Source of the DNA: Actinomycetes bacterium
Lineage (GTDB): Bacteria > Actinomycetota > Coriobacteriia > Anaerosomatales > Anaerosomataceae
NCBI GenBank assembly: GCA_021372825.1
Contig: JAJFTR010000071.1
Span: 1 to 64,000, forward strand
Reading direction: 5' to 3'
Length of the DNA: 64,000 nucleotides
Made by a program: the position numbers and the translations under genes. The notes below the pieces were generated by a model, which was given only the letters and a program-made list of their open reading frames with translations, searched no databases and was not told the DNA's origin. Positions 1 through 64,000 of this stretch are shown piece by piece; within the stretch, counting starts at the first letter, position 1, and every line of letters begins with the position of its first letter.

Positions 1-141
1 CCGGCGGTGCGCACCTCACGAGTGTAGCGCAGGGCCCCGACATCGCCCCGGGGGCGGAATGGTCCTTATAGTTCTCGGGCGCGGCAATGGGGGTGCTACG
101 CTGTTCGGGAGTCGGGGAGACCAGGCATCGGAGGCGAGCAC

Positions 142-390
142 TTGAAGGTGCGGGAGGCGTGGAGCCTCTTCAGGAACGGGCACCGGGACTCGGTGAGCGA
201 GGCGACGCTTCGGGACTACGAGCGTGTCTACGAGAGGCACATCGGTCCGCTCCTGGGGGAGTTGAAGCTCCGCGAGTTGACGGCCGAGCGCCTCGGGGTG
301 TTCGAGCGGGAGCTGCGCCGAGGCGGCATAGGACCCAGTGCGTGTGCTACCGTGATGAGGGTGCTGGAGGCGGTGCGGCGGGGCGCCTGA
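142..390 (+). pseudogene. Truncated tyrosine-recombinase (integrase), N-terminal domain only
   Basis: A short frame of about 82 residues opens with TTG and resembles the SAM-like core-binding domain of phage/island integrases. It shows the pattern LxDYERVYERHIGPLLGxxKLREL followed by a run of helices. It stops at 390 before any catalytic domain: the R, HxxR and Y boxes are absent, and a complete integrase would be about 350-400 residues. About 140 bases downstream lies a duplicated 3' half of tRNA-Ile, the usual attachment site of such recombinases, so the pair reads as the worn edge of an integrated element. Integrase origin is inference from fold pattern and context. A short unrelated helical protein cannot be excluded. 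Confidence 0.55.
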
Positions 391-531
391 CCTCGGTCAA
401 TCCGGGACCGCGTTCTGTCTAACCGTTTCGTCTAACCGCTGACGCGACTCAGCGGCCCCCAGGAGACCCATCCGCACTGCTAGTAGAGCCACGACCAGCG
501 GATTTGAGGGAGCTCGACAAGCGACTGATTC

Positions 532-576
532 CTGATAACCGTGAGGTCATTGGTTCGAATCCAATCGGGCCCACCA
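532..576 (+). repeat. 3' fragment of tRNA-Ile(GAU), probable att site
   Basis: These 45 bases reproduce the 3' half of a tRNA-Ile: anticodon loop CTGATAA, the 3' anticodon strand CCGTG, the variable region GAGGTC, a T-arm with TTCGAAT loop, acceptor strand CGGGCCC and an encoded ACCA. The matching 5' half is missing: no GGGCCCG acceptor strand or D-arm lies upstream, and the sequence before the anticodon loop does not pair. It is therefore not a functional tRNA. It is the kind of duplicated tRNA end left by integration into a tRNA gene. The complete tRNA-Ile should lie outside the window to the left. Confidence 0.75.
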
Positions 577-585
577 TGCATACAC

Positions 586-614
586 GAAGACCCCGGCGAC
601 GTGCCGGGGTCTTC
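586..614 (+). terminator. Intrinsic terminator-like hairpin after the tRNA-Ile fragment
   Basis: A perfect 12-bp stem (GAAGACCCCGGC with its complement) closes a 5-base loop ten bases after the CCA end. The T-tract is weak. It probably is the original terminator of the tRNA-Ile locus, which would place the chromosomal side of the junction to the right of 576. Confidence 0.7.
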
Positions 615-658
615 TGTGTACGTCACGCCTGAGCTCTGGTGCGGAGTTGCGTGACGGA

Positions 659-1807
659 TCAGTACCGTAAGAGAGCGACAGCCGGGTATCCGCGGGGGGT
701 CTTCTCGGCCGGGACCGCGAAGACCGTGCCACCTGACAAGAATGTCTGCACCGCTGCGCGATCGAGGAGATCTTCGTCCCCCGGTTCGGGACGCTCGTGT
801 ATCTCAACATCACCCGCCTCGTCGAGTACCGTGCCCCACACCTCCCGGTCGAGTGCGACGAACATCACGTCGACACGGGCTTGGAACGCCGCAGGAACGA
901 TCCGCTCGGGATCGGGGGTGACCCGTGGTGTCGCCCACGCCTCTTCGATTCGCCGAGTCGCCTGCTCGCGCTCCTCATCGAACACCGCTTGCGCGATCGC
1001 CCACGCCTGGTCATGCAACGACTCGAGGCCAAGTGAGTCAGGGTTCCCCACGATAGACTCGTCAACAAGCGAGGGGACGCCGCTCACCTCGCGATACAAG
1101 GGAAGCAGGTAGTCGACGCCGGCGAGGATCAGTGGAGTGTCAGGCGGGACGACCTCCCGAAGCGCGCGGTCTATTCCACGGAAGTACCGGAGGATCTCCT
1201 CCTTGGGGTCTGGCTCGCCGGATCCATGGAACACTACCGGACGCCGGCCCCCGGCTGCCAAGGAGGTCTGGGTGTGGAATTGCAAAGACCTCTTCTCGAA
1301 GTCGTCCCACTTCAGTGCCTCCGAGAGACTCGACGGCGCACCCGTCACATCGACGGGCACGAGTGATTCGATCGTGCCGCGCAGGAGCTGCACTCGCTTC
1401 AGAGAGAGTGCGAGCACGAAGAAGTGCCGATCGGAACCCTGATGCATGAGCAAGGGCTTGACGTAGAAGTGCTCTGAGACCACCACGACCTCTGGGAACT
1501 TCCCAGGCAAACGGAAGGTAGCCGTCTGGGGTCCGAGGAAGATCCCGAGACCGTCTCCCGCGCGCAGCCAAAAAGGTCTGTCCTCGATGATGACGCGCGC
1601 TGGTGCGAGGAGCGCATCGATCTCACGAGGACGCACTCCCCGGGAATCGAGCTCCTCGGCTGCGGTCTTGAGCAGGTTCTTGAGTCTACGCCCGTTCTCG
1701 ATCTGGCTGTCGGGACCGAAACGCACCGTTGGCATGTAGATCGAGACGTGAGGTCCGCCCGTCGAGCGGCAAAGAGACGTGAGTTCTTCGAGAGAGAGGG
1801 CATCCAT
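659..1807 (-). CDS. baeRF-family (bacterial archaeo-eukaryotic release factor-like) protein
   Basis: The product has about 382 residues. It begins MDALSLEELTSL with GPHVSIYMPT soon after, the opening typical of the baeRF families, which carry eRF1-like domains and are thought to act at the ribosome. An RNase-like middle domain and a C-terminal domain with LLDRAAVQTFLSGGTVFAVP follow; this end matches the L7Ae/eRF1 domain-3-like part of the family. I chose the ATG at 1807 because AAAGGAG lies six bases upstream; an in-frame start at 1840 has no ribosome site. It stands alone, divergent from the protease gene. The exact baeRF subfamily is not settled from sequence reading, and no function beyond the family is claimed. 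Confidence 0.75.
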   Translation of the reverse strand: MDALSLEELTSLCRSTGGPHVSIYMPTVRFGPDSQIENGRRLKNLLKTAAEELDSRGVRPREIDALLAPARVIIEDRPFWLRAGDGLGIFLGPQTATFRLPGKFPEVVVVSEHFYVKPLLMHQGSDRHFFVLALSLKRVQLLRGTIESLVPVDVTGAPSSLSEALKWDDFEKRSLQFHTQTSLAAGGRRPVVFHGSGEPDPKEEILRYFRGIDRALREVVPPDTPLILAGVDYLLPLYREVSGVPSLVDESIVGNPDSLGLESLHDQAWAIAQAVFDEEREQATRRIEEAWATPRVTPDPERIVPAAFQARVDVMFVALDREVWGTVLDEAGDVEIHERPEPGDEDLLDRAAVQTFLSGGTVFAVPAEKTPRGYPAVALLRY

Positions 1808-2003
1808 AGCGATCTCCTTTCGCCGTCCAGCAGGACTCACATCGGTCGTCTGTCATGCTCTCTTACATACCCCCAGATGCCGACGGTGCTCACTCGCGGG
1901 CCGTCAGCGGAGACGGCGGCGCTGTCCAGGCACTGGCGCGAGACGGGAACACATGTCACGCTTGTACGGCTCGTCATTCCGCTCCAAGGAGGAGAACTCT
2001 TCT

Positions 2004-4190
2004 GTGCGTACTCGGCCAAGACGCATGGTCATCGCCTTCGTCATCACCGCGGTGCTGTCGTCTTCGGCGCCTGTGTTCGCGCACGTGACCTCGGGGCCAC
2101 CGTCGGATGTGTGCGAAGTGGTCGTTCGGCTTGAAAACGGCGCGGGCCCTGCAGTGCGGGCGGTACTGGCCAGACGACGCCTCAACGTGAAGAAGGAGAC
2201 ATATAAGGGTCGCGGCCTGCTGGTGCGCGTGCCGCCTGGCCGCAGCGCCGAGGAGGTCGCCGCGGAGCTGTCCTCTGTGGACGGTGTCTCGATCGCGACG
2301 CCCAACGGACGGGTGCGTGCCCTGTGGACGCCGAGCGATTCGCTTCATCCTCAGCAGTGGGGGATGGGGGCCATCCAAATGCCCGCCGCGTGGGACATCG
2401 AGCGAGGCGACTCGGCAGTCACCGTGGCAGTCATCGACACAGGGGCACAGCTCGATCACCCCGACCTTGCAGGCAATCTCGACATCGCGAGTGACTACGA
2501 CTTCGCGGATGACGATAACACCGCCGATGACACGAACGGTCACGGTACCCACGTCTGTGGGATCATCGCAGCGGTGACCGACAACGCGACCGGAGTGGCG
2601 GGAGTCGCGCCAGGCGTGCGCGTTCTTCCGCTCAAGATCATCGACGAGTCGGGCTATGGCTCCATTTCCGATCTTGCTGACGCGATAATGTACGCGACCG
2701 ATCATGGCGCCGATGTCGTGAACATGAGTCTCGGCGAGGCGCTCGACCTCACTCGTCCGAGTGACGCGGCTCAAGCCCAGTACATGCAGGAGGCCATCGA
2801 CTACGCGTTCACACGTGACGTGGTCCTCATTGCGGCAGCGGGCAATGCGAGCGAGGGCGCGACCAGCGTGTTCTATCCGGCCGCGTGTGACGGCGTGATA
2901 GCAGTGGCCGCCACGGCCCGCTCCGGCGAGGTCGCGTCGTACTCGTGTTACGGGCCCGAGGTAGACATCGCGGCTCCGGGAGGGGACGGGACGATACGGC
3001 AGAACCTCATCATCTCGACCTTTCTGGGGAGCGCCTACCAGTACATGCAGGGCACGTCCATGGCATCGCCGCACGTCGCAGGGGCTGCGGCGCTACTGCG
3101 TTCGCACGTGGCGACAGCCAGTGCGTCGCGCGTCGCGAACGCGCTTGTCTACAGCGCAGCGGACATCAGTCCCGAAGGGTGGGACGAACATTCTGGTCAT
3201 GGTTTGCTCCAGGTCGCTTCGGCGCTGGAGGACCTGCACATTCCATCGCCAAGCGTGGAGCGCCTTGCAGGAAACGATCGTTACCAGACCGCGCTTGCGG
3301 TCTCGCGGAGCACTCTTGCGTCGGGCACCTCGACTACAACGGTCGTCGCGAGCGGGCAGACGTTCCCGGACGCGCTCTCAGCGTCGGCGCTCGCCGGTGC
3401 GTACAAAGGAGCACTGCTCCTCACGCAGGCCGCGTCACTGCCCGAGGGGCTCATCGCCGAGCTCGAACGCCTCGGTACATCCCAGGTCGTGCTCGTCGGC
3501 GGCACGGCGGCGATATCGTCGACTGTAGAGGCGCAACTCACGCAAGAGTCACTTGCGGTGACACGCGTCTCAGGGTCGGACAGGTACGCAACAGCGGCGG
3601 CGGTGGCCGAGAAGGTCCGCTCGGTCCTAGGTACCGGGACGCCGTCCGAGGTGTTCCTGGTGCGCGGTGATGACTTCGCGGATGCGGTAGCGGTCGCGCC
3701 GCTGGCGTACGCTCTTGGAACTCCGGTCCTTCTGACGACGCCGCAACAGCTTGACACGCATACGCGAAGCGCCTTCGCCAGCCTCGGGACCGAGCACGTC
3801 ATCATCGCCGGCGGTGCAACAGCGGTGTCAACCGACGTCGCCGACAGCGTTGACGCACTTCCCGGCGTGACCACCGTCGAGCGCTGGGCCGGCGCCGACA
3901 GGTACGAGACGGCGGCATTCGTCGCATCGCGAGCCTTGGAGCGCGGCCGAGCGAGTGGTGGTACCTTCGGGTTGGCGACGGGTTCGGGCTTTGCTGACGC
4001 CCTGGCTGGGAGTGTGTCCGTCGGCTCCAGAGGCGGCACGTTGTTGCTAGCGAAGACGCGCGAGCTGCCTTCGGCCGCCCATGGTGTGATTGCCTCGTAC
4101 GGCTCGGCCGCCACGACGGTGTGGGTGTACGGTGGCGTGTCGGTGGTGTCGAACGACGTCCTTCTCGACATCTCCAGCATCAGATACTAG
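2004..4190 (+). CDS. Secreted subtilisin-like (S8) serine protease with three CWB2 repeats
   Basis: About 728 residues. The GTG start follows AAGGAGG by 11 bases and gives a signal peptide (RPRR, then a hydrophobic stretch, then PVFA-H). An inhibitor-I9-like propeptide lies near residues 35-105. The S8 triad is visible: Asp145 in VIDTG, His180 in NGHGTHVCG and Ser352 in GTSMASPHVAG, with the oxyanion Asn in AAAGNAS. Three cell-wall-binding-repeat-2 units start near residues 418, 519 and 625, each with a (A/S)GxDRYxTA signature. CWB2 repeats bind secondary wall polymers, so the protease is probably wall-anchored and may process surface proteins. Its last 11 bases overlap the convergent glucan synthase gene. 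Upstream frames reaching 1779 lack ribosome sites. Confidence 0.92.
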   Translation: MRTRPRRMVIAFVITAVLSSSAPVFAHVTSGPPSDVCEVVVRLENGAGPAVRAVLARRRLNVKKETYKGRGLLVRVPPGRSAEEVAAELSSVDGVSIATPNGRVRALWTPSDSLHPQQWGMGAIQMPAAWDIERGDSAVTVAVIDTGAQLDHPDLAGNLDIASDYDFADDDNTADDTNGHGTHVCGIIAAVTDNATGVAGVAPGVRVLPLKIIDESGYGSISDLADAIMYATDHGADVVNMSLGEALDLTRPSDAAQAQYMQEAIDYAFTRDVVLIAAAGNASEGATSVFYPAACDGVIAVAATARSGEVASYSCYGPEVDIAAPGGDGTIRQNLIISTFLGSAYQYMQGTSMASPHVAGAAALLRSHVATASASRVANALVYSAADISPEGWDEHSGHGLLQVASALEDLHIPSPSVERLAGNDRYQTALAVSRSTLASGTSTTTVVASGQTFPDALSASALAGAYKGALLLTQAASLPEGLIAELERLGTSQVVLVGGTAAISSTVEAQLTQESLAVTRVSGSDRYATAAAVAEKVRSVLGTGTPSEVFLVRGDDFADAVAVAPLAYALGTPVLLTTPQQLDTHTRSAFASLGTEHVIIAGGATAVSTDVADSVDALPGVTTVERWAGADRYETAAFVASRALERGRASGGTFGLATGSGFADALAGSVSVGSRGGTLLLAKTRELPSAAHGVIASYGSAATTVWVYGGVSVVSNDVLLDISSIRY

Positions 4191-7100
4191 AAGGAGCGTC
4201 ACCGCCGAGCATCGTGACCGACACATGGTGGGTGCCCCCATCCTCCTCAAGGGGGATCCGCAGGCCGTCAAGCACCGATCCATCGAGGGTGACGGACTCG
4301 ACGCCGCGGTTGACACCCCGGGGGTTCGTGACCTCGATCGCGTAGGTCGTGTTCTCGTACGTGAATTGCATCGTCCACGATGACCACGACTTGGGGACAC
4401 ACGGGTCGACGCGCAGGTATCGCATCTCGCCGTCGGCCTCAAGGCGCAAGCCGCAGATCTCCCGCACGGCCACGCGGTACATCCAGCTTGCAGACCCGGT
4501 GTACCACGTCCATCCACCTCTGCCGACGTGGGGCGGCACCGCGTAGACGTCAGCCGCGATGACGTAGGGTTCCACCTTGTAGACGCCCAACGAGGTGGGA
4601 TCGAGCGCGTGGTTCACAGGATTCAGCAGGTCGAACAAGGCGAGCGCCTCGTCGCCATCACCCATGAGCGTATAGGCGAGCACGACCCATATCGCGGCGT
4701 GCGTGTATTGCCCGCCGTTCTCGCGCACGCCCGGCACGTAGCCCTTGATGTAGCCAGGATCGTGGTCCATGTGATCGAAGGGAGGCGTCAGCAGCGCGAT
4801 AAGCCCGTCTTCCCACCGGACGAGTTTCTCCTCCACCGCTTCGATTGCGCGGAGGGCGCGCGCGCGGTCTCCGCTGCCGGAGATGTGCGCCCACGCTTGG
4901 GCGATGGCGTCGATGCGGCACTCGTCGGCTGTACGCGTGCCAAGGGGGGTTCCGTCATCGAAGAACGCCCGCCTATACCACGCGCCGTCCCATGCTTCAC
5001 GCTCGACGGCGGCGATGAGCGAGGCGGCGCGCTCCCGGTACGCCTGTGCGACCTCCGGCTCACCGCGGCGCTCGGCCAGCGGAGCGAACGCCCGAAGCAC
5101 CACGTCGAGGAACCACGCCATCCAGACGCTTTCGCCTGAGCCACCTATGCCGACGCGGTTCATGCCGTCGTTCCAGTCGCCGCCCCCCATGAGGGGCAGC
5201 CCGTGCGCGCCTGTGCCGCGGCTTGCTTCGATGGCAGCGCAGCAGTGCTCGTAGATCGTACCGACACGCAGCGCCGGCTGCGGCTGCAGGTAGAGATCCT
5301 CGCGGTCATCGGGTATGGCAGGGCCCTCCAGGTAGGGGACCTCCACATCGAGGACGCTCTCATCGCCCGTGGCGGCGATGTACTCGGCGGTCACATACGG
5401 GAGCCATAGACGGTCGTCGACGAAGCGGGTCCGCACTCCTCGACCGGAGTACGGATGCCACCAGTGCAAGACGTCCCCCTCGAGGAACTGGTGACGTGAG
5501 GCCTCGATGATATGCTCACGCACAAGGTCAGGCCGGGCGTACAGTAGCGCAAGGCAGTCCTGCAGCTGGTCGCGGAAGCCATATGCTCCGCTCGACTGAT
5601 AGGTGGCGGTGCGTCCCCAGAACCTGCACGCCAGGGTCTGGTAAAGTGCGGCACCGTTGACCATGAGGTCGAGCTCCTTGTCGGGAGTGCGCACCTGCAC
5701 GGTGCCGAGAAGGCGGCGCCATGCCGAGCGGACCGCGACGAGCGCTTGCTCGGCGGCGCCCGACTGCCGATAGCGCGCGATGAGCGCGTGTGCGCTCTCG
5801 ACCGTCTCGGTCTGCCCGAGCAGGAACACGATCTCTGCGCTCTCGTGCGGCGCAAGCGTGAGGGTACGCTGGATGGCGCCGCAGTTGTCCAAGAACCGCC
5901 CGGTCTCTCGTCCCAAGGTCCGGTTACGCATCGCCGCGGGATCACGAGGATCGCCGTTACGGCCGATGAACTCCATGCGGTTGGCGGTGTAGCTGGCAAC
6001 CTCCCCATCGCTGGCGAGAAACGCAGGCCGGCCGGGGAAGTCGGCATTGAACCAGCTATGGGCCATGAGGGCTTGTGCGTCCTCGTCGAACCATGTGACC
6101 ACACGCTGCTGAGCCTTGCTACGTGAGTCACCCAGGCTCCACTCGACGAAGTGCGTCACTGAGAGCGCCCGCGTCCGCTCGGTGAGGTTTTCGACGCGCA
6201 GTCGGGCGATGCGTACCGGGTCGGACGCCGCGACGAACCAGTCCAGCGTGTGAGAAATGCCATGAGAGGTGTGTTCGAAGCGCGTATAGCCACGTCCATG
6301 ACGTATGACATACGGCTCAGCGGATCGGACCGGCAGCGGTGTCGGACTCCAGAACTGCCCGGTATTCTCATCGCGTATGTAGATGGCTTCGCCGGTGCCG
6401 TCCGAGACCGGATCGTTGTTCCATGTGGTGATCCTGTTCTCATGACTGTTGAGCGCCCATGTGCAGCCCACTCCCGCTTCGGAGATGAGACCTCCGAACG
6501 ACGGATTGGCCACCACGTTCACCCATGGCGCGGGGGTGGTCATGCCCGTGTCGAGCACGACGACGTACTCGTCACGTGCGATGTCGAAGCCACCCACCCC
6601 GTTGTCATAGGCCAACGGCGGCCGCTCGAAGGCGGGGGACCGGTCGAGAACAGAATCTTCCCCTGGGATGAAAGGATCCGGCGGACCAGGACGGTCCGCG
6701 CGCTGGTTGAGCTGCAAGGCGATGGGACCGCCGTCGCCAGTGAGTACTGCCCTTGCGACACTGCGCAGCAATTCACACACCTCGGTGGGGACTTGGTCGG
6801 CAGTGCGAAGATAGACGCCCCCGGGACGGTCGAGCAGCTGGAGAGCGTGACCCGTGCGCAGAAGCATGCGCAGCCGGCCGTCAAGCTCGGAGGCGTACGC
6901 GCTCGGCTTGGTGTTGAGCAGCACAAGGTCACACTCGAACCCGCGACTTCTCCAGTACTGATGTGCGAGAAGCGCCTGCTTCACGAGCGGAGTCTCCTCC
7001 ACTCGCTCGATCTCTACGAGCAGAATCGGCAGATCTCCCGAGATGCCGATCGACCAGAGGGCCGAGATCGGGAGCCGGTTCTCCTTCTCGGTGAAGACCT

Positions 7101-10100
7101 TTAGGCGCGAGTAAGGGTCGGTGAGCAGCAGACGCGACGCGAGCCGCTGGTAGGTGACGGCCTCCTGGGGCGTGATGCCGAGATCCCGCAACTCGATCTG
7201 ACTGGTGGACCACGCAAGATCGAGGGCGCGTTGGGCGCTGGTGATGTCGTGGTACTTCTCGGCGAGAGCGAGGACGACCTCGCGGCTTTCGGCGACTCCG
7301 GTGGAAAACGCCAAGTGAGCCGTGCCGCCTGGCTCGATCGTGAGCGTCTGGCGAAGGGCGACGATAGGGTCCAGGACCGCGCCCACACTCTTGGTGAGCG
7401 GATCCGAACCCACGATGGCGCGGGGTGCTACCGGTGTGCCGAGCCTGCCGAGAAAGGCCGCGCGGTCGGTCTCGTAGCTGCACTCACAGGCGACGTCGTG
7501 ATCGCAGGCGACGACGTGCATGCCCCATACGCGTTGTTCGGTGGACGAGCGGGGCCGACGGGAGAAGATGAGCGCGCCAAGGTCGCTCTCGGCGCTGGTC
7601 TCGACGAACAGGTTGGAGAACGCCTTGTGCGCGTGGTCCGCGCCGCGCTCGGCCAGGGTCACTTCGGCGTACGAGGTGAGCTCGATGCGCAGCGCCTCGC
7701 GCCCGCGGTTGGTCACGGTGATACGCCGGATCTCGACGTCATCTTCTGGCGAGACGACGACTTCGGTGTGGGTCTCGACGTCGCCATCGAGTCGCCGGTA
7801 CTCGGCCTTGTCCGCCGAGAAGGTCACGTGGTAATCGTCCGGCTCAGCCAGGACCGGTTGATAGGTGGCTGACCATACGCGCCCGGTATCGAGGTCCTTC
7901 AGGTAGAAGAACGTGCCCCAGCAGTCACGAGTGATGTCCTCGCGGTAGCGTGTGACCGTCCGGCCACGCCAGCGGGAGTATCCTCCGCCCCCGTTGGTGA
8001 CCATCACGGAGTAGGAGCCGTTCGACAGGAAGTGAGTGGCGGGCACCGGCGTGTGGGGCGTGGGGTATGAGCGCGTGACCGCCGGCGGGGGTTCGCGTAC
8101 CGAGCGGACGAACTCGACCTCTTCCACATGTGGCTGCGCGATGTGGACTCGTCGGGGCACGCGTTCCTGTAAGAGCAGCTCGGCAGAGTGCATGACCGGA
8201 TCGCGGTGGAAGCGCTCCTGCATGCGTCGCCCGGTGAGCACATTGCCGAGCGACACCATGCTCATGCCCTGGTGGTGCGCCATGTAGCACCGGACGATCG
8301 CTCTCCTCTTGCCTGCGGGGACGCGACCAGGTGTGTAGTCCACGGCCTCGTAGAAGCCGTACTGTCCTTCAGCGCCCTGTCGTGCAAGCGTGTCGAGGTT
8401 CTGAAGTGCGGCGTGTGGCTCCAAGGGCAATGCCAGAACAGTGGCGTAGGGCGCCACCACCACATCCTCTGAAAGGCCGCGTTTGAGCCCGAGGCCGGGA
8501 ATACCGAAGGCCTGGTACTGGTAGATCATCCCGGCGTCGCGTGCGGCGAAGGCCGACTCCGAGACGCCCCATGGCACGCCGCGTTGCTGTCCGTACTGGA
8601 TCTGCCGTCGTACGATGGTGCGATACGTCTGATCGAGCAGTGTGCCGGGCCAGGACTTCATCACGAGCAGAGGCATAAGGTACTCGAACATGCTTGCGCT
8701 CCAACTTACGAGCGCGCGTCCTGCCTCGGTCTCAGTGATCGCTCTTCCGAGACGGAACCAGTGCTCTTGCGGCACATCGCCTTTGGCGATGGCGACGTAG
8801 CTCGCTAGCCGGCACTCGCTCGCCAGCATGTCATAGAACGACTCCTCGAGCTTACCCTCCGCTGTGTTGAACCCTATCGAGAAGAGCATGCGGTTGCGGT
8901 CGAAGAGCATGGAGAAGTCGGTGTGTTCCCAGATCTCCTGCGCCATGTCAGCGGCGAGGCGAAGTTCGGCAAGTAACTGAACGCACTGCGGCCTCGCCTC
9001 ACGGATCCCCGCAGCTACACGGGCGGCCCACACCGAGGTGTCGTCTCCTGCCGAGGCAAGCTCATCGAGATGGGCCAGTGTGACATCAAACCCCTCGGCA
9101 AGTCCGACAAGGCTGGGCGTATGAGACACAAGAGGCGAGAGACTCTCGTCGGTCAAAGCGGCGCGCGGCACTTGTCCGAGCAGAGGCGCCCATGGTGTGT
9201 ATCTCTCCAAGTCGTCCAGGTGGTAGTGCACATCCACGCGCACCGCATCGACGGCGCGTGTCACCGAAGCGAGCGCGGCTTCGTCTCCAGAAGTCCGCGG
9301 CCGTAGGGCGGCGAGTCGTGCCGTGACAGTGTCGGCAAGGCTGGCAAGTGCGCTCAGGACGGACCACCATTCGCCGAGGTCGGCGGGCGTTTGATCGAGG
9401 CGGATACGCCGGAGCAGTTCCTCAAGAGACGTGCGCAACTCCACGACCGCCTCGGCAGGGCCGAGATCGTCGCGGAAAGCGAGCAGTTCTTCCAGGGCAA
9501 GACGGACGGTCTCGGCGATGCCGGTAAGGGCGCTCGAGCCGATGAGAGGGCTTTCGGAGACCTCCATGAGACCGGCACGCAGAGCGACGAGGTGGCCCGC
9601 GAGGTTTCCGCTGTCGACCGTGGACACGTAGCTCGGGCGCAGAGGCTGCAGAGTGGTCGTGTCGTACCAGTTGTAGAAGTGCCCCCTGTACCTCTCCAAT
9701 CCCACCATCGTGGACAGTGTGCGCGATGTGAGGTCCACGAAGCGGGAGAGCCCGATGAAGCCGAGGTCGTACGCGGTAAGACCGCTGATGAGCTGGAGTC
9801 CCATGTTGGTCGGTGACGTCCGATGCGCGACGACAGGCTCGGGGTCCTCCTGGAAGTTGTCGGGGGCAAGGTAGTGGTCCTCGGGCGTGACGAACGTCTC
9901 GAAGAAGCGCCAGGTACGGCGGGCGATACGCCGGACAGAGGCACGCTCGGCATCGCTGATCTCTATCACGGGCTCTGGCGTGGGCAGACTCACTCGCCAC
10001 GCGATGTAAGGGGCGATCGCCCACGCGAGCAGTAGAGGGGTTGCCGAGACGAGCGACGGCAGGTCGAGCATCGCCACAATCACGGCGGCGGAGAAGGTGA

Positions 10101-12948
10101 TCGCCTCGCCCGTCCACATGCGCCGACCGAAATCGGCGAGACGTGGGCCGAGTCTTCGCTCGACATCCGCCGCTGTCTCCCACTCGAGCATGTTGCGATG
10201 TGTCACGAACATTCGGTAGAGGGCACGCGCAATCGCGTCGAGCATCATGTATGCCTGATGTGGCAGTACCACGAGGGCGACAAGCAACTGGGCGATGTCC
10301 CGCCAGTAGTCACGTGCGATCGAGCGAAAGTCACGTCGCGTGGCACGATCCCGAGAACGGAACACAAGGGCGTCGAAGGCCCCGAAGTAGACAGGGAAGA
10401 GCTCGATCGCGAGCACGATGGCCAGCCATGCCCAGTCGTATCCGGGCAGGGCCACCCACCCGCAAACGGCCAGGAGGAGCAGCGAGGGCGCGGACAGGCT
10501 ACGCCTCAGATTGTCGAGGATCTTCCATCTGTGCAGCATCGTGAGCGGATTTCGCTCACGTCCCGTTCGCGTAGGTACCATGCGCCCTAACCAGGGGAGG
10601 GTCTGCCAATCACCGCGTACCCACCGATGCGAACGTGCGGTGTGCGAGACATAGCTGGAGGGCTGGTCGTCGAGCACTTCGATGTCGCTGGCGAGCGCTG
10701 TCCTGAGGTAGCTGCCCTCAAGGAGGTCATGGCTCAGCAGGGTGTTCTCGGGCAGACGACCCTGCAGGACAGCGTTGTAGACGTCGACCTCGTAGATCCC
10801 TTTTCCCGTGAAGGAACCCTCGCCGAACACGTCTTGGTATGCGTCCGAGACGGCCCCTGCGTAAGGATCGATCCCGATCTGCCCGGAGTGCATCCACGCG
10901 AAGGGTGAACGCTCGGCGCTCTCAAGAGACATGCTCACGCGAGGTTGGACAAGGCCGTACCCTCTGAGCACGCGGCGTCGATCAACATCGATCTGAGCTC
11001 TGTTCAGGGGGTGTGCGATCGTGGAGATGAGTTTGCGCGCTCCATCGTGCGGTAAGACCGTGTCGGCATCCAGGGTGATCACGAAGGTGACGCTCGCCAA
11101 TGCGCGGCGATCCGTGTCACACACGGAGAAACTGGTGTCGTTGGATCCGCGGAGCAGACGGTTGAACTCCTCGAGTGCTCCGCGCTTACGTTCCCAGCCC
11201 ATCCATACTTCGTCGGCGCCGTTGAAGGACCGTCCACGTATGAACAACGAGAAGGGCGCTATGCCGTTCTCTCGGTATGCTTCATTCAAAGCCGATATCC
11301 CGTGGCGTGCCGCATCGATGACCGCCGCGTCGCCCGGAGCCACCTCCGCGGCATGTGCGGGCAGATCACCGATCAACCCGAACAAGATGTTGGGGTCGCG
11401 GTTGGAAAGGTAGGCGATCTCCAAGTTGTCGATGATGTGCTGGGTGGCTTGCGGTGATGTCAGAAGCGCGGGAATGACGACCATGGTGCGGTGCGCGGCT
11501 GCAACAGGCTCGTGGAAGTCGAGCTTGGGGAGCACTCTGGCGGGCCACAGATGGGTGGCGAGGCGGTTCACCACATCAAGGGCAAGACCGGCGAGAGGAG
11601 CAAGCGAGAACACGACCAGGGCGACTGTCCATGCCAGACTTGCGTTGTAGCAAACGACGTATGAGGTCAGAAGCGCCGCAAGCACGATCGTGATGAGAGC
11701 GAACAGTCCCCAGTAGACCAGTCCCTTGCTGGCAAGTGGACCCCGATACAGCCGCTCCCGCAACCGGGGGCGATAGCCGACACACTGCTCGAACGCAAGT
11801 CTCCCGGTACTGATGAGGTAGAAACCGACATGTGCCGCAGATGGGTCAGATGCGTCTGCGGAAAGCGACTCAAGAGCAAGACTCACCGCGGCCTCGGCTA
11901 TCTCGATCTCGGTTCTCGGAGAACGTCGCGCAAGCATCTCGACGGCGTGGCGATACCGGTCACGAGAGACGAAGTCCATACGTGAATACACGCCTGCGGG
12001 GTCCTCGCGCAGGATCTGCTCCACGAGCGAGCACGTCTCGAAGAACTCCCGCCATTCGAGCGCGCCCAAGAAGCGGATGCTGGTGATGGTGTTGGCGATC
12101 GACACTTGATCGGCGGCTTGTTCTTGATGCTCCTCGAACGCGAGCGCCTCGTAGGAAACCCCGCGCTCTGCCATCTTGTGGTCCGCCCACAGAACCGCCG
12201 CGTCCGCGTCCTCGTGGTCTTGGAGACGCTGGCTGAATCTTATGAGGAACGCAGGTGACGGGGTCGGACGCGCGCGCTCGAGTTCATGCATGACCTGTTC
12301 GACATGCGCGCTGGCCGATTGCAGAGCTTCGAGCACACGGTCGGCCCAGGCGTCGGCCTCCTTGATCGCCGTGTGCGAAGCGCTGATACGCGCGCTGAGC
12401 CGACGTACGTTGTCGACGAGCGCGATTCGCAGCATGATCGGGATGGCCCAGACCTCGCCGATCGTGAGGGGCGAGGAGTCTTGGAACGCCATCACGAACC
12501 GTATCAGACGCTCGCGATCGAGGCGAGCGTCTGAAGCTGAGACGAGCAAGAGCATCGCCTCGAAGATGCGAGGGTATCCGCGGAGGCTGCCCTCGCACAG
12601 ACGAGGCAGCTCGAGTCCGTAGTCGGCGGGGAGGTCGTCCCGCACGGTGCGGATCTGCTCTTCCACGAGGTAGTAGTTGTCGAGGAGCCATTCCGCCGAC
12701 ACGGAGATGGGGGCCTGGTTTCGCGCATCCGTCGCAAGCAGGGTGTAGATCTTCTCAATCGTGACTTCGGCCCGGTCAAGGACGCTCAAGAGCGGGACGG
12801 TCCGCGACTGAGTGTCGACCGTCCAGCACTGGGTACTGGCGAGTGCGCGCGCTGTGTCGGCGAGGCGCTCCGTACTGAGAAGCTCGGTTCGGAGCGGCTC
12901 GCTGTCCGCCGGTATGGTCCAATCTACGTGCTTCGCCGGATCGGGCAT
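4180..12948 (-). CDS. Giant cyclic beta-1,2-glucan synthase-like protein (GT84/GH94, NdvB/Cgs family)
   Basis: At 2922 residues this is close to the size of Brucella Cgs and Rhizobium NdvB. In order it shows an N-terminal helical region, a membrane segment near residue 420, and a GT84 glycosyltransferase region with TLDADTVLP near residue 626 (the DxD-type nucleotide-sugar site). More membrane segments follow at about 820-1000, then a glucoamylase-like domain with NWYDTTTLQPL near 1093, and tandem carbohydrate-binding and GH94 phosphorylase modules. GGGDWNDGM near 2590 carries the GH94 catalytic Asp. The family elongates, trims and cyclises beta-1,2-glucan at the inner membrane. The gene is monocistronic with a 560-base leader. 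It is unusual in an actinobacterium. Whether the product is cyclic or linear glucan cannot be told here. Confidence 0.9.
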   Translation of the reverse strand: MPDPAKHVDWTIPADSEPLRTELLSTERLADTARALASTQCWTVDTQSRTVPLLSVLDRAEVTIEKIYTLLATDARNQAPISVSAEWLLDNYYLVEEQIRTVRDDLPADYGLELPRLCEGSLRGYPRIFEAMLLLVSASDARLDRERLIRFVMAFQDSSPLTIGEVWAIPIMLRIALVDNVRRLSARISASHTAIKEADAWADRVLEALQSASAHVEQVMHELERARPTPSPAFLIRFSQRLQDHEDADAAVLWADHKMAERGVSYEALAFEEHQEQAADQVSIANTITSIRFLGALEWREFFETCSLVEQILREDPAGVYSRMDFVSRDRYRHAVEMLARRSPRTEIEIAEAAVSLALESLSADASDPSAAHVGFYLISTGRLAFEQCVGYRPRLRERLYRGPLASKGLVYWGLFALITIVLAALLTSYVVCYNASLAWTVALVVFSLAPLAGLALDVVNRLATHLWPARVLPKLDFHEPVAAAHRTMVVIPALLTSPQATQHIIDNLEIAYLSNRDPNILFGLIGDLPAHAAEVAPGDAAVIDAARHGISALNEAYRENGIAPFSLFIRGRSFNGADEVWMGWERKRGALEEFNRLLRGSNDTSFSVCDTDRRALASVTFVITLDADTVLPHDGARKLISTIAHPLNRAQIDVDRRRVLRGYGLVQPRVSMSLESAERSPFAWMHSGQIGIDPYAGAVSDAYQDVFGEGSFTGKGIYEVDVYNAVLQGRLPENTLLSHDLLEGSYLRTALASDIEVLDDQPSSYVSHTARSHRWVRGDWQTLPWLGRMVPTRTGRERNPLTMLHRWKILDNLRRSLSAPSLLLLAVCGWVALPGYDWAWLAIVLAIELFPVYFGAFDALVFRSRDRATRRDFRSIARDYWRDIAQLLVALVVLPHQAYMMLDAIARALYRMFVTHRNMLEWETAADVERRLGPRLADFGRRMWTGEAITFSAAVIVAMLDLPSLVSATPLLLAWAIAPYIAWRVSLPTPEPVIEISDAERASVRRIARRTWRFFETFVTPEDHYLAPDNFQEDPEPVVAHRTSPTNMGLQLISGLTAYDLGFIGLSRFVDLTSRTLSTMVGLERYRGHFYNWYDTTTLQPLRPSYVSTVDSGNLAGHLVALRAGLMEVSESPLIGSSALTGIAETVRLALEELLAFRDDLGPAEAVVELRTSLEELLRRIRLDQTPADLGEWWSVLSALASLADTVTARLAALRPRTSGDEAALASVTRAVDAVRVDVHYHLDDLERYTPWAPLLGQVPRAALTDESLSPLVSHTPSLVGLAEGFDVTLAHLDELASAGDDTSVWAARVAAGIREARPQCVQLLAELRLAADMAQEIWEHTDFSMLFDRNRMLFSIGFNTAEGKLEESFYDMLASECRLASYVAIAKGDVPQEHWFRLGRAITETEAGRALVSWSASMFEYLMPLLVMKSWPGTLLDQTYRTIVRRQIQYGQQRGVPWGVSESAFAARDAGMIYQYQAFGIPGLGLKRGLSEDVVVAPYATVLALPLEPHAALQNLDTLARQGAEGQYGFYEAVDYTPGRVPAGKRRAIVRCYMAHHQGMSMVSLGNVLTGRRMQERFHRDPVMHSAELLLQERVPRRVHIAQPHVEEVEFVRSVREPPPAVTRSYPTPHTPVPATHFLSNGSYSVMVTNGGGGYSRWRGRTVTRYREDITRDCWGTFFYLKDLDTGRVWSATYQPVLAEPDDYHVTFSADKAEYRRLDGDVETHTEVVVSPEDDVEIRRITVTNRGREALRIELTSYAEVTLAERGADHAHKAFSNLFVETSAESDLGALIFSRRPRSSTEQRVWGMHVVACDHDVACECSYETDRAAFLGRLGTPVAPRAIVGSDPLTKSVGAVLDPIVALRQTLTIEPGGTAHLAFSTGVAESREVVLALAEKYHDITSAQRALDLAWSTSQIELRDLGITPQEAVTYQRLASRLLLTDPYSRLKVFTEKENRLPISALWSIGISGDLPILLVEIERVEETPLVKQALLAHQYWRSRGFECDLVLLNTKPSAYASELDGRLRMLLRTGHALQLLDRPGGVYLRTADQVPTEVCELLRSVARAVLTGDGGPIALQLNQRADRPGPPDPFIPGEDSVLDRSPAFERPPLAYDNGVGGFDIARDEYVVVLDTGMTTPAPWVNVVANPSFGGLISEAGVGCTWALNSHENRITTWNNDPVSDGTGEAIYIRDENTGQFWSPTPLPVRSAEPYVIRHGRGYTRFEHTSHGISHTLDWFVAASDPVRIARLRVENLTERTRALSVTHFVEWSLGDSRSKAQQRVVTWFDEDAQALMAHSWFNADFPGRPAFLASDGEVASYTANRMEFIGRNGDPRDPAAMRNRTLGRETGRFLDNCGAIQRTLTLAPHESAEIVFLLGQTETVESAHALIARYRQSGAAEQALVAVRSAWRRLLGTVQVRTPDKELDLMVNGAALYQTLACRFWGRTATYQSSGAYGFRDQLQDCLALLYARPDLVREHIIEASRHQFLEGDVLHWWHPYSGRGVRTRFVDDRLWLPYVTAEYIAATGDESVLDVEVPYLEGPAIPDDREDLYLQPQPALRVGTIYEHCCAAIEASRGTGAHGLPLMGGGDWNDGMNRVGIGGSGESVWMAWFLDVVLRAFAPLAERRGEPEVAQAYRERAASLIAAVEREAWDGAWYRRAFFDDGTPLGTRTADECRIDAIAQAWAHISGSGDRARALRAIEAVEEKLVRWEDGLIALLTPPFDHMDHDPGYIKGYVPGVRENGGQYTHAAIWVVLAYTLMGDGDEALALFDLLNPVNHALDPTSLGVYKVEPYVIAADVYAVPPHVGRGGWTWYTGSASWMYRVAVREICGLRLEADGEMRYLRVDPCVPKSWSSWTMQFTYENTTYAIEVTNPRGVNRGVESVTLDGSVLDGLRIPLEEDGGTHHVSVTMLGGDAPSSI

Positions 12949-13509
12949 GTGTACACTCTCCGCCGCGTTCCCCGTCTGACGCGCCGGGCCGCGCGCGGTG
13001 AGCGCCCGTCCCGGGCCCTATTGTGACACGAAGGCGGGTGATTCCGGTCCTTTCATAACGGATTCGTCCAAACATGCAGGGGGTATATCAGACGCAGAAG
13101 AGCAGTCAGCCTGCTGCTCGAGAAGAGGCGATCAAGGAGGTGAGGCGATCTCGAGTCGGAATGCTGAGTGCCACGTTTTCGGCCGGGACGGCAGAGGGAG
13201 ACTCCCCTCAAGGATCGCAATGTGACGTGGCTTGATCAAAGCATGCGCGGCGCCTGTGCGGCGGCGAGCAGGAAGCCTTCAAGTCGATTCATATGATGGG
13301 GCGCGATCCAAAGGGGAGATCGGGCATAAGCCCCTGGATGATCCGGGAGGTGCGACCGGCGGGAGGGTTTCGTCGGCCACCAGACTCCAAGGAGAGCCCA
13401 TTGGGAAGGCGCCTCGGGCGGTGCGAAGGCGGTCCCGGCCATTGGAACTTCGAAGGCGGACGCGAGAGCGCCCGCCTTCTTGTCCTTGCGATAACGCCTA
13501 CAAGCCGCG
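12949..13509. other. Non-coding gap between glnK and the glucan synthase gene
   Basis: No convincing gene is present on either strand. Only short frames without ribosome sites occur. The region holds the glnK terminator (13452-13479) and a stem-loop at 13306-13339 whose arms ATCCA/TGGAT and GGGG/CCCC pair. The promoter and 5' leader of the minus-strand glucan synthase gene must also be here. I compared it with common riboswitch cores (cobalamin, c-di-GMP, c-di-AMP, SAM, glutamine) and recognised none. Confidence 0.6.
13452..13479 (-). terminator. Terminator-like hairpin after glnK
   Basis: An 8-bp stem (GAAGGCGG with its complement) continues, after one mismatch, into CGC/GCG around a GAGA loop. 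It lies about 30 bases past the glnK stop. The stem is symmetric and the T-tract short on either strand, so it may act in both directions. Confidence 0.65.
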
Positions 13510-13848
13510 TCAAAGCGCGTCGGTCCCCCTTTCGCCGGTGCGAATACGGATGATGTCTTCCACGCCGCTTACGAAGATCTTCCCATCACCGATCATGCCG
13601 GTGCGCGCCGCGTCACAGATCGCATCCACCACGTCAGCTACCTCGTGGTCGTTCACGACCGCCATCACCATGATCTTCGGCAGAAGGTCGATGGAGTACT
13701 CCTGACCTCGCCACTGCTGAGTCACGCCTTTCTGGATGCCGTGTCCTTTCACCTCGGTCACGGTAAGACCCGCGTGTCCGAGCGCGACAAGCGCATCCTT
13801 CACGGCTCCGAGCTTCTCTGGCCGGACGATCGCCTCGATCTTCCTCAT
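13510..13848 (-). CDS. glnK: PII nitrogen regulatory protein (GlnK/GlnB)
   Basis: 112 residues, the standard PII length. It opens MRKIEAIVRPEKL and ends with TGMIGDGKIFV and IRTGERGTDAL, the PII signatures that form the ATP and 2-oxoglutarate sites. In the T-loop Gln39, Lys40 and the modifiable Tyr51 (GQEY) are kept, while the usual Tyr46 is Trp. The start lies one base after the amtB stop, so the two are co-transcribed in the order amtB-glnK. GlnK normally plugs AmtB when nitrogen is plentiful. Retained Tyr51 leaves uridylylation or adenylylation possible, but no modifying enzyme is in the window. A longer upstream frame of 192 residues is only amtB read in another frame. Confidence 0.95.
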   Translation of the reverse strand: MRKIEAIVRPEKLGAVKDALVALGHAGLTVTEVKGHGIQKGVTQQWRGQEYSIDLLPKIMVMAVVNDHEVADVVDAICDAARTGMIGDGKIFVSGVEDIIRIRTGERGTDAL

Positions 13849-13849
13849 G

Positions 13850-15469
13850 TCACGCCTCACTCTCGACAGGACCCTCGATGTACGTTCCCGCCCCGAGCGC
13901 TCCGCTTCCTGCGAGGTCCGGATACGCGAACACGCCCATCTCGGTCGCGTCCAGACCGGCGAGTTCGTCTGCTTCCGAGGACCGGATGCCCTGCACCTTG
14001 TCTTGGATCTTGAAGAACGCGTACATCGTGCCGAACGCCCACACAGCCACCACCACACACGCGATCGACTGCGCGACGAGCTGTCCACCGTCGCCGTAGA
14101 GAAGGCCCCTCACTCCTCCGCTCACGCCGTTCCAGCCGTCGCCGTATGTTCCGTCCGCGAACAAGCCTAGTGCGAGCATCCCCCACAGGCCGTTGATCCC
14201 ATGCACGGAGATTGCGCCCACCGGGTCGTCCACCTTGACGGCCCGTTCCCAGAAGATGACCGACCCCACCACGAGCACGCCCGCGACCATTCCGATGATG
14301 ACCGACGCCCACGGGGTCACGAACGCGCATGGGGCGGTGATCGCCACGAGACCGGCGAGCATACCGTTGGCGGTCATGGAGGGGTCTGGCCGCCCCCAGA
14401 CCTTCCACACCACGAACATCGCCACCAGCGCGCCAGCTGATCCCGAGAGCATGGTGTTGGCGATGATGATAGGGAAGCGCAGGTCGCCTGCCGACAGCGT
14501 GCTCATCCCGTTGAACCCCATCCACCCGAACACCAGGATGATCGTGCCGAGAACCGCCATAGGTATGTGGTGGCCGGGCATGGCGACCGGTGTCCCGTCG
14601 GTCTTGAACTTGCCGATGCGCGGGCCGATCACGATCGCGCCGGCGAGAGCCGAGAAACCACCCACTGCGTGCACAACCGACGAACCAGCGAAGTCGACGA
14701 CGCCGTGCCCAAGGCCGAGGTTCACGCCCAGCTGGGCCAGCCAGCCGCCTCCCCAGACCCACATGCCGTAGAGCGGATACGTGAACACCGCCATGTAGAC
14801 ACCGAACGGGATGAAGGCCGAGAACTTCCAGCGTTCGGCCATCGCGCCGGTGACAATGGTCGCCGCGGTATCCATGAAGACCAACTGGAACAAGAAGAAG
14901 GCGAAAGCGCCTACATCGAGGGTCCCATCCCCGAGCGATCCCAAGAAGAAGCCCTTGGTACCCGCGATCGCCTGACCGAACACAGTGAACGCATCACCGT
15001 CAAGCACGCCGGTGGCGCCGCCGAGTAGACCGATCGGTCCGAACGAGCCGAACTGCAGAGCGAAACCCAGAGCCCAATAGGCCAGGGTTCCCACCGCGAA
15101 GATGACGAAGTTGGTCATCGCCACATGGGCCGCGTTCTTGCTCCTGCAGAAACCCGTCTCCACAAGCATGAACCCTGCTTGCATGAAGAAGATGAGCGTC
15201 ACGCCGACGATGACGAAGAACACGTTGAGCGCCACCTCGAGATGCCCGACGTCCCCGGCAACCTCGAGCAGCGTCGGCGACCCTGGTGTCGTCGCGGTGA
15301 CGTCCGCGGCGGTCCCTGTCTGCGCGCCTGTCGCATCCCCTGACGCCCAAGCGGCGCCGGTCATCAGGACAAGCGCCAGCAGACAAAGAGCGACTGTGCG
15401 GACACCTGCCCTGAGCGCGATGTCTCGCCATGTGAGCCGTGCGCGCCCTGCCCTCTCTCGCAATCGCAT
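13850..15469 (-). CDS. amtB: Ammonium transporter (Amt family)
   Basis: 539 residues with an N-terminal signal-like segment and eleven or so membrane spans. The family marks are clear: MLVETGFCRSKNAAHV early in the protein, the first pore His in SSVVHAVGG and the second in ISVHGINGLWG, the twin-His pair that conducts ammonium. About 100 residues more than E. coli AmtB are present, mainly in an extended N terminus rich in Thr/Ala and in the cytoplasmic tail, where GlnK binds. ATG at 15469 follows GGGAGGTG by eight bases. It is transcribed with glnK and divergent from a histidine kinase gene, with about 190 bases between. Confidence 0.95.
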   Translation of the reverse strand: MRLRERAGRARLTWRDIALRAGVRTVALCLLALVLMTGAAWASGDATGAQTGTAADVTATTPGSPTLLEVAGDVGHLEVALNVFFVIVGVTLIFFMQAGFMLVETGFCRSKNAAHVAMTNFVIFAVGTLAYWALGFALQFGSFGPIGLLGGATGVLDGDAFTVFGQAIAGTKGFFLGSLGDGTLDVGAFAFFLFQLVFMDTAATIVTGAMAERWKFSAFIPFGVYMAVFTYPLYGMWVWGGGWLAQLGVNLGLGHGVVDFAGSSVVHAVGGFSALAGAIVIGPRIGKFKTDGTPVAMPGHHIPMAVLGTIILVFGWMGFNGMSTLSAGDLRFPIIIANTMLSGSAGALVAMFVVWKVWGRPDPSMTANGMLAGLVAITAPCAFVTPWASVIIGMVAGVLVVGSVIFWERAVKVDDPVGAISVHGINGLWGMLALGLFADGTYGDGWNGVSGGVRGLLYGDGGQLVAQSIACVVVAVWAFGTMYAFFKIQDKVQGIRSSEADELAGLDATEMGVFAYPDLAGSGALGAGTYIEGPVESEA

Positions 15470-15656
15470 ACGCCTTCACCTCCCGTGTCTTCCCGGTGCG
15501 TCCACGCCCGGTTTCTCCCGACATCTGGGAAGCGTAGAGGCGTGATGTTTCGTGCGGATTGCGGGACGCGCAAAGTCGCATGAATTCGGTGTGTCGCGAG
15601 GGGCATACTTGGTCTGAACATCTATCATGAAGTCGTGCTCTGACCGAGGGGAAGGC

Positions 15657-17780
15657 ATGACCAGAAACGACTCGCCGCCACGTACCGCCGTGGTGATGAT
15701 GGTGTCGGGCGCCGTCTACCTTGCTGTCGAGGTCGCATCGGCCGCTCTTATGCCGGAGAACCCTGATCCGCTGTGGCTTCCTGCCGGGCTAGGGCTTGCC
15801 TTGATGCTCCTGTGGGGCAGGAGGATCTGGCCGTCCTTGGCGGCGGCGTCGGCGGTGTTCGCCCTGCTTCCACACCCCTGGGGGCTTGGGGCGTCGCTGT
15901 GGCCCGGTCTTGCGCTGAGTCTCATCGGGGTCGGTGAGGCGGCGCTTGCGACGACCCTCATCTCTCGTAAGCGGGGCTTCGATCCTGACTTGTCCACCCT
16001 GTTCGATGTCCGGATCTTCGTGCTGTGGGGGATGTTGATCCCGCCCTTGATGGCGGCTCTGGCCGGTTCGGGCCTCCTTGTTCTGTCGGGCCTTATCGAG
16101 CCGTCGGGCTTCGGCCTCTCCGCGTGGGCGTGGTACGCGGGCGATGTTCTCGGCATCGCGTGTGGAGCGCCTATCGTGATGACATCAGGCTCGTGGCGAC
16201 TCCCATCGCGCGAAGGTAGGGCGTCGCATGCAGAGGCCGTGCTCGCAGTCTTGGGGTTCACGGCGCTCAGCGTATACATATTCTTCGTAGGGAAAGTCCC
16301 GATCTCAGGGTCCTTCCCCTACCCCGTGTACCCCTTCGTCGTGTGGGTGGCGCTGCGGATGGGGCCGCCCGTCGTCTCCCTCCTCACGCCGATACTCGCC
16401 GCGATCGCGGTGGCGGCGACCAGGGCGGGCGCCGGTCCTTTCACTGACGGCGAAGCGTTCACGAGGATCGGCCGGGCCCAGACTTTCGTGGTGATCTTGG
16501 CGCTCACCGGGATGACGCTCGCCGCCGCAGTCCGGGAGCGTGCCAGCGTCTCGGCGGAGCGAGCGTGGCTTGCCGACGTGACGGACAGGAGCCTTAACGA
16601 GATCTACGTCTTCGACCCGAGCACCCTGAGGTTCGAGTACTTCAACGCAGGCGCCCGCGCGAACACGGGCTACACGCCCGAGAAGATCCGGGAGATGACT
16701 CCCATCGATATCAAGCCGGAGTTCGACGAGCGAAGCTTCCGGGCGCTGATCGCACCGCTGCTGGAAGGGAGCACACGTCAGCTGCGTTTCGAGACTATTC
16801 ACTTGCGCGCCGACGGCACGACCTACCCTGTCGAGGTCTACCTGCAACTCGTCGATCGGGGAGGAAGGCCGGTCTTCGTCGCGCTCATCAACGACATCAG
16901 CCAGCGCCGGCAGACGGAGGTGGCGCTCGCGGAGTACCGCGATCACCTCGAAGGGCTCGTGGATGAACGCACCGAGGAGCTGCAGCAGGCGAACGAGGAG
17001 CTGGAGGTGTCCAACGAAGAGCTGCACAGTCTGTACGAAGACACCGCGGAGGCGGCGGAGGAGTTGGCGCGCCTCAACCGCGAAGTGGAAGAAGCAAGCC
17101 GAGCAAAGAGCGACTTCCTCGCGAACATGAGCCACGAGTTGAGAACGCCCCTCAACTCGATCATAGGGTTCTCAGACATCCTGCTGCACGGGCTGGCGGG
17201 ACCACTCACGAAGGAGCAAGCGCGGCAAGTCGCGATGATCAACGATTCAGGCAAGCACCTGCTGGACCTCATCAATGACGTCCTCGACCTGTCCAAGATC
17301 GAGGCCGAACGCATGGAGCCCGTGTTCGAGGTCTGTGACCTCTCGGCGGTGACGCGGCAAGTGGTAGAGAGCGTGGAACCACAGGCGCACGAGAAAGGTC
17401 TGTATCTGGAATGGTCCGGGCTCGACTGCCAAACACCGGTGCTCACGGACGCGACGATGGTCAGGCAGATTGTGCTGAACCTGCTTTCGAACGCGCTCAA
17501 GTTCACTCAGCGTGGTGGTATCCGAGTGGGACTCACGCTAGAGGAAGGCTGGTGCCGGATATCGGTTTCAGATACGGGGCCAGGTATCGCGGATGCGGAC
17601 CGGCGAAGGATCTTCGAGTCGTTCACCCAGCTTCCCGCAGCCAATGGCGGCCGGCCGGACGGCACGGGGCTCGGTCTGTCGATCTCAGCGCGCCTCGCGG
17701 GCCTTCTCGGAGGTCGCATCGAGCTGACGAACGCTGCTGAACGCGGCTCGACGTTCACGGTGGTGTTGCCGACGCAGTGA
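15657..17780 (+). CDS. Membrane PAS sensor histidine kinase (MASE1-like)
   Basis: 707 residues. An N-terminal block of seven or eight membrane spans (about 1-300) resembles the MASE1 sensory domain. A PAS domain follows (YVFDPSTLRFEYFNAG at about 320-430), then a coiled coil rich in EELQQANEELEVSNEEL, a HisKA domain with phosphoacceptor His493 in NMSHELRTPLN, and an HATPase domain with N box (NLLSNALKFT), SDTGPGI and GTGLGLS. All catalytic boxes look intact. The ATG at 15657 has GAGGGGAAGG before it. No response regulator is adjacent. Divergence from amtB-glnK hints at, but does not show, a link to nitrogen sensing. Its HisKA region is similar to that of the His-less kinase at 24733. Confidence 0.9.
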   Translation: MTRNDSPPRTAVVMMVSGAVYLAVEVASAALMPENPDPLWLPAGLGLALMLLWGRRIWPSLAAASAVFALLPHPWGLGASLWPGLALSLIGVGEAALATTLISRKRGFDPDLSTLFDVRIFVLWGMLIPPLMAALAGSGLLVLSGLIEPSGFGLSAWAWYAGDVLGIACGAPIVMTSGSWRLPSREGRASHAEAVLAVLGFTALSVYIFFVGKVPISGSFPYPVYPFVVWVALRMGPPVVSLLTPILAAIAVAATRAGAGPFTDGEAFTRIGRAQTFVVILALTGMTLAAAVRERASVSAERAWLADVTDRSLNEIYVFDPSTLRFEYFNAGARANTGYTPEKIREMTPIDIKPEFDERSFRALIAPLLEGSTRQLRFETIHLRADGTTYPVEVYLQLVDRGGRPVFVALINDISQRRQTEVALAEYRDHLEGLVDERTEELQQANEELEVSNEELHSLYEDTAEAAEELARLNREVEEASRAKSDFLANMSHELRTPLNSIIGFSDILLHGLAGPLTKEQARQVAMINDSGKHLLDLINDVLDLSKIEAERMEPVFEVCDLSAVTRQVVESVEPQAHEKGLYLEWSGLDCQTPVLTDATMVRQIVLNLLSNALKFTQRGGIRVGLTLEEGWCRISVSDTGPGIADADRRRIFESFTQLPAANGGRPDGTGLGLSISARLAGLLGGRIELTNAAERGSTFTVVLPTQ

Positions 17781-17795
17781 GGCAGCGGCTCGTGC

Positions 17796-17801
17796 TATAA
17801 T
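17796..17801 (+). promoter_or_regulatory. -10 box of the tRNA-Ala gene
   Basis: A perfect TATAAT stands 10 bases before the mature tRNA 5' end, a normal stable-RNA spacing. No good -35 at 17 bases is evident. It lies directly after the kinase stop codon. Confidence 0.65.
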
Positions 17802-17811
17802 CTGCGCTCGC

Positions 17812-17887
17812 GGGGACGTAGCTCAGCTGGGAGAGCGCGGGCTTTGCAAGCCTGAGGTCGAGGGTTCGAGCCCCTTCGTCTCCACCA
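17812..17887 (+). tRNA. tRNA-Ala(UGC)
   Basis: A 76-base cloverleaf with encoded CCA. The acceptor arms GGGGACG/CGTCTCC pair with one G-U; the D-stem is GCTC/GAGC; the anticodon loop TTTGCAA carries TGC on a CGGGC/GCCTG stem; the T-arm has the TTCGAGC loop. All invariant positions are present, so the gene should be functional. A strong hairpin follows at 17903. Confidence 0.97.
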
Positions 17888-17902
17888 GAGCGATCCGCAG
17901 CT

Positions 17903-17928
17903 CGGCCGGTCTGCACCAAGACCGGCCG
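17903..17928 (+). terminator. Terminator-like hairpin after tRNA-Ala
   Basis: A 10-bp GC-rich stem (CGGCCGGTCT with its complement) with a 6-base loop sits 15 bases after the tRNA. The following sequence is only modestly T-rich. Confidence 0.7.
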
Positions 17929-18025
17929 GCTCTGTTCCTCGGCATCGGCATCGATGTGTCCCCTTGCGCCTCACGACGAGGGACAGGTAGGCTTCCATCC
18001 GGCGCACAGGACGATTGGAGATGGC

Positions 18026-19888
18026 ATGCCCGGTCGGCTCAAGCAGGTCCTTCTCGGCGATCCACTCCACAACAAGGAATCAGCGCATCAGCGCCTGAGC
18101 AATCCTGTCGCGCTCGCGGTCTTTTCCAGCGACGCTCTTTCGTCTGTGGCGTATGCGACCGAGGAGATACTGCTTGTGCTGGTGCTCGCGGGCACTGCCG
18201 CTCTCGAGCTCGCGCTTCCGATCGCGGCGGGGATCGGCCTTCTGCTCCTCGTGGTAGCCACTTCGTATCGTCAGACGATCAAGGCGTATCCTAGTGGTGG
18301 TGGAGCGTACATCGTCGCCAAGGAGAATCTCGGTACGTATCCGGGACTCGTCGCCGGTGCATCGCTCCTGGTCGACTACACGCTAACGGTCGCGGTGTCC
18401 ATCTCGGCTGGAACGTCGGCGATCACGTCCGCCTTTCCAACACTCATGCCTTACCGCGTGGAGATCGCAGTCGCGCTCACGGTGCTGCTCGCCCTCGCGA
18501 ACCTTCGCGGAGTCAGGGAGTCAGGAGCGCTCTTTGCGGGCCCGACCTACTTGTTCATCATCATGCTTGGGGCGCTTGTCATCACGGGTCTTGTCAAGGT
18601 CGCACTTGGCATGACCATCGAGGTCCCCGCACACGGTTATGAGAGTGCGGCGGGTACGCTCACACTCTTCTTGCTGTTGCGTGCGTTCGCCTCGGGATGC
18701 ACGGCAATGACAGGTGTGGAGGCGATCGCCAACGGCGTGCAGGCGTTCCGCCAGCCTGAGGCGCGCAACGCACGCACCACTCTTTCATGGATGGCCGGCA
18801 TCTTGTTGTTCCTCTTCGTCGGCACGACCGCGCTTGCGCAGTTCTCGGGCGTACAGCCGAGCCACACCGAGACGGTGATATCGCAACTCGCGCGCGGCGT
18901 CTTCGGGAGCGGCGTCCTGTACTTCCTGCTGCAAGTCGCTACGGCCGCGATACTCGTGATCGCTGCGAACACATCGTACGCGGACTTCCCTCGGCTGGCG
19001 TCGTTCATGGCGTCCGACGGTTTCTTGCCCAAGCAACTCCGGGAACGAGGACGCCGCCTGGTGCACAGCAACGGCATCCTTCTGCTCACCGCGGTGGCGA
19101 TCTTGCTCTTGATCGTCTTCCGGGGCGACACCCACCGCCTCATACCGCTGTACGCCATCGGTGTGTTCACGTCCTTCACGCTCTCGCAGAGCGGCATGGT
19201 CGTGCATTGGTTGCGATCCCGCGATGAGGGGTGGCGCTCAAGTATCGCCGTGAATGGTCTAGGCGCCCTCACCACAGCGGTGGTACTGGTGGTGATCGCT
19301 ATTGCGAAGTTCTCTCAAGGCGCATGGATCGTGCTCCTGGTCGTGCCCGTGCTGGTCGCGTACTTCGCGTGGGTCAAGCGCCACTATACGAAGGTCGAGC
19401 TCAGACTCCGAATCGCCAAGGGTGACCCCGACGTTCTCGACCCTGCGACACATGAGGACCTTCACAACCACGTGGTGATACTCGTGGGCGCCTTCGACCG
19501 TCGCCTTGTCCGTGCGATCCAGTATGCGCGAACGCTGCGAGCTGACAGCATGGAAGCCATATACGTGGATATCACGGGGACTCAGGGCGAGAAGATGCGG
19601 CGAAAGTGGGCTGAGTACCGGATCGAGATTCCTTTGACGGTGATCGACTCGCCGTACCGAGAGATCATCGACCCCATCCTGCGCCACATCCGACGCATCC
19701 CACGACCGGACCGTGACCATGCGATCACCGTGATCATCCCCGAGTTCGTGCCCGAGGACCGTGTGGACTTCTTGCTTCACGATCAAACGGCCTTCTGGAT
19801 CAAGCAGGCGCTGTTCGTCGAGCCCGGCGTCATCGCCGTCGACGTCCCGTACCACCTTTCTTCGGACCTCGCGAGGAACACGGAGTAA
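18026..19888 (+). CDS. KimA-type potassium/APC-superfamily transporter
   Basis: 620 residues with about twelve membrane spans in the first 430 and a soluble C-terminal domain. The N-terminal region follows Bacillus subtilis KimA (YdaO) closely: SSDALSSVAYATE, SYRQTIKAYPSGGGAYIV, ENLG and SLLVDYTLTVAVS, all in the same order. KimA is a proton-coupled high-affinity K+ importer inhibited by c-di-AMP through its cytosolic domain. An amino-acid permease of the same superfamily is the alternative, but the length and these motifs favour KimA. ATG at 18026 has GGAG five bases upstream; frames reaching 17954 are unsupported. No c-di-AMP riboswitch is recognisable in the short leader. Confidence 0.82.
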   Translation: MPGRLKQVLLGDPLHNKESAHQRLSNPVALAVFSSDALSSVAYATEEILLVLVLAGTAALELALPIAAGIGLLLLVVATSYRQTIKAYPSGGGAYIVAKENLGTYPGLVAGASLLVDYTLTVAVSISAGTSAITSAFPTLMPYRVEIAVALTVLLALANLRGVRESGALFAGPTYLFIIMLGALVITGLVKVALGMTIEVPAHGYESAAGTLTLFLLLRAFASGCTAMTGVEAIANGVQAFRQPEARNARTTLSWMAGILLFLFVGTTALAQFSGVQPSHTETVISQLARGVFGSGVLYFLLQVATAAILVIAANTSYADFPRLASFMASDGFLPKQLRERGRRLVHSNGILLLTAVAILLLIVFRGDTHRLIPLYAIGVFTSFTLSQSGMVVHWLRSRDEGWRSSIAVNGLGALTTAVVLVVIAIAKFSQGAWIVLLVVPVLVAYFAWVKRHYTKVELRLRIAKGDPDVLDPATHEDLHNHVVILVGAFDRRLVRAIQYARTLRADSMEAIYVDITGTQGEKMRRKWAEYRIEIPLTVIDSPYREIIDPILRHIRRIPRPDRDHAITVIIPEFVPEDRVDFLLHDQTAFWIKQALFVEPGVIAVDVPYHLSSDLARNTE

Positions 19889-20003
19889 GGCTGGTCACCG
19901 CCCCTGAAGGGTCATCGAGTCCGAGAAGCGCTTCGATGTGTGGCGTCGCCATGCTCCTCACCTGCTCGGCAAGTACGAGTCGCCCAGACTACGATCACGG
20001 TGC

Positions 20004-20048
20004 TGACGGGCTACGTGCTGCTGCGCTACGCTGTTGGTACAACGTAGC
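20004..20048 (+). promoter_or_regulatory. Promoter with 24-bp palindromic operator before the ABC exporter
   Basis: CTGACG (20004) and TACGCT (20027) stand 17 bases apart and could be -35 and -10 boxes. Overlapping the -10 is an interrupted palindrome at 20025-20048, GCTACG-n-TGT-nnnn-ACA-n-CGTAGC, fully symmetric at 18 of 24 positions. Such a site suits a dimeric repressor, for example TetR-type, which often control drug exporters. No regulator gene is adjacent. Confidence 0.5.
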
Positions 20049-20067
20049 CACTGACGGCGAGGGAAAT

Positions 20068-21006
20068 ATGAGCGACATCGTCCAGGTGCATGGGTTGGGC
20101 AAGAAGTTCGGAGATCTGGTCGCTGTCGATGGAGTCACGTTCGATATCTCCGAGGGGGAGATATTCGGTCTTCTCGGCCCGAACGGCGCGGGCAAGACGA
20201 CGATGATCTCGATGCTCTCGTGCCTCATCAGTCCGACTGAAGGAGACGCGATCATCGACGGACATTCGATTTCGCACGACGCTGCAGCCGTCAAGGCTGT
20301 TCTCGGCGTCGTCCCCCAGGAAGTCGCGCTCTACCCCACGCTTTCTGCGCGAGAGAACCTCGCGTTTTGGGGACGGATGTATGGCCTGAGGGGCAACACG
20401 CTCTCTGCGGCGATCGACGACGCTCTCGATCTCGCAGGGCTTGCGGACCGTGCCCACGACCGGGTCGAGAGGTACTCGGGGGGCATGAAGAGGCGAATCA
20501 ACATCGCAGCGGGCGTGCTGCACCATCCACGTGTCCTGCTCATGGACGAGCCGACAGTCGGCATCGATCCGCAAAGCAGGAACCACATCCTGGAAACGGT
20601 CAAGAGCCTCAACGCCCAAGGCATGACGGTCCTTTACACCAGCCACTACATGGAAGAAGTCGAGTATCTGTGCGACCGCATCGCGATCATGGACCACGGC
20701 CGTGTCATCGCGATGGGCACGTTGGATGATCTGCGAGATGTCGTGGGCGGTATGGACGTCATAGAAGTCAGACTCGCCGAGGCGAGCGACGCCGTGATCG
20801 AGCGAGTGGCCGGGATCGAGGGCGTCAAGCGGGTAGACCGCGTGGACGACACAGTGCAGGTGCTCACTCCGAGCAGCGGATCCCTGCTCGGCGAGCTGGT
20901 GGTCACGCTCGAGTCCGAAGGAGCACATGTGACGTCCCTCTCTGTCACCGAGCCCGATCTCGAGAGTGTGTTCCTGCATCTCACCGGCAAGAGCCTGCGC
21001 GACTGA
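20068..21006 (+). CDS. ABC-2 type exporter, ATP-binding subunit
   Basis: 312 residues. Walker A is GPNGAGKTT, the signature is YSGGMKRR, Walker B is LLMDEPTVGID, and an H-loop His lies in YTSHYMEEVEYLC. The C-terminal extension after residue 220 is the regulatory tail typical of the DrrA/CcmA-like drug and antibiotic exporter ATPases. ATG at 20068 follows GAGGGA. The first permease starts two bases after its stop and a second permease overlaps that one, so the three form an operon for a heterodimeric ABC-2 exporter. Substrate unknown; drugs, lipids or a self-made compound are possible. Confidence 0.92.
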   Translation: MSDIVQVHGLGKKFGDLVAVDGVTFDISEGEIFGLLGPNGAGKTTMISMLSCLISPTEGDAIIDGHSISHDAAAVKAVLGVVPQEVALYPTLSARENLAFWGRMYGLRGNTLSAAIDDALDLAGLADRAHDRVERYSGGMKRRINIAAGVLHHPRVLLMDEPTVGIDPQSRNHILETVKSLNAQGMTVLYTSHYMEEVEYLCDRIAIMDHGRVIAMGTLDDLRDVVGGMDVIEVRLAEASDAVIERVAGIEGVKRVDRVDDTVQVLTPSSGSLLGELVVTLESEGAHVTSLSVTEPDLESVFLHLTGKSLRD

Positions 21007-21007
21007 C

Positions 21008-22231
21008 ATGCGCGAGTTGCTGAACATCGCGGAGAAGGACGCGCTCGTGCTTCTGCGGGACAAAGGGGCGCTGATCGTGATGCTCGCCATGCCGCTCGCG
21101 CTCATCTTCATCCTCGGCTCGGCGCTCGGCGGAATCGGTCAGGGGGATTCACTGGACATCAGAGTCGCGATCGTCAACCAGGATGAGGGGGACGTGGGAG
21201 ACAGGCTCGTTCAGGGGTTCATCGCGTCCGAGGAGTCAGGCGCGATCTTCGACATCGACGTGCGCGACGATGCCGAGCAGGTCCGCGCCGATATCGAGCG
21301 AGGTGACCTCACGGGCGCACTGGTGATTCCCCGGGACCTGACCGAGATGATCCAGGCTGGTCAGCCGGTCGCTCTCAAGGTGCTGCGGGACCCGGGTTCC
21401 AAGGTCTCGGCCGGCATCTGGTCAGATGTGGTACGTGCGGGCGCGGCGCACGTCTCGGCCCAGATCATCACGATGCGCGTCCTCGAGCAGTGGTACACGG
21501 ACCCAGGCTCGAGGGGACGAATCCGCGGTGGCGCACCCACACAGGCGGTGACGCCTGCGGTACCTGCGTCAGAAGGCGCACCGAAGGTCACCCTCGACAC
21601 CGTCACGGTCATGGAGATCGAGACGCGGGTCGAGAAGCAGGTCTCGATGATCTCGTACTACGCGGCAGGCATGACCGGCATGTTCCTCCTCTTCGGTTCC
21701 ATGTTCGGAGCATTCTCGTTTGCCAAAGAACGACGCGAGCAGACACTCGCCCGCATGCTGTCCACACCCGCCAGCAAGGTCGCAGTCGTGGGGGGCAAGG
21801 CGGCAGGGGTACTGGTGGTCGGTGTCGGTCAATTCGTGGTCCTGGTCGGCGGGACACGCGTCCTGTTCGGGGTCGATTGGGGACGGGATGTCCTTGGCGT
21901 GGCTATCGTCGGTCTGGCCGAGACCCTTGCTGCGGCAGGTCTCGCGATGACTCTCGCAGCGGTGGCCAAGAGCGAGCGGGCGATCGGCGCTATCGCTCCG
22001 GGTGTCATCATGTTCTTGGCGGCGACCGGAGGATCGATGATACCGTCCGGGCAACTCCCTTCGTTTCTCCAGCCAGTGCAGGTCATATCACCGGTGTACT
22101 GGACCGTCGACGGCCTACTCGACCTGATGAGAGGAGCGAGCACCACTGATGTGCTTCCCGGTGTCGGCGCGGTGCTCCTGATCGCCGTCGCTCTCTTTGC
22201 CTTCGGTACGTGGCGATTGAAGTACGAATGA
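21008..22231 (+). CDS. ABC-2 type exporter permease 1
   Basis: 407 residues. A first membrane helix (ALIVMLAMPLALIFILGS) is followed by a large extracytoplasmic region of about 200 residues (YhgE/NodJ-like topology), then five or six helices. The membrane part contains SFAKERREQTLARMLSTPAS, the cytoplasmic coupling element of ABC-2 permeases. ATG at 21008 is two bases after the ATPase stop. It is paralogous to the next gene and they probably pair as the two transmembrane halves. Confidence 0.9.
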   Translation: MRELLNIAEKDALVLLRDKGALIVMLAMPLALIFILGSALGGIGQGDSLDIRVAIVNQDEGDVGDRLVQGFIASEESGAIFDIDVRDDAEQVRADIERGDLTGALVIPRDLTEMIQAGQPVALKVLRDPGSKVSAGIWSDVVRAGAAHVSAQIITMRVLEQWYTDPGSRGRIRGGAPTQAVTPAVPASEGAPKVTLDTVTVMEIETRVEKQVSMISYYAAGMTGMFLLFGSMFGAFSFAKERREQTLARMLSTPASKVAVVGGKAAGVLVVGVGQFVVLVGGTRVLFGVDWGRDVLGVAIVGLAETLAAAGLAMTLAAVAKSERAIGAIAPGVIMFLAATGGSMIPSGQLPSFLQPVQVISPVYWTVDGLLDLMRGASTTDVLPGVGAVLLIAVALFAFGTWRLKYE

Positions 22232-23412
22232 TGACAAGGATCGCCGCCCTCGCATGGCTGAACATCCTGCAACTCCTCCGCAATCCGGGTGAAGTGGTCG
22301 GGGTGATCGTCCTGCCTCTTGCACTCACGATGCTGTTCGGCGCGGCCTTCGCGCAAGGCGCCGACAAGCCCATGCAGGTCTTGTTCGTCGACGAAGACAG
22401 CACGGCGTACTCTAAGCGGGTAGGCGAACTCATCGACTCTGAGGAGTCCTTGGAGACCGTCCGAGTCACTCTTTCTGACGCCACTGACCGTATAGCTGAA
22501 GGTGACGCATCGGTCGCGATCGTCATTCCCGCGTCCTTCGGCGATGGGCTGCGCGGCGACGGCGCGGAGATCCACGTGCTACGGAATCCGGCATCGGAGA
22601 GTTCGCTCGCTGTCGTCTCGATCGTTCAAGGCGTTGCCACGCGTGTTTCAGGCAACGCGGAGGCGGCGAGGATCATAGTCCGATCGAGCACCCAGGAGGC
22701 CACGGCCGCCTTCGATGCGGCATACGCTGACGTCGACCTGAGGTGGGAGCCGAAGCCACCGGTCTATACGGAAGAGACAGTGGTGGCGCCTTCCCAGGTC
22801 CGCGGAGATTCCGTGATGGCCGAAGGTACGACCCTGAGCTCCATCGGCTTCACCGTGTGGTTCATCCTGTTCATGACCTTCGGCTGCGCGGGGGGCATCC
22901 TTGAAGAGCGAGAGCAGGGCACACTGCGCCGGTTACTGGTCGCGCCCGTATCTCGGGTAACCGTCATGGCAGGGAAGATCACGGGGATCGCGCTCGCTGC
23001 CGCTACACAAGCAGCGATCCTCGTGTGCGTAGGATGGCTGGCGTTCGGTGTTCCATGGAATCGTGATCCTGTCGCGGTCTTCCTGGTACTGGGGTCGTAT
23101 GTGCTCGCCGCAACGGGTCTGGCGGTGATGGTCTCGGCGCTTGTGCGCTCCCGGGACCAGATGAGCGGGGCGAGTCCCCTGATCTCAACCGGTCTCGCCA
23201 TGCTTGGCGGGTGTCTATGGCCGATCGAGGTCGTCAGCCCATTCATGAGGACAGTGGCGGCGTTCACCCCCACGGGATGGGCGGTGGGCGGACTCACCGA
23301 CATTGTAGCGAGGAACCAAGGGATCGGCGCCGCCGTGACTCCCTCGCTCATACTGCTCACCATCGCGGCCGTCACAATGGCCATCGGTGCTCGCGTCCTG
23401 AAGTTCGAGTGA
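22228..23412 (+). CDS. ABC-2 type exporter permease 2
   Basis: 394 residues with the same layout as the preceding permease: an N-terminal helix, a soluble outer domain of about 200 residues, and a C-terminal membrane block containing LEEREQGTLRRLLVAPVSR as coupling helix. The ATG at 22228 overlaps the previous stop (ATGA), indicating translational coupling. A GTG at 22210 is in frame but lies inside the upstream gene and has no better ribosome site. Confidence 0.9.
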   Translation: MMTRIAALAWLNILQLLRNPGEVVGVIVLPLALTMLFGAAFAQGADKPMQVLFVDEDSTAYSKRVGELIDSEESLETVRVTLSDATDRIAEGDASVAIVIPASFGDGLRGDGAEIHVLRNPASESSLAVVSIVQGVATRVSGNAEAARIIVRSSTQEATAAFDAAYADVDLRWEPKPPVYTEETVVAPSQVRGDSVMAEGTTLSSIGFTVWFILFMTFGCAGGILEEREQGTLRRLLVAPVSRVTVMAGKITGIALAAATQAAILVCVGWLAFGVPWNRDPVAVFLVLGSYVLAATGLAVMVSALVRSRDQMSGASPLISTGLAMLGGCLWPIEVVSPFMRTVAAFTPTGWAVGGLTDIVARNQGIGAAVTPSLILLTIAAVTMAIGARVLKFE

Positions 23413-23496
23413 GGCAGCCGTCGGCTCCCCGCTCGCATAGGACCGCACGTAGCGGTAGGCTACATACTCACCCCTCGATCTTTCGGGAGCAGTCGC

Positions 23497-24384
23497 ATGC
23501 CGGAGAAGATAGAAGCTCGCACCCTCGCTTCAGTGACGATCGCACTTGTGCTGTGGGCGTCAGCGTTCGCGGGCATCAAGGCAGGTCTCACGGGCTTCGG
23601 ACCAGGTGAGCTTGCCCTCTTGCGGTTCGGCACCGCATCACTGGTCCTTCTCGCTTACGGCTTCCTCACCCGGATGCGGATGCCACGAAGAGCAGATGTG
23701 GGCAGGCTCCTGGCGGCGGGCCTCTTCGGCATCACCGCTTATCACTTGTGTCTCAACTTCGGCGAGACGAACGTGTCGGCGAGCGCGGCGAGCCTGATCA
23801 TAGCCTCGGGGCCCGTGTTCACTGCGATACTCGCTCACATGAAGCTCGGCGAACGTCTGACGTGGTGGGGCTGGCTTGGCATCGCGATTGCGTTCTCCGG
23901 TGTCGCGGTACTGACACTGGGTGGGAGCGGAGGTGGTCTCGCTTTCGAGCCGGCAGCGATATTGGTCTTGGCCGCGGCGATGTCCACGGCGATCTACTTC
24001 GTGATCTCCAAGCCGCTGCTGGACAGGTATGGCGCGCTCGAGTTCACCTCCTACTGCATCTGGTTCGGCACTCTCCCGATGCTGGTGTTCCTGCCTGGAC
24101 TTGTCGCACAGCTGCCATCGGCGTCGTCGAGCGCGATATCCTCAGCTCTGTACCTTGGGGTCTTCCCGGGGGCTATCGCCTACGTGCTCTACTCGCACAC
24201 ACTCTCGAAACTGCCGGCCTCGATCGCCTCGAGCTTCCTCTACGTGCAACCTGTGACAGCGACTGTCATCGCGTGGCTGTGGATCCACGAGGTCCCTACG
24301 TTGCCCACGCTCGTCGGCGGGGCGCTTGCGCTCGTAGGGGTAGGGCTCACGACCGCACGCGGGCGGCAAAGGATCACTACCTGA
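23497..24384 (+). CDS. EamA/DMT-family transporter (10 TM)
   Basis: 295 residues with ten hydrophobic helices in two EamA repeats, beginning ALVLWASAFAGIKAGL and LGIAIAFSGVAVLTLG. The second repeat carries AIAYVLYSHTLSKLPAS and a helix ending PTLVGGALALVGVGL. The family exports amino acids, nucleosides and other metabolites. CGGGAG lies before the ATG. It stands 84 bases after the ABC operon and its end overlaps the convergent acylphosphatase by eight bases. Substrate not predictable. Confidence 0.88.
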   Translation: MPEKIEARTLASVTIALVLWASAFAGIKAGLTGFGPGELALLRFGTASLVLLAYGFLTRMRMPRRADVGRLLAAGLFGITAYHLCLNFGETNVSASAASLIIASGPVFTAILAHMKLGERLTWWGWLGIAIAFSGVAVLTLGGSGGGLAFEPAAILVLAAAMSTAIYFVISKPLLDRYGALEFTSYCIWFGTLPMLVFLPGLVAQLPSASSSAISSALYLGVFPGAIAYVLYSHTLSKLPASIASSFLYVQPVTATVIAWLWIHEVPTLPTLVGGALALVGVGLTTARGRQRITT

Positions 24385-24652
24385 TCGAGAAACCGGTCTC
24401 ATCCTGTGGTTCCTCCCATGCGATGTCGACGTGTTCCACGACGGCTCCCGGCGGGCCTACCTGGATCCAGGAAAGTGCCTGTTCGATCATGTGCTTGTCA
24501 CCTTCGAACACCGCTTCCACTTGGCCGTCTGGCAGATTGCGCACCCATCCGTCCAGATGCAGGGAGGCCGCTTGTCGCGCCGTCGAGGCGCGGAAGAACA
24601 CCCCCTGAACCTTTCCGGTCACCCAGACGTGCGCCCGTGCCCGCTTTATCAT
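24377..24652 (-). CDS. acyP: Acylphosphatase
   Basis: 91 residues, the usual length. GKVQGVFFR holds the catalytic Arg of the phosphate cradle and GWVRNLPDG the catalytic Asn. The enzyme hydrolyses carboxyl-phosphate bonds such as acetyl phosphate or 1,3-bisphosphoglycerate. AGGAG lies six bases before the ATG. Single gene, convergent with the EamA transporter gene. Confidence 0.95.
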   Translation of the reverse strand: MIKRARAHVWVTGKVQGVFFRASTARQAASLHLDGWVRNLPDGQVEAVFEGDKHMIEQALSWIQVGPPGAVVEHVDIAWEEPQDETGFSIR

Positions 24653-24732
24653 CGCAACTCCTGTGATTGCGTCTGAGCAGTAGTGATGTCACCATCAAGA
24701 ATACCCGCGCACCAACCGCCGAAGGAGAATGT

Positions 24733-26799
24733 GTGGCGCCGATCCAAGACGAGCATCACCACGAGGGGACTCGCGGGGCTCAGGTGTTCTTGACCACCCT
24801 GTTCGAGACCGTGGCCGTGCCCGTGGTGCAGTACGACACCGATGGATGGATCGTATCATGCAACAGTCTTGCGGAACCGATGATGGCAGCCTCGCCTGAT
24901 CGTCTTGAACGGCGCATCCTGACCTTCGACGGGATGGACGTGGGGGAGCTCGTGGCCTCGAGGGAGGCGGGCGCAGAGATCCCGGCGATGATCTCGACGA
25001 AGGTGCGTCTCGCGGAGGGCGGCACGGCCGACGCTGCCTTCATCGTCCTTCCGATAATGCCGACGATGGAGACGCAAGGCGGTACTCTGCTTCTTGGTTG
25101 CGACGCGCCGGCAGGGCGTTCAGCTGTCGAGCATCGCCATCGCCCTCTGGACCCTTCGTCAACAGAAGACGAGGCGCTCTTCGTCGAGATCCTATCTGCA
25201 CTCGTAGAGACTCTCGAAGCCGACGCAGGTGCTGTTGCTGAGGTGGAGCCCGACAGACTATCCAGTGGACGCACTCTCGCGGCGATCCAGGATGGTGAGA
25301 TGCTCTCTGGCTTCGAATGGCGATTGGCAGGAACCCCGATCGTTGCCGCGGCGGGGAGGCGAGCCGCGTCGTTCGCTCCTGACCTTCGCAGGACGCATCC
25401 TGACGATCTATGGGCGCAAAGCCAAGGGTTCACGGCTTTTGCGGGGAGCGCGCTACATGGCACGTCTGGAGAGAGGGTCGGTGTCCTGGGGATCTACGCT
25501 CGACACGAACTAGGAGAGCCCGCCATCGTTCGGGGCATCGTTCGATTGTTCGCTGCGCGGCTCGGACCGATGCTGCAACGCGTGAGGTCGTCGCGCGTAC
25601 TCCAGGAGAGCGAGCAGAGGTACGCGGCGCTGTTCGAGCACAGTCACATGCCGATGTTGATCATCGATCCGATCTCGTCGCAGGTCGTGGACGCGAACGC
25701 GGCCGCGTGCACGTTCTACGGCTACCCGCACGAGGATCTCACGGCGATGAGTATTCTTCAGTTGGACGTCGGCGCACCTGAAGACGTGCGTGACGAACTC
25801 GACCGAGCGGTGGATCGGACGCGCGATTACTTTCAGTTCAAACACCGGGTTGCGGACGGTTCGGTCCGTGAGGTCGAGATGTACGCAGGACCGATCACGG
25901 TGCAGGGACGGGACCTCGTCTACGGGATCGTGCACGATGTGACCGAGCGCAGGCGAATCGAGTATGAGCTGCAGAGGTACAAGCAAGACCTCGAAGCCCT
26001 CCTGCAGAGGCGTACGGCCGATCTCATGCGCAGCAACGCTGAGCTTCAAGTCGCAACTCACCTTACCGAGACGTTCTACGAGGACATGCGCGTCGAGCTG
26101 CGCACGCCTCTGCAGACGATCATCGGTTTTGCGGAGACTCTTTCTGTCGGCTTGGCAGGGGAGCTGACCGAGGAACAACACCGTCAGGTCGCGATGATTG
26201 AGGACGCTGGGCGCAGGCTCCTTGAGCTCACCGATGACTTGGTGGAGCTGTCTCGGCTCAACACCGGGGTCGAACGGTGTATCCCTGAGGAGTTCGATCT
26301 GTGTGACCTGGTCGAATCTGTGGCGGTCGGAGGTCGTCAGGCTGCCGCAGAACGTGGTATCGCTCTGGAGGTGAAGACCCGCGTCTCGCCCATCCCCGTG
26401 TACACTGATCGCAACAAGGTGGAGCAAGTCCTGATACAGCTCCTCTCGAATGCTAGCAAGTACACGATCGAAGGCTCGATAGTGCTAGAGGCCGACATCA
26501 TCCCCAACGGGGATGCTGTGGTCCGGGTCGCAGACACGGGCGTGGGTATCTCCGCCGAGGAGCTGCCTCATGTGTTCGAGGGGTTTCGGCGGGTCGCGCA
26601 GCGTCGTTCAGTGGCACATGGGGGTAGCGGTCTGGGACTCGCGGTGTGTCACAGGATCGCGCACGTCATCGGGGGGCGTCTCGACGCCGAGAGTGAGCCC
26701 GGTGTAGGATCAGTGTTCACGTTGTCGTTCCCGGCGCACTGTCCCGCTTCGGGGCCGGATGAAGCTGCGGAGACCTCGGGGGACACGCATGCCGTTTGA
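24733..26799 (+). CDS. Cytosolic PAS/GAF histidine kinase homologue lacking the phosphoacceptor His
   Basis: 688 residues without membrane spans. A PAS-like N terminus (residues 20-100) is followed by a GAF-like region (about 150-285), a clear PAS domain (about 290-410), a coiled coil, a HisKA-like and an HATPase domain. In the H-box the expected SHELRTPL reads RVELRTPLQ: residue 454 is Val (GTC at 26092). The ATPase part keeps LLSNASKYT, VADTGVGI and GGSGLGL, so ATP binding looks intact. It probably cannot autophosphorylate and may act as a phosphatase, scaffold or heterodimer partner. The GTG start has GGAG five bases upstream. Divergent from acyP; no response regulator nearby. Confidence 0.85.
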   Translation: MAPIQDEHHHEGTRGAQVFLTTLFETVAVPVVQYDTDGWIVSCNSLAEPMMAASPDRLERRILTFDGMDVGELVASREAGAEIPAMISTKVRLAEGGTADAAFIVLPIMPTMETQGGTLLLGCDAPAGRSAVEHRHRPLDPSSTEDEALFVEILSALVETLEADAGAVAEVEPDRLSSGRTLAAIQDGEMLSGFEWRLAGTPIVAAAGRRAASFAPDLRRTHPDDLWAQSQGFTAFAGSALHGTSGERVGVLGIYARHELGEPAIVRGIVRLFAARLGPMLQRVRSSRVLQESEQRYAALFEHSHMPMLIIDPISSQVVDANAAACTFYGYPHEDLTAMSILQLDVGAPEDVRDELDRAVDRTRDYFQFKHRVADGSVREVEMYAGPITVQGRDLVYGIVHDVTERRRIEYELQRYKQDLEALLQRRTADLMRSNAELQVATHLTETFYEDMRVELRTPLQTIIGFAETLSVGLAGELTEEQHRQVAMIEDAGRRLLELTDDLVELSRLNTGVERCIPEEFDLCDLVESVAVGGRQAAAERGIALEVKTRVSPIPVYTDRNKVEQVLIQLLSNASKYTIEGSIVLEADIIPNGDAVVRVADTGVGISAEELPHVFEGFRRVAQRRSVAHGGSGLGLAVCHRIAHVIGGRLDAESEPGVGSVFTLSFPAHCPASGPDEAAETSGDTHAV

Positions 26800-27481
26800 A
26801 GGCGCCGCCATTCCCGATGAGCCTACGGAGACGAAGAAGCAAGCGCGGCCGTATTCTCTCGGTGAGGAGATTGCGAATGCGATCACGCACGGCCTTGGGG
26901 TCGCGCTCAGCGTTGCAGCCCTGACGCTGCTCGTCGTGTTCGCAGCCATTTGGGGGAACGGATGGCATTTGGCGAGTGCGATCGTGTATGGGGTCACGCT
27001 CGTCGTGTTGTATCTGGCGTCGACTCTGTACCACAGCATCCAGCATGAGAAGGCGCGCCGCGTGCTCAGGATAGTCGACCACTCGAGCATCTACTTGCTG
27101 ATTGCCGGGACGTATACGCCGTTCACTCTTGTCACCCTGCGCGACAGCGGCGGCTGGTGGCTGTTCGGCATTGTATGGGGACTTGCGCTTGCTGGCGTAG
27201 TACTGGAGGCCTTCGCGATCGACCGTCCCAAGTGGATGTCGCTGCCGCTCTATATCGCCATGGGCTGGCTTGTTGTGGTCGCCATCAGACCGCTGGTGGC
27301 GAATCTCCCTTCGGGTGGGGTATGGCTGCTTGTTGCCGGTGGGCTGGCGTACACTCTGGGGACGGTCTTCTACATCCTCAAGCGGGTCCCGTACATGCAC
27401 ATGGTGTGGCATCTGTTCGTTCTGGCTGGCAGCGTATGCCACTTTCTTGCAGTGATGCTGTTCGTCTTGCCTCGCCCCTAG
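26789..27481 (+). CDS. Hemolysin III family / PAQR-like membrane protein
   Basis: About 230 residues and seven membrane spans. The family motifs are present: EEIANAITHGLG near the start, STLYHS, a VDHSSIYLLIAGTYTPF segment, and MHMVWHLFVLAGSVCHF at the end. The conserved Ser, Asp and three His form the metal site of the CREST/PAQR superfamily. The role in bacteria is uncertain; membrane lipid homeostasis has been suggested for the family. ATG at 26789 (inside the kinase stop region, after GGGGGA) is preferred, but ATG at 26759 is possible. The last four bases overlap the convergent UspA gene. Confidence 0.88.
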   Translation: MPFEGAAIPDEPTETKKQARPYSLGEEIANAITHGLGVALSVAALTLLVVFAAIWGNGWHLASAIVYGVTLVVLYLASTLYHSIQHEKARRVLRIVDHSSIYLLIAGTYTPFTLVTLRDSGGWWLFGIVWGLALAGVVLEAFAIDRPKWMSLPLYIAMGWLVVVAIRPLVANLPSGGVWLLVAGGLAYTLGTVFYILKRVPYMHMVWHLFVLAGSVCHFLAVMLFVLPRP

Positions 27482-28323
27482 CCCGGTCGTCTCCGGCAGT
27501 TGGGTGGTATCAGCAGAGCGGGAGCGGCCGTCGCCTGTATGACCGCGTGGGTGACGCTGCCGAGCGGGTATCCCGTGTTGCTCTCGCAGCGGGGAGCGAG
27601 TACGACCAGTGTGTGATGCCCGGCAGAGGCTCGCTGGGCGACCTCCTTGCCCGGGTCGCCTCGGACGATCTGCGTCATGACATGGACTCCGGCGTCTGTG
27701 AGAGCGAGTGCGAGCCCTTCGAGCTCGTCAGACATGGCGCGTCTTCTGGCAGTGTTGTCCGCGTCACTCATGACGTGGAGCAGGTCCGCAGAGACCAGGC
27801 CACGCCCAGCCAATGCGAGTAGGTACTGAGCGACCACCTCTGACCCCGGTGACGAGTCTAGAGGGGCGAGTACGTGATGAAGCAGCCGAGCACACACCGC
27901 CTGACTGCTCTCGTTCGATCCGAGCGCGGCGAGGACGGCGAGCAGAACGGGCCGGGTGCTGATGCGTACCACGTCAGAGGACACGCTGCCAGAGAAGGTC
28001 GTCGCAAAGAGCCCTTTGCGATGCGATCCGATCACGATGAGGTCGGCATCGTGTCGCTCGGCGACCTCCTCGATCGCATATGAGGGATAGCCGACCGATG
28101 TGTCCACCTTGACACGAATGCCCGCCGTCTCCAAGTCACGGGCTTGACGTCCGAACAAGGCGTCGACATCTCGTCGCGCAGAGGAGGGCATCCCTTCGGC
28201 GATATCGATGATGTGGGTGAGTATCGCCTCGCGGACCCCGAGGACTCCCAGCGCACCCGCGCACGCGACGATGCTGTCGGACGAGGGCGACAGGTCGGTG
28301 CATATGATGGCGCGCTGGAACAT
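27478..28323 (-). CDS. Tandem-domain universal stress protein
   Basis: 281 residues made of two UspA domains (about 1-140 and 145-275). Domain 1 begins with RAIICTDLSP and has VIGSHRKGLFATTFSGSVS, the GxxG...G(S/T)(V/T)S phosphate loop that marks ATP-binding members. Domain 2 is more divergent, with LAPRCESNTGYPLGSVTHAVI. Likely cytoplasmic and induced by growth arrest or energy stress. Transcribed alone; divergent from the flavin reductase gene. Confidence 0.9.
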   Translation of the reverse strand: MFQRAIICTDLSPSSDSIVACAGALGVLGVREAILTHIIDIAEGMPSSARRDVDALFGRQARDLETAGIRVKVDTSVGYPSYAIEEVAERHDADLIVIGSHRKGLFATTFSGSVSSDVVRISTRPVLLAVLAALGSNESSQAVCARLLHHVLAPLDSSPGSEVVAQYLLALAGRGLVSADLLHVMSDADNTARRRAMSDELEGLALALTDAGVHVMTQIVRGDPGKEVAQRASAGHHTLVVLAPRCESNTGYPLGSVTHAVIQATAAPALLIPPNCRRRPG

Positions 28324-28508
28324 CTGGCCCCTGGACGTCGAGCGGGTTGGAGAGCCTGTGCGCCCTCACTTCGCAGGTACTTGCCGTACGGTGGTCAATA
28401 CGGCACGACACAGCCGGAGTCCTGCGAGTTCGCCGAAGAGTGTCGGGGATGACAGCGCATGAGGGTAAGAACCGAGTCGACGGTTCATACCGGTCTGGAG
28501 GAGCGAAA

Positions 28509-29225
28509 GTGGCCAACCCTCTAGTGCAAGGTAAAGCCCGGTTTCTCGGATACGCGCCGTGCGGAGAGAGCACCGGTACGTTCCGTTTCACTCGCCCGAC
28601 CGGGTACACGTTTCGCGCGGGACAGTTCTTCACCCTCACATTGAGTACGCACGAAGGGGTCCAGACGAAGCACTTCTCACATGCGAATGCTCCCCAGGAT
28701 CCCGGTATCGAACTCACCACACGGCTTACCGGCTCGGCATTCAAAGAGGCGCTTCAGGCGCTTCATCCAGGCGAGGAAGTCACCATCTCGGGCCCCGGGG
28801 GGCGGCTTGTGCTTCCCGATCGCTCACGCCCGACAGCGTTCTTGACAGGCGGCGTGGGCATCACTCCGGCGCGGAGCATCATCCGCGACCTCGTGCTCAG
28901 CGGCGAACCAACGAAGATGGCGTTGTTCTATGCCAACCGCACGGAGGACAGCGTGCCCTATGCCGAGGAGTTCCGCGGGCTCGCCCAGAGCCGCGAGGGC
29001 TTCATCCTCGTGGAAGTGATCGAAGAGCCCGCGCGGGGGTGGTCATCCGAGACAGGACGCATCGACGCGGCGCTGATCCACCGCCACATAGAGAGGCCGG
29101 AAGCGTTCTACTGGGTGGTCTCAGGCCCTCCGCGGATGGTCGATGCCATGCGTACGGTAGTAAGTGGACTCCGGCTCGCACAGGGGTCGGTCGCCTTTGA
29201 GAGCTTCTCGGGCTACGGTGCATGA
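28509..29225 (+). CDS. FAD/NAD(P)-binding oxidoreductase of the ferredoxin-reductase type
   Basis: 238 residues. The N-terminal FAD-binding beta-barrel has RAGQFFTLTL and FSHANAP (equivalent of the RxYS flavin motif), and the C-terminal nucleotide domain has FLTGGVGITPARSII and YWVVSGPPRMVDAM. There is no 2Fe-2S domain, so it needs an outside electron partner. GTG at 28509 follows GGAGG by seven bases; the region from 28347 is not translated in my reading. The next gene, for a small membrane protein, begins 70 bases later. The physiological acceptor is unknown. Confidence 0.85.
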   Translation: MANPLVQGKARFLGYAPCGESTGTFRFTRPTGYTFRAGQFFTLTLSTHEGVQTKHFSHANAPQDPGIELTTRLTGSAFKEALQALHPGEEVTISGPGGRLVLPDRSRPTAFLTGGVGITPARSIIRDLVLSGEPTKMALFYANRTEDSVPYAEEFRGLAQSREGFILVEVIEEPARGWSSETGRIDAALIHRHIERPEAFYWVVSGPPRMVDAMRTVVSGLRLAQGSVAFESFSGYGA

Positions 29226-29295
29226 GACACGAGCAGGGGTATGAACCCGGTGACGCGGCGAGTGCTGGCGTGAGGCAGAGAGGAGAGGAACGCGC

Positions 29296-29694
29296 ATGGA
29301 CCTGACGACCAAAGTGTGCAAGACAGAGGAGATGAACCTCGAACGGCTCTTCGCTCGCATCTTCGTAGGTCTGGGTGGCATCTTCTGGATGGCAGCTATC
29401 TTCGGTATGGACTTCGGCTACCGGGACAAAGGGGTGTTCGAGTCCGCGCAGAGCGCACTTCTTCCTTTGGCCATCGTCGTCGTGATTCTCGCAATCGGAT
29501 GGTTCTACGAGAATCTTGCGGCGGTACTTCTGCTCGCAGGCGCGGTAGCCACCGTCGTCTGGGGGATCGTTGCGTCGTGGGAGACCGGTGTGTGGTTCGT
29601 GATGACTGCAGTTCTCATAGCCCCGATGGTGGTCTCGGCCGGTCTTTTCATCCTTGCTGCGAGGATGCAACGCATCTGTGAGCTCAAGGAGTGA
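29296..29694 (+). CDS. Small four-TM membrane protein of unknown function
   Basis: 132 residues. After a charged start (MDLTTKVCKTEEMNLERLFARI) there are four hydrophobic helices with few polar residues. The first helix pattern recalls DUF2892 (YgaP-like) proteins, but the match is weak. GAGAGGAG precedes the ATG. It lies in the same direction 70 bases after the flavin reductase and may be co-transcribed. I do not assign a function. Confidence 0.7.
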   Translation: MDLTTKVCKTEEMNLERLFARIFVGLGGIFWMAAIFGMDFGYRDKGVFESAQSALLPLAIVVVILAIGWFYENLAAVLLLAGAVATVVWGIVASWETGVWFVMTAVLIAPMVVSAGLFILAARMQRICELKE

Positions 29695-29839
29695 TCCGGC
29701 TCCGGAAAGTGTCGTAGTGATTTCCACGGAGCACCGCTTGTCGCGCCTTTCGTCGTCAGCGATGACCGTTCAGTGGCTGGTGAGTGCCGCTTGCTCTGAG
29801 AATGTGGAAACAGCGGCGTCATGCGCTACACTTCGGACT

Positions 29840-29910
29840 GGGTACTTGTGCGTGGGCGAGGTGCGGCCGCTCGCTAAGAACGGCGCTCACCGAAGAGGGT
29901 ACAAGTGCCC
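29840..29910 (+). other. Candidate structured RNA element in the leader of the 29952 gene
   Basis: GGGTACTTGT at 29840 pairs with ACAAGTGCCC at 29901 (ten pairs, one G-U), enclosing about 50 bases that contain a second hairpin GCGAG/CTCGC (29856-29874) and GGTG/CACC complementarity. A TACACT (29827-29832) would place transcription start at the first base of the helix. The layout fits a 5' leader element or a small RNA, but I match it to no known riboswitch. Confidence 0.35.
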
Positions 29911-29951
29911 GGACGTGACTGGTTCGACCACACGGACGAGAAGGACGACGG

Positions 29952-30308
29952 GTGTACGATCTCGAGGGGGTCCTCGGACCTTCGGTCATAGCATTTGTCG
30001 ATCAGCACGTCAGATCGCTTCTGACCTGGGATATCCTTGTATTCTTCCACCGTAACCCGGATGCGGTTCTCGATCTTGAGGGCCTTGCCTCGCGCCTTGG
30101 GCGCCGAGTCGAAGAGCTGGAGCCCGAGATCGACGCTCTCGTGGAGGGCAGGATCCTCACCCTTGCGGGTGGCTTGATCCGGTATCGACCCTCGCCAGAG
30201 ATGCGCGAGACCATTACGAAGTTCGTGGAAAGCTGTCAGGAGCGGGGGCGTCGCCTTGCGCTGATCGCGCTCGTCTTGCACAAGATCAATCCGCACACGG
30301 GGGTATAG
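29952..30308 (+). CDS. Winged-helix-like protein of unknown function
   Basis: 118 residues, rich in helix. VRSLLTWDILVFFHRNPDAVL, then LEGLASRLGRR and VEELEPEIDALVEGRIL, then GLIRYRP is the pattern of a winged helix-turn-helix (compare ArsR/MarR-like sensors of the 'DILVFF' type). GTG start with a weak ribosome site (GGACGACGG). Possibly DNA-binding, judged by fold pattern only. It follows a candidate structured leader and is convergent with the broken HD-GYP gene. Confidence 0.6.
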   Translation: MYDLEGVLGPSVIAFVDQHVRSLLTWDILVFFHRNPDAVLDLEGLASRLGRRVEELEPEIDALVEGRILTLAGGLIRYRPSPEMRETITKFVESCQERGRRLALIALVLHKINPHTGV

Positions 30309-30327
30309 GGGACCTGGTGGAGTTCGG

Positions 30328-31006
30328 TCACAGGTGATCGGAAACCGTCACCGCCAAGTTCTCTGGCGCGATGATCTCGACGATGGTCACATCCGCATCC
30401 TGCGTGTCTATCTCGCGAGCGGGACTCACCTCAAGACCTGAGGCGTCGTACACGATGCGGACTCTCGGCATCATCGGCCGGACTCCGGGTGCGCAGACGA
30501 CGCCGACCGAGTGGTCGGACATCCGGACCAGACACCCTATCGGGAAGACCCCGAGGGCCCTGACGAGCAGCCGCGTGAACGTCTCGTCCAGCAGGCTTGG
30601 CACATCACGTAGCAGCTGTATGACCGCCTGGTCAGGGGTGAGACCGTATCCGTGCGGACTGGCGGCGGTGAGCCGCTCGTATCGGTCCGCGACTGCTAAG
30701 ATCCTGCTGTAGGGATGGGTGATGTAGTCGTCGTCCGGCAAGCGTGAAAGGATGTCGGCGCCGACGCGCGGATGTAGGTACCGCGCGCGCTCTTCCTGAC
30801 CGGCCAGCACGTCGTCGAGCCGATCGCTGATCGGCAGGCCTGCGAGCGTCGCGGACGTGGCGAGCATGTTCTCACCGTATATGTCTGCCGCCAGAGAATT
30901 GGCGCGGGATGGGGCTGGCGGGAGGATACAACCGGAGTGTCCTCACGGCGGCAGCAAGGGCTCGGACCGCAGCCTCAATGGCTTGCTGTGCTGGGTCCTC
31001 TGGCAT
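30328..31006 (-). pseudogene. Decayed HD-GYP regulator (frameshift and internal deletion)
   Basis: The gene begins well: GGGGGG before ATG at 31006, then MPEDPAQQAIEAAVRAL and TLRLYPPASPIPR, the opening of the module shared with the genes at 36873 and 39065. Near 30890 the frame ends (stop at 30872) while a second frame continues ANSLAADIYGENM and runs to 30328. That part keeps HPRVGADIL, then SRILAVADRYERLT and the C-terminal barrel-like tail VIQLLRDVP to VRIVYDASG. The true HD metal pair and the GYP helix present in the 39065 protein are missing. A frameshift plus loss of the middle explains this. Sequencing error could account for the frameshift but not for the deletion. Confidence 0.75.
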
Positions 31007-31129
31007 CGCTACCCCCCTTCGGTGCCGGTCCGATGTCGATTGTGAAGGGTGCGGCAGGTCGCGTCTATCCAAAGCACGCGTCGATTCGCCTGCCCGGCCC
31101 GTTATTCGGACGCCACTTACGGTAACCTT

Positions 31130-32482
31130 ATGCGCATGGACCCACTCCTCCGACAGATCCTTCTCGTCTTGCTCCTCATCGTGATCAACGGCTACTTCGC
31201 GGCTGCCGAGATCGCACTTGTGAGCGCGCGGCGCGCGGTGATAAAAGCTGAGGCGGAGGAGGGATCATCGCGTGCACAGGCTGTCCTCCGCGTGACCGCA
31301 GACCCCTCTCGCTTCCTCGCCGCGATCCAAGTAGGGATCACTCTTGTGGGGTTCGGAGCGTCGGCGACGGCAGCGGTGAGTCTCGCCGCGCCTCTTGCCG
31401 AGTGGCTGAGAGGTCTTGGGATGAAATGGCTCACCAGCATCGCCGGCGGGCTTTCAGTGATACTCGTGACACTTGTCATCTCGTATCTGACCCTGGTCTT
31501 CGGTGAGCTCGCTCCAAAAAGACTCGGCCTCCAGAAGGCGGAGAGCGTCGCTAAGGCGGTCGCAGTACCAGTGAGTGTCCTCCAGCGTGTAGCAGCGCCG
31601 GTCATCTGGGTGCTCGCGTGGAGTACCGATGCGGCCGCGCGAATGCTCGGCGTACGTCCCGGAGCGGTGCGTCCTGGTGTGACCGAAGAAGAGATCAAAC
31701 TCCTCGTCACAGAGCAAGGCACACTCCTTGACGAGGAGAAACGCATGATCCACGAGATCCTCGAACTTGGTGATACCGTCGCTCGGGAAGTGATGGTGCC
31801 GCGAGTCGATGCGGTGATGCTCGAGGACACCACCACCGTGGCCGAGGCGATCCAGGTCTTCCGGACCTCGGGCTACTCACGGTTGCCTGTGTATCACGAC
31901 GACCCTGACACCATCGTAGGGATATTGCTGCTGAAGGACCTGGTGGGTCCGGCCTCGGCGGGGCGCCTCCAGGAGCCGGTCAGTGCTTTCCTTCGCCCGG
32001 CTGTGTTCGTGCCCGAGACGAAGCCGATCTTGCCGATGCTCTCGGACATGCAAGCGGCGCATAATCACTTGGCAGTGGTGGTCGACGAGTATGGGGGTAC
32101 CGCCGGGATCGTCACAATCGAGGACATCGTGGAAGAGATAATCGGCGAGATCGCCGACGAGTTCGATGAAGAGCGAAGGTACGTCACCACCCTGGGACCC
32201 AATGAGTGGGTCATAGACGGACGGTTCTCGGTAGACGAGGCCCGGGAGACACTCGGGTTGGATATCCCCGAATCGGAAGAGTACGACACCGTGGCAGGCT
32301 GGGTACTGATGGAGCTGGGCCATATCCCGTCTCCGGGAGAGGTCCTGACTCGGGGTGACCTCACTGTGCGCGTCGAAGCAGTGCGGCGCAGAAGGGTTTC
32401 GCGGCTTCGACTGACGCGTCGTCCGCAGCAAGACGAAGTGGGAGGCAAGAATGGAGAAGAGGCTCTACCGCAGCAGGACTGA
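31130..32482 (+). CDS. CNNM/CorC (HlyC/CorC) family membrane protein with CBS pair
   Basis: 450 residues. An N-terminal DUF21 membrane domain (about 1-190) has VINGYFAAAEIALVSARR and LVFGELAPKRLGLQ. Two CBS domains follow (VMVPRVDAVMLE; LPVYHDDPDTIVGILLLKDL; VVVDEYGGTAGIVTIEDIVEEIIGEI), then a CorC_HlyC transporter-associated domain (WVIDGRFSVDEARE). Members move or sense Mg2+/Co2+ or Na+. ATG at 31130 chosen; frames from 31049 lack support. Its last 32 bases overlap the PspC gene, so it heads a tight operon of envelope genes. Confidence 0.93.
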   Translation: MRMDPLLRQILLVLLLIVINGYFAAAEIALVSARRAVIKAEAEEGSSRAQAVLRVTADPSRFLAAIQVGITLVGFGASATAAVSLAAPLAEWLRGLGMKWLTSIAGGLSVILVTLVISYLTLVFGELAPKRLGLQKAESVAKAVAVPVSVLQRVAAPVIWVLAWSTDAAARMLGVRPGAVRPGVTEEEIKLLVTEQGTLLDEEKRMIHEILELGDTVAREVMVPRVDAVMLEDTTTVAEAIQVFRTSGYSRLPVYHDDPDTIVGILLLKDLVGPASAGRLQEPVSAFLRPAVFVPETKPILPMLSDMQAAHNHLAVVVDEYGGTAGIVTIEDIVEEIIGEIADEFDEERRYVTTLGPNEWVIDGRFSVDEARETLGLDIPESEEYDTVAGWVLMELGHIPSPGEVLTRGDLTVRVEAVRRRRVSRLRLTRRPQQDEVGGKNGEEALPQQD

Positions 32483-32927
32483 CCGGGTGGTTGCAGGTGT
32501 CTGCGGTGGTCTCGCAGACTACTTGGACATCGACCCCACGCTGTTGCGGATTCTGGTGGCAGTGGGGATGGTGCTCACCCGAGGCGGCCTGCTTCTAGCG
32601 TATGTCATCATGGCGGTGGTGGTCCCCGAGGAACCCCTTGGAAACCCTCAAGAAGGCACGCCCCCACAGGGCACAGGGCAGCCGGCCACGTCGGCCCAGG
32701 TCCCTGCGTCGCCGTTGCCCTTCGAACCGGCCGCGCAATCGAAGGTCGTGGAGTCGGGGTCTACCTCGCGTGCACGTTCACGAGGCGTTCGGGTGGGGAT
32801 CGCGCTGGTGGTCGTCGGCGTTCTGCTCTTGGTCGAGCGTTTCACGGACCTCGACATCTGGCGTTTCTGGCCAGTAGTGATCATCGCTCTCGGTATAAGC
32901 GCGATTGCTAAAGGGGTGCGTCGCTGA
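32451..32927 (+). CDS. PspC-domain membrane protein
   Basis: 158 residues. The PspC domain fills residues 1-60 (KRLYRSRTDRVVAGVCGGLADYLDIDPTLLRI, shown in parts: RLYRS, VAGVCGGLADYL, DPTLLRI). A Pro/Ser-rich linker and a pair of helices resembling the LiaF membrane region (FWPVVIIALGISAIAKG) follow. PspC proteins respond to envelope stress. GGGAGG precedes the ATG. It starts inside the CorC gene and its stop overlaps the next start (TGATG). Confidence 0.9.
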   Translation: MEKRLYRSRTDRVVAGVCGGLADYLDIDPTLLRILVAVGMVLTRGGLLLAYVIMAVVVPEEPLGNPQEGTPPQGTGQPATSAQVPASPLPFEPAAQSKVVESGSTSRARSRGVRVGIALVVVGVLLLVERFTDLDIWRFWPVVIIALGISAIAKGVRR

Positions 32928-33868
32928 TGGAGGCAAGGCGTGTGGCAGAGGGTCTCACGCTCATTGCGGTCGGACTGATCCTTCTGGCGAACATGCTGGG
33001 CCGTCTGCCGTGGGGTGTGTGGTGGAACATCCTGTCTTTGTGGCCCCTGTTGCTGGTATCGGCGGGTCTAGACACGATCGGCCGAGGCACGCACAAGGCG
33101 TGGTTGCGGGTTGCCGCTGTGCTCGTGATCGTGGGCGGGCTTGCGTACGGCGCGCTGGCGATGCCGGCAAGCGCACGTGAGAGCGGTGTGTCACCAGTCA
33201 TCGTGATCGACGGTCGCGAGTCCAAAGAGTTCACCCGAACGGCTCCGCATGAGCCCGCGGTGGAGCGCGGCCGCGCCGTCATAAGGGGCACGGCCGGGAC
33301 GCTCAGCGTAGGGGCGGGTACACACCTGGCCTCCGCGCGAGGCGCTTCCTTCTACGAGCCGGAGTTTGAGACCGATGTCTCGGGGGACACCGCGGATGTA
33401 CTCATCGGGCTGGGAAGTGGCCCGTGGGTGCTTCCGACAACCGGTCCGCCGACCCGTCTCGACGCGACTCTCGACCGTCACGTTGCATGGGATCTTTCTA
33501 TCGACACAGGAGTGAGCCGCCTCGATGCCGACCTGAGTGGCCTCACGCTCACCGCGCTTGAAGTGGATCTGGGCGTGTCGCAAGGCACCGTGACGCTTGG
33601 AACCGTCGATCGGAACGCAAGCCCCGACGGAGTACCTGTCGTGATCGACGCGGGCGTCTCCACTGTGACCCTGCGCATCAAGAAGGGTCAGGCCGTGCGG
33701 GTAGCAGCAGAAGAAGGGCTTTCGCACCTGAGCATGCCGAAGGGGATGACCAAGGTCGACGGGAAGGGCGACGCAGAAGTCTACGAGACCACGTCGCTGC
33801 CAAATCATGCATTTTGGGACATCACCGTCGACTCTGGTATCGGGAACGTGATCGTCGAATTCTACTAG
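32927..33868 (+). CDS. LiaF-like envelope-stress protein with toastrack domain
   Basis: 313 residues. Four short membrane helices (about 8-80, with WWNILSLWPLLLVSAGL) are followed by an outward beta-repeat region of regular 'LDLGVSxGTVTL', 'IDTGVSRLDADLSG' and 'IDAGVSTVTLRI' units, the toastrack fold of LiaF and DUF4097 proteins. In Firmicutes LiaF restrains the LiaRS cell-wall stress system; no LiaRS pair is near here. Sandwiched between two PspC genes, which supports an envelope-stress sensor role. Confidence 0.82.
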   Translation: MEARRVAEGLTLIAVGLILLANMLGRLPWGVWWNILSLWPLLLVSAGLDTIGRGTHKAWLRVAAVLVIVGGLAYGALAMPASARESGVSPVIVIDGRESKEFTRTAPHEPAVERGRAVIRGTAGTLSVGAGTHLASARGASFYEPEFETDVSGDTADVLIGLGSGPWVLPTTGPPTRLDATLDRHVAWDLSIDTGVSRLDADLSGLTLTALEVDLGVSQGTVTLGTVDRNASPDGVPVVIDAGVSTVTLRIKKGQAVRVAAEEGLSHLSMPKGMTKVDGKGDAEVYETTSLPNHAFWDITVDSGIGNVIVEFY

Positions 33869-33877
33869 GAGGAACCC

Positions 33878-34351
33878 GTGAGTGATCCTCAAAGATCAGG
33901 TCGCAGCGACGTGCTGGTCGTTGTCGGTATCGCGCTGGTGGCCGCTGGGGCATGGCTCACTGCGGTGCGGCTGGATGTGATCCCGCCTGTCATGTTTCGC
34001 GCGTGGTCGTACGTGCGGCGAGCGGATGACGCCCTTGCTCTCATCGCGATAGGTGTCGCGGTCATCCTGCTCTCGCGCTCTGGAAGCACGATCAGTCTGC
34101 CTGCAAAGGGCACCCGGTTGTACAAGTCCCGATCGGACAAGTGGGTGTTCGGAGTACTCGGTGGGCTCGCGCGGTATTTCGGTCTCGATCCCGCGATCGC
34201 CCGCCTTGCCTATTTGGCCTTCGCGTTGCTGGTTGACTTCGGTTCCGCCATGGTGGTGTACTTCCTGCTCGCCGTCATCATGCCTCAGGAGCCCAGTGAT
34301 GGAGGAGCACCTCCGCAGCCTCCTGCCGCGCCGAAGGAGCCTGTCGCGTGA
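33878..34351 (+). CDS. PspC-domain membrane protein, reversed order
   Basis: 157 residues. Two N-terminal helices come first and the PspC domain is C-terminal (TRLYKSRSDKWVFGVLGG, ARYFGLDPAIARLAYL), the reverse of the 32451 protein. A Pro-rich tail ends the chain. TAGGAGG precedes the GTG at 33878, nine bases after the LiaF-like stop. The stop overlaps the next start (GTGA). Confidence 0.88.
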   Translation: MSDPQRSGRSDVLVVVGIALVAAGAWLTAVRLDVIPPVMFRAWSYVRRADDALALIAIGVAVILLSRSGSTISLPAKGTRLYKSRSDKWVFGVLGGLARYFGLDPAIARLAYLAFALLVDFGSAMVVYFLLAVIMPQEPSDGGAPPQPPAAPKEPVA

Positions 34352-35283
34352 GCGGGCCCCAGGCACCCGGACTTGATATTGCGGCTCCTACTCGTCCGGG
34401 AGACGTCATTGACGCACACGTCCACCTCTTTGCGCTCCCGATGTTCCGGGAAGTCATCGACAGGGATCCTGCTGCCGATCCGAAGTGGCGCCGAGCACTC
34501 GAAGAGGGACGGTTCGGGCGCAGACAGGAGAAGGTCCCGGACCTGGACGCAGCAGCCATGGCACAGTGGTACGTAGCGCGGCTTTCGGACGCGGGTGTGG
34601 CGAAGGCTCTCGTGGTGTCCGTGCTCGAAGACTCTCAGTACACGCGAGACTTTATCGCTTCCGCGCGCGGGCACATCGCCGCACTGTGCAACATGGACCC
34701 CCGTTCGCCGCACGCGCCCACTCTGTTGGAGCGTGAGATGGCTGCCGGCTTCAAGGGGGTCAAGCTCTATCCGTCGAACAGGGCGTACCGGCTGTCAGAT
34801 CCTGCATGCCGCCCGCTGTTCGACAAAGCGTCGGAGCTCGGTGCGGCGATCACGGTGCACTATGGCGTGACGGTCGATCCCACCGGCGACCTCCGGTACG
34901 CGGATCCGACCGACCTGTCGCCTGTCGCGAGAGACCATCCCGATGTGACTTTCGTGATCGCGCACTTCGGCGCTGGATACCTTCATGAGGTGCTGCGTCT
35001 CGGCTACCAGTGCAAGAACGTGTGTGTCGACACGTCGGGCACGAACAACTGGCGGGACTACGACCCGCACGGGTATACGCTTTCGGAGATCTTCGACCGG
35101 GCTCTTACGGCCCTCGGCCCTGAGAGGGTGTTGTTCGGGACGGACTCGGGAACGACCGCACCGTATCGCAAGTGGATCAAGTTCCAGCAGATGCGCACCC
35201 TAGAAGAGCTAGGGCTTTCGGCGCGCGACAAGGACCTGGTCCTGCGAGGCAATGCCGCTCGGATATTCCGGATGGATGAGTAG
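34348..35283 (+). CDS. Metal-dependent amidohydrolase (amidohydrolase-2 family)
   Basis: 311 residues with a TIM-barrel pattern. Metal and catalytic motifs are in order: DAHVHLF (HxH), GVKLYPSN, ITVHYGVT, VIAHFGAGY and LFGTDSGTT with the last Asp. The family covers decarboxylases and hydrolases (PF04909); the substrate cannot be read from sequence. AAGGAG precedes the GTG, which overlaps the PspC stop. Co-transcribed with envelope genes, though a functional link is not evident. Confidence 0.85.
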   Translation: MSGPQAPGLDIAAPTRPGDVIDAHVHLFALPMFREVIDRDPAADPKWRRALEEGRFGRRQEKVPDLDAAAMAQWYVARLSDAGVAKALVVSVLEDSQYTRDFIASARGHIAALCNMDPRSPHAPTLLEREMAAGFKGVKLYPSNRAYRLSDPACRPLFDKASELGAAITVHYGVTVDPTGDLRYADPTDLSPVARDHPDVTFVIAHFGAGYLHEVLRLGYQCKNVCVDTSGTNNWRDYDPHGYTLSEIFDRALTALGPERVLFGTDSGTTAPYRKWIKFQQMRTLEELGLSARDKDLVLRGNAARIFRMDE

Positions 35284-35291
35284 GAGTCACC

Positions 35292-36119
35292 GTGACGTGG
35301 AGGAAGCGCAACGGCGAGCGTGAGTACGATGAGCTGGTGGATTGGGACCGTCGCCTTTCCCGAGAAGCCCCGTTCTTCCAGAAGCTTTTCGCCGAACATC
35401 ACGTTGAGACGGTCGTAGACGTGGGCGCCGGCAGCGCTCGTCACGCCATCATGTTCCGCTCGTGGGGTCTGGATGTGTGGGCGATCGACCCGAGCCCGGA
35501 CATGCTCGAGCTCGCGCGCGACAACGCGAAGCGCCTGTCGAGCGACGTGCGGATCGTGCAGGGCGGGTTCGGCGAGGTCGCGGGAATCGTCGGCGAGAAG
35601 GTCGACGCAGTCACGTGCACCGGGAATGCCCTGCCGCATGTGCGGTCGATAGACGGTCTGCGCTCGGCACTCTCGGATCTCGCGGAGGTACTGCGTCCAG
35701 GCGGGGTGCTCGTCTTGCACTACCTCAACCACTACCGTCTCATCACCCACCGTGTCCGTACGATGCAGCCGGTGTTCCGAGAAACACCGGAAGGGGACAA
35801 GTTCTTCTTGCGGGTGCTCGACTACACACCGGAACGCGACGGGATCTTGTTCGATTTCGTGACGCTTGCAAGAGATGCGCGTGTACGGGACTCGCGTCAT
35901 ACCCTCGAAAGCTGGCCCGAGACGCTCTCTCGCGACCCCAGCGGAGGCTGGGATCTGCGCTCACGGCGGTCGCTCCACTTGGCGATCCCGCATGACGTGA
36001 TTTCGAGAGAACTTGAAACGGCAGGGTTCGGCGCGCTCCGCCTGTTCGGCGATCATTCGGGCAAGGACTTCGATCGCGATGCCGACGAGAGCATCATCGT
36101 GGTGGCGGAGCGCAGCTAG
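35292..36119 (+). CDS. Class I SAM-dependent methyltransferase
   Basis: 275 residues. Motif I is VVDVGAGSARHAIMF, the acidic end of strand 2 is VWAIDPSPDML, and motif IV-like AVTCTGNALPHV and LRPGGVLVLHYLNH follow. The substrate is unknown. TAGGAG precedes the GTG. Last gene of the run starting at 31130; its end overlaps the convergent maf gene by four bases. Confidence 0.88.
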   Translation: MTWRKRNGEREYDELVDWDRRLSREAPFFQKLFAEHHVETVVDVGAGSARHAIMFRSWGLDVWAIDPSPDMLELARDNAKRLSSDVRIVQGGFGEVAGIVGEKVDAVTCTGNALPHVRSIDGLRSALSDLAEVLRPGGVLVLHYLNHYRLITHRVRTMQPVFRETPEGDKFFLRVLDYTPERDGILFDFVTLARDARVRDSRHTLESWPETLSRDPSGGWDLRSRRSLHLAIPHDVISRELETAGFGALRLFGDHSGKDFDRDADESIIVVAERS

Positions 36120-36775
36120 ACCTCACAGACACGAGGTCCCAGCAAACAGGTGCGTCCGAGAGCGGCGTCGCATCGGGCGATGGGCGAGGTGAGCCCCTCG
36201 ACAGTGGCGCCGGCCTCGTGGTTGCGAAGCGCGACGTATACGTGACACAAGGGGAGCCCCGCGACGTTGTTGAAGCACTCATCGGGATCCACGCTGGCGA
36301 GGTGGCGCTCGATGTTGTACCCACCTGCGCAACCGAGGCACTCGCCCTGGGCGATCCAGGCGTCGATTTCAGCTTCTGTCAGCTCCCTCATCCGGACGCG
36401 CGTAGTGACCGAGAACGAGACGACCGCTTGTGATGCGGGAGCTCTGAGGGCCACGCCGGTCATGACGGAGTGCTCTGTGCCCGATAAGAGCCGCAGCATC
36501 CGGCGCGCGTCGCCGGAGTCGGCCGGTTTGCCGAGGACAGCGTCGTCGAGCACCACGATGGTGTCGCACGCAAGGACGAGCCGGTCGTCGGCTGGGACAG
36601 CGAGAGCCTTCTCCTGCGCTATACGCATCGCAAGGCGAGAAGGCACAAGTCCGGCCGAGAGGTCTTCCGGGGTCGTCACGTGCGTGACGTCGGCGTCTAC
36701 ACCGAGCCACGAGATCAGCCTCCGGCGTCGAGGTGATGCCGAGGCAAGTAGGATGCGCGTTCGTCGGGGATTCAT
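36116..36775 (-). CDS. maf: Maf-type nucleoside triphosphate pyrophosphatase with Cys-rich C terminus
   Basis: 219 residues. LLASASPRRRRLI is the Maf signature, EKA and CDTIVVLDDAVLGKP give the substrate and metal site, and FNNVAGLPL closes the core. Maf enzymes hydrolyse non-canonical or canonical NTPs and are linked to septum formation. Two things are odd: the usual KAGxYxIQ region reads ECLGCAGGYNIE, and about 40 residues follow the core. Eight cysteines occur in all, seven in the last third (ECLGC, DEC, PLC, RC, TC, VC), which could bind a metal. ATG at 36775 is taken; ATG at 36787 (four codons earlier) is equally possible. Confidence 0.85.
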   Translation of the reverse strand: MNPRRTRILLASASPRRRRLISWLGVDADVTHVTTPEDLSAGLVPSRLAMRIAQEKALAVPADDRLVLACDTIVVLDDAVLGKPADSGDARRMLRLLSGTEHSVMTGVALRAPASQAVVSFSVTTRVRMRELTEAEIDAWIAQGECLGCAGGYNIERHLASVDPDECFNNVAGLPLCHVYVALRNHEAGATVEGLTSPIARCDAALGRTCLLGPRVCEV

Positions 36776-36872
36776 GCGCGCGATCATAGCACCGCCGGGA
36801 CGCTCGCGGCATAATGAGCATGAACGCGTTCTTGTGCCGGACCACCTTGGCAGCGTGGCCGTGTCTTGACTG

Positions 36873-39068
36873 GTGGGGATCCTCCGAGTGGGCGCACAGA
36901 CAAGCGGTGAGCGCGCACCTGCGCAGATCGAGGGGCTGGTCAAGCAGCTCCTGGTGACTCGCAAGGCGGTCAGACTGTACCCTGCCGCCAGCAATATACC
37001 GAGGGAGAACGCCGCCGAGGTGGTGAAGATACTCCGGGGAGCGCTCCAGAGTTCTCCCACGGTGCGGCTCACGGTCACCAAGGACGGTCTCTTCTATGGG
37101 GGTCTTCCACTACTACCCGGTCGAGCCGCGTTCATCGCTTTCGCACGTGAGTTGTATGCCTATCACCTGAGTGACGTGCGCTTCCATGCCGGAGTCACCG
37201 CGGAAGAGGTCGTGTCCTTCCTTGCGATACTCGATGAACCGCCCGAAGAGGTCGAGGCCTCAGGCGGGTTCAGTACGCGACTGTGGGACAGGCAGGTGGA
37301 TGGCATCACTGTCGGAGAGATCGCGACCAAGATAGTGGATGTTCCGCCCGAGCCGACGGACCAGGGGCCAGGCGCGTCCCAGGCGCCGCAGGAGGCGTGG
37401 CCGCCCGACCCTGCCCTGGTGGACAGCTGGCTTGCCTCCGTCAAGGGGCTCAATCCCTCCAACAGGCGTTTGCTCGTGCGAGTCTTGCAAAGCCCTATGC
37501 TCACCACGCGCTATCTTGAGGAGTCGGTCGTCGATCGCGCGACGAGCGCTGCGGTGAACCTCCTTGGTGAGCGAGTGAGCGCTATGGCTCATCTCGCCGC
37601 CAACGAGGTCGCTGACGACCGGCCTGCCCTATACCGGGCGATCGCCGAGTCGATAATGGGGCTCGATCTCGAGTTGCGCGAACACCTGCTGGCGGATCGG
37701 CTTCTCGGCGATGCTCGGATCGACGACACCCTCGCTGAGGTGGTGCGCCAACTCAGCCTGACCGACGTCTGTATGGCGCTGGCAGAGGGCTTTGCCGCTG
37801 ACCGCATCTCCCAGGAGGGGTTGTCCCGAGCGTTGCGGAACCTCGCACTCATCTCGAGAAGTGCTCGGGAGGATTTCCTGGAGACTGCGCGGGCCCAGAT
37901 GGAGCAGACAGGTGCGGCGGCCGACGCTAGCGAGAGCATCCTGGAGGCCGTCTGGCCCATTCAGCTGCGAGCGGAGGCGGAGCACAAGATACCCGAGCAA
38001 GATGACGCCGTTCTCTCAAGCGTGATGAAGCTTGTGGACCTGGCTGCGGCCGGCCGGCTCGCCGACGAGTCTGACGAAGAGATCGCCGCGCTTCGTCAAG
38101 AAGCGCATGCAGGCGTGACCGACGGCGATGTGCTTGCCGCACTCGTCACCCTCGTCACGCTTGAACGACGGCCTGATGCTTTCAGTTCGATGATGGCGCT
38201 TGTGGAAGACAGTCTCGGCATGCTGCTCGAGTGGGGGGAATACGAGATCGCTGCGGATGCGGCTGCATCTTTGATGGCGCTCGAGGGTGATGAGAGCCTT
38301 GCGTCTGCGGCGCGTGCTCGAGTCCACGACGCGGTGCGCGCGCTTGCTCGACCTGAGCTCATGGGGAGGATCGCGCCGGCGATGCGATTGTTCCACCGAG
38401 GGTCTGCGGAGTATGACGCCTGTCGTCGGCTCCTAGGGATTCTAGGAGCGCATGCCATCGAGCCGCTTCTTGAGGTGTTGGCGGACGAACCTGACATGCT
38501 CGCGCGCAAAGCGCTGGTCGAGTTGATATCAGCAATCGCCGTGGAGCACATCGCAGCACTGGGAGAGCACGTGCAGGATTCACGGTGGTACTTTGTACGC
38601 AACGTCGTGACCATCCTCGGTGCGACACGTGCCCGGGAGGCGCTCCCGTACCTCGCGCGCGCGCTGCGTCATAGCGATTCCCGGGTCCGTCGCGAGACGA
38701 TCAGGGCCCTCGCGAGCATGAGGGACCGCTACGCGGAGGAGATGCTGATCGCAGCTCTCGACGATGACGATGCTCAGAACGTGCAGCTGGCCTCTCGGTT
38801 CCTCGGCAGCACGCAGGCGCGAGGTGCGGTGCCTGCGCTGTGCGCCGTGGCTCGCGGTGAGGGCCGAGGCAATCGAGACACCGGTCCTCGCGTCGAGGCG
38901 ATCGAAGCGCTGGGGAGGATCGGAGATCGAGCGGCTGTGGCGGTCCTGACCCAGATCGCGGCATCTAGGGGCATACTGAGGCCGGGCAGGTCTCGCGAGG
39001 TCAGGGTCGCCGCTGAAGGCGCCCTGGAGGAGATCGGGCGGTCGGTAGACGGGGGCACGGCCACATGA
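36873..39068 (+). CDS. HEAT-repeat protein with N-terminal module shared with HD-GYP neighbour
   Basis: 731 residues. Residues 15-135 form a module (KAVRLYPAASNIPREN; VTKDGLFYGGLPLL; VRFHAGVTAEEVVSFL) that lines up with the start of the next gene's product. A long alpha-helical region follows, and from about residue 500 several HEAT repeats occur (DACRRLLGILGAHAIEPLLE; ALPYLARALRHSDSRVRRET; EMLIAALDDDDAQNVQLA). HEAT arrays mediate protein contacts. The GTG start is uncertain, since 36873 lacks a clear ribosome site and GTG at 36888 is an alternative. The stop overlaps the HD-GYP start (ATGA), so the two are translationally coupled and likely act together. Confidence 0.75.
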   Translation: MGILRVGAQTSGERAPAQIEGLVKQLLVTRKAVRLYPAASNIPRENAAEVVKILRGALQSSPTVRLTVTKDGLFYGGLPLLPGRAAFIAFARELYAYHLSDVRFHAGVTAEEVVSFLAILDEPPEEVEASGGFSTRLWDRQVDGITVGEIATKIVDVPPEPTDQGPGASQAPQEAWPPDPALVDSWLASVKGLNPSNRRLLVRVLQSPMLTTRYLEESVVDRATSAAVNLLGERVSAMAHLAANEVADDRPALYRAIAESIMGLDLELREHLLADRLLGDARIDDTLAEVVRQLSLTDVCMALAEGFAADRISQEGLSRALRNLALISRSAREDFLETARAQMEQTGAAADASESILEAVWPIQLRAEAEHKIPEQDDAVLSSVMKLVDLAAAGRLADESDEEIAALRQEAHAGVTDGDVLAALVTLVTLERRPDAFSSMMALVEDSLGMLLEWGEYEIAADAAASLMALEGDESLASAARARVHDAVRALARPELMGRIAPAMRLFHRGSAEYDACRRLLGILGAHAIEPLLEVLADEPDMLARKALVELISAIAVEHIAALGEHVQDSRWYFVRNVVTILGATRAREALPYLARALRHSDSRVRRETIRALASMRDRYAEEMLIAALDDDDAQNVQLASRFLGSTQARGAVPALCAVARGEGRGNRDTGPRVEAIEALGRIGDRAAVAVLTQIAASRGILRPGRSREVRVAAEGALEEIGRSVDGGTAT

Positions 39069-40561
39069 CAGACGGCGATTTCGAGACCTCCGCGGCGCGT
39101 ATCGATGCAGACCAGGATACCCAGAGCGTGGCAGTCGATGACGACGCGATCGGTGCGGAAACTCGCATCCCCTCGAGCGTGATGTTCTCGGCCAAGCAGC
39201 TCCGCCGTGCGCGCGATCTTCTCGCACGGCTTTATGCGCTTCGACGTACCAAGCGCTTCTACCCAGAGGACCATCCTGCGCTGGATCAGGCAGCTGAGGA
39301 GTTGTTAAGGGTCCTCGACCAGTACTACGAGGAGGGCGTTGACGTGCCCCTCGCCTTCTACGAGGACGAAGTCCTCCTGGGCGAGCAACTCCTCGTCGAG
39401 GACAGCGTGTTGTTCGATCAGCTCATCCGCGACATGACTGCCATCGGTGCGGGGAGCATCGTCTTCAGTCGAGGGATCACCATTGGTGAGCTCAAGAGGT
39501 TCGCTGGAGTCATCGCGAGCGATCCAGAGACGGCCGCCGAGCAAGGCGGCATACAGGCGGTGCTCCACGACGCGAATGTCCCGAACGTGCAGATCGCACC
39601 GGTGATTCTCGTCCATGAGAAGACCCAGCTCACAGACGTGGACGCCGAGAAGGCGGCCAAGGCGTCGTATGCAGACGCACTGGATCTTATGCGAGAACTG
39701 GACCGTCTGATGCGCAACAACCAGGTCTTGGATGTCACGCACATCAACGGGACGGTGAGGAGCCTTATCGAGAACGTGCTCAACAACCGCTATGCCATGC
39801 TGGAGCTTTCGGGTCTCAAGAACTACGACGAGTACACCTTCTACCACTCGGCGAACGTCGCGATACTTTCCCTTGCTTTGGGCTCCACGCTCACTACGGA
39901 CTACCGGTTCTTATCCACGCTCGGCGTGGGCGCCATCATGCACGACCTGGGCAAACTCGCGATCGATGTGAGTATCCTCAACAAGAAGGGGCCACTCAGC
40001 TCCGATGAGTGGAGGGAGATCCGCCGACATCCCGTGCTTGGCGCGGAGACCGCTGTTCTCACTCCCGGCCTGGACAAAGCGGCGGTGGTCATGATCCTTG
40101 AGCACCACATGCGGCTGGACCTGACGGGCTATCCTCAGCGGGAACAAGCACGCCCGCAGCACCTTGCGAGTCGCATCGTCGCTGTCGCGGACGCGTACGA
40201 CGCGATGACGTCTCGGAGGTCCTACAGCGGTGCACGCCGACAAGATGAAGCGATAGGCATCCTCGTCAAGAACGCTGGGTCGGCGTTCGATCCCGTGCTC
40301 GTACGACTTTTCGTGAGCCTCCTGGGGCTGTATCCTCCGCGCTCGGTGGTGCGTCTCTCCTCGGGAGAGATCGCCGTCGTCGTCGCGCCGGGAACGAATG
40401 ACATCACTGCACCGCGAGTGAGGATCGTCGCCGCGAGCGACGGAGCCATGGTCGAACCGTTCGACATCGACCTTGGTGATGCATTGCAAGCCGCTGGACG
40501 ACACGTCGAACGCTGTCTCGACCCTGCCGGACTCAACGTCGACGTGAGCGACTTCATATAG
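39065..40561 (+). CDS. HD-GYP-type phosphodiesterase/regulator
   Basis: 498 residues. The N-terminal module (ALRRTKRFYPEDHPAL; FYEDEVLLGEQLL; IVFSRGITIGELKRF) spans about 45-165, a linker follows, and the HD-GYP domain runs from about 210. It has AIMHDLGKLAID, RRHPVLGAE, EHHMRLDLTGYPQRE and VAVADAYDAMTSRRSY. HD and GYP residues are kept, but HHE-x-DGxGYP reads HHMRLDLTGYP. Such domains usually cleave c-di-GMP. A C-terminal beta-rich tail (VVRLSSGEIAVVV) recurs in the pseudogene at 30328. Start overlaps the HEAT gene stop. Confidence 0.88.
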   Translation: MTDGDFETSAARIDADQDTQSVAVDDDAIGAETRIPSSVMFSAKQLRRARDLLARLYALRRTKRFYPEDHPALDQAAEELLRVLDQYYEEGVDVPLAFYEDEVLLGEQLLVEDSVLFDQLIRDMTAIGAGSIVFSRGITIGELKRFAGVIASDPETAAEQGGIQAVLHDANVPNVQIAPVILVHEKTQLTDVDAEKAAKASYADALDLMRELDRLMRNNQVLDVTHINGTVRSLIENVLNNRYAMLELSGLKNYDEYTFYHSANVAILSLALGSTLTTDYRFLSTLGVGAIMHDLGKLAIDVSILNKKGPLSSDEWREIRRHPVLGAETAVLTPGLDKAAVVMILEHHMRLDLTGYPQREQARPQHLASRIVAVADAYDAMTSRRSYSGARRQDEAIGILVKNAGSAFDPVLVRLFVSLLGLYPPRSVVRLSSGEIAVVVAPGTNDITAPRVRIVAASDGAMVEPFDIDLGDALQAAGRHVERCLDPAGLNVDVSDFI

Positions 40562-40612
40562 TTGTTGTCAGCGTGCTCGTCCTCAGTCCGACCCGTTCCG
40601 AAGGGACACCTC

Positions 40613-43336
40613 ATGGCGTCATCAAGAAACCCCAAGAGTCGCGTGGCGGCCATTGTCGTCGCGGCGGTCTTCGTGCTGTTTGCCTTGGCAGGAGGGGCGG
40701 CAACGCTGTATACCGACGCGCTGTGGTACGACGACCTCGGACAGGGGAGCGTGTTCTGGACACGGCTGGGAGGGCAATGGCTCACGGGCGGGGTCGCATT
40801 CGTCTTGTACTTCGCGATCTTCTACTCCAATGTCTCGGTGGCGAGCCGGATGGCGCCCCGTGCCGTACTCCGGTCCACCGATGAGGCAGGTTTCCGGGTG
40901 CAGATGGCGCTCCAGCAGGCACGTACCGCGCTGGAGCGCGTGCTCGTGCCGGTGCTGGTGACCGTGAGCGTGGTCTTCGCCCTCATCGGGGCTGGCGGCA
41001 TCGCATCGCAGTGGTCGATTTTCCGTCTGGCCGTCGAAGCGGTGCCGTTCGGGCAGACCGATCCGCAGTTCGGACGAGACCTCGCCTTCTTCTTCTTCAC
41101 GACACCCGCGTTGAGGACTGCGGCCGACTGGCTCATGGGGACGCTGGCCGTCACGCTCATGGGAAGCGCGGTCATGCACCTGCTCATGGGCGGTATCCGC
41201 CCATGGGACCGGCTGAAGGGTTTTGATCCGCATGTCAAGGCGCACCTCTCGGTGCTGGCGGGCGTGATGGTCGCCCTGCAGGCTTTCCGGTACTGGCTGG
41301 ACATCTTCGAACTCGACTTCTCACCCCGGGGCCAAGTGATCGGCGCATCGTACACTGACGTGCACGCCCAGATCCCCGCGTACCAGATCCTCATCGTGAT
41401 CGCGATAGCGTCCGCTGTCGCACTCATCGTGAACATCCGCGTCAGGGGGTGGAAACTCCCGGCCATCGCCTTGGGCGTGTGGCTGGGGGCATCCCTGCTC
41501 ATCGGCGGTGTGTACCCCGAGCTCGTGCAGCAGTTCCGGGTGGCTCCGAACGAAGTGGCCGCCGAGACGCCATACATCGAACGCAACATCCAGATGACAC
41601 GCAAGGCTTTCGGTCTCGACGAGATAGAGGTGCGCGCATTCCCGGCCAACGAGAGTCTCACGGCTTCGGATGTTGCGGCGAGTGCCGATACGATCGGTAA
41701 CATCCGATTGTGGGACCCTGACGTCGTCCAGCAGTCGTATCAGCAGTTGCAAGGAATCCGCCCCTACTACGACTTCTTCGATGTTGACGTCGATCGTTAC
41801 CTCATCGGTGGCACGCGTCGGCAGGTCCTGATCTCTGTCCGTGAGATGAACATCGATCGACTTGCCGATCAGGCCAAGACCTGGGTCAACGAGCACCTCG
41901 TCTACACTCACGGCTACGGAGCTGTCGTGAGCCCGGTAAGCGAAGTGAGCGGGCAGGGCCTTCCTTCATTCATCGTGAAGGACATCCCGCCGGTTGCAAC
42001 GACCGACCTTACGATCGAGCGTCCCGGCGTCTACTTCGGAGAGATGACCACTGACTACGCGGTGGCTCACACCGACATCGAGGAATTCGACTACCCCGTG
42101 GGCGAGCAAAACGCCGGCACTTCCTACACCGGCAAGACAGGTGTACCGGTTGGCGGGTTCTTCCGGCGCGCGGCGTTTGCACTGCGCTTCTCCTCCCCGC
42201 AATTCCTACTGTCGAGTTACATCACACCGGACAGCAAGGTGTTGTTCCACCGGTCACTGACGGAACGCATCAACGCCCTTGCACCATGGCTGCGGCTCGA
42301 CAACGACCCATATGTGGCGATCGTCGATGGCCGGCTGGTGTGGATCATGGACGCCTACACGTACTCGGACCGGTATCCATACTCTGAGCGGATCGATGGG
42401 CTGAATTACATCCGGAACTCGGTGAAGATCACGGTCGACGCCTACGATGGAACGACCACCTTGTACGCGATCGACCCAGAAGATCCGCTACTCGCAACAT
42501 GGCGTGCCGTCTTCCCCGGTCTTGTCATGGACGCTAGTGCGATGCCCGAGGAAGTGCGTGCACACCTGCGCTACCCAGAGGACTACTTCCGCATACAAGC
42601 CGAGGTGTACAAGACGTACCACATGCAGGACGTGCGCGTCTTCTACAACAAGGAGGATCAATGGGCGTTGCCGGGGGAGGGCTCACAGGGCGCCGCGGGC
42701 ATGGCGCCGTTCTATGTGCTCATGCGTCTGCCCCAGGAGCCTGCCGAGGACTTCATGATGATGCTGCCCTTCACCCCAAGGAACAAGGACAACATGATCG
42801 GCTGGATGGCGGCGTCATCGGACCCTGATCGGTACGGCAAGCGCATCGTCTACACGTTCCCCAAGCAGAAGCTCGTTTTGGGCCCCGATCAGGTGAGCGC
42901 CCGCATCAACCAGGATCCTGCCATATCACAACAGCTCACGTTGTGGAACCAGAGGGGGAGCGGCGTCCTGTTCGGGAACATGCTGGTCATCCCGATCAAG
43001 GACTCGATCGTGTACATCCAGCCGCTGTATCTGCAGGCCGAGCAGACCGCCATGCCCCAGCTGACGCGGGTCGTCGTCGCGTATGGCGACTCGGTGGTCA
43101 TGCAGCCCGACCTTGCGCGGGCGCTCACGGCGGTGTTCGGCGACTCACCGCCTGCTGGGGCCGAGACAACGCCGGGGCAGCCTTCTGTAACGGCCGCTCG
43201 CGCGCTCGAACTCTATAGCAAAGCGCTCGAGGCACAACGGGCGGGTGACTGGGCGGCGTACGGCAGGTACATCGAGGAGCTCGGGGGTGTGTTGGAAAGC
43301 CTTTCGGGTGCGTCTGAGAGCACGGCCACACAGTGA
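40613..43336 (+). CDS. UPF0182 family large membrane protein
   Basis: 907 residues, typical for this actinobacterial and cyanobacterial family. About seven helices occupy the first 300 residues (AAIVVAAVFVLFALAGGAATL, then LYTDALWYDDLGQGSVFW). A long extracellular domain follows with RNIQMTRKAFGLDEIEVR, YIRNSVKITVDAYDG and a Pro/Thr- and Glu-rich tail. Biochemical function is unknown. AAGGGA precedes the ATG at 40613 by seven bases. It follows the HD-GYP gene by 50 bases and may share its transcript. Confidence 0.9.
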   Translation: MASSRNPKSRVAAIVVAAVFVLFALAGGAATLYTDALWYDDLGQGSVFWTRLGGQWLTGGVAFVLYFAIFYSNVSVASRMAPRAVLRSTDEAGFRVQMALQQARTALERVLVPVLVTVSVVFALIGAGGIASQWSIFRLAVEAVPFGQTDPQFGRDLAFFFFTTPALRTAADWLMGTLAVTLMGSAVMHLLMGGIRPWDRLKGFDPHVKAHLSVLAGVMVALQAFRYWLDIFELDFSPRGQVIGASYTDVHAQIPAYQILIVIAIASAVALIVNIRVRGWKLPAIALGVWLGASLLIGGVYPELVQQFRVAPNEVAAETPYIERNIQMTRKAFGLDEIEVRAFPANESLTASDVAASADTIGNIRLWDPDVVQQSYQQLQGIRPYYDFFDVDVDRYLIGGTRRQVLISVREMNIDRLADQAKTWVNEHLVYTHGYGAVVSPVSEVSGQGLPSFIVKDIPPVATTDLTIERPGVYFGEMTTDYAVAHTDIEEFDYPVGEQNAGTSYTGKTGVPVGGFFRRAAFALRFSSPQFLLSSYITPDSKVLFHRSLTERINALAPWLRLDNDPYVAIVDGRLVWIMDAYTYSDRYPYSERIDGLNYIRNSVKITVDAYDGTTTLYAIDPEDPLLATWRAVFPGLVMDASAMPEEVRAHLRYPEDYFRIQAEVYKTYHMQDVRVFYNKEDQWALPGEGSQGAAGMAPFYVLMRLPQEPAEDFMMMLPFTPRNKDNMIGWMAASSDPDRYGKRIVYTFPKQKLVLGPDQVSARINQDPAISQQLTLWNQRGSGVLFGNMLVIPIKDSIVYIQPLYLQAEQTAMPQLTRVVVAYGDSVVMQPDLARALTAVFGDSPPAGAETTPGQPSVTAARALELYSKALEAQRAGDWAAYGRYIEELGGVLESLSGASESTATQ

Positions 43337-43449
43337 GGCTGCCTTACTGTAAGAACTGATCACCAGAGTCAGCACCAGGCTACTTGCGCGCGAGGCAAAG
43401 GTCGCGCTGGCGACACGTGCGTGACCGACACACTCGTGAACGCCATGGC

Positions 43450-43680
43450 TCGCTTGCACTCACCAACCGCTCTCTGGTCGTCACCGATGGCCCCTACGAT
43501 GCGCTCGTTGGCGTGACGCTCACGATACCGGTGCCCGGCGTGCCCGGTAATGACACCGATGTTGACGGCGACCCTCTGGTGTCCCCGGGGGTTTCATCCA
43601 CAGGCTGAGCGACGGTAAGGCGGGTAGCGCTGCCGTCTGCACGACCACGGTCACCACTCTCGAAGACCTTGCCGTAACGC
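43450..43680 (+). pseudogene. Decayed tandem-95 / cadherin-like repeat of a lost surface protein
   Basis: Two pieces of one repeat are readable. The first, around 43480-43580, gives VTDGPYDALVGVTLTIPVPG and GNDTDVDGDPLVS, a close copy of the start of tandem-95-type repeats (D-x-Y...L-x-V...GVLxNDTDxDGD). After an interruption and in another frame, around 43602-43665, comes RLSDGKAGSAAVCTTTVTT, which is the end of such a repeat. There is no start, signal or continuation, so this is a remnant of a long adhesin-like gene. The 430-base gap between 43336 and 43766 otherwise holds only the terminator at 43692. Confidence 0.6.
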
Positions 43681-43691
43681 ACTGCGGTAGA

Positions 43692-43729
43692 GCGAAGCCC
43701 CCTCCGGATGCATCTGGAGGGGGCTTCGC
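43692..43729 (-). terminator. Strong bidirectional terminator
   Basis: A 14-bp perfect stem (GCGAAGCCCCCTCC with its complement) with a 10-base loop lies between the UPF0182/remnant region and the end of the CWB2 gene. Its symmetry and position suit the minus-strand CWB2 operon and may also stop plus-strand readthrough. Confidence 0.8.
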
Positions 43730-43765
43730 TTCTGCCCGGGTATCAGCCCGATGCGGGTCGTACTA

Positions 43766-45061
43766 CTACTGGAACAGCCCGCCGATCGCAGCGAGGCAAT
43801 CGTCGGAGACTGCCCCGGTGCCGCCAAGGAAGCGCACCTCACGGATGAGGTCGGTGTTCTCGGCGATCGCACTGCCGGTCTCGGCAGCGAGTGTGGTGGG
43901 TGTGGTCAGCAACAGCACGGTGTTCTTGGCGCCGAGGAGCGGGCCGCCGGAGAGCGCGTCGGCGGGATCGACGCCTGACGCGACGCCGCAGCCATTCCAT
44001 GACATGCCCTCGCCGACACCGAACTTGGCGATTGCAACGGCGGTCGCGTAGCGTGTAGCACCCGCCAGGCGTCCGGCATAGGCTGAACCCAGGGTCCGCT
44101 GTACCGACTCGGGCACCACGCTCGTGCCGCCGAGGATGTAGACCTTGGTGACTCCAGCCGGCAGAGTGTAGCTGCCATCAGGGGCGGCCAAAACGACCGG
44201 CATTCCCTTGGCATAGGAGACCGGAGCAGCGCCCAGTGCGTCGGGGAAGTCCGATCCGGTGGCAAGGAACGCCGAGCCGTCGTAGGAAGCGCCGAGCAGC
44301 TCGATCGTCTTGCGAGCCACCAGCTGTGCGGTATCGTACCGATTCGTGCCGCCGAGACGCTCAGCGGAACCGGCTGCGGTCTTCAGCTGGTCAAAGACCT
44401 TCGCGGAGATGGCGCCCTCGCTGCCAAGGATGTAGACCTTGGTAGCGCCGAGGCGCTTGATCTCAGCGATGGCGCTCTCCGGAACAGAGGTCGAGGAGGT
44501 CAAGAGCAGTGGGCCATCCACGGCGCCTGCAAGCGCGGCCCCACCGAGGGCGTCGGCGAACAGGTCACCGCGTGCGATGACCACCGCAGATGCCGAGCTG
44601 AAGCCGGCCTTCGAGGCGGCAACGGCAGTCTCGTAGCGGTTGGTGCCCTGGATCCTCGTGAGCATGGTGCTCGGAGGGGTGAGGGTACCCGCCTTCACAG
44701 TGACGTTCAGGCTGTTGATGTCCTCTACGTTACCCGCGCCGTCCTGTGACCAGTAGCGCAGACGGTACTGGGTAGAGCCAGTCTCCGGGGCCGGCAGAGT
44801 GACGGTATGTACCGGCGCCCCTTCGACCTCGACGAGTTGCGTGGCGTGCTTGTCGATCCGGTAGTACATGTACGAGATGCCCTTACCGTCGGCATCGTCG
44901 TACGCGGTGAGCTTCACCGTCGCATCTCCGTAGTAGACCGCCGATGCGTTAGCGAATGTCGTCGGATCCGTGGTATCCGAGCCGACGGCAAGCGCTGCGA
45001 CGCCGACGCCGAGCACGGCGACGACCATGATCGCAATGATGACGAGTCGTGCTTTCTTCAA
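43766..45061 (-). CDS. Exported CWB2-repeat (S-layer type) protein
   Basis: 431 residues. A signal peptide (KKARLVIIAIMVVAVLGVGVAALA) precedes an Ig/PKD-like beta domain (about 30-130, with YRLRYWSQDGAGNVED) and three CWB2 repeats starting near 134, 232 and 330 (GTNRYETA, GTNRYDTA, GATRYATA). The chain ends directly after the third repeat with a single late Cys. It should sit on the wall through secondary polymers. The start is TTG, after GGGGTG. It lies 80 bases downstream of the cytochrome gene on the same strand and is probably co-transcribed with it. Confidence 0.9.
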   Translation of the reverse strand: MKKARLVIIAIMVVAVLGVGVAALAVGSDTTDPTTFANASAVYYGDATVKLTAYDDADGKGISYMYYRIDKHATQLVEVEGAPVHTVTLPAPETGSTQYRLRYWSQDGAGNVEDINSLNVTVKAGTLTPPSTMLTRIQGTNRYETAVAASKAGFSSASAVVIARGDLFADALGGAALAGAVDGPLLLTSSTSVPESAIAEIKRLGATKVYILGSEGAISAKVFDQLKTAAGSAERLGGTNRYDTAQLVARKTIELLGASYDGSAFLATGSDFPDALGAAPVSYAKGMPVVLAAPDGSYTLPAGVTKVYILGGTSVVPESVQRTLGSAYAGRLAGATRYATAVAIAKFGVGEGMSWNGCGVASGVDPADALSGGPLLGAKNTVLLLTTPTTLAAETGSAIAENTDLIREVRFLGGTGAVSDDCLAAIGGLFQ

Positions 45062-45141
45062 CGGTCACACCCCAATCGTTATCGCGATGAGTGAAGTAGA
45101 TGGTGCTTGCAGGTCATGCGCAGTGCGCAGTGGCAGGTCAG

Positions 45142-45954
45142 CTACTTCACAACAGGGTGGACGTCGGTGTCGTGGCAAGAATCGCACGCCATCTTGGTCT
45201 TCTGCGGAGCGATGCCCTTTGCCGAGTGGCAATCGCTGGCGCACGCGGTGGCGTACGGATCCAGCTTCACGGTCGGCAGGGCGCCGGTCGCTTTCCACTC
45301 GTTCAGCAGCTCGACGGTCTTCTTGGTCATGTCGAAGCATGCCTTGGCACAGCGGTCCTGCTGCTCGGGGCCACCATCGGCAAAGCCGGTCATCGTGGTC
45401 CAAGCGGAGATGGACGCGTGGCAAAGCTGGGTGTGGCCCACGCAAGTGGGAACGTTCGGGCGAGGGGTCTTTGCAGGGGTCCACCCGCCGGCCGCCACGG
45501 CAAGCTCAACACCGTTGGTGGGCAGAGGTGTCTCAGCGTAGTACAACATCACAGCATCAACGAGGTTGTTGGGTGCACCCACGGCCTTGATCGCTGCTGC
45601 AGAACCGTTGCAGGTGCCGCAGACGGTACCCCAGCCGGAAATGCCGCCTCCGCCGAACGCGAAGAGCTTCTTGGGGAGCGATGCCCAGAGCAGCTGGTCG
45701 GGGTTAGATGAGTCGTTGGCGAGGGCCTCGACGATGGAGTACCAGGTGGCCTCGGCGCAGCCGCCGGCGTAGTAGACCTCATACGAGCGCTTCGCCACAG
45801 CGAGCGGATCCTGGGTGGTGTACGCCCAGGGGATGTCCTTAGCTGCGGCCGCGGAGGCCTCGGTGTCCTGGAGCACGAGCGGCACGGCGGCCAGACCCAC
45901 AGCTGCGCCGATGCCGACGATGAAGTTCCTGCGAGAGATGGTGCTTTCGGGCAT
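45142..45954 (-). CDS. Split-Soret-type cytochrome c, Tat-exported
   Basis: 270 residues. SRRNFIVGIGAAVGLAAVPLV at the N terminus is a Tat signal with the twin Arg. The body has YYAGGCAEATWYSIVEAL and WGTVCGTC, the marks of the C_GCAxxG_C_C/split-Soret group. The last 30 residues carry two haem sites, CASDCH (CX3CH) and CDSCH (CXXCH). Split-Soret cytochromes are small two-haem proteins known from sulfate reducers. Tat export together with haem points to an extracytoplasmic redox role. AAAGGAG lies before the ATG at 45954; the upstream frame to 46224 is not translated in my reading. The CWB2 gene follows. Confidence 0.82.
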   Translation of the reverse strand: MPESTISRRNFIVGIGAAVGLAAVPLVLQDTEASAAAAKDIPWAYTTQDPLAVAKRSYEVYYAGGCAEATWYSIVEALANDSSNPDQLLWASLPKKLFAFGGGGISGWGTVCGTCNGSAAAIKAVGAPNNLVDAVMLYYAETPLPTNGVELAVAAGGWTPAKTPRPNVPTCVGHTQLCHASISAWTTMTGFADGGPEQQDRCAKACFDMTKKTVELLNEWKATGALPTVKLDPYATACASDCHSAKGIAPQKTKMACDSCHDTDVHPVVK

Positions 45955-46567
45955 TCGATTCTCCTTTAGTTGCGGGTTGGATTTCAGCGCGCACAGATGG
46001 GTTGCGGCGCGAGGACCAAAGCGGCGCCTGTCAGTGATATCGCGCCCGGGCGCGCGAGGGCAGGATGGCCTCCTTTCGTGGACGGAAAGCGATGCATGCA
46101 GGCACGTGCTCAACCGTGTGCGCGTGTTCATGGACATGCTATCGGCATGTTGTGCGAGATTGTGAAGCAAATAACGTTGAGTGGAAATCACGGGCCTGAT
46201 TGTAAGAACGCTGTTGATAGACACGAGGCGACAGATGTGGTAGCCTCTCGTCTCGTTGTGTGTTGAAGGGACGCCCCACGGCGTCGGGTCAGCGAACGTA
46301 CTGACCCTACGGACCAGCGCCTGGGTGTCGAAGTCCGATGAGAACGGGCGGTAAGTCTGTGGTCGTCAGGGCCACGCACCGCCCCCCAAAGGATCATGGT
46401 CCACGCCAACAGCATAGCTGATGCTTGTTTGGCCAAGGCGGCACACACGCCGATCCCGTGGCCGGGTACGAGGCAGCTAGCTCTTCAGCCACCACCGCTG
46501 TCACACGTCTGATACTCCTATGCCGTCCCGGTTGCCGCCTGTCCTGTTGTCGGACCAGGAGGTTCGC
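45955..46567. other. Non-coding gap upstream of cytochrome and RlpA-like genes
   Basis: This 613-base divergent gap should carry promoters for both sides. Two hairpins are visible on the plus strand: GACGCC/GGCGTC at about 46270 and GGGTCAG/CTGACCC at 46286-46307. A long minus-strand frame (46394-47650) is only the shadow of the RlpA-like and following genes. I looked for a c-di-AMP (ydaO) riboswitch, common before actinobacterial wall-hydrolase genes, and did not find its conserved cores. Confidence 0.55.
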
Positions 46568-47185
46568 GTGAAGGTAGGAAGTACGTCCGCCACATCGACC
46601 GTCGGCGCGGTCGCGCTCACCATTGTGCTTGCCCTCGTCGCAGGGTCCGGTCTCGCCTCGGCTACGACGGCGTTCGCATCGACGGTGGCGGGAGCGCCGG
46701 GTATCCCGCGTCTGGGCATCAGCTCCGGACAGATGCTCGAGGCGAAGATCGCCGATGCCGGGACAAGCGCCGTCGCTGTTCCTGCGGGCTTCTCCCAGCC
46801 GAGTCTTAAGACTCCGACCCCCACGCAAAGCCGGATCCTGCACCGCTCCGGCCCTGCAAGAGCGCAAGGTGCACACAAAGTCGCTCACGGTTCCACCGCC
46901 CCAAGAGGCTGGAGGAAGGCTCGCGTGTCGTGGTATGGTCCGGGGTTTTACGGACACACCATGGCCGGAGGCGGCAAGCTCACCCCCACGAGCATGGTCG
47001 TCGCTCATCGCAGTCTCCGGTTCGGCACCAAGGTGGAGATCATGTATAGGGGCAGGAGGGTCATCGCGGTGGTGAAGGACCGCGGCCCCTACGTCTCTGG
47101 CCGCACGTTCGATCTGGGTCCGGGAACAGCCAAGGCTTTGGGATTCTCCGGCGTTGGCACGGTGAGTTGGCGGATCGTGAAGTAG
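46568..47185 (+). CDS. Exported RlpA-like double-psi beta-barrel protein
   Basis: 205 residues. A signal peptide (VGAVALTIVLALVAGSGLASA) precedes a low-complexity linker. The C-terminal RlpA/DPBB domain (about 115-205) has SWYGPGFYGHTMAGGG, VAHRSLRFGTKVEI, VVKDRGPYVSGRTFDLG and AAKALG-type FGxxGxG ending. The Asp of KDRGPY is the catalytic-type residue of the fold. Related proteins cleave naked peptidoglycan or act as resuscitation factors. AGGAGG lies five bases before the GTG at 46568. Single gene with its own terminator. Confidence 0.88.
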   Translation: MKVGSTSATSTVGAVALTIVLALVAGSGLASATTAFASTVAGAPGIPRLGISSGQMLEAKIADAGTSAVAVPAGFSQPSLKTPTPTQSRILHRSGPARAQGAHKVAHGSTAPRGWRKARVSWYGPGFYGHTMAGGGKLTPTSMVVAHRSLRFGTKVEIMYRGRRVIAVVKDRGPYVSGRTFDLGPGTAKALGFSGVGTVSWRIVK

Positions 47186-47206
47186 ATCGTGAGGGTCGTC
47201 ATCGCG

Positions 47207-47239
47207 AGACGGCGTCGGAATCTGTTTCTGGCGCCGTCT
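47207..47239 (+). terminator. Intrinsic terminator of the RlpA-like gene
   Basis: AGACGGCG at 47207 pairs with CGCCGTCT at 47232, with a 17-base loop, and is followed by TTCTT. It starts 22 bases after the stop codon. Confidence 0.75.
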
Positions 47240-47308
47240 TTCTTCGCGCGGGGCGCAGCCGTGGTTGGGGTATGAATGAAGCATCAACGCAACGGGAGGT
47301 AATGGCCG

Positions 47309-47647
47309 ATGCCGGATGCCGGCGGAGCTGACAAGGACAGGATCTCTGCCCTCATCGAAATGGTCGCCGATCTGCTTCAGACGGCGACAGATTGGGTGCG
47401 TCAAGAGGCCGAAGCCGTCATCAGGGAGAAGGTTGTCGCTCCTGTGCAGCGGGTGGGGCTTACGCTCGCCTCGGCGCTGGCTGCAGCCTTGCTTGCCGTC
47501 GCCGGTCTTGTGTTCCTTGCCGTCGCCGCTTTTCTCGTCCTGGCCGACTGGCTCACGTATCCTGGCGCGCTTGCGGTGGTCGGCGGCGTCTACCTCGTTG
47601 CGTCCCTCGGCTTCATCGTCGTCAAAGTGAGGCTGATGCAGAAATGA
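47309..47647 (+). CDS. Holin-like (DUF1469/Phage_holin_3_6 type) membrane protein
   Basis: 112 residues. An amphipathic N terminus (ISALIEMVADLLQTATDWVRQEAEAVIREK) is followed by two membrane helices (LASALAAALLAVAGLVFLAV and ALAVVGGVYLVASLGFIVV). This is the layout of the actinobacterial holin-X group, whose members are chromosomal envelope proteins rather than lysis holins. GGGAGGTAA precedes the ATG. The stop overlaps the start of the next small gene (ATGA). Confidence 0.75.
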   Translation: MPDAGGADKDRISALIEMVADLLQTATDWVRQEAEAVIREKVVAPVQRVGLTLASALAAALLAVAGLVFLAVAAFLVLADWLTYPGALAVVGGVYLVASLGFIVVKVRLMQK

Positions 47648-47838
47648 CATCTCAAGAGACGCCCGTGATCACAGTGGACGACCTCAAGGACAAAGCCATG
47701 CGGATCAAAGACATGGCTCAGGCGGAAGTCCGAGAAGTGAGACGGTCTGGCGGGATGAAGCTCGCCGTAGCGGGCGCTCTGATGGTGACAGCGACCGTGT
47801 GCGTGGCGTACTACCTGGGGACTCGACGCTGCCGCTAG
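47644..47838 (+). CDS. Small single-TM protein downstream of the holin-like gene
   Basis: 64 residues, beginning MTSQETPVITVDDLKDKAMR at the ATG that overlaps the previous stop. A charged helical segment (MAQAEVREVRRSGG) precedes one membrane helix (MKLAVAGALMVTATVCVAYYLG) and a basic end. This resembles DUF3618-like proteins that pair with holin-X proteins in actinobacteria. Overlap with the upstream stop argues for coupled translation. Confidence 0.65.
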   Translation: MTSQETPVITVDDLKDKAMRIKDMAQAEVREVRRSGGMKLAVAGALMVTATVCVAYYLGTRRCR

Positions 47839-47867
47839 GCAGCACTGGCACGGGAAGCGAGGGTCTT

Positions 47868-48335
47868 ATGCGCGTTCATGCCGTCACGGTGTGTCCGGAC
47901 AGGGTCGATGTGGTCGTGGGGATCGATGAGGAGGGAATCACGCGGACGGCGACTGCGCCTGACGTGCCCGAGCGTGCTCTCCGGCTCTTACCTGATCTGG
48001 AGAAGCATTTCTGCCACAACGGCTCCGGTCGCACGTTTGCCGAGGAGATACGAGATACCGAAGTCCCGCACCTCTTCGAGCACGTGGTGATGGAGATAAT
48101 GGCGCAGGCGGGATCGCCTCGCTCTCTCAAGGGGGAAACCAGCTGGGATTTCCGCCGTGATGGCAAAGGCGTCTTCCGCGTGTCCGTGGAGTACGATGAC
48201 GATCTTGTGTGTCTCGGCTCGATCAAACTCGCCAACCAAGTGATGGGCTACCTGCTCGATGGCGGTGAAGTGCCAGACGTCGAGGCCGAGACCGGACGCC
48301 TCCGCGAACTTCGCAGCCGGGCACGCGCGAGCTAG
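47868..48335 (+). CDS. Stand-alone domain resembling the N terminus of cyanophycin synthetase
   Basis: 155 residues. EVPHLFEHVVMEIMAQAG followed by SLKGETSWDFRRDGKGVFRVSVEYDDD matches the order LEHVALELQxLAG, G-x-T-x-x, and G-x-Y-x-V-x-x-EY of the amino-terminal primer/oligomer domain of cyanophycin synthetase (CphA). No ATP-grasp or Mur-ligase domain follows, so it cannot make cyanophycin alone. A T-box and an aminotransferase gene follow. ATG at 47868 lacks a strong ribosome site (GCGAGGG). Function unknown; homology by pattern only. Confidence 0.6.
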   Translation: MRVHAVTVCPDRVDVVVGIDEEGITRTATAPDVPERALRLLPDLEKHFCHNGSGRTFAEEIRDTEVPHLFEHVVMEIMAQAGSPRSLKGETSWDFRRDGKGVFRVSVEYDDDLVCLGSIKLANQVMGYLLDGGEVPDVEAETGRLRELRSRARAS

Positions 48336-48365
48336 ACCCACCTCGTGGGCGTCTGGGCCTGCTGC

Positions 48366-48394
48366 TTGACCGGTGACTGCGCACGCGCTAAGGT
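48366..48394 (+). promoter_or_regulatory. Promoter of the T-box leader
   Basis: TTGACC (48366-48371) and TAAGGT (48389-48394) lie 17 bases apart, a sigma-70-like pair. Transcription would start near 48401, just at the beginning of the T-box leader. Confidence 0.6.
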
Positions 48395-48400
48395 AGCGGC

Positions 48401-48626
48401 CAACATCCGGCCGTGCGCCGGGCACATCATATGGACGTGAGGGAAGAGGGCGTCATAAGCCCAGCCACCCCTCCGTAGGTCCTCCGCCAGCGCGGCTCCG
48501 GCGAGCCACGGGAAGCGGACGGGACGCCGGAGCCGTTATCCCGGCCAATGAGACCGGACAACGTGTGTCGTGTCTGGTGAAGACAGGTGGTACCGCGACG
48601 ACCCTCGCCCTGTCCCGGGGGTCGTC
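48401..48626 (+). ncRNA. T-box leader (tRNA-sensing riboswitch)
   Basis: The T-box core GGTGGTACCGCG at 48587-48598 is unmistakable; its TGGT part pairs with the free NCCA end of an uncharged tRNA. It is preceded by a GAGGGAAGAG element, a long stem I with nested hairpins (for example GGCTC/GAGCC) and a CCGTTATC stretch typical of actinobacterial members. After the core, GACGACCC (48597) pairs with GGGTCGTC (48619) and a T-rich run (TTGTTGTCTTT) follows, making an intrinsic terminator that competes with the antiterminator. The specifier codon is not certain; GAA-GCG-GAC at 48513 is the most likely neighbourhood. It controls the aminotransferase-ddl operon. Confidence 0.88.
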
Positions 48627-48670
48627 TTGTTGTCTTTCGAGCGCGATCGCTCGCATGCGGGGTGAAGGAC

Positions 48671-49942
48671 ATGGGTACTGCTCGGGTGGTCTTCGACCGG
48701 TGGGAAGGCCGCTACGCGGCGCGGATGGCTGACGTGCGGTCCTCGGCGGTGAGGGACCTTTTCGGCGCTGCGACCCGCTCGGACGTGATCTCGCTTTCCG
48801 GCGGCATGCCGGAGATCTCGCGGGTACCGGCCGATGTGGTCGCGCGCATCGCAGCCGCAGGCGTTCGCGAGGACGCGCGTGAGGCGTTGCAGTATGGCTC
48901 ATCCGAGGGCCGGCCCGGATTGCGAGAGGTGATCGTGGAGCTCATGGCCGAGATCGGAGTGCGCCTCAAGGCCGAGCAGATCATCGTCACCGCCGGTGCC
49001 CAACAAGCGCTCGACCTGCTCGCGAAAGTGTTCATCGACCCTGGCGACATCGTCATCACGGAGGGGCCGACCTACCTGGGAGCGCTGCAGGCCTTCTCGG
49101 CCTACCAGCCTAAGGTAATCTGCATCCCGATGGACGCCGAGGGGATGCGTGTCGACGTGCTCGAAGAGCAATTGCGCGAGCTTGGACCGCGGGGCGCGAA
49201 GTTCATCTACACGATCCCCAACTTCCAGAACCCCGCGGGGGTGACGCTTTCGGCGCAGAGGCGCCGCCGTCTGCTGGAACTTGCACGAGAGTATGACATC
49301 CCGGTGATCGAGGACGACCCTTACGGACGACTTCGGTTCGAGGGTGGCCATCTCAAGCCGCTCCGCGCGCTCGACGACGAAGTGATCTACCTGGGGACCT
49401 TCTCGAAGATCTTCGCACCGGGTCTGCGTCTCGGCTGGGTGACGGCTCCTCGGCCCATCATGGCCAAGATCCTGCTCGCCAAGCAGGCTGCGGATCTCTG
49501 TGGAAGCGCGTATGCGCAGGTAACCGCTGAACGGTACTTCACTCGCACCCGCTGGCGAAAGGTGCTCCAGGACCTTGTGCGCACCTACTCTGAGCGCCGG
49601 GACGCGATGGTCGAGGCGCTTCACGAGCATCTTCCGCCCGAGGTCCGATTCACACGACCTGAAGGTGGCTTCTTCGTGTGGGCAGAGCTGCCGGCCTTCA
49701 TCGACACCAAGTCCCTTCTCGCCGAGGCGGTGGAGCACGGTGTCACCTACACTCCTGGTGACGCCTTCTACCCCGATGGCCGAGGGAAGAACTGCATGCG
49801 TCTCGCGTTCTGCTACGCAAGTCCTGATGATCTGCGTGAGGGCATCCGGCGCCTTGCGGAGGTGCTCGAGGACCGTCTCGAGCTGTATCGGGCATTCCAG
49901 ATGGCGGGACACTTCAGCGAGGAGGTGCGTTCAGCGTCATGA
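48671..49942 (+). CDS. PLP-dependent aminotransferase (class I/II, LysN/MocR-core type)
   Basis: 423 residues. The fold-type I marks are DVISLSGGMPE near the start, LQYGSSEGRPGLRE, FIYTIPNFQNPAG (Asn and Pro of the cofactor site), IEDDPYG, and GTFSKIFAPGLRLGW with Lys246 as the Schiff-base lysine. The closest described groups are 2-aminoadipate and aromatic/branched-chain transaminases. ATG at 48671 is taken. It stands behind the T-box, so an amino acid shortage should raise it, and the identity of that amino acid would name the product. The stop overlaps the ddl start (ATGA). Confidence 0.9.
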   Translation: MGTARVVFDRWEGRYAARMADVRSSAVRDLFGAATRSDVISLSGGMPEISRVPADVVARIAAAGVREDAREALQYGSSEGRPGLREVIVELMAEIGVRLKAEQIIVTAGAQQALDLLAKVFIDPGDIVITEGPTYLGALQAFSAYQPKVICIPMDAEGMRVDVLEEQLRELGPRGAKFIYTIPNFQNPAGVTLSAQRRRRLLELAREYDIPVIEDDPYGRLRFEGGHLKPLRALDDEVIYLGTFSKIFAPGLRLGWVTAPRPIMAKILLAKQAADLCGSAYAQVTAERYFTRTRWRKVLQDLVRTYSERRDAMVEALHEHLPPEVRFTRPEGGFFVWAELPAFIDTKSLLAEAVEHGVTYTPGDAFYPDGRGKNCMRLAFCYASPDDLREGIRRLAEVLEDRLELYRAFQMAGHFSEEVRSAS

Positions 49943-50889
49943 GTGAGAAGATCGCGGTTCTCATGGGCGGCCGTTCCCTCGAGCGGGACATCTCGCTCAG
50001 GAGCGGACAGCGTGTGTGCGACGCGCTTGCGGAGGCTGGCTACCGGGTGCTCCCGCTCGATGTGACCCCCGACCTTACGTCGACGCTGCGTGCCGAGAGG
50101 CCCGACGCCGTCTACATCGCTCTCCATGGTAAAGACGGTGAGGACGGGACCGTCCAGGAGCTGCTCGAGTTCCTGGGACTTCCCTACACGGGTCCGGGAG
50201 TGGTGGCGTCGATGCTCGCGTGGAACAAGGCTCTGTCCAAGCGCCTGTTCACGAAGAACGGGATACCCACGCCGCGGTGGGTCGCGTTCTCCTCGGCGGC
50301 TTTCAAGGAGATGGGTGCGGCAACCGCTCTCGATGCGGTACCGCACACCCTTGGGGGATTCCCCCTTGTCGTCAAGCCTTCCGGGCAGGGTTCGGCTCTG
50401 GGTCTTACCAAGGTCGATGGGCCCGACACGCTTCCAGAAGCACTCCTGACGGCGCTGAGCTATGGCGATACCGCGATCGTAGAGAAGTGGATCGACGGCG
50501 TGGAGCTTGCTGTGTCGGTGCTCGAAGAGGCGGGAAGCCGACGCGTTTTGCCGCCTGTCGAGATGGTGCCCAAGTCCGGGATCTTCGACTTCTCGGCCAT
50601 GTATACGCCGGGCGAGACCGACTACTACGTGCCGGCCCGCCTGGATCCTGGTGTCTTATCGGAGGTGACGCGGAAAGCCGAGGAGGTCCATACTCTGCTC
50701 GGCTGCCGACACGTCAGCCGCGTGGACATGGTGGTGGACGTTCACGGCGACCCGTTCGTGCTGGAGTGCAATACCTCCCCGGGTATGACTGAGACGTCCT
50801 TGTTGCCGATGGCCGCGGAAGCGGTGGGCATCGACTTCCAGGAGCTGGTACGGCGTCTGGCCCAGGCGGCGCTCGATACACTACAGTGA
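49939..50889 (+). CDS. ddl: D-alanine-D-alanine ligase
   Basis: 316 residues with the ATP-grasp order of Ddl: AVLMGGRSLERDISLRSG at the N terminus, ALHGKDGEDGTVQELLEFLGLPYTG (in parts GEDGTVQ and LPYTGPG), SMLAWNKALSKRLF, PLVVKPSGQGSALG, and VLECNTSPGMTETSL, which holds the Mg2+-binding Glu and Asn. It makes the D-Ala-D-Ala dipeptide for peptidoglycan. It overlaps the aminotransferase by four bases and shares its T-box, an unusual control for Ddl. Confidence 0.95.
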   Translation: MSEKIAVLMGGRSLERDISLRSGQRVCDALAEAGYRVLPLDVTPDLTSTLRAERPDAVYIALHGKDGEDGTVQELLEFLGLPYTGPGVVASMLAWNKALSKRLFTKNGIPTPRWVAFSSAAFKEMGAATALDAVPHTLGGFPLVVKPSGQGSALGLTKVDGPDTLPEALLTALSYGDTAIVEKWIDGVELAVSVLEEAGSRRVLPPVEMVPKSGIFDFSAMYTPGETDYYVPARLDPGVLSEVTRKAEEVHTLLGCRHVSRVDMVVDVHGDPFVLECNTSPGMTETSLLPMAAEAVGIDFQELVRRLAQAALDTLQ

Positions 50890-50949
50890 TGGGTATTAGA
50901 ATCGGTACGGGAACATCGGTGATTCTTCACGACGATGGAGGTGTGCCAT

Positions 50950-51450
50950 ATGTCCGACAATCGCAGCGGTGAAGGCATTCTCGGTGCGTTCATCCTCGGC
51001 GGGGTCGTGGGCGCCGTGCTGGGGCTGCTCTTCGCACCGCGTTCAGGAAGAGAGAGCCGTGAGTTGATCGCTGTCAAAGCCAAGGACTACTGGGGCGAAG
51101 GCAGGGAGTTCTATGAGACCGGTCGCGAGAAAGTGACCGAGGTCTACTCGACGGGGCGGGACAAGGCGACCGAGACAGCCGAGGAGCTGAAGGTCAAACT
51201 CGACGCCGCGCGCGCACGGCTGCGTGAGCAGGTGGACTCGGTCTCCAACGAGGCCAAGAGCAAAGTGACAGAGTACGCCCCCGTGGCAAAGGAGAAGGTG
51301 CAGCAGGCCGCCGAAACCGTCATCACTGGAGTCGCGAACGCGGAGTCCAAGGCTGCGGAGTTGCTGGACAAGGTGACCGAGAAGACCGGCCAGCCAGGGG
51401 AGGCCGTGAAGCCGAGCGAGGGTTCGGCGGGCACTCCTGCGGTGGAGTGA
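50950..51450 (+). CDS. YtxH-domain protein
   Basis: 166 residues. A membrane helix close to the N terminus (ILGAFILGGVVGAVLGLLFAPRSG) is the YtxH motif. A long helical, charged tail (AEELKVKLDAARARLREQV) follows, of the type of LEA-like or apolipophorin-like coiled proteins. GGAGGTG precedes the ATG at 50950. Related to general-stress proteins; probably a membrane-tethered surface-coating protein. It lies 60 bases after ddl in the same direction. Confidence 0.85.
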   Translation: MSDNRSGEGILGAFILGGVVGAVLGLLFAPRSGRESRELIAVKAKDYWGEGREFYETGREKVTEVYSTGRDKATETAEELKVKLDAARARLREQVDSVSNEAKSKVTEYAPVAKEKVQQAAETVITGVANAESKAAELLDKVTEKTGQPGEAVKPSEGSAGTPAVE

Positions 51451-51526
51451 CGCCTTATCGCGCGAAGCGGGAGCGGAGGCCGGTCGCGTGAAGGCGGCCG
51501 GCCTCGCTGTGAGTGAAGGAGTCGAC

Positions 51527-52228
51527 ATGCCGCGAGTCTCACGCGTCATCGGTCGCGAGGTCGTCTCGTCAAGAGGACAGGTGCTAGGGAGGGTCTCGGA
51601 GGTGCTCTTCGCCGCGTCGGAGCCAGTCGCGATCGGGCTTGCCGTCGAGCGTCCCCGCGTGGCTGGCGTCGTCGGTGTGGCACCACGCTACATCCCTCTG
51701 ACCTCCGTTTCATTCGACGAGGGCAAGGTGCTTCTCGACGCTGCGAAGGCGCCGTCGCTCGCCGCGTCCGAGAAGACGATCGGCATGGCGTGGGACGCGA
51801 CGGTGCAGTGGCGTGGAATGCCGGTTGTCGGTTCTGACGGGGAACGTGTCGGCACCATCGTCGACATCGAGTTCGAGCGACCGGGTGGGCGGGTGCTTTC
51901 ACTCGTGCTCTCCTCGGGAATGATCGCTGATGCCGCCATCGGAAGGATGACGGTCCCCGGCCAAGTGATCACAGGCTACCGTGACGATGCGGTGCGGATC
52001 ACGACCACCTATGGAGAGCTCACAGCCTCCGGAGGTGCGGCGAAGTCGCTCGCCGCCGGGGTCGCCGTTGCAAAAGAGCATGGCGGCAAGGTGGCAAAGC
52101 AGGCGTATGACACCGGGATGTCAGCGGCGATCTCCGTGGGGCGGTCGTTCAAACGCGGTAAGGCGAAGCGTGCTGTCGACGGACTGCGTAAGATAGTGAG
52201 CGACGCCATGAAGGACGACGACGAGTAA
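51527..52228 (+). CDS. PRC-barrel domain protein
   Basis: 233 residues. Two PRC-barrel-like units are visible: VIGREVVSSRGQVLGRVSEV (about 5-75) and WRGMPVVGSDGERVGTIVDI (about 85-160). A helical basic C terminus (RSFKRGKAKRAVDGLRKIV) follows. PRC barrels bind protein or RNA partners or act as membrane-associated adaptors. AAGGAG lies five bases before ATG 51527. It shares the PRC unit with the MgtE-like protein at 56452, though no link is shown. Confidence 0.8.
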   Translation: MPRVSRVIGREVVSSRGQVLGRVSEVLFAASEPVAIGLAVERPRVAGVVGVAPRYIPLTSVSFDEGKVLLDAAKAPSLAASEKTIGMAWDATVQWRGMPVVGSDGERVGTIVDIEFERPGGRVLSLVLSSGMIADAAIGRMTVPGQVITGYRDDAVRITTTYGELTASGGAAKSLAAGVAVAKEHGGKVAKQAYDTGMSAAISVGRSFKRGKAKRAVDGLRKIVSDAMKDDDE

Positions 52229-52240
52229 GGGTACTGCCTG

Positions 52241-52882
52241 GTGCGACGATTCCGGCCTCTTGTTGCTGAGAACGCCTCGAGCCTCCCGCCGGGGTGTTCG
52301 GGCTGTGCCTATTGGGAGACCGATCGGCGGTTGCCGATCGAGTGCGGAGCTGTATGCGACATCGAAGCGGCGACTGCATGGGTCAAGCAGGTGAACAGCG
52401 AGTGGGGTGAGTGCGGAAGGGTGGTCGTCGAGGACGGCGAGGCTCTGGGCTTCATCAAGTACGCGCCGAGCCTGCTCGTTCCCCAGGCGCGTCACATGCC
52501 CGCCGGTCCGCCATCCGAGAAGGCCGTGCTCGTCTGCTGCATGCACATACGGCCCGAGGCACGCCAGCGTGGATTGGGCAAGGTGCTGATGCAGGCGGCC
52601 CTCCGCGACCTCGTACAGCGCGGCGAGCGCACTGTTCAAGCGTATGCAACGACCCGGCAGGGGGAGTTCGTCACCTCTCCGGTCGTCGGAGTCCAGTTCT
52701 TGATACGGATGGGCTTCACCGTGGCGCGGCCACATCCCGACTACCCCCTCATGCAGCTTGACTTGCGTTCCCTTGCAGCGTGGACGGAGAACCTCGAAGC
52801 GGTGCTGGAGTCCCTACGCATCCCACTTCGGGTGCCTGCCAGGGCCCCTGTGCCTAACATGAGACGTGGCGGAGGATCATGA
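52241..52882 (+). CDS. GNAT-type acetyltransferase with N-terminal Cys motif
   Basis: 213 residues. The acetyl-CoA loop is RPEARQRGLGKVLM, motif A of the GNAT fold. The N terminus carries GCSGCAYWE (CxxC), a mark of a subgroup of actinobacterial GNAT proteins. The substrate is unknown. AAGGG precedes the GTG by eight bases. The stop overlaps the ybaK-like start (ATGA). Confidence 0.8.
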   Translation: MRRFRPLVAENASSLPPGCSGCAYWETDRRLPIECGAVCDIEAATAWVKQVNSEWGECGRVVVEDGEALGFIKYAPSLLVPQARHMPAGPPSEKAVLVCCMHIRPEARQRGLGKVLMQAALRDLVQRGERTVQAYATTRQGEFVTSPVVGVQFLIRMGFTVARPHPDYPLMQLDLRSLAAWTENLEAVLESLRIPLRVPARAPVPNMRRGGGS

Positions 52883-53382
52883 GCGAGACCGAAACCAACG
52901 AGCAGCGGGTCCGCAAGGGCGGTTCGGCCGAACGCGTTCGTGCGTTCCTCGAGCAGCACGGACTCGCCGATGCACTCGTCTGTTTCGAGCAATCGACGAA
53001 GACCGCCCAGCTGGCCGCTGAGGCGATGGGCTGCGAGCTCGGCCAGATCGTCAAGTCCCTCGTGTTCGTCGTGAACGGTAAGCCGGTCGTCGCGCTCGTT
53101 GCCGGTGACCGCCGAGGCGATCCTGCCGCCATAGCCTCGCTCATGGGAGGTCGGACCGCCGCGTTCGCTGACGCTGAGACCGTTCGACAGGCGACTGGCT
53201 ATGCCATCGGTGGCGTATCTCCCTTCGGTTTGCCGGAGGGACTGCCCGTTTACGTGGATGACTCTCTCGGCCGCTTCGATGTCGTTTATCCGGCAGGAGG
53301 AACGCCGAGTTCGATGGTGAGACTGAGCTTCGACCGCCTCCTCGAAGTGACGGGCGGTATCGTCGCGCGTATCTCGGAGTAA
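52879..53382 (+). CDS. YbaK/EbsC-type aminoacyl-tRNA deacylase
   Basis: 167 residues. LGQIVKSLVFVVNG holds the essential Lys, and DPAAIASLMGG, ATGYAIGGVSPFG and VYVDDSLGRFDVVYPAGG follow the family. These enzymes hydrolyse mischarged Cys-tRNA-Pro or related tRNAs in trans. ATG overlaps the preceding stop. Substrate class (YbaK or ProXp type) is not distinguished here. Confidence 0.9.
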   Translation: MSETETNEQRVRKGGSAERVRAFLEQHGLADALVCFEQSTKTAQLAAEAMGCELGQIVKSLVFVVNGKPVVALVAGDRRGDPAAIASLMGGRTAAFADAETVRQATGYAIGGVSPFGLPEGLPVYVDDSLGRFDVVYPAGGTPSSMVRLSFDRLLEVTGGIVARISE

Positions 53383-53386
53383 GCGA

Positions 53387-54526
53387 GTGCGACTGTTCTC
53401 CGTCAAACGCATAGCCGCCAAGCCTGTCCTTGGTGGCGCGGCCGCGGGCATTGCGTGCTTCGTGGTCCTGGCCGTCATAGGCCATGGGCTGTTCTCGCAC
53501 ACGCACGTCGTGGTCGACGGCCGACGTGTCGACGTGCAGGTGGGCGAGACGGTTGGAGAGGTCGTTGCGCGTGCGAGCGGCGCTGTTGCGGGCGACCTGC
53601 TTGCGGTCCGCGACGGTCGTGTGATCGTGCCGGGAGGCGGCAGGCCACCCGTGATAAAGGTGGACGGCGTCCGCGTGGGGCCAGAGTCGCTCGTACGATC
53701 CGGCGATGTCATCGTCAGCGATTCCGGTTGCGACGTCGTGGAGATGTCCGTCGAAGAGACGCGCGTGATCCCCATCCCTACGAAGGTCACGGGCACGGGC
53801 GCGCTCGTCGTGGTGGAAAGCCCCGGGCGCGAAGGCGTACAGAGGGTCGTTGTGGGGGCTGTCTCCAGAGACGTCGTGGCAAGCGAGAGCATCGTACCTG
53901 CCGAGCCTATGGTGATGCGTCGAGTAGGTGACGGTGATGGGCGAGTGATCGCCCTCACCTTCGACGACGGGCCCTGGCCGGCTCAGACCGATGCTGTGCT
54001 CAAGGTGCTCGCCGACTATAACGTTCCTGCAACGTTCTTCATGACCGGCGACAGGGTGAAGCGCCGTCCGGACATCGCCCGGCGCGTCGCCAAGGCGGGT
54101 CACGCGATCGGCAACCACACGTATCACCATGCTGACCTCACAGGCCTGCCCCCAGGCAAAGTACGCAGCGAGATAGCCGGCACGAACCGCATGATCACGC
54201 GAATGACCGGCGAGAAGGTCACGTGGTTCCGGCCCCCGATGGGACGGGTCGATGCCCGGACATATGCCGAACTCAAGCGGCAGAAGATGCGGCCGGTGCT
54301 GTGGACTGTCGACCCTCAGGACTGGCGCGAGGGGGCAACGGCTGCACAAATCGAGCGCGCGGTCGTTCGAGCGGCGCGCCCTGGCTCCGTCATCCTGCTG
54401 CACGACGGCGGCGGTGACCACAAAGAGATGGTGAAGGCGCTGCCCCGGATCATTCGTGCACTGCGCTCGCGCGGGTACGACTTCGTGCTCCTCGACGACC
54501 TAGAGACCGTGAAAGGGCGCTGGTAG
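53387..54526 (+). CDS. Membrane-anchored NodB polysaccharide deacetylase with DUF348-like domains
   Basis: 379 residues. After a membrane anchor (AAAGIACFVVLAVIGHGLF) come beta domains resembling DUF348/ubiquitin-like wall modules (VVVDGRRVDVQVGETVGEVV; VKVDGVRVGPESLVRSGD) and a NodB domain from about 185. The NodB motifs are TFDDGPWP, NHTYHHADL (His pair), WFRPPMG, TVDPQDW and ILLHDGGG. It should deacetylate peptidoglycan or another surface glycan outside the cell. GTG at 53387 follows the ybaK-like stop by four bases with GGAG upstream. Convergent with the cyclo-ligase gene. Confidence 0.9.
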   Translation: MRLFSVKRIAAKPVLGGAAAGIACFVVLAVIGHGLFSHTHVVVDGRRVDVQVGETVGEVVARASGAVAGDLLAVRDGRVIVPGGGRPPVIKVDGVRVGPESLVRSGDVIVSDSGCDVVEMSVEETRVIPIPTKVTGTGALVVVESPGREGVQRVVVGAVSRDVVASESIVPAEPMVMRRVGDGDGRVIALTFDDGPWPAQTDAVLKVLADYNVPATFFMTGDRVKRRPDIARRVAKAGHAIGNHTYHHADLTGLPPGKVRSEIAGTNRMITRMTGEKVTWFRPPMGRVDARTYAELKRQKMRPVLWTVDPQDWREGATAAQIERAVVRAARPGSVILLHDGGGDHKEMVKALPRIIRALRSRGYDFVLLDDLETVKGRW

Positions 54527-54529
54527 CGC

Positions 54530-55117
54530 TCACTCACGCCGGTACACGCTGCTCGGCGTGCACACGATATGTACGGATTGGTCGTGGTCCGAGCAGGGTA
54601 CGCTCTCGACGACCTGTTCCTCATAGGCGAGACCGATCACAGGAACCGAGGCCGGCAAAGAGGCGATGAGCCGGTCGTAGTACCCGCCCCCCATGCCCAA
54701 CCGTCGACAGTCGCGATCGAACGCGACGCCAGGGACGACGAAAGCATCGATCTCCTCCACCGACGCCACGGGCGCGTCTTCGCAGGGTTCGCGGAGTCCA
54801 AAAGCCCCGCGACACAGCGAGTATCCGCACTCGTACCAATGCCAGGAGATATGCAGCTTGTCGACGACTCGCGGGAGCGCGACGCGGACGCCGCGACTCC
54901 ACAACTCCTGGATGAGTGGGTCGGCGTCCACTTCTTCCGGCATCGCCCCATACGCGCCCACGGCGTGGGCGTCGCGAAGCTCAGGAAGACCGAGGACTAC
55001 CTGCGCCACCGCCTCGGCGGCGGCCTGACGCAGCTCCGGTGTCATCGCCCGCCGGGTCGCCCGTCCCTTGAGCCGCAAATTCGATTTCATGCGCGTGATG
55101 TCTTCGTGATCCGTCAT
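54530..55117 (-). CDS. 5-formyltetrahydrofolate cyclo-ligase
   Basis: 195 residues. The family motif FDRDCRRLGMGGGYYDR is complete and the N terminus RLKGRATRRAM shows the usual Arg-rich nucleotide contact. The enzyme converts 5-formyl-THF to 5,10-methenyl-THF using ATP. GGAGGAG precedes the ATG. It lies 70 bases downstream of the Nramp gene on the same strand and could be the last gene of that transcript. Confidence 0.92.
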   Translation of the reverse strand: MTDHEDITRMKSNLRLKGRATRRAMTPELRQAAAEAVAQVVLGLPELRDAHAVGAYGAMPEEVDADPLIQELWSRGVRVALPRVVDKLHISWHWYECGYSLCRGAFGLREPCEDAPVASVEEIDAFVVPGVAFDRDCRRLGMGGGYYDRLIASLPASVPVIGLAYEEQVVESVPCSDHDQSVHIVCTPSSVYRRE

Positions 55118-55190
55118 ATCTGGTCACTCCTCCCCACGCGCAGTATAGCGCGCCCTGCTGACACGGACAGGAGAGGGTGTCTCGGCTTGA

Positions 55191-56450
55191 TCAACCGATC
55201 CCGAGCAGGGTCATCGCAAGGAGCGCGACGGTGAGCGAGATCACGACCACGATCGTTGCCCACGCCAGGGTGTTGTCGACACGGTTGTTGGCGTAGCGGC
55301 CCATGATGCGCCGGTCGTTGATGATGACCATCATGAAGATGAGGATGAACGGCAGTAGGACGCCGTTCACGACCTGTGAGATCAGCATGATGCTGATGAG
55401 GTTCAACCCGGGAAGCAGGATGAATGCCGCTCCAACGAACATCACGAAGGTGTAGATGCCGTTGAAGGCCGGTGCTTCTGCCCATGAGCGGTCGAGACCG
55501 GCCTCGAAGCCGAAGGCTTCGCAGATGGCGTAGCTCGCGGTGAGCGGGAGGACGGCTGCCGCAAGCACGGAGGCCGACAACAACCCGATGGCGAAGAGAA
55601 GCTCGGCATAGGGTCCTGCGAGCGGTGCGAGGGCGCGCGCGGCCTCTCCTGCACTCGTGACCTCGATCCCCGCCGGATGCAGCACGGTCGCAGTGGTGAT
55701 GATGATGAAGCATGCGATCACGTTCGCAGTGATGGCGCCTACGATCACATCCCACCGCGCGAGTCTCCACTCCTTGATGGACGTCCCTTTGTCCACGATG
55801 TTGCTCTGCACGAGGAACTGCATCCAGGGCGCGATCGTCGTGCCCGTGAGACCGATCGCAAGGGCGACGAAGGCCTGGGTGGGGACGATCCGTGGTACAA
55901 CGAAGCTTCTTGCCACGACTCCCCAGTCCGGGCGTGCGAGGAATGCCGCCACGACGTAGGTCACGAACACCGAGGAGAGTGCAAGCAGGGTCTTCTCGAC
56001 ATTGCGGTAGGAGCCCCGGATCACGAGTAGCCACACACTGATGGCGGCGATCGGCACGGAGACGTACTTCGAGACCCCGAAGAGTTCCATGGCGGCGGCG
56101 ATGCCAGCGAATTCGGCCACGGTGGTGGCCGCGTTGCTGGTGAGCAGCAGCATCATGGCGACGAAGGTAGGGCGGACACCAAAGCGTTCGCGGATGAGGG
56201 CAGCGAAGCCCTTGCCGGTGACCGCCCCCATGCGGCCCGCCATCTCCTGCACTATTGCGAACGACGGTGTCATGGCCAGCATCATCCACAACATCGTGTA
56301 GCCATATCGAGCACCCGCGGCAGAATACGTGGAGATCCCACCAGAATCGTTGCCAGCCGACGCGGCGATGATCCCGGGGCCGATGACTCCGAGAAGGGCG
56401 AAGAGGCCCGTCTTCTTGCGCTTGTCGGTCTGGCTAGGCACGTGCGCCAC
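55191..56450 (-). CDS. Nramp-related transporter with altered metal site, probable Mg2+ transporter (NRMT type)
   Basis: About 419 residues and eleven helices of the SLC11/Nramp fold, starting GVIGPGIIAASAGNDSGGIS. In TM1 the usual DPGN reads DSGG (Asp35 kept, Asn to Gly). In TM6 the usual MPH reads APW (TGTTIAPWMQ; Met to Ala at 207, His to Trp). The missing Met is the residue that selects transition metals over Ca2+/Mg2+ in classical Nramp proteins, and its loss is a feature of Nramp-related magnesium transporters known from Eggerthella. The gene begins at once after the MgtE-like stop and lies in its M-box operon. GTG at 56450 or 56441 could start; the latter has AGGGTGG five bases upstream. 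Confidence 0.88.
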   Translation of the reverse strand: MAHVPSQTDKRKKTGLFALLGVIGPGIIAASAGNDSGGISTYSAAGARYGYTMLWMMLAMTPSFAIVQEMAGRMGAVTGKGFAALIRERFGVRPTFVAMMLLLTSNAATTVAEFAGIAAAMELFGVSKYVSVPIAAISVWLLVIRGSYRNVEKTLLALSSVFVTYVVAAFLARPDWGVVARSFVVPRIVPTQAFVALAIGLTGTTIAPWMQFLVQSNIVDKGTSIKEWRLARWDVIVGAITANVIACFIIITTATVLHPAGIEVTSAGEAARALAPLAGPYAELLFAIGLLSASVLAAAVLPLTASYAICEAFGFEAGLDRSWAEAPAFNGIYTFVMFVGAAFILLPGLNLISIMLISQVVNGVLLPFILIFMMVIINDRRIMGRYANNRVDNTLAWATIVVVISLTVALLAMTLLGIG

Positions 56451-56451
56451 C

Positions 56452-58302
56452 CTATGCGAAGACCCGTGAGTCGACGACCACAGGCGTGAGGACGGCGAAG
56501 AACGCGACCACACCGATCACGATGAGGACGGCGGTGACCGCCATCTGCGGACTGCGCTTGCCGTCACGAGCGCGAGCCTCGGCAGCAACACCGAGCAGCG
56601 TGCCGGAAAGCGTCACCACGAGCGCCGCTACTCCCAGCGCGATGCCGACCCATGCCTGGTAAGGCAGGGAAGACGCGCGGAAAAGCGCCGCCACCAGCGG
56701 CGGCGTGCCGCCCCACACCTCTAGGACCGCGAACGCGGTGACACCGATAGCCCCGCCGAGAACAGCGCCGGCAAGTCCGTCGTTGATGAGCCGGCGAGCG
56801 ACGGGCGTCCGCGCTTCGCCGGTCTGAGATTCGATCACGCGCGACAGCGTGTGCGCGGCGACATCCTCTGCCAGACGCATGATCACTGCGGCCACGAGAA
56901 GACCGAGGAAGATCGGCTCCGCGAGGTGAGGGTAGGCGCGAGCGATGGCCGCCGCCGTCAGAAAGAGCGCTCCCCACACCGCGAGCCATCCGTTGCGAGA
57001 GACCCACTGCCAGATGCCGGTCACGTCCAGTCCGGAGCGGCGTCCTGTTGCGAGCTCAAGGTCCTCGGCCGACTCCTCCTCCATGACCTCAAGCGCGTCG
57101 TCGACGGTGACCATGCCCAGGATGTGGCCCGTCTCATCGACGACGGGAAGCGCCAGCAGGTCGTACTTGCTCATCATCTCGGCGACCGCTTCCTGGTCGT
57201 CGTCGGGGCCGACAGTGAAAAGCTCGCGTTCGGCGATCTCGGACACGGGTGTATCGGCAGGCGAGACGATGAGGTCCCTGAGCGAGATCACACCGGTCAG
57301 CGTGCCGTCGTCATCGGTGACGTAGATGTAGTAGATGCTCTCGTTGCTGGCGGCGCCCGCGCGAAGGTGCTCGATCACCTCGCCGACCGTCATCTCCTCG
57401 GTCACCGTGGTGACCTCCGGCGTCATGATGCCGCCCGCGGTCTTCTCGCGATAGCCGAGAAGGGAGCGGATCGCTCGCGCCTCGCGCACCCCCATCAGCC
57501 GCAGCAGAGTCTCGGCCTTGTCATACGGCAGGTCGCCGATGATGTCGGCTGCGTCGTCGGGGTCCATCTCTTCGAGGATGTCCGAGGCGCGCTGGTCTCC
57601 GAGGTCATCGATCACGTCGGCCTGCAACTCGTCTTCGAGCTCCGAGATCGCCTCCGCGGCCTGCGCGTTGTCGAGGTGCTCGAAGACCTTCGCGCGCTGC
57701 GACGGGCCAAGCTGCTCGAGGACGTCCGCCACATCTGCGGGGTGGAGCTCGTGTAGGCGCTTATGAGTGACCGAGAGCTTCACTTGCGACAAGTCGCGGT
57801 CGAGGAGGTCCATATAGTTCCACGCGATGAGGTTCTCGGGAAGCTCGTGCCCGAAGAGCTTAGCGATCCGGTTGGCGGCGCGTTCAAGCCCGGGATGCAG
57901 CCCTCGCAAGATCCCGCGGATGCCTACCTCGGCGCCGAGGAGGCGCAACTGGTTGCGGGACTCTGAAAGCTTGAGGTCGTTGACGCGCACGACCTTCATG
58001 CCTTGTGTGTCCACGATCTGCTTGTTGAGGAGGTCACGCGCAAGGAGGATCTCGTCGGGCTGCAGGTAACTGAATCGCAGCTCAGAGCGCGGCGCGTTGA
58101 GCGTCACCTGGTCGTCGTCGATGCGCGCCACGTACTTGCGCCACGACAGCATGAACGGCGTCTTGTCAGGGCCGAGGAACGCCAGAGATGTGACGCGCGG
58201 GAACACCTCGCGCGTGGTGATAGCGACGTCGTGGATGGTGCCGATGGTCTCGCCGGTGGCGTCCACCACCGGCTTGCCCAGCATGCGGGTCAAGTAGAAC
58301 AC
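56452..58302 (-). CDS. PRC-barrel/MgtE_N/CBS protein with degenerate MgtE-like membrane domain
   Basis: 616 residues. PRC barrel at about 1-70 and a second PRC-like unit at 85-135, MgtE_N helical domain at 185-285 (HELHPADVADVLEQLGP; MDPDDAADIIGDLP), two CBS domains at 293-410, and four or five helices from 438. The helices follow the MgtE membrane pattern, but the pore motif (P-x-x-M-x-x-GGN-x-G-x-Q) is replaced by IMRLAEDVAAHTL near 475-487. The domains that sense Mg2+ in MgtE are therefore kept and the pore is not. It probably gates or senses for the Nramp-like protein encoded next. GTG at 58302 follows GGGAGGGAG; upstream frames are riboswitch leader. Confidence 0.88.
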   Translation of the reverse strand: MFYLTRMLGKPVVDATGETIGTIHDVAITTREVFPRVTSLAFLGPDKTPFMLSWRKYVARIDDDQVTLNAPRSELRFSYLQPDEILLARDLLNKQIVDTQGMKVVRVNDLKLSESRNQLRLLGAEVGIRGILRGLHPGLERAANRIAKLFGHELPENLIAWNYMDLLDRDLSQVKLSVTHKRLHELHPADVADVLEQLGPSQRAKVFEHLDNAQAAEAISELEDELQADVIDDLGDQRASDILEEMDPDDAADIIGDLPYDKAETLLRLMGVREARAIRSLLGYREKTAGGIMTPEVTTVTEEMTVGEVIEHLRAGAASNESIYYIYVTDDDGTLTGVISLRDLIVSPADTPVSEIAERELFTVGPDDDQEAVAEMMSKYDLLALPVVDETGHILGMVTVDDALEVMEEESAEDLELATGRRSGLDVTGIWQWVSRNGWLAVWGALFLTAAAIARAYPHLAEPIFLGLLVAAVIMRLAEDVAAHTLSRVIESQTGEARTPVARRLINDGLAGAVLGGAIGVTAFAVLEVWGGTPPLVAALFRASSLPYQAWVGIALGVAALVVTLSGTLLGVAAEARARDGKRSPQMAVTAVLIVIGVVAFFAVLTPVVVDSRVFA

Positions 58303-58443
58303 GCTGCTCCCTCCCTTCGAACCAAGGCTCGAAAGGCCTTCTTGGGGGTCCCGCGCACCCGAGGAAGGTCGGGAGCCGGGACCTACGGACTGTGGGGAAT
58401 CACGGAGGTCCTTTTCAACGGCAACAGGTCGGGCAACAAGAAA

Positions 58444-58470
58444 ACCCCTCGTCCGCGAGGGAGGAGGGGT
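58444..58470 (-). terminator. Intrinsic terminator of the M-box leader
   Basis: Read on the minus strand: ACCCCTC, an inner region that itself pairs CCTC/GAGG, then GAGGGGT and a T-rich run TTTTCTTG. It lies between the M-box and the coding start, as expected for a Mg2+-induced transcription stop. Confidence 0.85.
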
Positions 58471-58534
58471 CTCAAGCGGCAAGTGTGCGCCACCGCTCGC
58501 GCTGTCAGGACACGCATGCCCCGACCGCCCCTTC

Positions 58535-58745
58535 CCTCGTCATCGGTTTGAGCACTGTCCGACGTAGGGAGCGCGATCGCGTGCTTATCGCGCGGCGGAG
58601 TGGCCGCCCACCGTGTCCCAGCCACGTTAGCCTTCGCCTTAAGCCGGCGAGGGCTGTTCTACCCATTGGCGTCTCTCGACATTTCCGGGCAGTGGCCTGT
58701 GTTCGAACAGGAGCCGCACCTAACGGAACGGAGCCTTACTCGTTG
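58535..58745 (-). ncRNA. M-box (ykoK) magnesium riboswitch
   Basis: Read on the minus strand the M-box core is plain: GTTAGGTGCGGCTCC (58724-58710), then CCACTGCCCGGAAAT, GTCGAGAGACGCCAA (58680-58666) and TGGGT-AGAACAG, closing with GGACAGTGCTCAAACC near 58560-58545. These match the Bacillus M-box segments in order and spacing; the variable P2/P3 hairpins differ as they should. High Mg2+ folds the aptamer and exposes the terminator at 58470-58444. The downstream genes are the PRC/MgtE_N/CBS protein and the Nramp-like transporter, so they belong to the magnesium regulon. Confidence 0.93.
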
Positions 58746-58769
58746 TCAACGCCCCGAGGGGCACCGCTG

Positions 58770-58798
58770 ATTGTAGCCTCCGAGCAGCGCGTATGCAA
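58770..58798 (-). promoter_or_regulatory. Promoter of the M-box operon
   Basis: On the minus strand TTGCAT (58798-58793) and TACAAT (58775-58770) are 17 bases apart. Transcription would begin near 58763, about 20 bases before the aptamer. It sits in the gap after the HAD gene, which shows that the riboswitch operon is independent of that gene. Confidence 0.75.
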
Positions 58799-58841
58799 TC
58801 TCGACGGTCGAAGCTTGCAGTTCGACATGCAGTTCTCGGGG

Positions 58842-59729
58842 TCAGTCTCTCCTCGCTGACAGCCAGGCCCACACGAACTCGGCCCACCCCTCGCCGCGCT
58901 GCCGCTGCGTGACAGCCACGTTGTCGCGGGCTGCGGCAGCCGCGCGTACTCGCTCATCATCGAGCGCGTTGCCGACAAGGACACACAGGGCCGTCACGTC
59001 GGCCATCTCGACATCGGTCGCACTGTCGCCGATGCTCACCGCGTCTTCGCGCGTGAGGCCGCGGCGCTCGAGTACCCGGGTGATCGCGGTCGTCTTGTGC
59101 GAGCCCCGGGGCACGAGGTGGTACGCATGGATCTCGCTCACGCCCACCAGTGTGTGTCTCGGCGGGTTGACGATCCCGTTGTCGACGATATCGATCGGCA
59201 GGTCGAGCCTATCAAGCGCTGCCTGCGCCTGGTTGCGGTCGACGTTACCACGCAGGACGTGTGTGGCCACCCGGTCGGTGTGCCACGGGGTGTGTTCCTC
59301 GATGCGTCCCGGGAACTCGCGGGTGAGGGCTTGCAGCGCACCGGCGCGGATCATCGCTTGAAAAGGAGTCTCCCCGGGCTGCAAGGCATCCTCCGGCCAG
59401 TCGCCCATGAGGTACTCGGGCTCCTGGCTGCGATCGAACTGGACGACGCACCCGAGTTCCGCGATGAACGCCCGCCACCCGAGCAGGCGCGTGATCTCCC
59501 CGCATTGGGGGCGATTGCGGCCGGTGGTGATCACGGCCGACAGGCCGGCCCGGTTGAGCTCGACGACCGCCTCGGCGGTGGCGAGCGATGGCGCGCCGCT
59601 CGCGTCGGCAAGAAGCACGCCGCCTGGGGCCACCAGCGTGCCGTCCACGTCGGTGAAGAGTATGGACGCGCGTGCGAGGGCCTCGCGGACTAAGCCCGAG
59701 TCATCAAGATGCAGTGGCGTGGGAGTCAT
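58842..59729 (-). CDS. HAD-superfamily (type IIB, Cof/MPGP-like) phosphatase
   Basis: 295 residues. Motif I is FTDVDGTLV, motif II ITTGRN, and the late motifs SHKTTAITRVLERRGL and SIGDSATDVEM carry Lys and Asp residues. The C2B cap lies in between. Members hydrolyse sugar phosphates, for example mannosyl-3-phosphoglycerate or trehalose/sucrose phosphates; substrate not defined. AGGAGAG lies four bases before the ATG. Upstream of the M-box operon but with the operon's own promoter between. Confidence 0.88.
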   Translation of the reverse strand: MTPTPLHLDDSGLVREALARASILFTDVDGTLVAPGGVLLADASGAPSLATAEAVVELNRAGLSAVITTGRNRPQCGEITRLLGWRAFIAELGCVVQFDRSQEPEYLMGDWPEDALQPGETPFQAMIRAGALQALTREFPGRIEEHTPWHTDRVATHVLRGNVDRNQAQAALDRLDLPIDIVDNGIVNPPRHTLVGVSEIHAYHLVPRGSHKTTAITRVLERRGLTREDAVSIGDSATDVEMADVTALCVLVGNALDDERVRAAAAARDNVAVTQRQRGEGWAEFVWAWLSARRD

Positions 59730-59819
59730 GTCTCTCCTAGCAGTACGACGCTGTGGACAACAGTTCGCAGGGGGGGGGTATCATGTACGCTAGTCTTACA
59801 GTTGAGCGAGGGGGGATTC

Positions 59820-60473
59820 GTGAAGCTGTCAATGAGCCATCGGCGCATTTCGATGGCTGTCCTCGTTTCGGCGATACTGCTGGTTCCTGCGTTCGCATAC
59901 GCCAATCCGTACTCGGTGAACCGGCATGAGGACCAGTATCACTGGGGGGTCTCGGCGGACGTGTACGTGTTCAAATACAGCACTTCGAACTTGAACACTA
60001 ACACGACGATTGTCGCACACCGGACTGATCACGCGGGCTTCGTGGAAGTCGGTCACGGCCGCGTTTCCCAGAATCCCTACGAGGCATTCTACGTCTGGGG
60101 AGAGTACGGCGGATACAACTACCGCGCGATCAGGGCCGTGAACGCGTTGGAGACGCACCGATATTGGACTGCCTACAATGCAGGCGAGGGAGCGTACTGG
60201 GTTTGGATGGATGACTCGTCCGTCCCGGTTGGGAAGATCAACATCTCTCAAGTAGCAGGGATGACGTCAAGTTGGCCGTGTGTGAACGTGGACAAGGCTC
60301 TCGTCACTGATGAAGCGAGAGGCTGTTTCAAGACGTTGAAATACAGGAATCAGACATGGGGCTCGTGGAGCTACTGGAACGGCTCAGCGTTTTGCTGCGA
60401 CAACGACCCATACTACAGCGCGAGGGTGATCAGCCCCACGCACATCGATGTAGTACAGACGCTGTTGCCATAA
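59820..60473 (+). CDS. Secreted protein of unknown function
   Basis: 217 residues. A signal peptide (MAVLVSAILLVPAFAYA-N) precedes a mature chain rich in aromatic residues: YHWGVSADVYVFKYS, YVWGEYGGYNYRAIRA, WGSWSYWNGSAFCCD. Four Cys residues (WPCVN, GCFK, FCCD) may form disulfides. GAGGGGGGA precedes the GTG at 59820. I recognise no family. Overall GC is a little lower than in its neighbours. It is followed within 16 bases by a lipoprotein gene and probably shares its transcript. Confidence 0.7.
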   Translation: MKLSMSHRRISMAVLVSAILLVPAFAYANPYSVNRHEDQYHWGVSADVYVFKYSTSNLNTNTTIVAHRTDHAGFVEVGHGRVSQNPYEAFYVWGEYGGYNYRAIRAVNALETHRYWTAYNAGEGAYWVWMDDSSVPVGKINISQVAGMTSSWPCVNVDKALVTDEARGCFKTLKYRNQTWGSWSYWNGSAFCCDNDPYYSARVISPTHIDVVQTLLP

Positions 60474-60489
60474 GAGGAGGTCGAGATTC

Positions 60490-61161
60490 GTGCGAACGAG
60501 GCGGCGCAAGATCGAGATACTCATGACGGCTGCGTGCGCCTGCATGCTGCTGACTGCAGGTTGTGGCGGGGTCGTTGAGACGTCCGACCTGTCTACGCCA
60601 GGATTGGAGTGGGTCAACCCCGGTGCGCCTGCATCCTCGCATGTTGTCGGCGGGGACTGGTTCACAGTCGGCCAGGGAGTGGCCTCAGCCGACTTGTCCG
60701 AACTGCCAGACAGGATTGGCTATCGCGTCAAGGTCCGTGGCGATCGCGGTGTTCCGGTCCCCCAGGACAGGGTCCTGGTGCAGCCCGCCGAGTGCTTCGT
60801 CGGATCGGAGTCTTTTGATGGCTACACTCTGTACTACAGCGACCGGATCGCACTGGTGATCACGCCCACGACGGCTCCGATGGACGTGGGACAGGAGCTG
60901 GAGTCGGAGGACATGACCACGACAGCGGGCGAGACACGGCTCTGGCAGGTGACCTCGGTGGAGGGATTCGACGCGGTCCAGCGGGCAGAGGCGACACAGA
61001 AGTGGGAGTCCGGGGCCGTGAACAAGATGCCCGCCGTTCTCGAGTGGGTCGAGCCCTCGAATACCCCCGATGGTCCGGGGTTCGTGAGGTATGCGCTCCT
61101 CGGCGATGTGGAGTTGGACCGGCTGCACACGATCGCGGCCGATCTAGTGTACCGCCGATAG
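60490..61161 (+). CDS. Putative lipoprotein of unknown function
   Basis: 223 residues. A Lys/Arg-rich start, a hydrophobic stretch and the lipobox LLTAGC mark a lipoprotein with the acylated Cys at about residue 25. The mature part has no domain I recognise; it contains WFTVGQGVASADLSELP and a C-terminal half rich in beta pattern. AGGAGG precedes the GTG. It follows the secreted aromatic-rich protein by 16 bases, and the two may act together at the surface. Confidence 0.75.
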   Translation: MRTRRRKIEILMTAACACMLLTAGCGGVVETSDLSTPGLEWVNPGAPASSHVVGGDWFTVGQGVASADLSELPDRIGYRVKVRGDRGVPVPQDRVLVQPAECFVGSESFDGYTLYYSDRIALVITPTTAPMDVGQELESEDMTTTAGETRLWQVTSVEGFDAVQRAEATQKWESGAVNKMPAVLEWVEPSNTPDGPGFVRYALLGDVELDRLHTIAADLVYRR

Positions 61162-61207
61162 CGGGCTGGCCGTCCGATACCTGGATGAGTGCATCACCAC
61201 GCACCGG

Positions 61208-61225
61208 GTCACTATATAATGTGAC
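61208..61225 (+). promoter_or_regulatory. Promoter -10 with overlapping inverted repeat
   Basis: A perfect TATAAT (61215-61220) is flanked by GTCAC and GTGAC (61208 and 61221), so a small dimeric repressor could cover the -10. No clear -35 is seen. A hairpin GCGCCC-GAT-GGGCGC (61230-61244) follows just before the ribosome site of the GNAT gene. Confidence 0.5.
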
Positions 61226-61264
61226 GCGTGCGCCCGATGGGCGCCGTGATCCAGGAGGAGTCCT

Positions 61265-61879
61265 GTGGCACCGGAACCGATCGATTCATCGATGGATGTG
61301 CCTTACCCGCAGTACCGCTGCGCCATCTGCGGCAAGGAGCTGCCGCTCACCGAGACGCGCATGACCGTCACCTGTCACGAGCACCGCGCTGATGGGGAGG
61401 TGGTAGCCTTCGAGATCCGCACAGCGGTCGCGTCCGACCGGCATGACATCGAGGAGATCTGCGATCGCGCCTGGGGCGAGACGGAGATCGACGCCTTCGG
61501 TCGCACGTTCGACGTTCTGGCAGGTCATAACTTGGTAGCGATCGCTGATGGCAAGCTTGCGGGGCTCATCTCGCTCGCTCTCGATCACGGTGAGCTTGCG
61601 ATCGTGCTCCTGTCCGTGTACCCCGAATACCAGGGTTCGGGGGTAGGGGGTGCACTCGTGGAAGCCGCCGCCGCGCTCGCCTCGGAAAGACGTCTGCCCT
61701 CGCTCAAAGTGGCGACCAGCAACGACGACATCGCGGCTCTTTACTTCTACCAGCGGCGGGGGTTCGTGTTCTACCAGATAGAGGCAGGCACGCTCGTCGA
61801 CCATCACGGCGAGGTGGTGTCAGGTTTCGCTGACATACCCGTGCGTGATGAGCTTCGGTTGCGTCGCCCCATCTGCTGA
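61265..61879 (+). CDS. GNAT acetyltransferase with N-terminal zinc-ribbon-like motif
   Basis: 204 residues. CAICGKELPLTETRMTVTCHEH near the start (CxxC and CxxH, about 18 residues apart) looks like a metal-binding knuckle. The GNAT domain follows, with SVYPEYQGSGVGGALVEAA as the acetyl-CoA loop and ALYFYQRRGFVFYQI as the closing motif B. AGGAGGAG precedes the GTG. The gene has its own promoter and lies 35 bases before the ABC uptake system. Confidence 0.82.
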   Translation: MAPEPIDSSMDVPYPQYRCAICGKELPLTETRMTVTCHEHRADGEVVAFEIRTAVASDRHDIEEICDRAWGETEIDAFGRTFDVLAGHNLVAIADGKLAGLISLALDHGELAIVLLSVYPEYQGSGVGGALVEAAAALASERRLPSLKVATSNDDIAALYFYQRRGFVFYQIEAGTLVDHHGEVVSGFADIPVRDELRLRRPIC

Positions 61880-61914
61880 TACACCCGGTCCACCATCCGG
61901 CTCAAGGAGGTATC

Positions 61915-62913
61915 GTGTCCGATCGTCACCGTGTGCTCACCCTCGTCTTTGCGCTTGTCCTTGGCGTGAGCGCGCTTGCAGGCTGCTCACCTACGGAACC
62001 TGCGTCGAAGCCGGCGACGAACCCGGTCGAAGCCGCCGAGCCCGAACCCATCAAGATCGGCACTCTGCCCACGGAAGACGCGCTCCCCTTGTGGGTGGCC
62101 GAGGAGGAAGGCCTCTTCACGAAGGCGGGCCTCAACGTGGAGATCATCACCCTCCAAGCCGCCCAGGAGCGCGATGCCGCGTTCGCCTCGGGCGCCATCG
62201 ACGCATTCATGGGCGACGTCATCGCGGCAGCGGCTCTCGAAGCCGGAGGTTCGCCTGTCTCACTCGCGACCGTCATGCTGGGCGCGACGCCTGCGGAGGG
62301 CCGCTTCGGCATCGTTGCGAAGCCGGGATCGAAGGCCCGGACACTCAATGACCTGGCGGGCGTTCCGGTAGGCACGTCCTCGGCGTCTATACAGGAGTAC
62401 GTGTTCGATGCGCTCATGGCCGATGCGGGAGTATCTGCGGATCAGGTCAAGAAAGAGGTCGTGGCGAAGGTCCCCGCGCGTTACGAGTTGCTGATGAGCG
62501 GGAAACTCGAGGCCGCATCGCTGCCGGAGCCGCTGCTCAGTCTCGCCGAGAAGCAAGGCGCCGTGCTCATCGCCGATGACACGACCGGCGATAACCTCAC
62601 CCAGACGGTGCTGGGCGTCTCGGACGGGTATCTCGCGATGCCCGGAGGCATGAAGACGGTGAGCGAACTTCTCAGAGTCTGGGACGAAGCTGTCACGACC
62701 ATCAACAAGGACCCAGACTCTTGGCGGTCGCTTCTGGTAGACAAGGCTCGTCTGCCCGAGCCTCTCAAGGACACGTACGCGGTCAACATGTATCCCATGG
62801 CGTCCATGCCGACGCAAGCCATGGTCGATCCTGTGCTCGCATGGATGAAAGACAAGGGTCTCCTGAAGACCAGCGTCACATACGCCGACCTGGTGCAGGA
62901 ACTGCCCGAGTAA
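61915..62913 (+). CDS. ABC transporter substrate-binding lipoprotein (NMT1/THI5-like)
   Basis: 332 residues. The lipobox VSALAGCS is preceded by a short signal. The mature chain is a two-lobe NMT1/SsuA-like fold: IKIGTLPTEDALPLWVAEEEGLF, then AFASGAIDAFMGD, then GRFGIVAKPGS and VGTSSASIQEYVFDAL. Relatives bind pyrimidine precursors of thiamine, sulfonates, nitrate or taurine; none can be chosen. AAGGAGG lies before the GTG. Head of the operon with the ATPase and permease. Confidence 0.9.
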   Translation: MSDRHRVLTLVFALVLGVSALAGCSPTEPASKPATNPVEAAEPEPIKIGTLPTEDALPLWVAEEEGLFTKAGLNVEIITLQAAQERDAAFASGAIDAFMGDVIAAAALEAGGSPVSLATVMLGATPAEGRFGIVAKPGSKARTLNDLAGVPVGTSSASIQEYVFDALMADAGVSADQVKKEVVAKVPARYELLMSGKLEAASLPEPLLSLAEKQGAVLIADDTTGDNLTQTVLGVSDGYLAMPGGMKTVSELLRVWDEAVTTINKDPDSWRSLLVDKARLPEPLKDTYAVNMYPMASMPTQAMVDPVLAWMKDKGLLKTSVTYADLVQELPE

Positions 62914-62922
62914 GGCGCGCTC

Positions 62923-63714
62923 GTGCCCGCCATCGACATTAACGCTCTTGCGGTGACCTACACAGGTGTCGATCGTGACACCCGCGCGCTTGAAAGCATC
63001 GATCTGCACGTCGGTGATGGTGAACCGATCGCCGTGATCGGCCCATCAGGATGTGGGAAGTCGACTCTCCTGCTTGCGCTGGCGGGCCTACTGCCGGCGA
63101 GCCAGGGGCGTGTGAACATCGGCGGCGAGCCTATTGCGGGTCCTCGGCGGCGGACGGCGCTCATCTTGCAGGACTTCGGCCTGCTGCCTTGGAAGACGGT
63201 TGCGCACAATGCCGCACTGGGGCTCGAACTGCGGGCTGTGGCGGCTGCCGAGCGCAGGCGCATCGTCGCCGAAGCGCTCGACCGTCTCGGCCTCGCGGAG
63301 TTTGCCGACGCCTATCCCGGCGAGCTTTCGGGGGGTATGCGGCAACGGCTCGCGCTTGCGCGCGCGCTCGCGCTGGACGCGGACCTTCTGCTGATGGACG
63401 AGCCCCTGTCGGCGCTCGATGCGCTCACGCGCGAGGACCTGCAGGACCTGCTGCTGGAGATCTGGCGCCAGCGTGGACACACTGCCGTCCTCGTGACGCA
63501 TTCCATCGAGGAAGCCGTCTACCTCGGGCGCCGGGTCGTCGTGCTCACTCCGCGTCCGGGGCGTGTCGCCGCCATCGTCGACAATCCTGGTATGGGCGAC
63601 GAAGGATTCCGCTCCTCGCCGGAGTTCCTGAAGAGGTGCGTCAAGCTCCGCCGCTTGCTCGAGGCCGAAGGCGCGCTCGCCACCGCAGCGACCGGTTCCG
63701 AGGGCGACGCATGA
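62923..63714 (+). CDS. ABC transporter ATP-binding protein (SsuB/TauB type)
   Basis: 263 residues. Walker A GPSGCGKST, Q-loop ILQDFGLLPW, signature LSGGMRQRLALARAL, Walker B LLMDEPLSALD and switch His TH in VLVTHSIEEAVYLG are all present. The family energises uptake of sulfonates, nitrate, taurine or thiamine precursors. GTG at 62923 follows the binding-protein stop by nine bases. Its stop overlaps the permease start (ATGA). Confidence 0.92.
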   Translation: MPAIDINALAVTYTGVDRDTRALESIDLHVGDGEPIAVIGPSGCGKSTLLLALAGLLPASQGRVNIGGEPIAGPRRRTALILQDFGLLPWKTVAHNAALGLELRAVAAAERRRIVAEALDRLGLAEFADAYPGELSGGMRQRLALARALALDADLLLMDEPLSALDALTREDLQDLLLEIWRQRGHTAVLVTHSIEEAVYLGRRVVVLTPRPGRVAAIVDNPGMGDEGFRSSPEFLKRCVKLRRLLEAEGALATAATGSEGDA

Positions 63715-64000
63715 GAGGGTGGGGACGGAAGGTGGGGGGCTACGCCGCCGCGACGGCCATGCTGCTGGCGGTGTGGGAGCTTGGCTCGCTCGTCGTAGGA
63801 TCGCCCGCCCTGCCCGGTCCTGTGCCCGCGATCCGGGATTTCGTCACGGCCTTCGTGAGTGACATGTTGCCACACTTGGGAGTGAGCGCCTGGCGCGTGG
63901 TCGCCTCCATGGTGCTCGGGGCGGCGCTCGCCGCGCCTCTCGGCCTTGCGGTAGGCCGCGCGCCCAGGGTCGACGCGGTGGCCGGGCCGCTGCTGTTCTT
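63711..64000 (+). CDS. ABC transporter permease (SsuC/TauC type), cut by window end
   Basis: The first 96 residues only. MRGWGRKVGGYA precedes a membrane helix (TAMLLAVWELGSLVVG-like), then PSPxxI-like LPGPVPAIRDFVTAF and the start of the binding-protein-dependent permease domain (RVVASMVLGAALAAPLGLAVGR), all usual for this group. Start overlaps the ATPase stop. The remainder lies beyond 64000. Confidence 0.88.
   Translation, partial: MRGWGRKVGGYAAATAMLLAVWELGSLVVGSPALPGPVPAIRDFVTAFVSDMLPHLGVSAWRVVASMVLGAALAAPLGLAVGRAPRVDAVAGPLLF

What the first reader, a model, noticed from the sequence alone, without database searches (positions are those of the whole stretch)
55191..58798. Mg2+-riboswitch operon pairing an MgtE-like sensor without pore motif with an Nramp-related transporter
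The sequence shows a promoter, an M-box, a terminator, then a PRC/MgtE_N/CBS protein whose membrane domain lacks the MgtE pore motif, then an Nramp protein with DSGG in place of DPGN and APW in place of MPH. M-box control is known for Mg2+ uptake genes and the Met-less Nramp form is known for NRMT proteins. The inference is a two-component Mg2+ uptake system in which the soluble Mg2+-sensing part of MgtE is reused to gate a different transporter.
Basis: partly seen in the sequence, partly recalled or inferred. Interest (0 to 1): 0.88.

Follow-up and report, generated by a model that had tools for sequence, protein, structure and literature searches.

The report
Dead magnesium channel paired with transporter
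A magnesium-controlled operon pairs a real magnesium transporter with a relative of a magnesium channel that kept its magnesium sensor but lost its pore, most likely turning a retired channel into a feedback brake for an unrelated transporter; the basic pairing was reported in 2014, but the retained pore-less membrane part and a natural fusion of the same sensor to a third kind of magnesium pump appear to be new.

Summary
On the minus strand lie an M-box (126.7 bits; Rfam cut-off 44), an intrinsic terminator, a PRC/MgtE_N/CBS protein with a multi-helix membrane tail, and an Nramp-family protein that groups with the solved Mg2+ transporter EleNRMT (100/100 support) and has its site motifs. Only the promoter is unsupported.

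The M-box, MgtE-domain and NrmT arrangement, and the guess that the MgtE-like protein gives feedback, were published in 2014 (PMC4072509). New here, as far as the literature held shows: (1) in 75 Actinomycetota sensors the tail is a full-length MgtE membrane domain (profile alignment E 2e-11) with the GGN motif and the TM5 Asp absent in all 75. (2) The plug-helix residues that couple Mg2+ sensing to that domain (E255/E258/D259) are invariant wherever it is present, as in true MgtE, and decay where it is lost. (3) Selection is inverted: sensor conserved, membrane domain relaxed but still purifying. (4) In two genomes the same sensor is fused to an MgtA Mg2+ pump. (5) True MgtE and NRMT rarely co-occur in the class.

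Best reading: a pseudo-channel that passes the cytosolic Mg2+ signal to NRMT as an allosteric brake. Contact and gating are inferred, not shown.

The parts
58526..58734 (-). M-box (ykoK-type) Mg2+ riboswitch aptamer
   Evidence: RF00380, 126.7 bits, E 5e-28, full length; the only M-box in the own genome
58436..58462 (-). intrinsic terminator (expression platform), stem 58462-58445 plus T-rich tail
   Evidence: also a stable hairpin in the predicted fold
56452..58302 (-). pseudo-MgtE sensor protein, 616 aa: PRC barrel, MgtE_N, CBS pair, plug helix, pore-less membrane domain
   Evidence: Pfam, solved-structure matches to MgtE, predicted structure whose best fold matches are full-length MgtE 5x9h and 2zy9 over about 441 columns
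58081..58302 (-). PRC-barrel domain (residues 1-74)
   Evidence: PF05239 E 2.7e-14
57445..57747 (-). MgtE intracellular N domain (residues 186-286)
   Evidence: PF03448 E 4e-29; the only MgtE_N match in the own genome
57079..57435 (-). CBS domain pair (about residues 290-408)
   Evidence: PF00571, two stretches
57046..57105 (-). plug-helix equivalent (residues 400-419) with the counterparts of MgtE E255, E258 and D259
   Evidence: alignment to 2yvx; conservation counts; one continuous helix 400-419 in the model
56455..57045 (-). degenerate MgtE membrane domain (residues 420-616), 4-5 predicted membrane helices, GGN motif and TM5 Asp absent
   Evidence: hhalign to true MgtE membrane domain E 2.1e-11 over 177 columns; alignment; column counts
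55191..56441 (-). NRMT, Nramp-related Mg2+ transporter, 416 aa (an in-frame GTG at 56450 is an alternative start)
   Evidence: EleNRMT 7qia 472.7 bits against about 120 for DraMntH; NRMT clade 100/100; motifs NDSGG and GTTIAPW

Best explanation
A doubly Mg2+-controlled uptake operon. When Mg2+ is low the M-box leaves the terminator unformed and the operon is transcribed (inferred from the family; established for other M-boxes). NRMT then imports Mg2+ (inferred from clade and site residues). The upstream protein is a retired MgtE channel: its N, CBS and plug parts still bind Mg2+ when the cytosol is replete, and the resulting plug movement acts on its pore-less membrane domain. That domain, probably with the PRC barrel, contacts NRMT and shuts or slows it. 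Shown here: the parts, their homology, loss of pore residues, retention of Mg2+-site and plug residues, conserved linkage, and fusion of the same sensor to an MgtA Mg2+ pump. Inferred: Mg2+ binding, physical contact with NRMT, and the sign (inhibitory) of the effect.
For: (a) Conserved linkage: of 80 NRMT loci from many phyla, 72 carry the sensor next to it (one of them only partly on the contig, one downstream), 3 are cut by contig ends and 5 truly lack it. In 77 of 78 further loci of the class the sensor was found beside NRMT, and the remaining one (G104) has it just downstream with the M-box still first. (b) The M-box lies 132-350 nt upstream of the sensor in 47 genomes. (c) MgtE carboxylates D91, D92, D214, E216, D247, E255, E258, D259 are kept in 74-75 of 75 long sensors, as in 18 of 18 (17 of 18 for E258) true MgtE. 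E258 and D259, at the plug-membrane boundary, are invariant in every form with a membrane domain (75 here plus 17 in other Actinomycetota), absent from the fusions, and decayed in forms with one helix or no tail. (d) Pore loss: GGN 0 of 75, TM5 Asp 0 of 75, also in 18 sensors from other Actinomycetota. (e) Constraint is inverted: at 70-80% CBS identity the membrane domain is 66% identical in MgtE but 34% in sensors, while the N domain goes from 65% to 81%. (f) Two genomes of different families fuse PRC-MgtE_N-CBS (63-64% identical to the window sensor) to a magnesium P-type ATPase, TIGR01524 1077 and 1099 bits against a cut-off of 610.75. (g) True MgtE and NRMT rarely co-occur in the class: 3 of 20 MgtE genomes have NRMT, against 159 of 180 others.
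Against: No interaction, binding or transport data. In PMC4072509 co-expressing the MgtE-like fragment with the A. capsulatum NrmT did not change rescue, and that transporter preferred Mn2+. Tail-less and one-helix sensors work without the membrane domain, so that domain cannot be essential to a general NRMT-sensor mechanism. Several Actinomycetota keep the long sensor away from NRMT. Five sampled NRMTs have no nearby sensor. The membrane domain evolves fast, so partial decay is possible. The co-occurrence test is not corrected for shared ancestry.
Confidence: 0.6

Rival explanations
1. The sensor's membrane domain is still a transporter or channel, with a remodelled pore (TM2 consensus L-R-x-A-[E/D]-[E/D] in place of GGN), so the operon encodes two Mg2+ or cation pathways.
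For: Five-helix layout and length are preserved; plug residues that gate the pore in MgtE are invariant; an acidic pair recurs in TM2 in most of the 75 long sensors.
Against: GGN and the TM5 Asp, invariant or nearly so in true MgtE, are absent from all 75. The membrane domain is the least conserved part. It is reduced to one helix in Eggerthellaceae and absent elsewhere while NRMT linkage persists.
Confidence: 0.15
2. The sensor does not touch NRMT; it is a Mg2+ buffer, chaperone or general signalling protein that merely shares the Mg2+ regulon.
For: Soluble PRC-MgtE_N-CBS proteins occur in Actinomycetota without an adjacent NRMT; long forms occur next to a carboxypeptidase gene; PMC4072509 itself named chaperone activity as an alternative.
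Against: Adjacency across many phyla and in both gene orders; direct fusion to another Mg2+ importer type; a membrane-anchored tail kept or reduced to one helix rather than simply lost in Coriobacteriia.
Confidence: 0.2
3. The transporter moves Mn2+ or another metal and the sensor responds to that metal.
For: In PMC4072509 the NrmT of A. capsulatum, which has an adjacent MgtE-like gene, rescued manganese deficiency better than magnesium deficiency.
Against: That transporter had no M-box, whereas this operon has a strong one. The window transporter groups with EleNRMT and carries its site residues.
Confidence: 0.05

Closest known systems
M-box / MgtE-N-domain / NrmT operons of Shin et al. 2014 (PMC4072509)
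   Same: Mg2+ riboswitch, MgtE-like gene and Nramp-related Mg2+ transporter in one operon; adjacency noted for most of the group; cytoplasmic feedback proposed there.
   Different: [quoted passage not shown] Here it has an added PRC barrel and the complete membrane domain with the pore residues lost. The MgtA fusion is not mentioned in the passages read.
MgtE Mg2+ channel (2yvx, 2zy9, 5x9h)
   Same: N domain, CBS pair, plug helix and five-helix membrane domain in the same order; Mg2+-site carboxylates and plug residues.
   Different: Pore residues GGN and TM5 Asp gone; PRC barrel added; membrane domain under weaker constraint than the sensor; scores below the NCBIfam mgtE cut-off (218.2 against 232.75).
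EleNRMT, Eggerthella lenta Mg2+ transporter (7qia, PMC8806188)
   Same: Same clade, near-identical site motifs (NDAGG/NDSGG, GTTIAPW), same kind of neighbour in Eggerthella sinensis (L038).
   Different: Sensors in that family carry only one predicted membrane helix, and no M-box was found upstream there.
MgtA-type magnesium P-type ATPase
   Same: Receives the same PRC-MgtE_N-CBS sensor as an N-terminal fusion in two Actinomycetota genomes.
   Different: Unrelated transporter family; not in this operon.

Membership tests
M-box riboswitch (RF00380) | Full-length match to the covariance model above the curated score, followed by a regulatory element before a Mg2+ transport gene | tested here: met
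   126.7 bits against 44, positions 1-169; terminator downstream
NRMT (Nramp-related Mg2+ transporter) | Falls in the NRMT clade, apart from MntH-type Nramp | tested here: met
   NRMT rows incl. EleNRMT and the window are one clade, 100/100
NRMT (Nramp-related Mg2+ transporter) | Site residues: Asn to Gly in TM1, Ala to Thr and Met to Ala in TM6 (substitutions named in PMC8806188) | tested here: met
   NDSGG and GTTIAPW
NRMT (Nramp-related Mg2+ transporter) | Mg2+ transport | not testable with these tools
   needs an uptake or rescue assay
MgtE Mg2+ channel | MgtE_N plus CBS pair with Mg2+-binding carboxylates and plug helix | tested here: met
   D250 is Glu in the window copy
MgtE Mg2+ channel | Membrane domain homologous to MgtE | tested here: met
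   hhalign E 2.1e-11; several relatives exceed the PF01769 cut-off; the window copy alone does not
MgtE Mg2+ channel | Pore residues: GGN motif in TM2 and Asp in TM5 | tested here: not met
   0 of 75 long sensors for both, against 17-18 of 18 true MgtE
Two-component, sensor-gated Mg2+ uptake system | Physical, Mg2+-dependent control of NRMT by the sensor | not testable with these tools
   only indirect support: linkage, fusion to MgtA, conserved plug residues

The most novel reading that the evidence does not exclude
A whole ion channel has been converted, by loss of its pore but not of its gate, into a Mg2+-driven regulatory subunit for an unrelated transporter, and the same sensor is a portable module that evolution attaches to at least two unrelated Mg2+ importers: NRMT (as an operon partner) and MgtA (as a fusion).
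Probability: 0.5. Interest if true: 0.72.

Novelty: new variant of a known kind. Interest (0 to 1): 0.55.

Why it matters
The role of the MgtE-like partner of NrmT was left open in 2014. The data here turn that question into a concrete test: a Mg2+ gate without a pore, with invariant plug residues to change, next to a transporter family with a solved structure. If right, it shows how a channel can lose conduction yet survive as an allosteric control part, and it suggests a shared Mg2+-sensing module across three unrelated Mg2+ importers (MgtE, NRMT, MgtA).

Tried and rejected
Origin of the single-helix tail of Eggerthellaceae sensors (which MgtE helix it came from): profile comparison inconclusive, E 0.01-0.04. 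Idea that non-NRMT-adjacent long sensors (L228-L238) are intact ancestral PRC-MgtE channels: rejected, GGN and TM5 Asp are missing there too. Idea that those sensors pair with another transporter: the conserved downstream gene is a D-Ala-D-Ala carboxypeptidase. Very long open frames in some high-GC genomes (L246, L247, L249) as further fusions: in L246, whose sequence was read, the extra length lies upstream of the start and looks like spurious open frame; L247 and L249 show the same layout but were not read. Sigma-70 promoter scan: nothing at threshold. A sensor-NRMT complex model and a coevolution test were not possible or not meaningful here (no complex prediction; about 150 pairs, many close relatives). 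The L228 row is an artefact (neighbouring open frame picked); its true tail is. Pairs with divergent tails are partly misaligned, so only the close pairs were used.
Full report
1. Observation. The locus reads on the minus strand. An M-box lies at 58734-58526, 126.7 bits against a curated 44. A terminator-like hairpin with a T-rich tail follows at 58462-58445. The first gene runs 58302-56452 (616 aa), the second 56441-55191 (416 aa; an in-frame GTG at 56450 is an alternative start), about 10 nt or less apart. No promoter passes the scan, so that part of the finding is unsupported.

2. Transporter. Pfam gives Nramp. The best solved relative is EleNRMT (7qia) at 472.7 bits; MntH-type entries reach about 120. 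A tree with MntH-like proteins from the same class places the window copy in the NRMT clade with 100/100 support. TM1 NDSGG and TM6 GTTIAPW match the EleNRMT site and the substitutions discussed in PMC8806188.

3. Sensor. PRC barrel, MgtE_N and a CBS pair are clear. The protein aligns to the MgtE chain 2yvx. The NCBIfam mgtE model aligns from residue 172 to 609, through the tail, but scores 218.2, under its cut-off of 232.75. The tail is homologous to the MgtE membrane domain: hhalign of 75 long tails against 18 true MgtE tails from the same class gives E 2.1e-11 over 177 columns. In a screen of 200 genomes the Pfam MgtE membrane model hits about 20 frames of sensor length weakly, many of them directly beside NRMT and a few above the cut-off. 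The predicted structure (mean pLDDT 78, pTM 0.42) finds full-length MgtE (5x9h, 2zy9) first, over about 441 columns; TM-scores are low (0.23-0.32), so the match supports domain order and fold per domain, not the overall arrangement.

4. A pore that is gone, a gate that is kept. GGN is absent from all 75 long sensors and the TM5 Asp from all 75, whereas both are invariant or nearly so in true MgtE. The same holds for 18 sensors from other Actinomycetota. In contrast the Mg2+-site carboxylates (assignments from PMC5882242, for E59, D91, D95, D226, D247, D250; the role of the others is from general knowledge of MgtE) are largely kept. E255, E258 and D259 in the plug helix are 75 of 75 in long sensors, decay in one-helix forms (E258 in 9 of 36) and are nearly gone in tail-less forms and gone in the MgtA fusions. 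A vestigial membrane tail would not be expected to hold its coupling residues invariant, so the tail probably still receives the plug signal.

5. Selection. In close pairs the N domain has omega about 0.01-0.1 and the tail about 0.09-0.5. At 70-80% CBS identity the membrane domain is 66% identical among true MgtE but 34% among sensors, and the N domain moves the other way (65% to 81%). The tail is under weaker, not absent, constraint.

6. Linkage. Of 80 NRMT loci of many phyla, 72 carry the sensor next to NRMT, 3 are undecided because the contig ends, and 5 lack it (L039, L052, L059, L071, L072); three of those five have an M-box directly before NRMT. L080 and G104 have the reverse gene order, and in G104 the M-box still comes first. 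In 47 genomes of the class the M-box lies 132-350 nt before the sensor on the same strand. This 80-locus sample is the most window-like part of a larger set, so the fraction is not a family-wide estimate.

7. Forms and history. Sensor tails come as long (mostly 4-5 helices; Coriobacteriia outside Eggerthellaceae, and other Actinomycetota), one-helix (mainly Eggerthellaceae) and none (Firmicutes, Deltaproteobacteria, Acidobacteria and others). In a tree of the N-CBS part all sensors fall on one side of true MgtE (SH-aLRT 99); tail-less forms and the Coriobacteriia forms are separate groups. Whether the membrane domain was kept from an MgtE ancestor or regained is not settled.

8. A sensor that moves. 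Two genomes of different families (G381, G419) encode a 1317-aa protein in which PRC-MgtE_N-CBS, 63-64% identical to the window sensor, is fused to a magnesium P-type ATPase. They are the only two among 31 genomes of that class. This is independent evidence that the module acts on Mg2+ importers of unrelated fold. No M-box was found upstream of the fusions in the stretch fetched.

9. Exclusion. Among 200 genomes of the class, 20 have a true MgtE by the membrane model and 3 of these also have NRMT; 159 of the other 180 have NRMT (Fisher p about 1e-11, not corrected for shared ancestry). The own genome has no MgtE_N gene other than the sensor and one CorA. In one family (f20) the M-box stands near true MgtE instead.

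10. Known work. PMC4072509 described M-box/MgtE-fragment/NrmT operons, showed that NrmT alone supplies Mg2+, noted the MgtE-like neighbour, and suggested feedback control or chaperoning. It described the neighbour as homologous to the cytoplasmic domain. No held paper joins MgtE with PRC-barrel, and only two join NrmT with MgtE; the library lacks most subscription journals, so novelty is stated with that limit.

11. Verdict. Real, well-supported operon of a known kind, with a new variant of its least understood part. The brake mechanism is the best-supported account but rests on inference.

Noticed in passing
L226 (G381:C77) and L227 (G419:C8): PRC-MgtE_N-CBS sensor fused in one 1317-aa reading frame to an MgtA-type magnesium P-type ATPase.
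   Followed up: yes
L217-L221 (Eggerthellaceae, second Nramp-family gene): Nramp-family paralogues with GPGT in place of DPGN and TIVPY in TM6, so without the metal-binding Asp; they fall outside the NRMT clade.
   Followed up: partly
L030 3442-3546(-), L043 3445-3547(-), L045 3447-3551(-): Rfam PyrR binding-site hits just above threshold, on the opposite strand immediately upstream of the sensor gene in three deltaproteobacterial loci; could be a different structured leader.
   Followed up: no
L228-L238: In several Actinomycetota the pore-less MgtE sensor is not next to NRMT; in the eight loci tested the next gene is a D-Ala-D-Ala carboxypeptidase.
   Followed up: partly
L010, L018, L019, L023, L038, L057, L067 just upstream of the sensor: In Eggerthellaceae and neighbours a tRNA gene sits shortly upstream of the sensor, where other Coriobacteriia have the M-box.
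   Followed up: no
G006:C1, G030:C102, G036:C72: M-box close to a true MgtE gene in one family of the class, as an internal contrast to the NRMT operons.
   Followed up: no
window 51488-52228 (+): Another PRC-barrel protein with two PRC stretches a few genes away from the operon.
   Followed up: no
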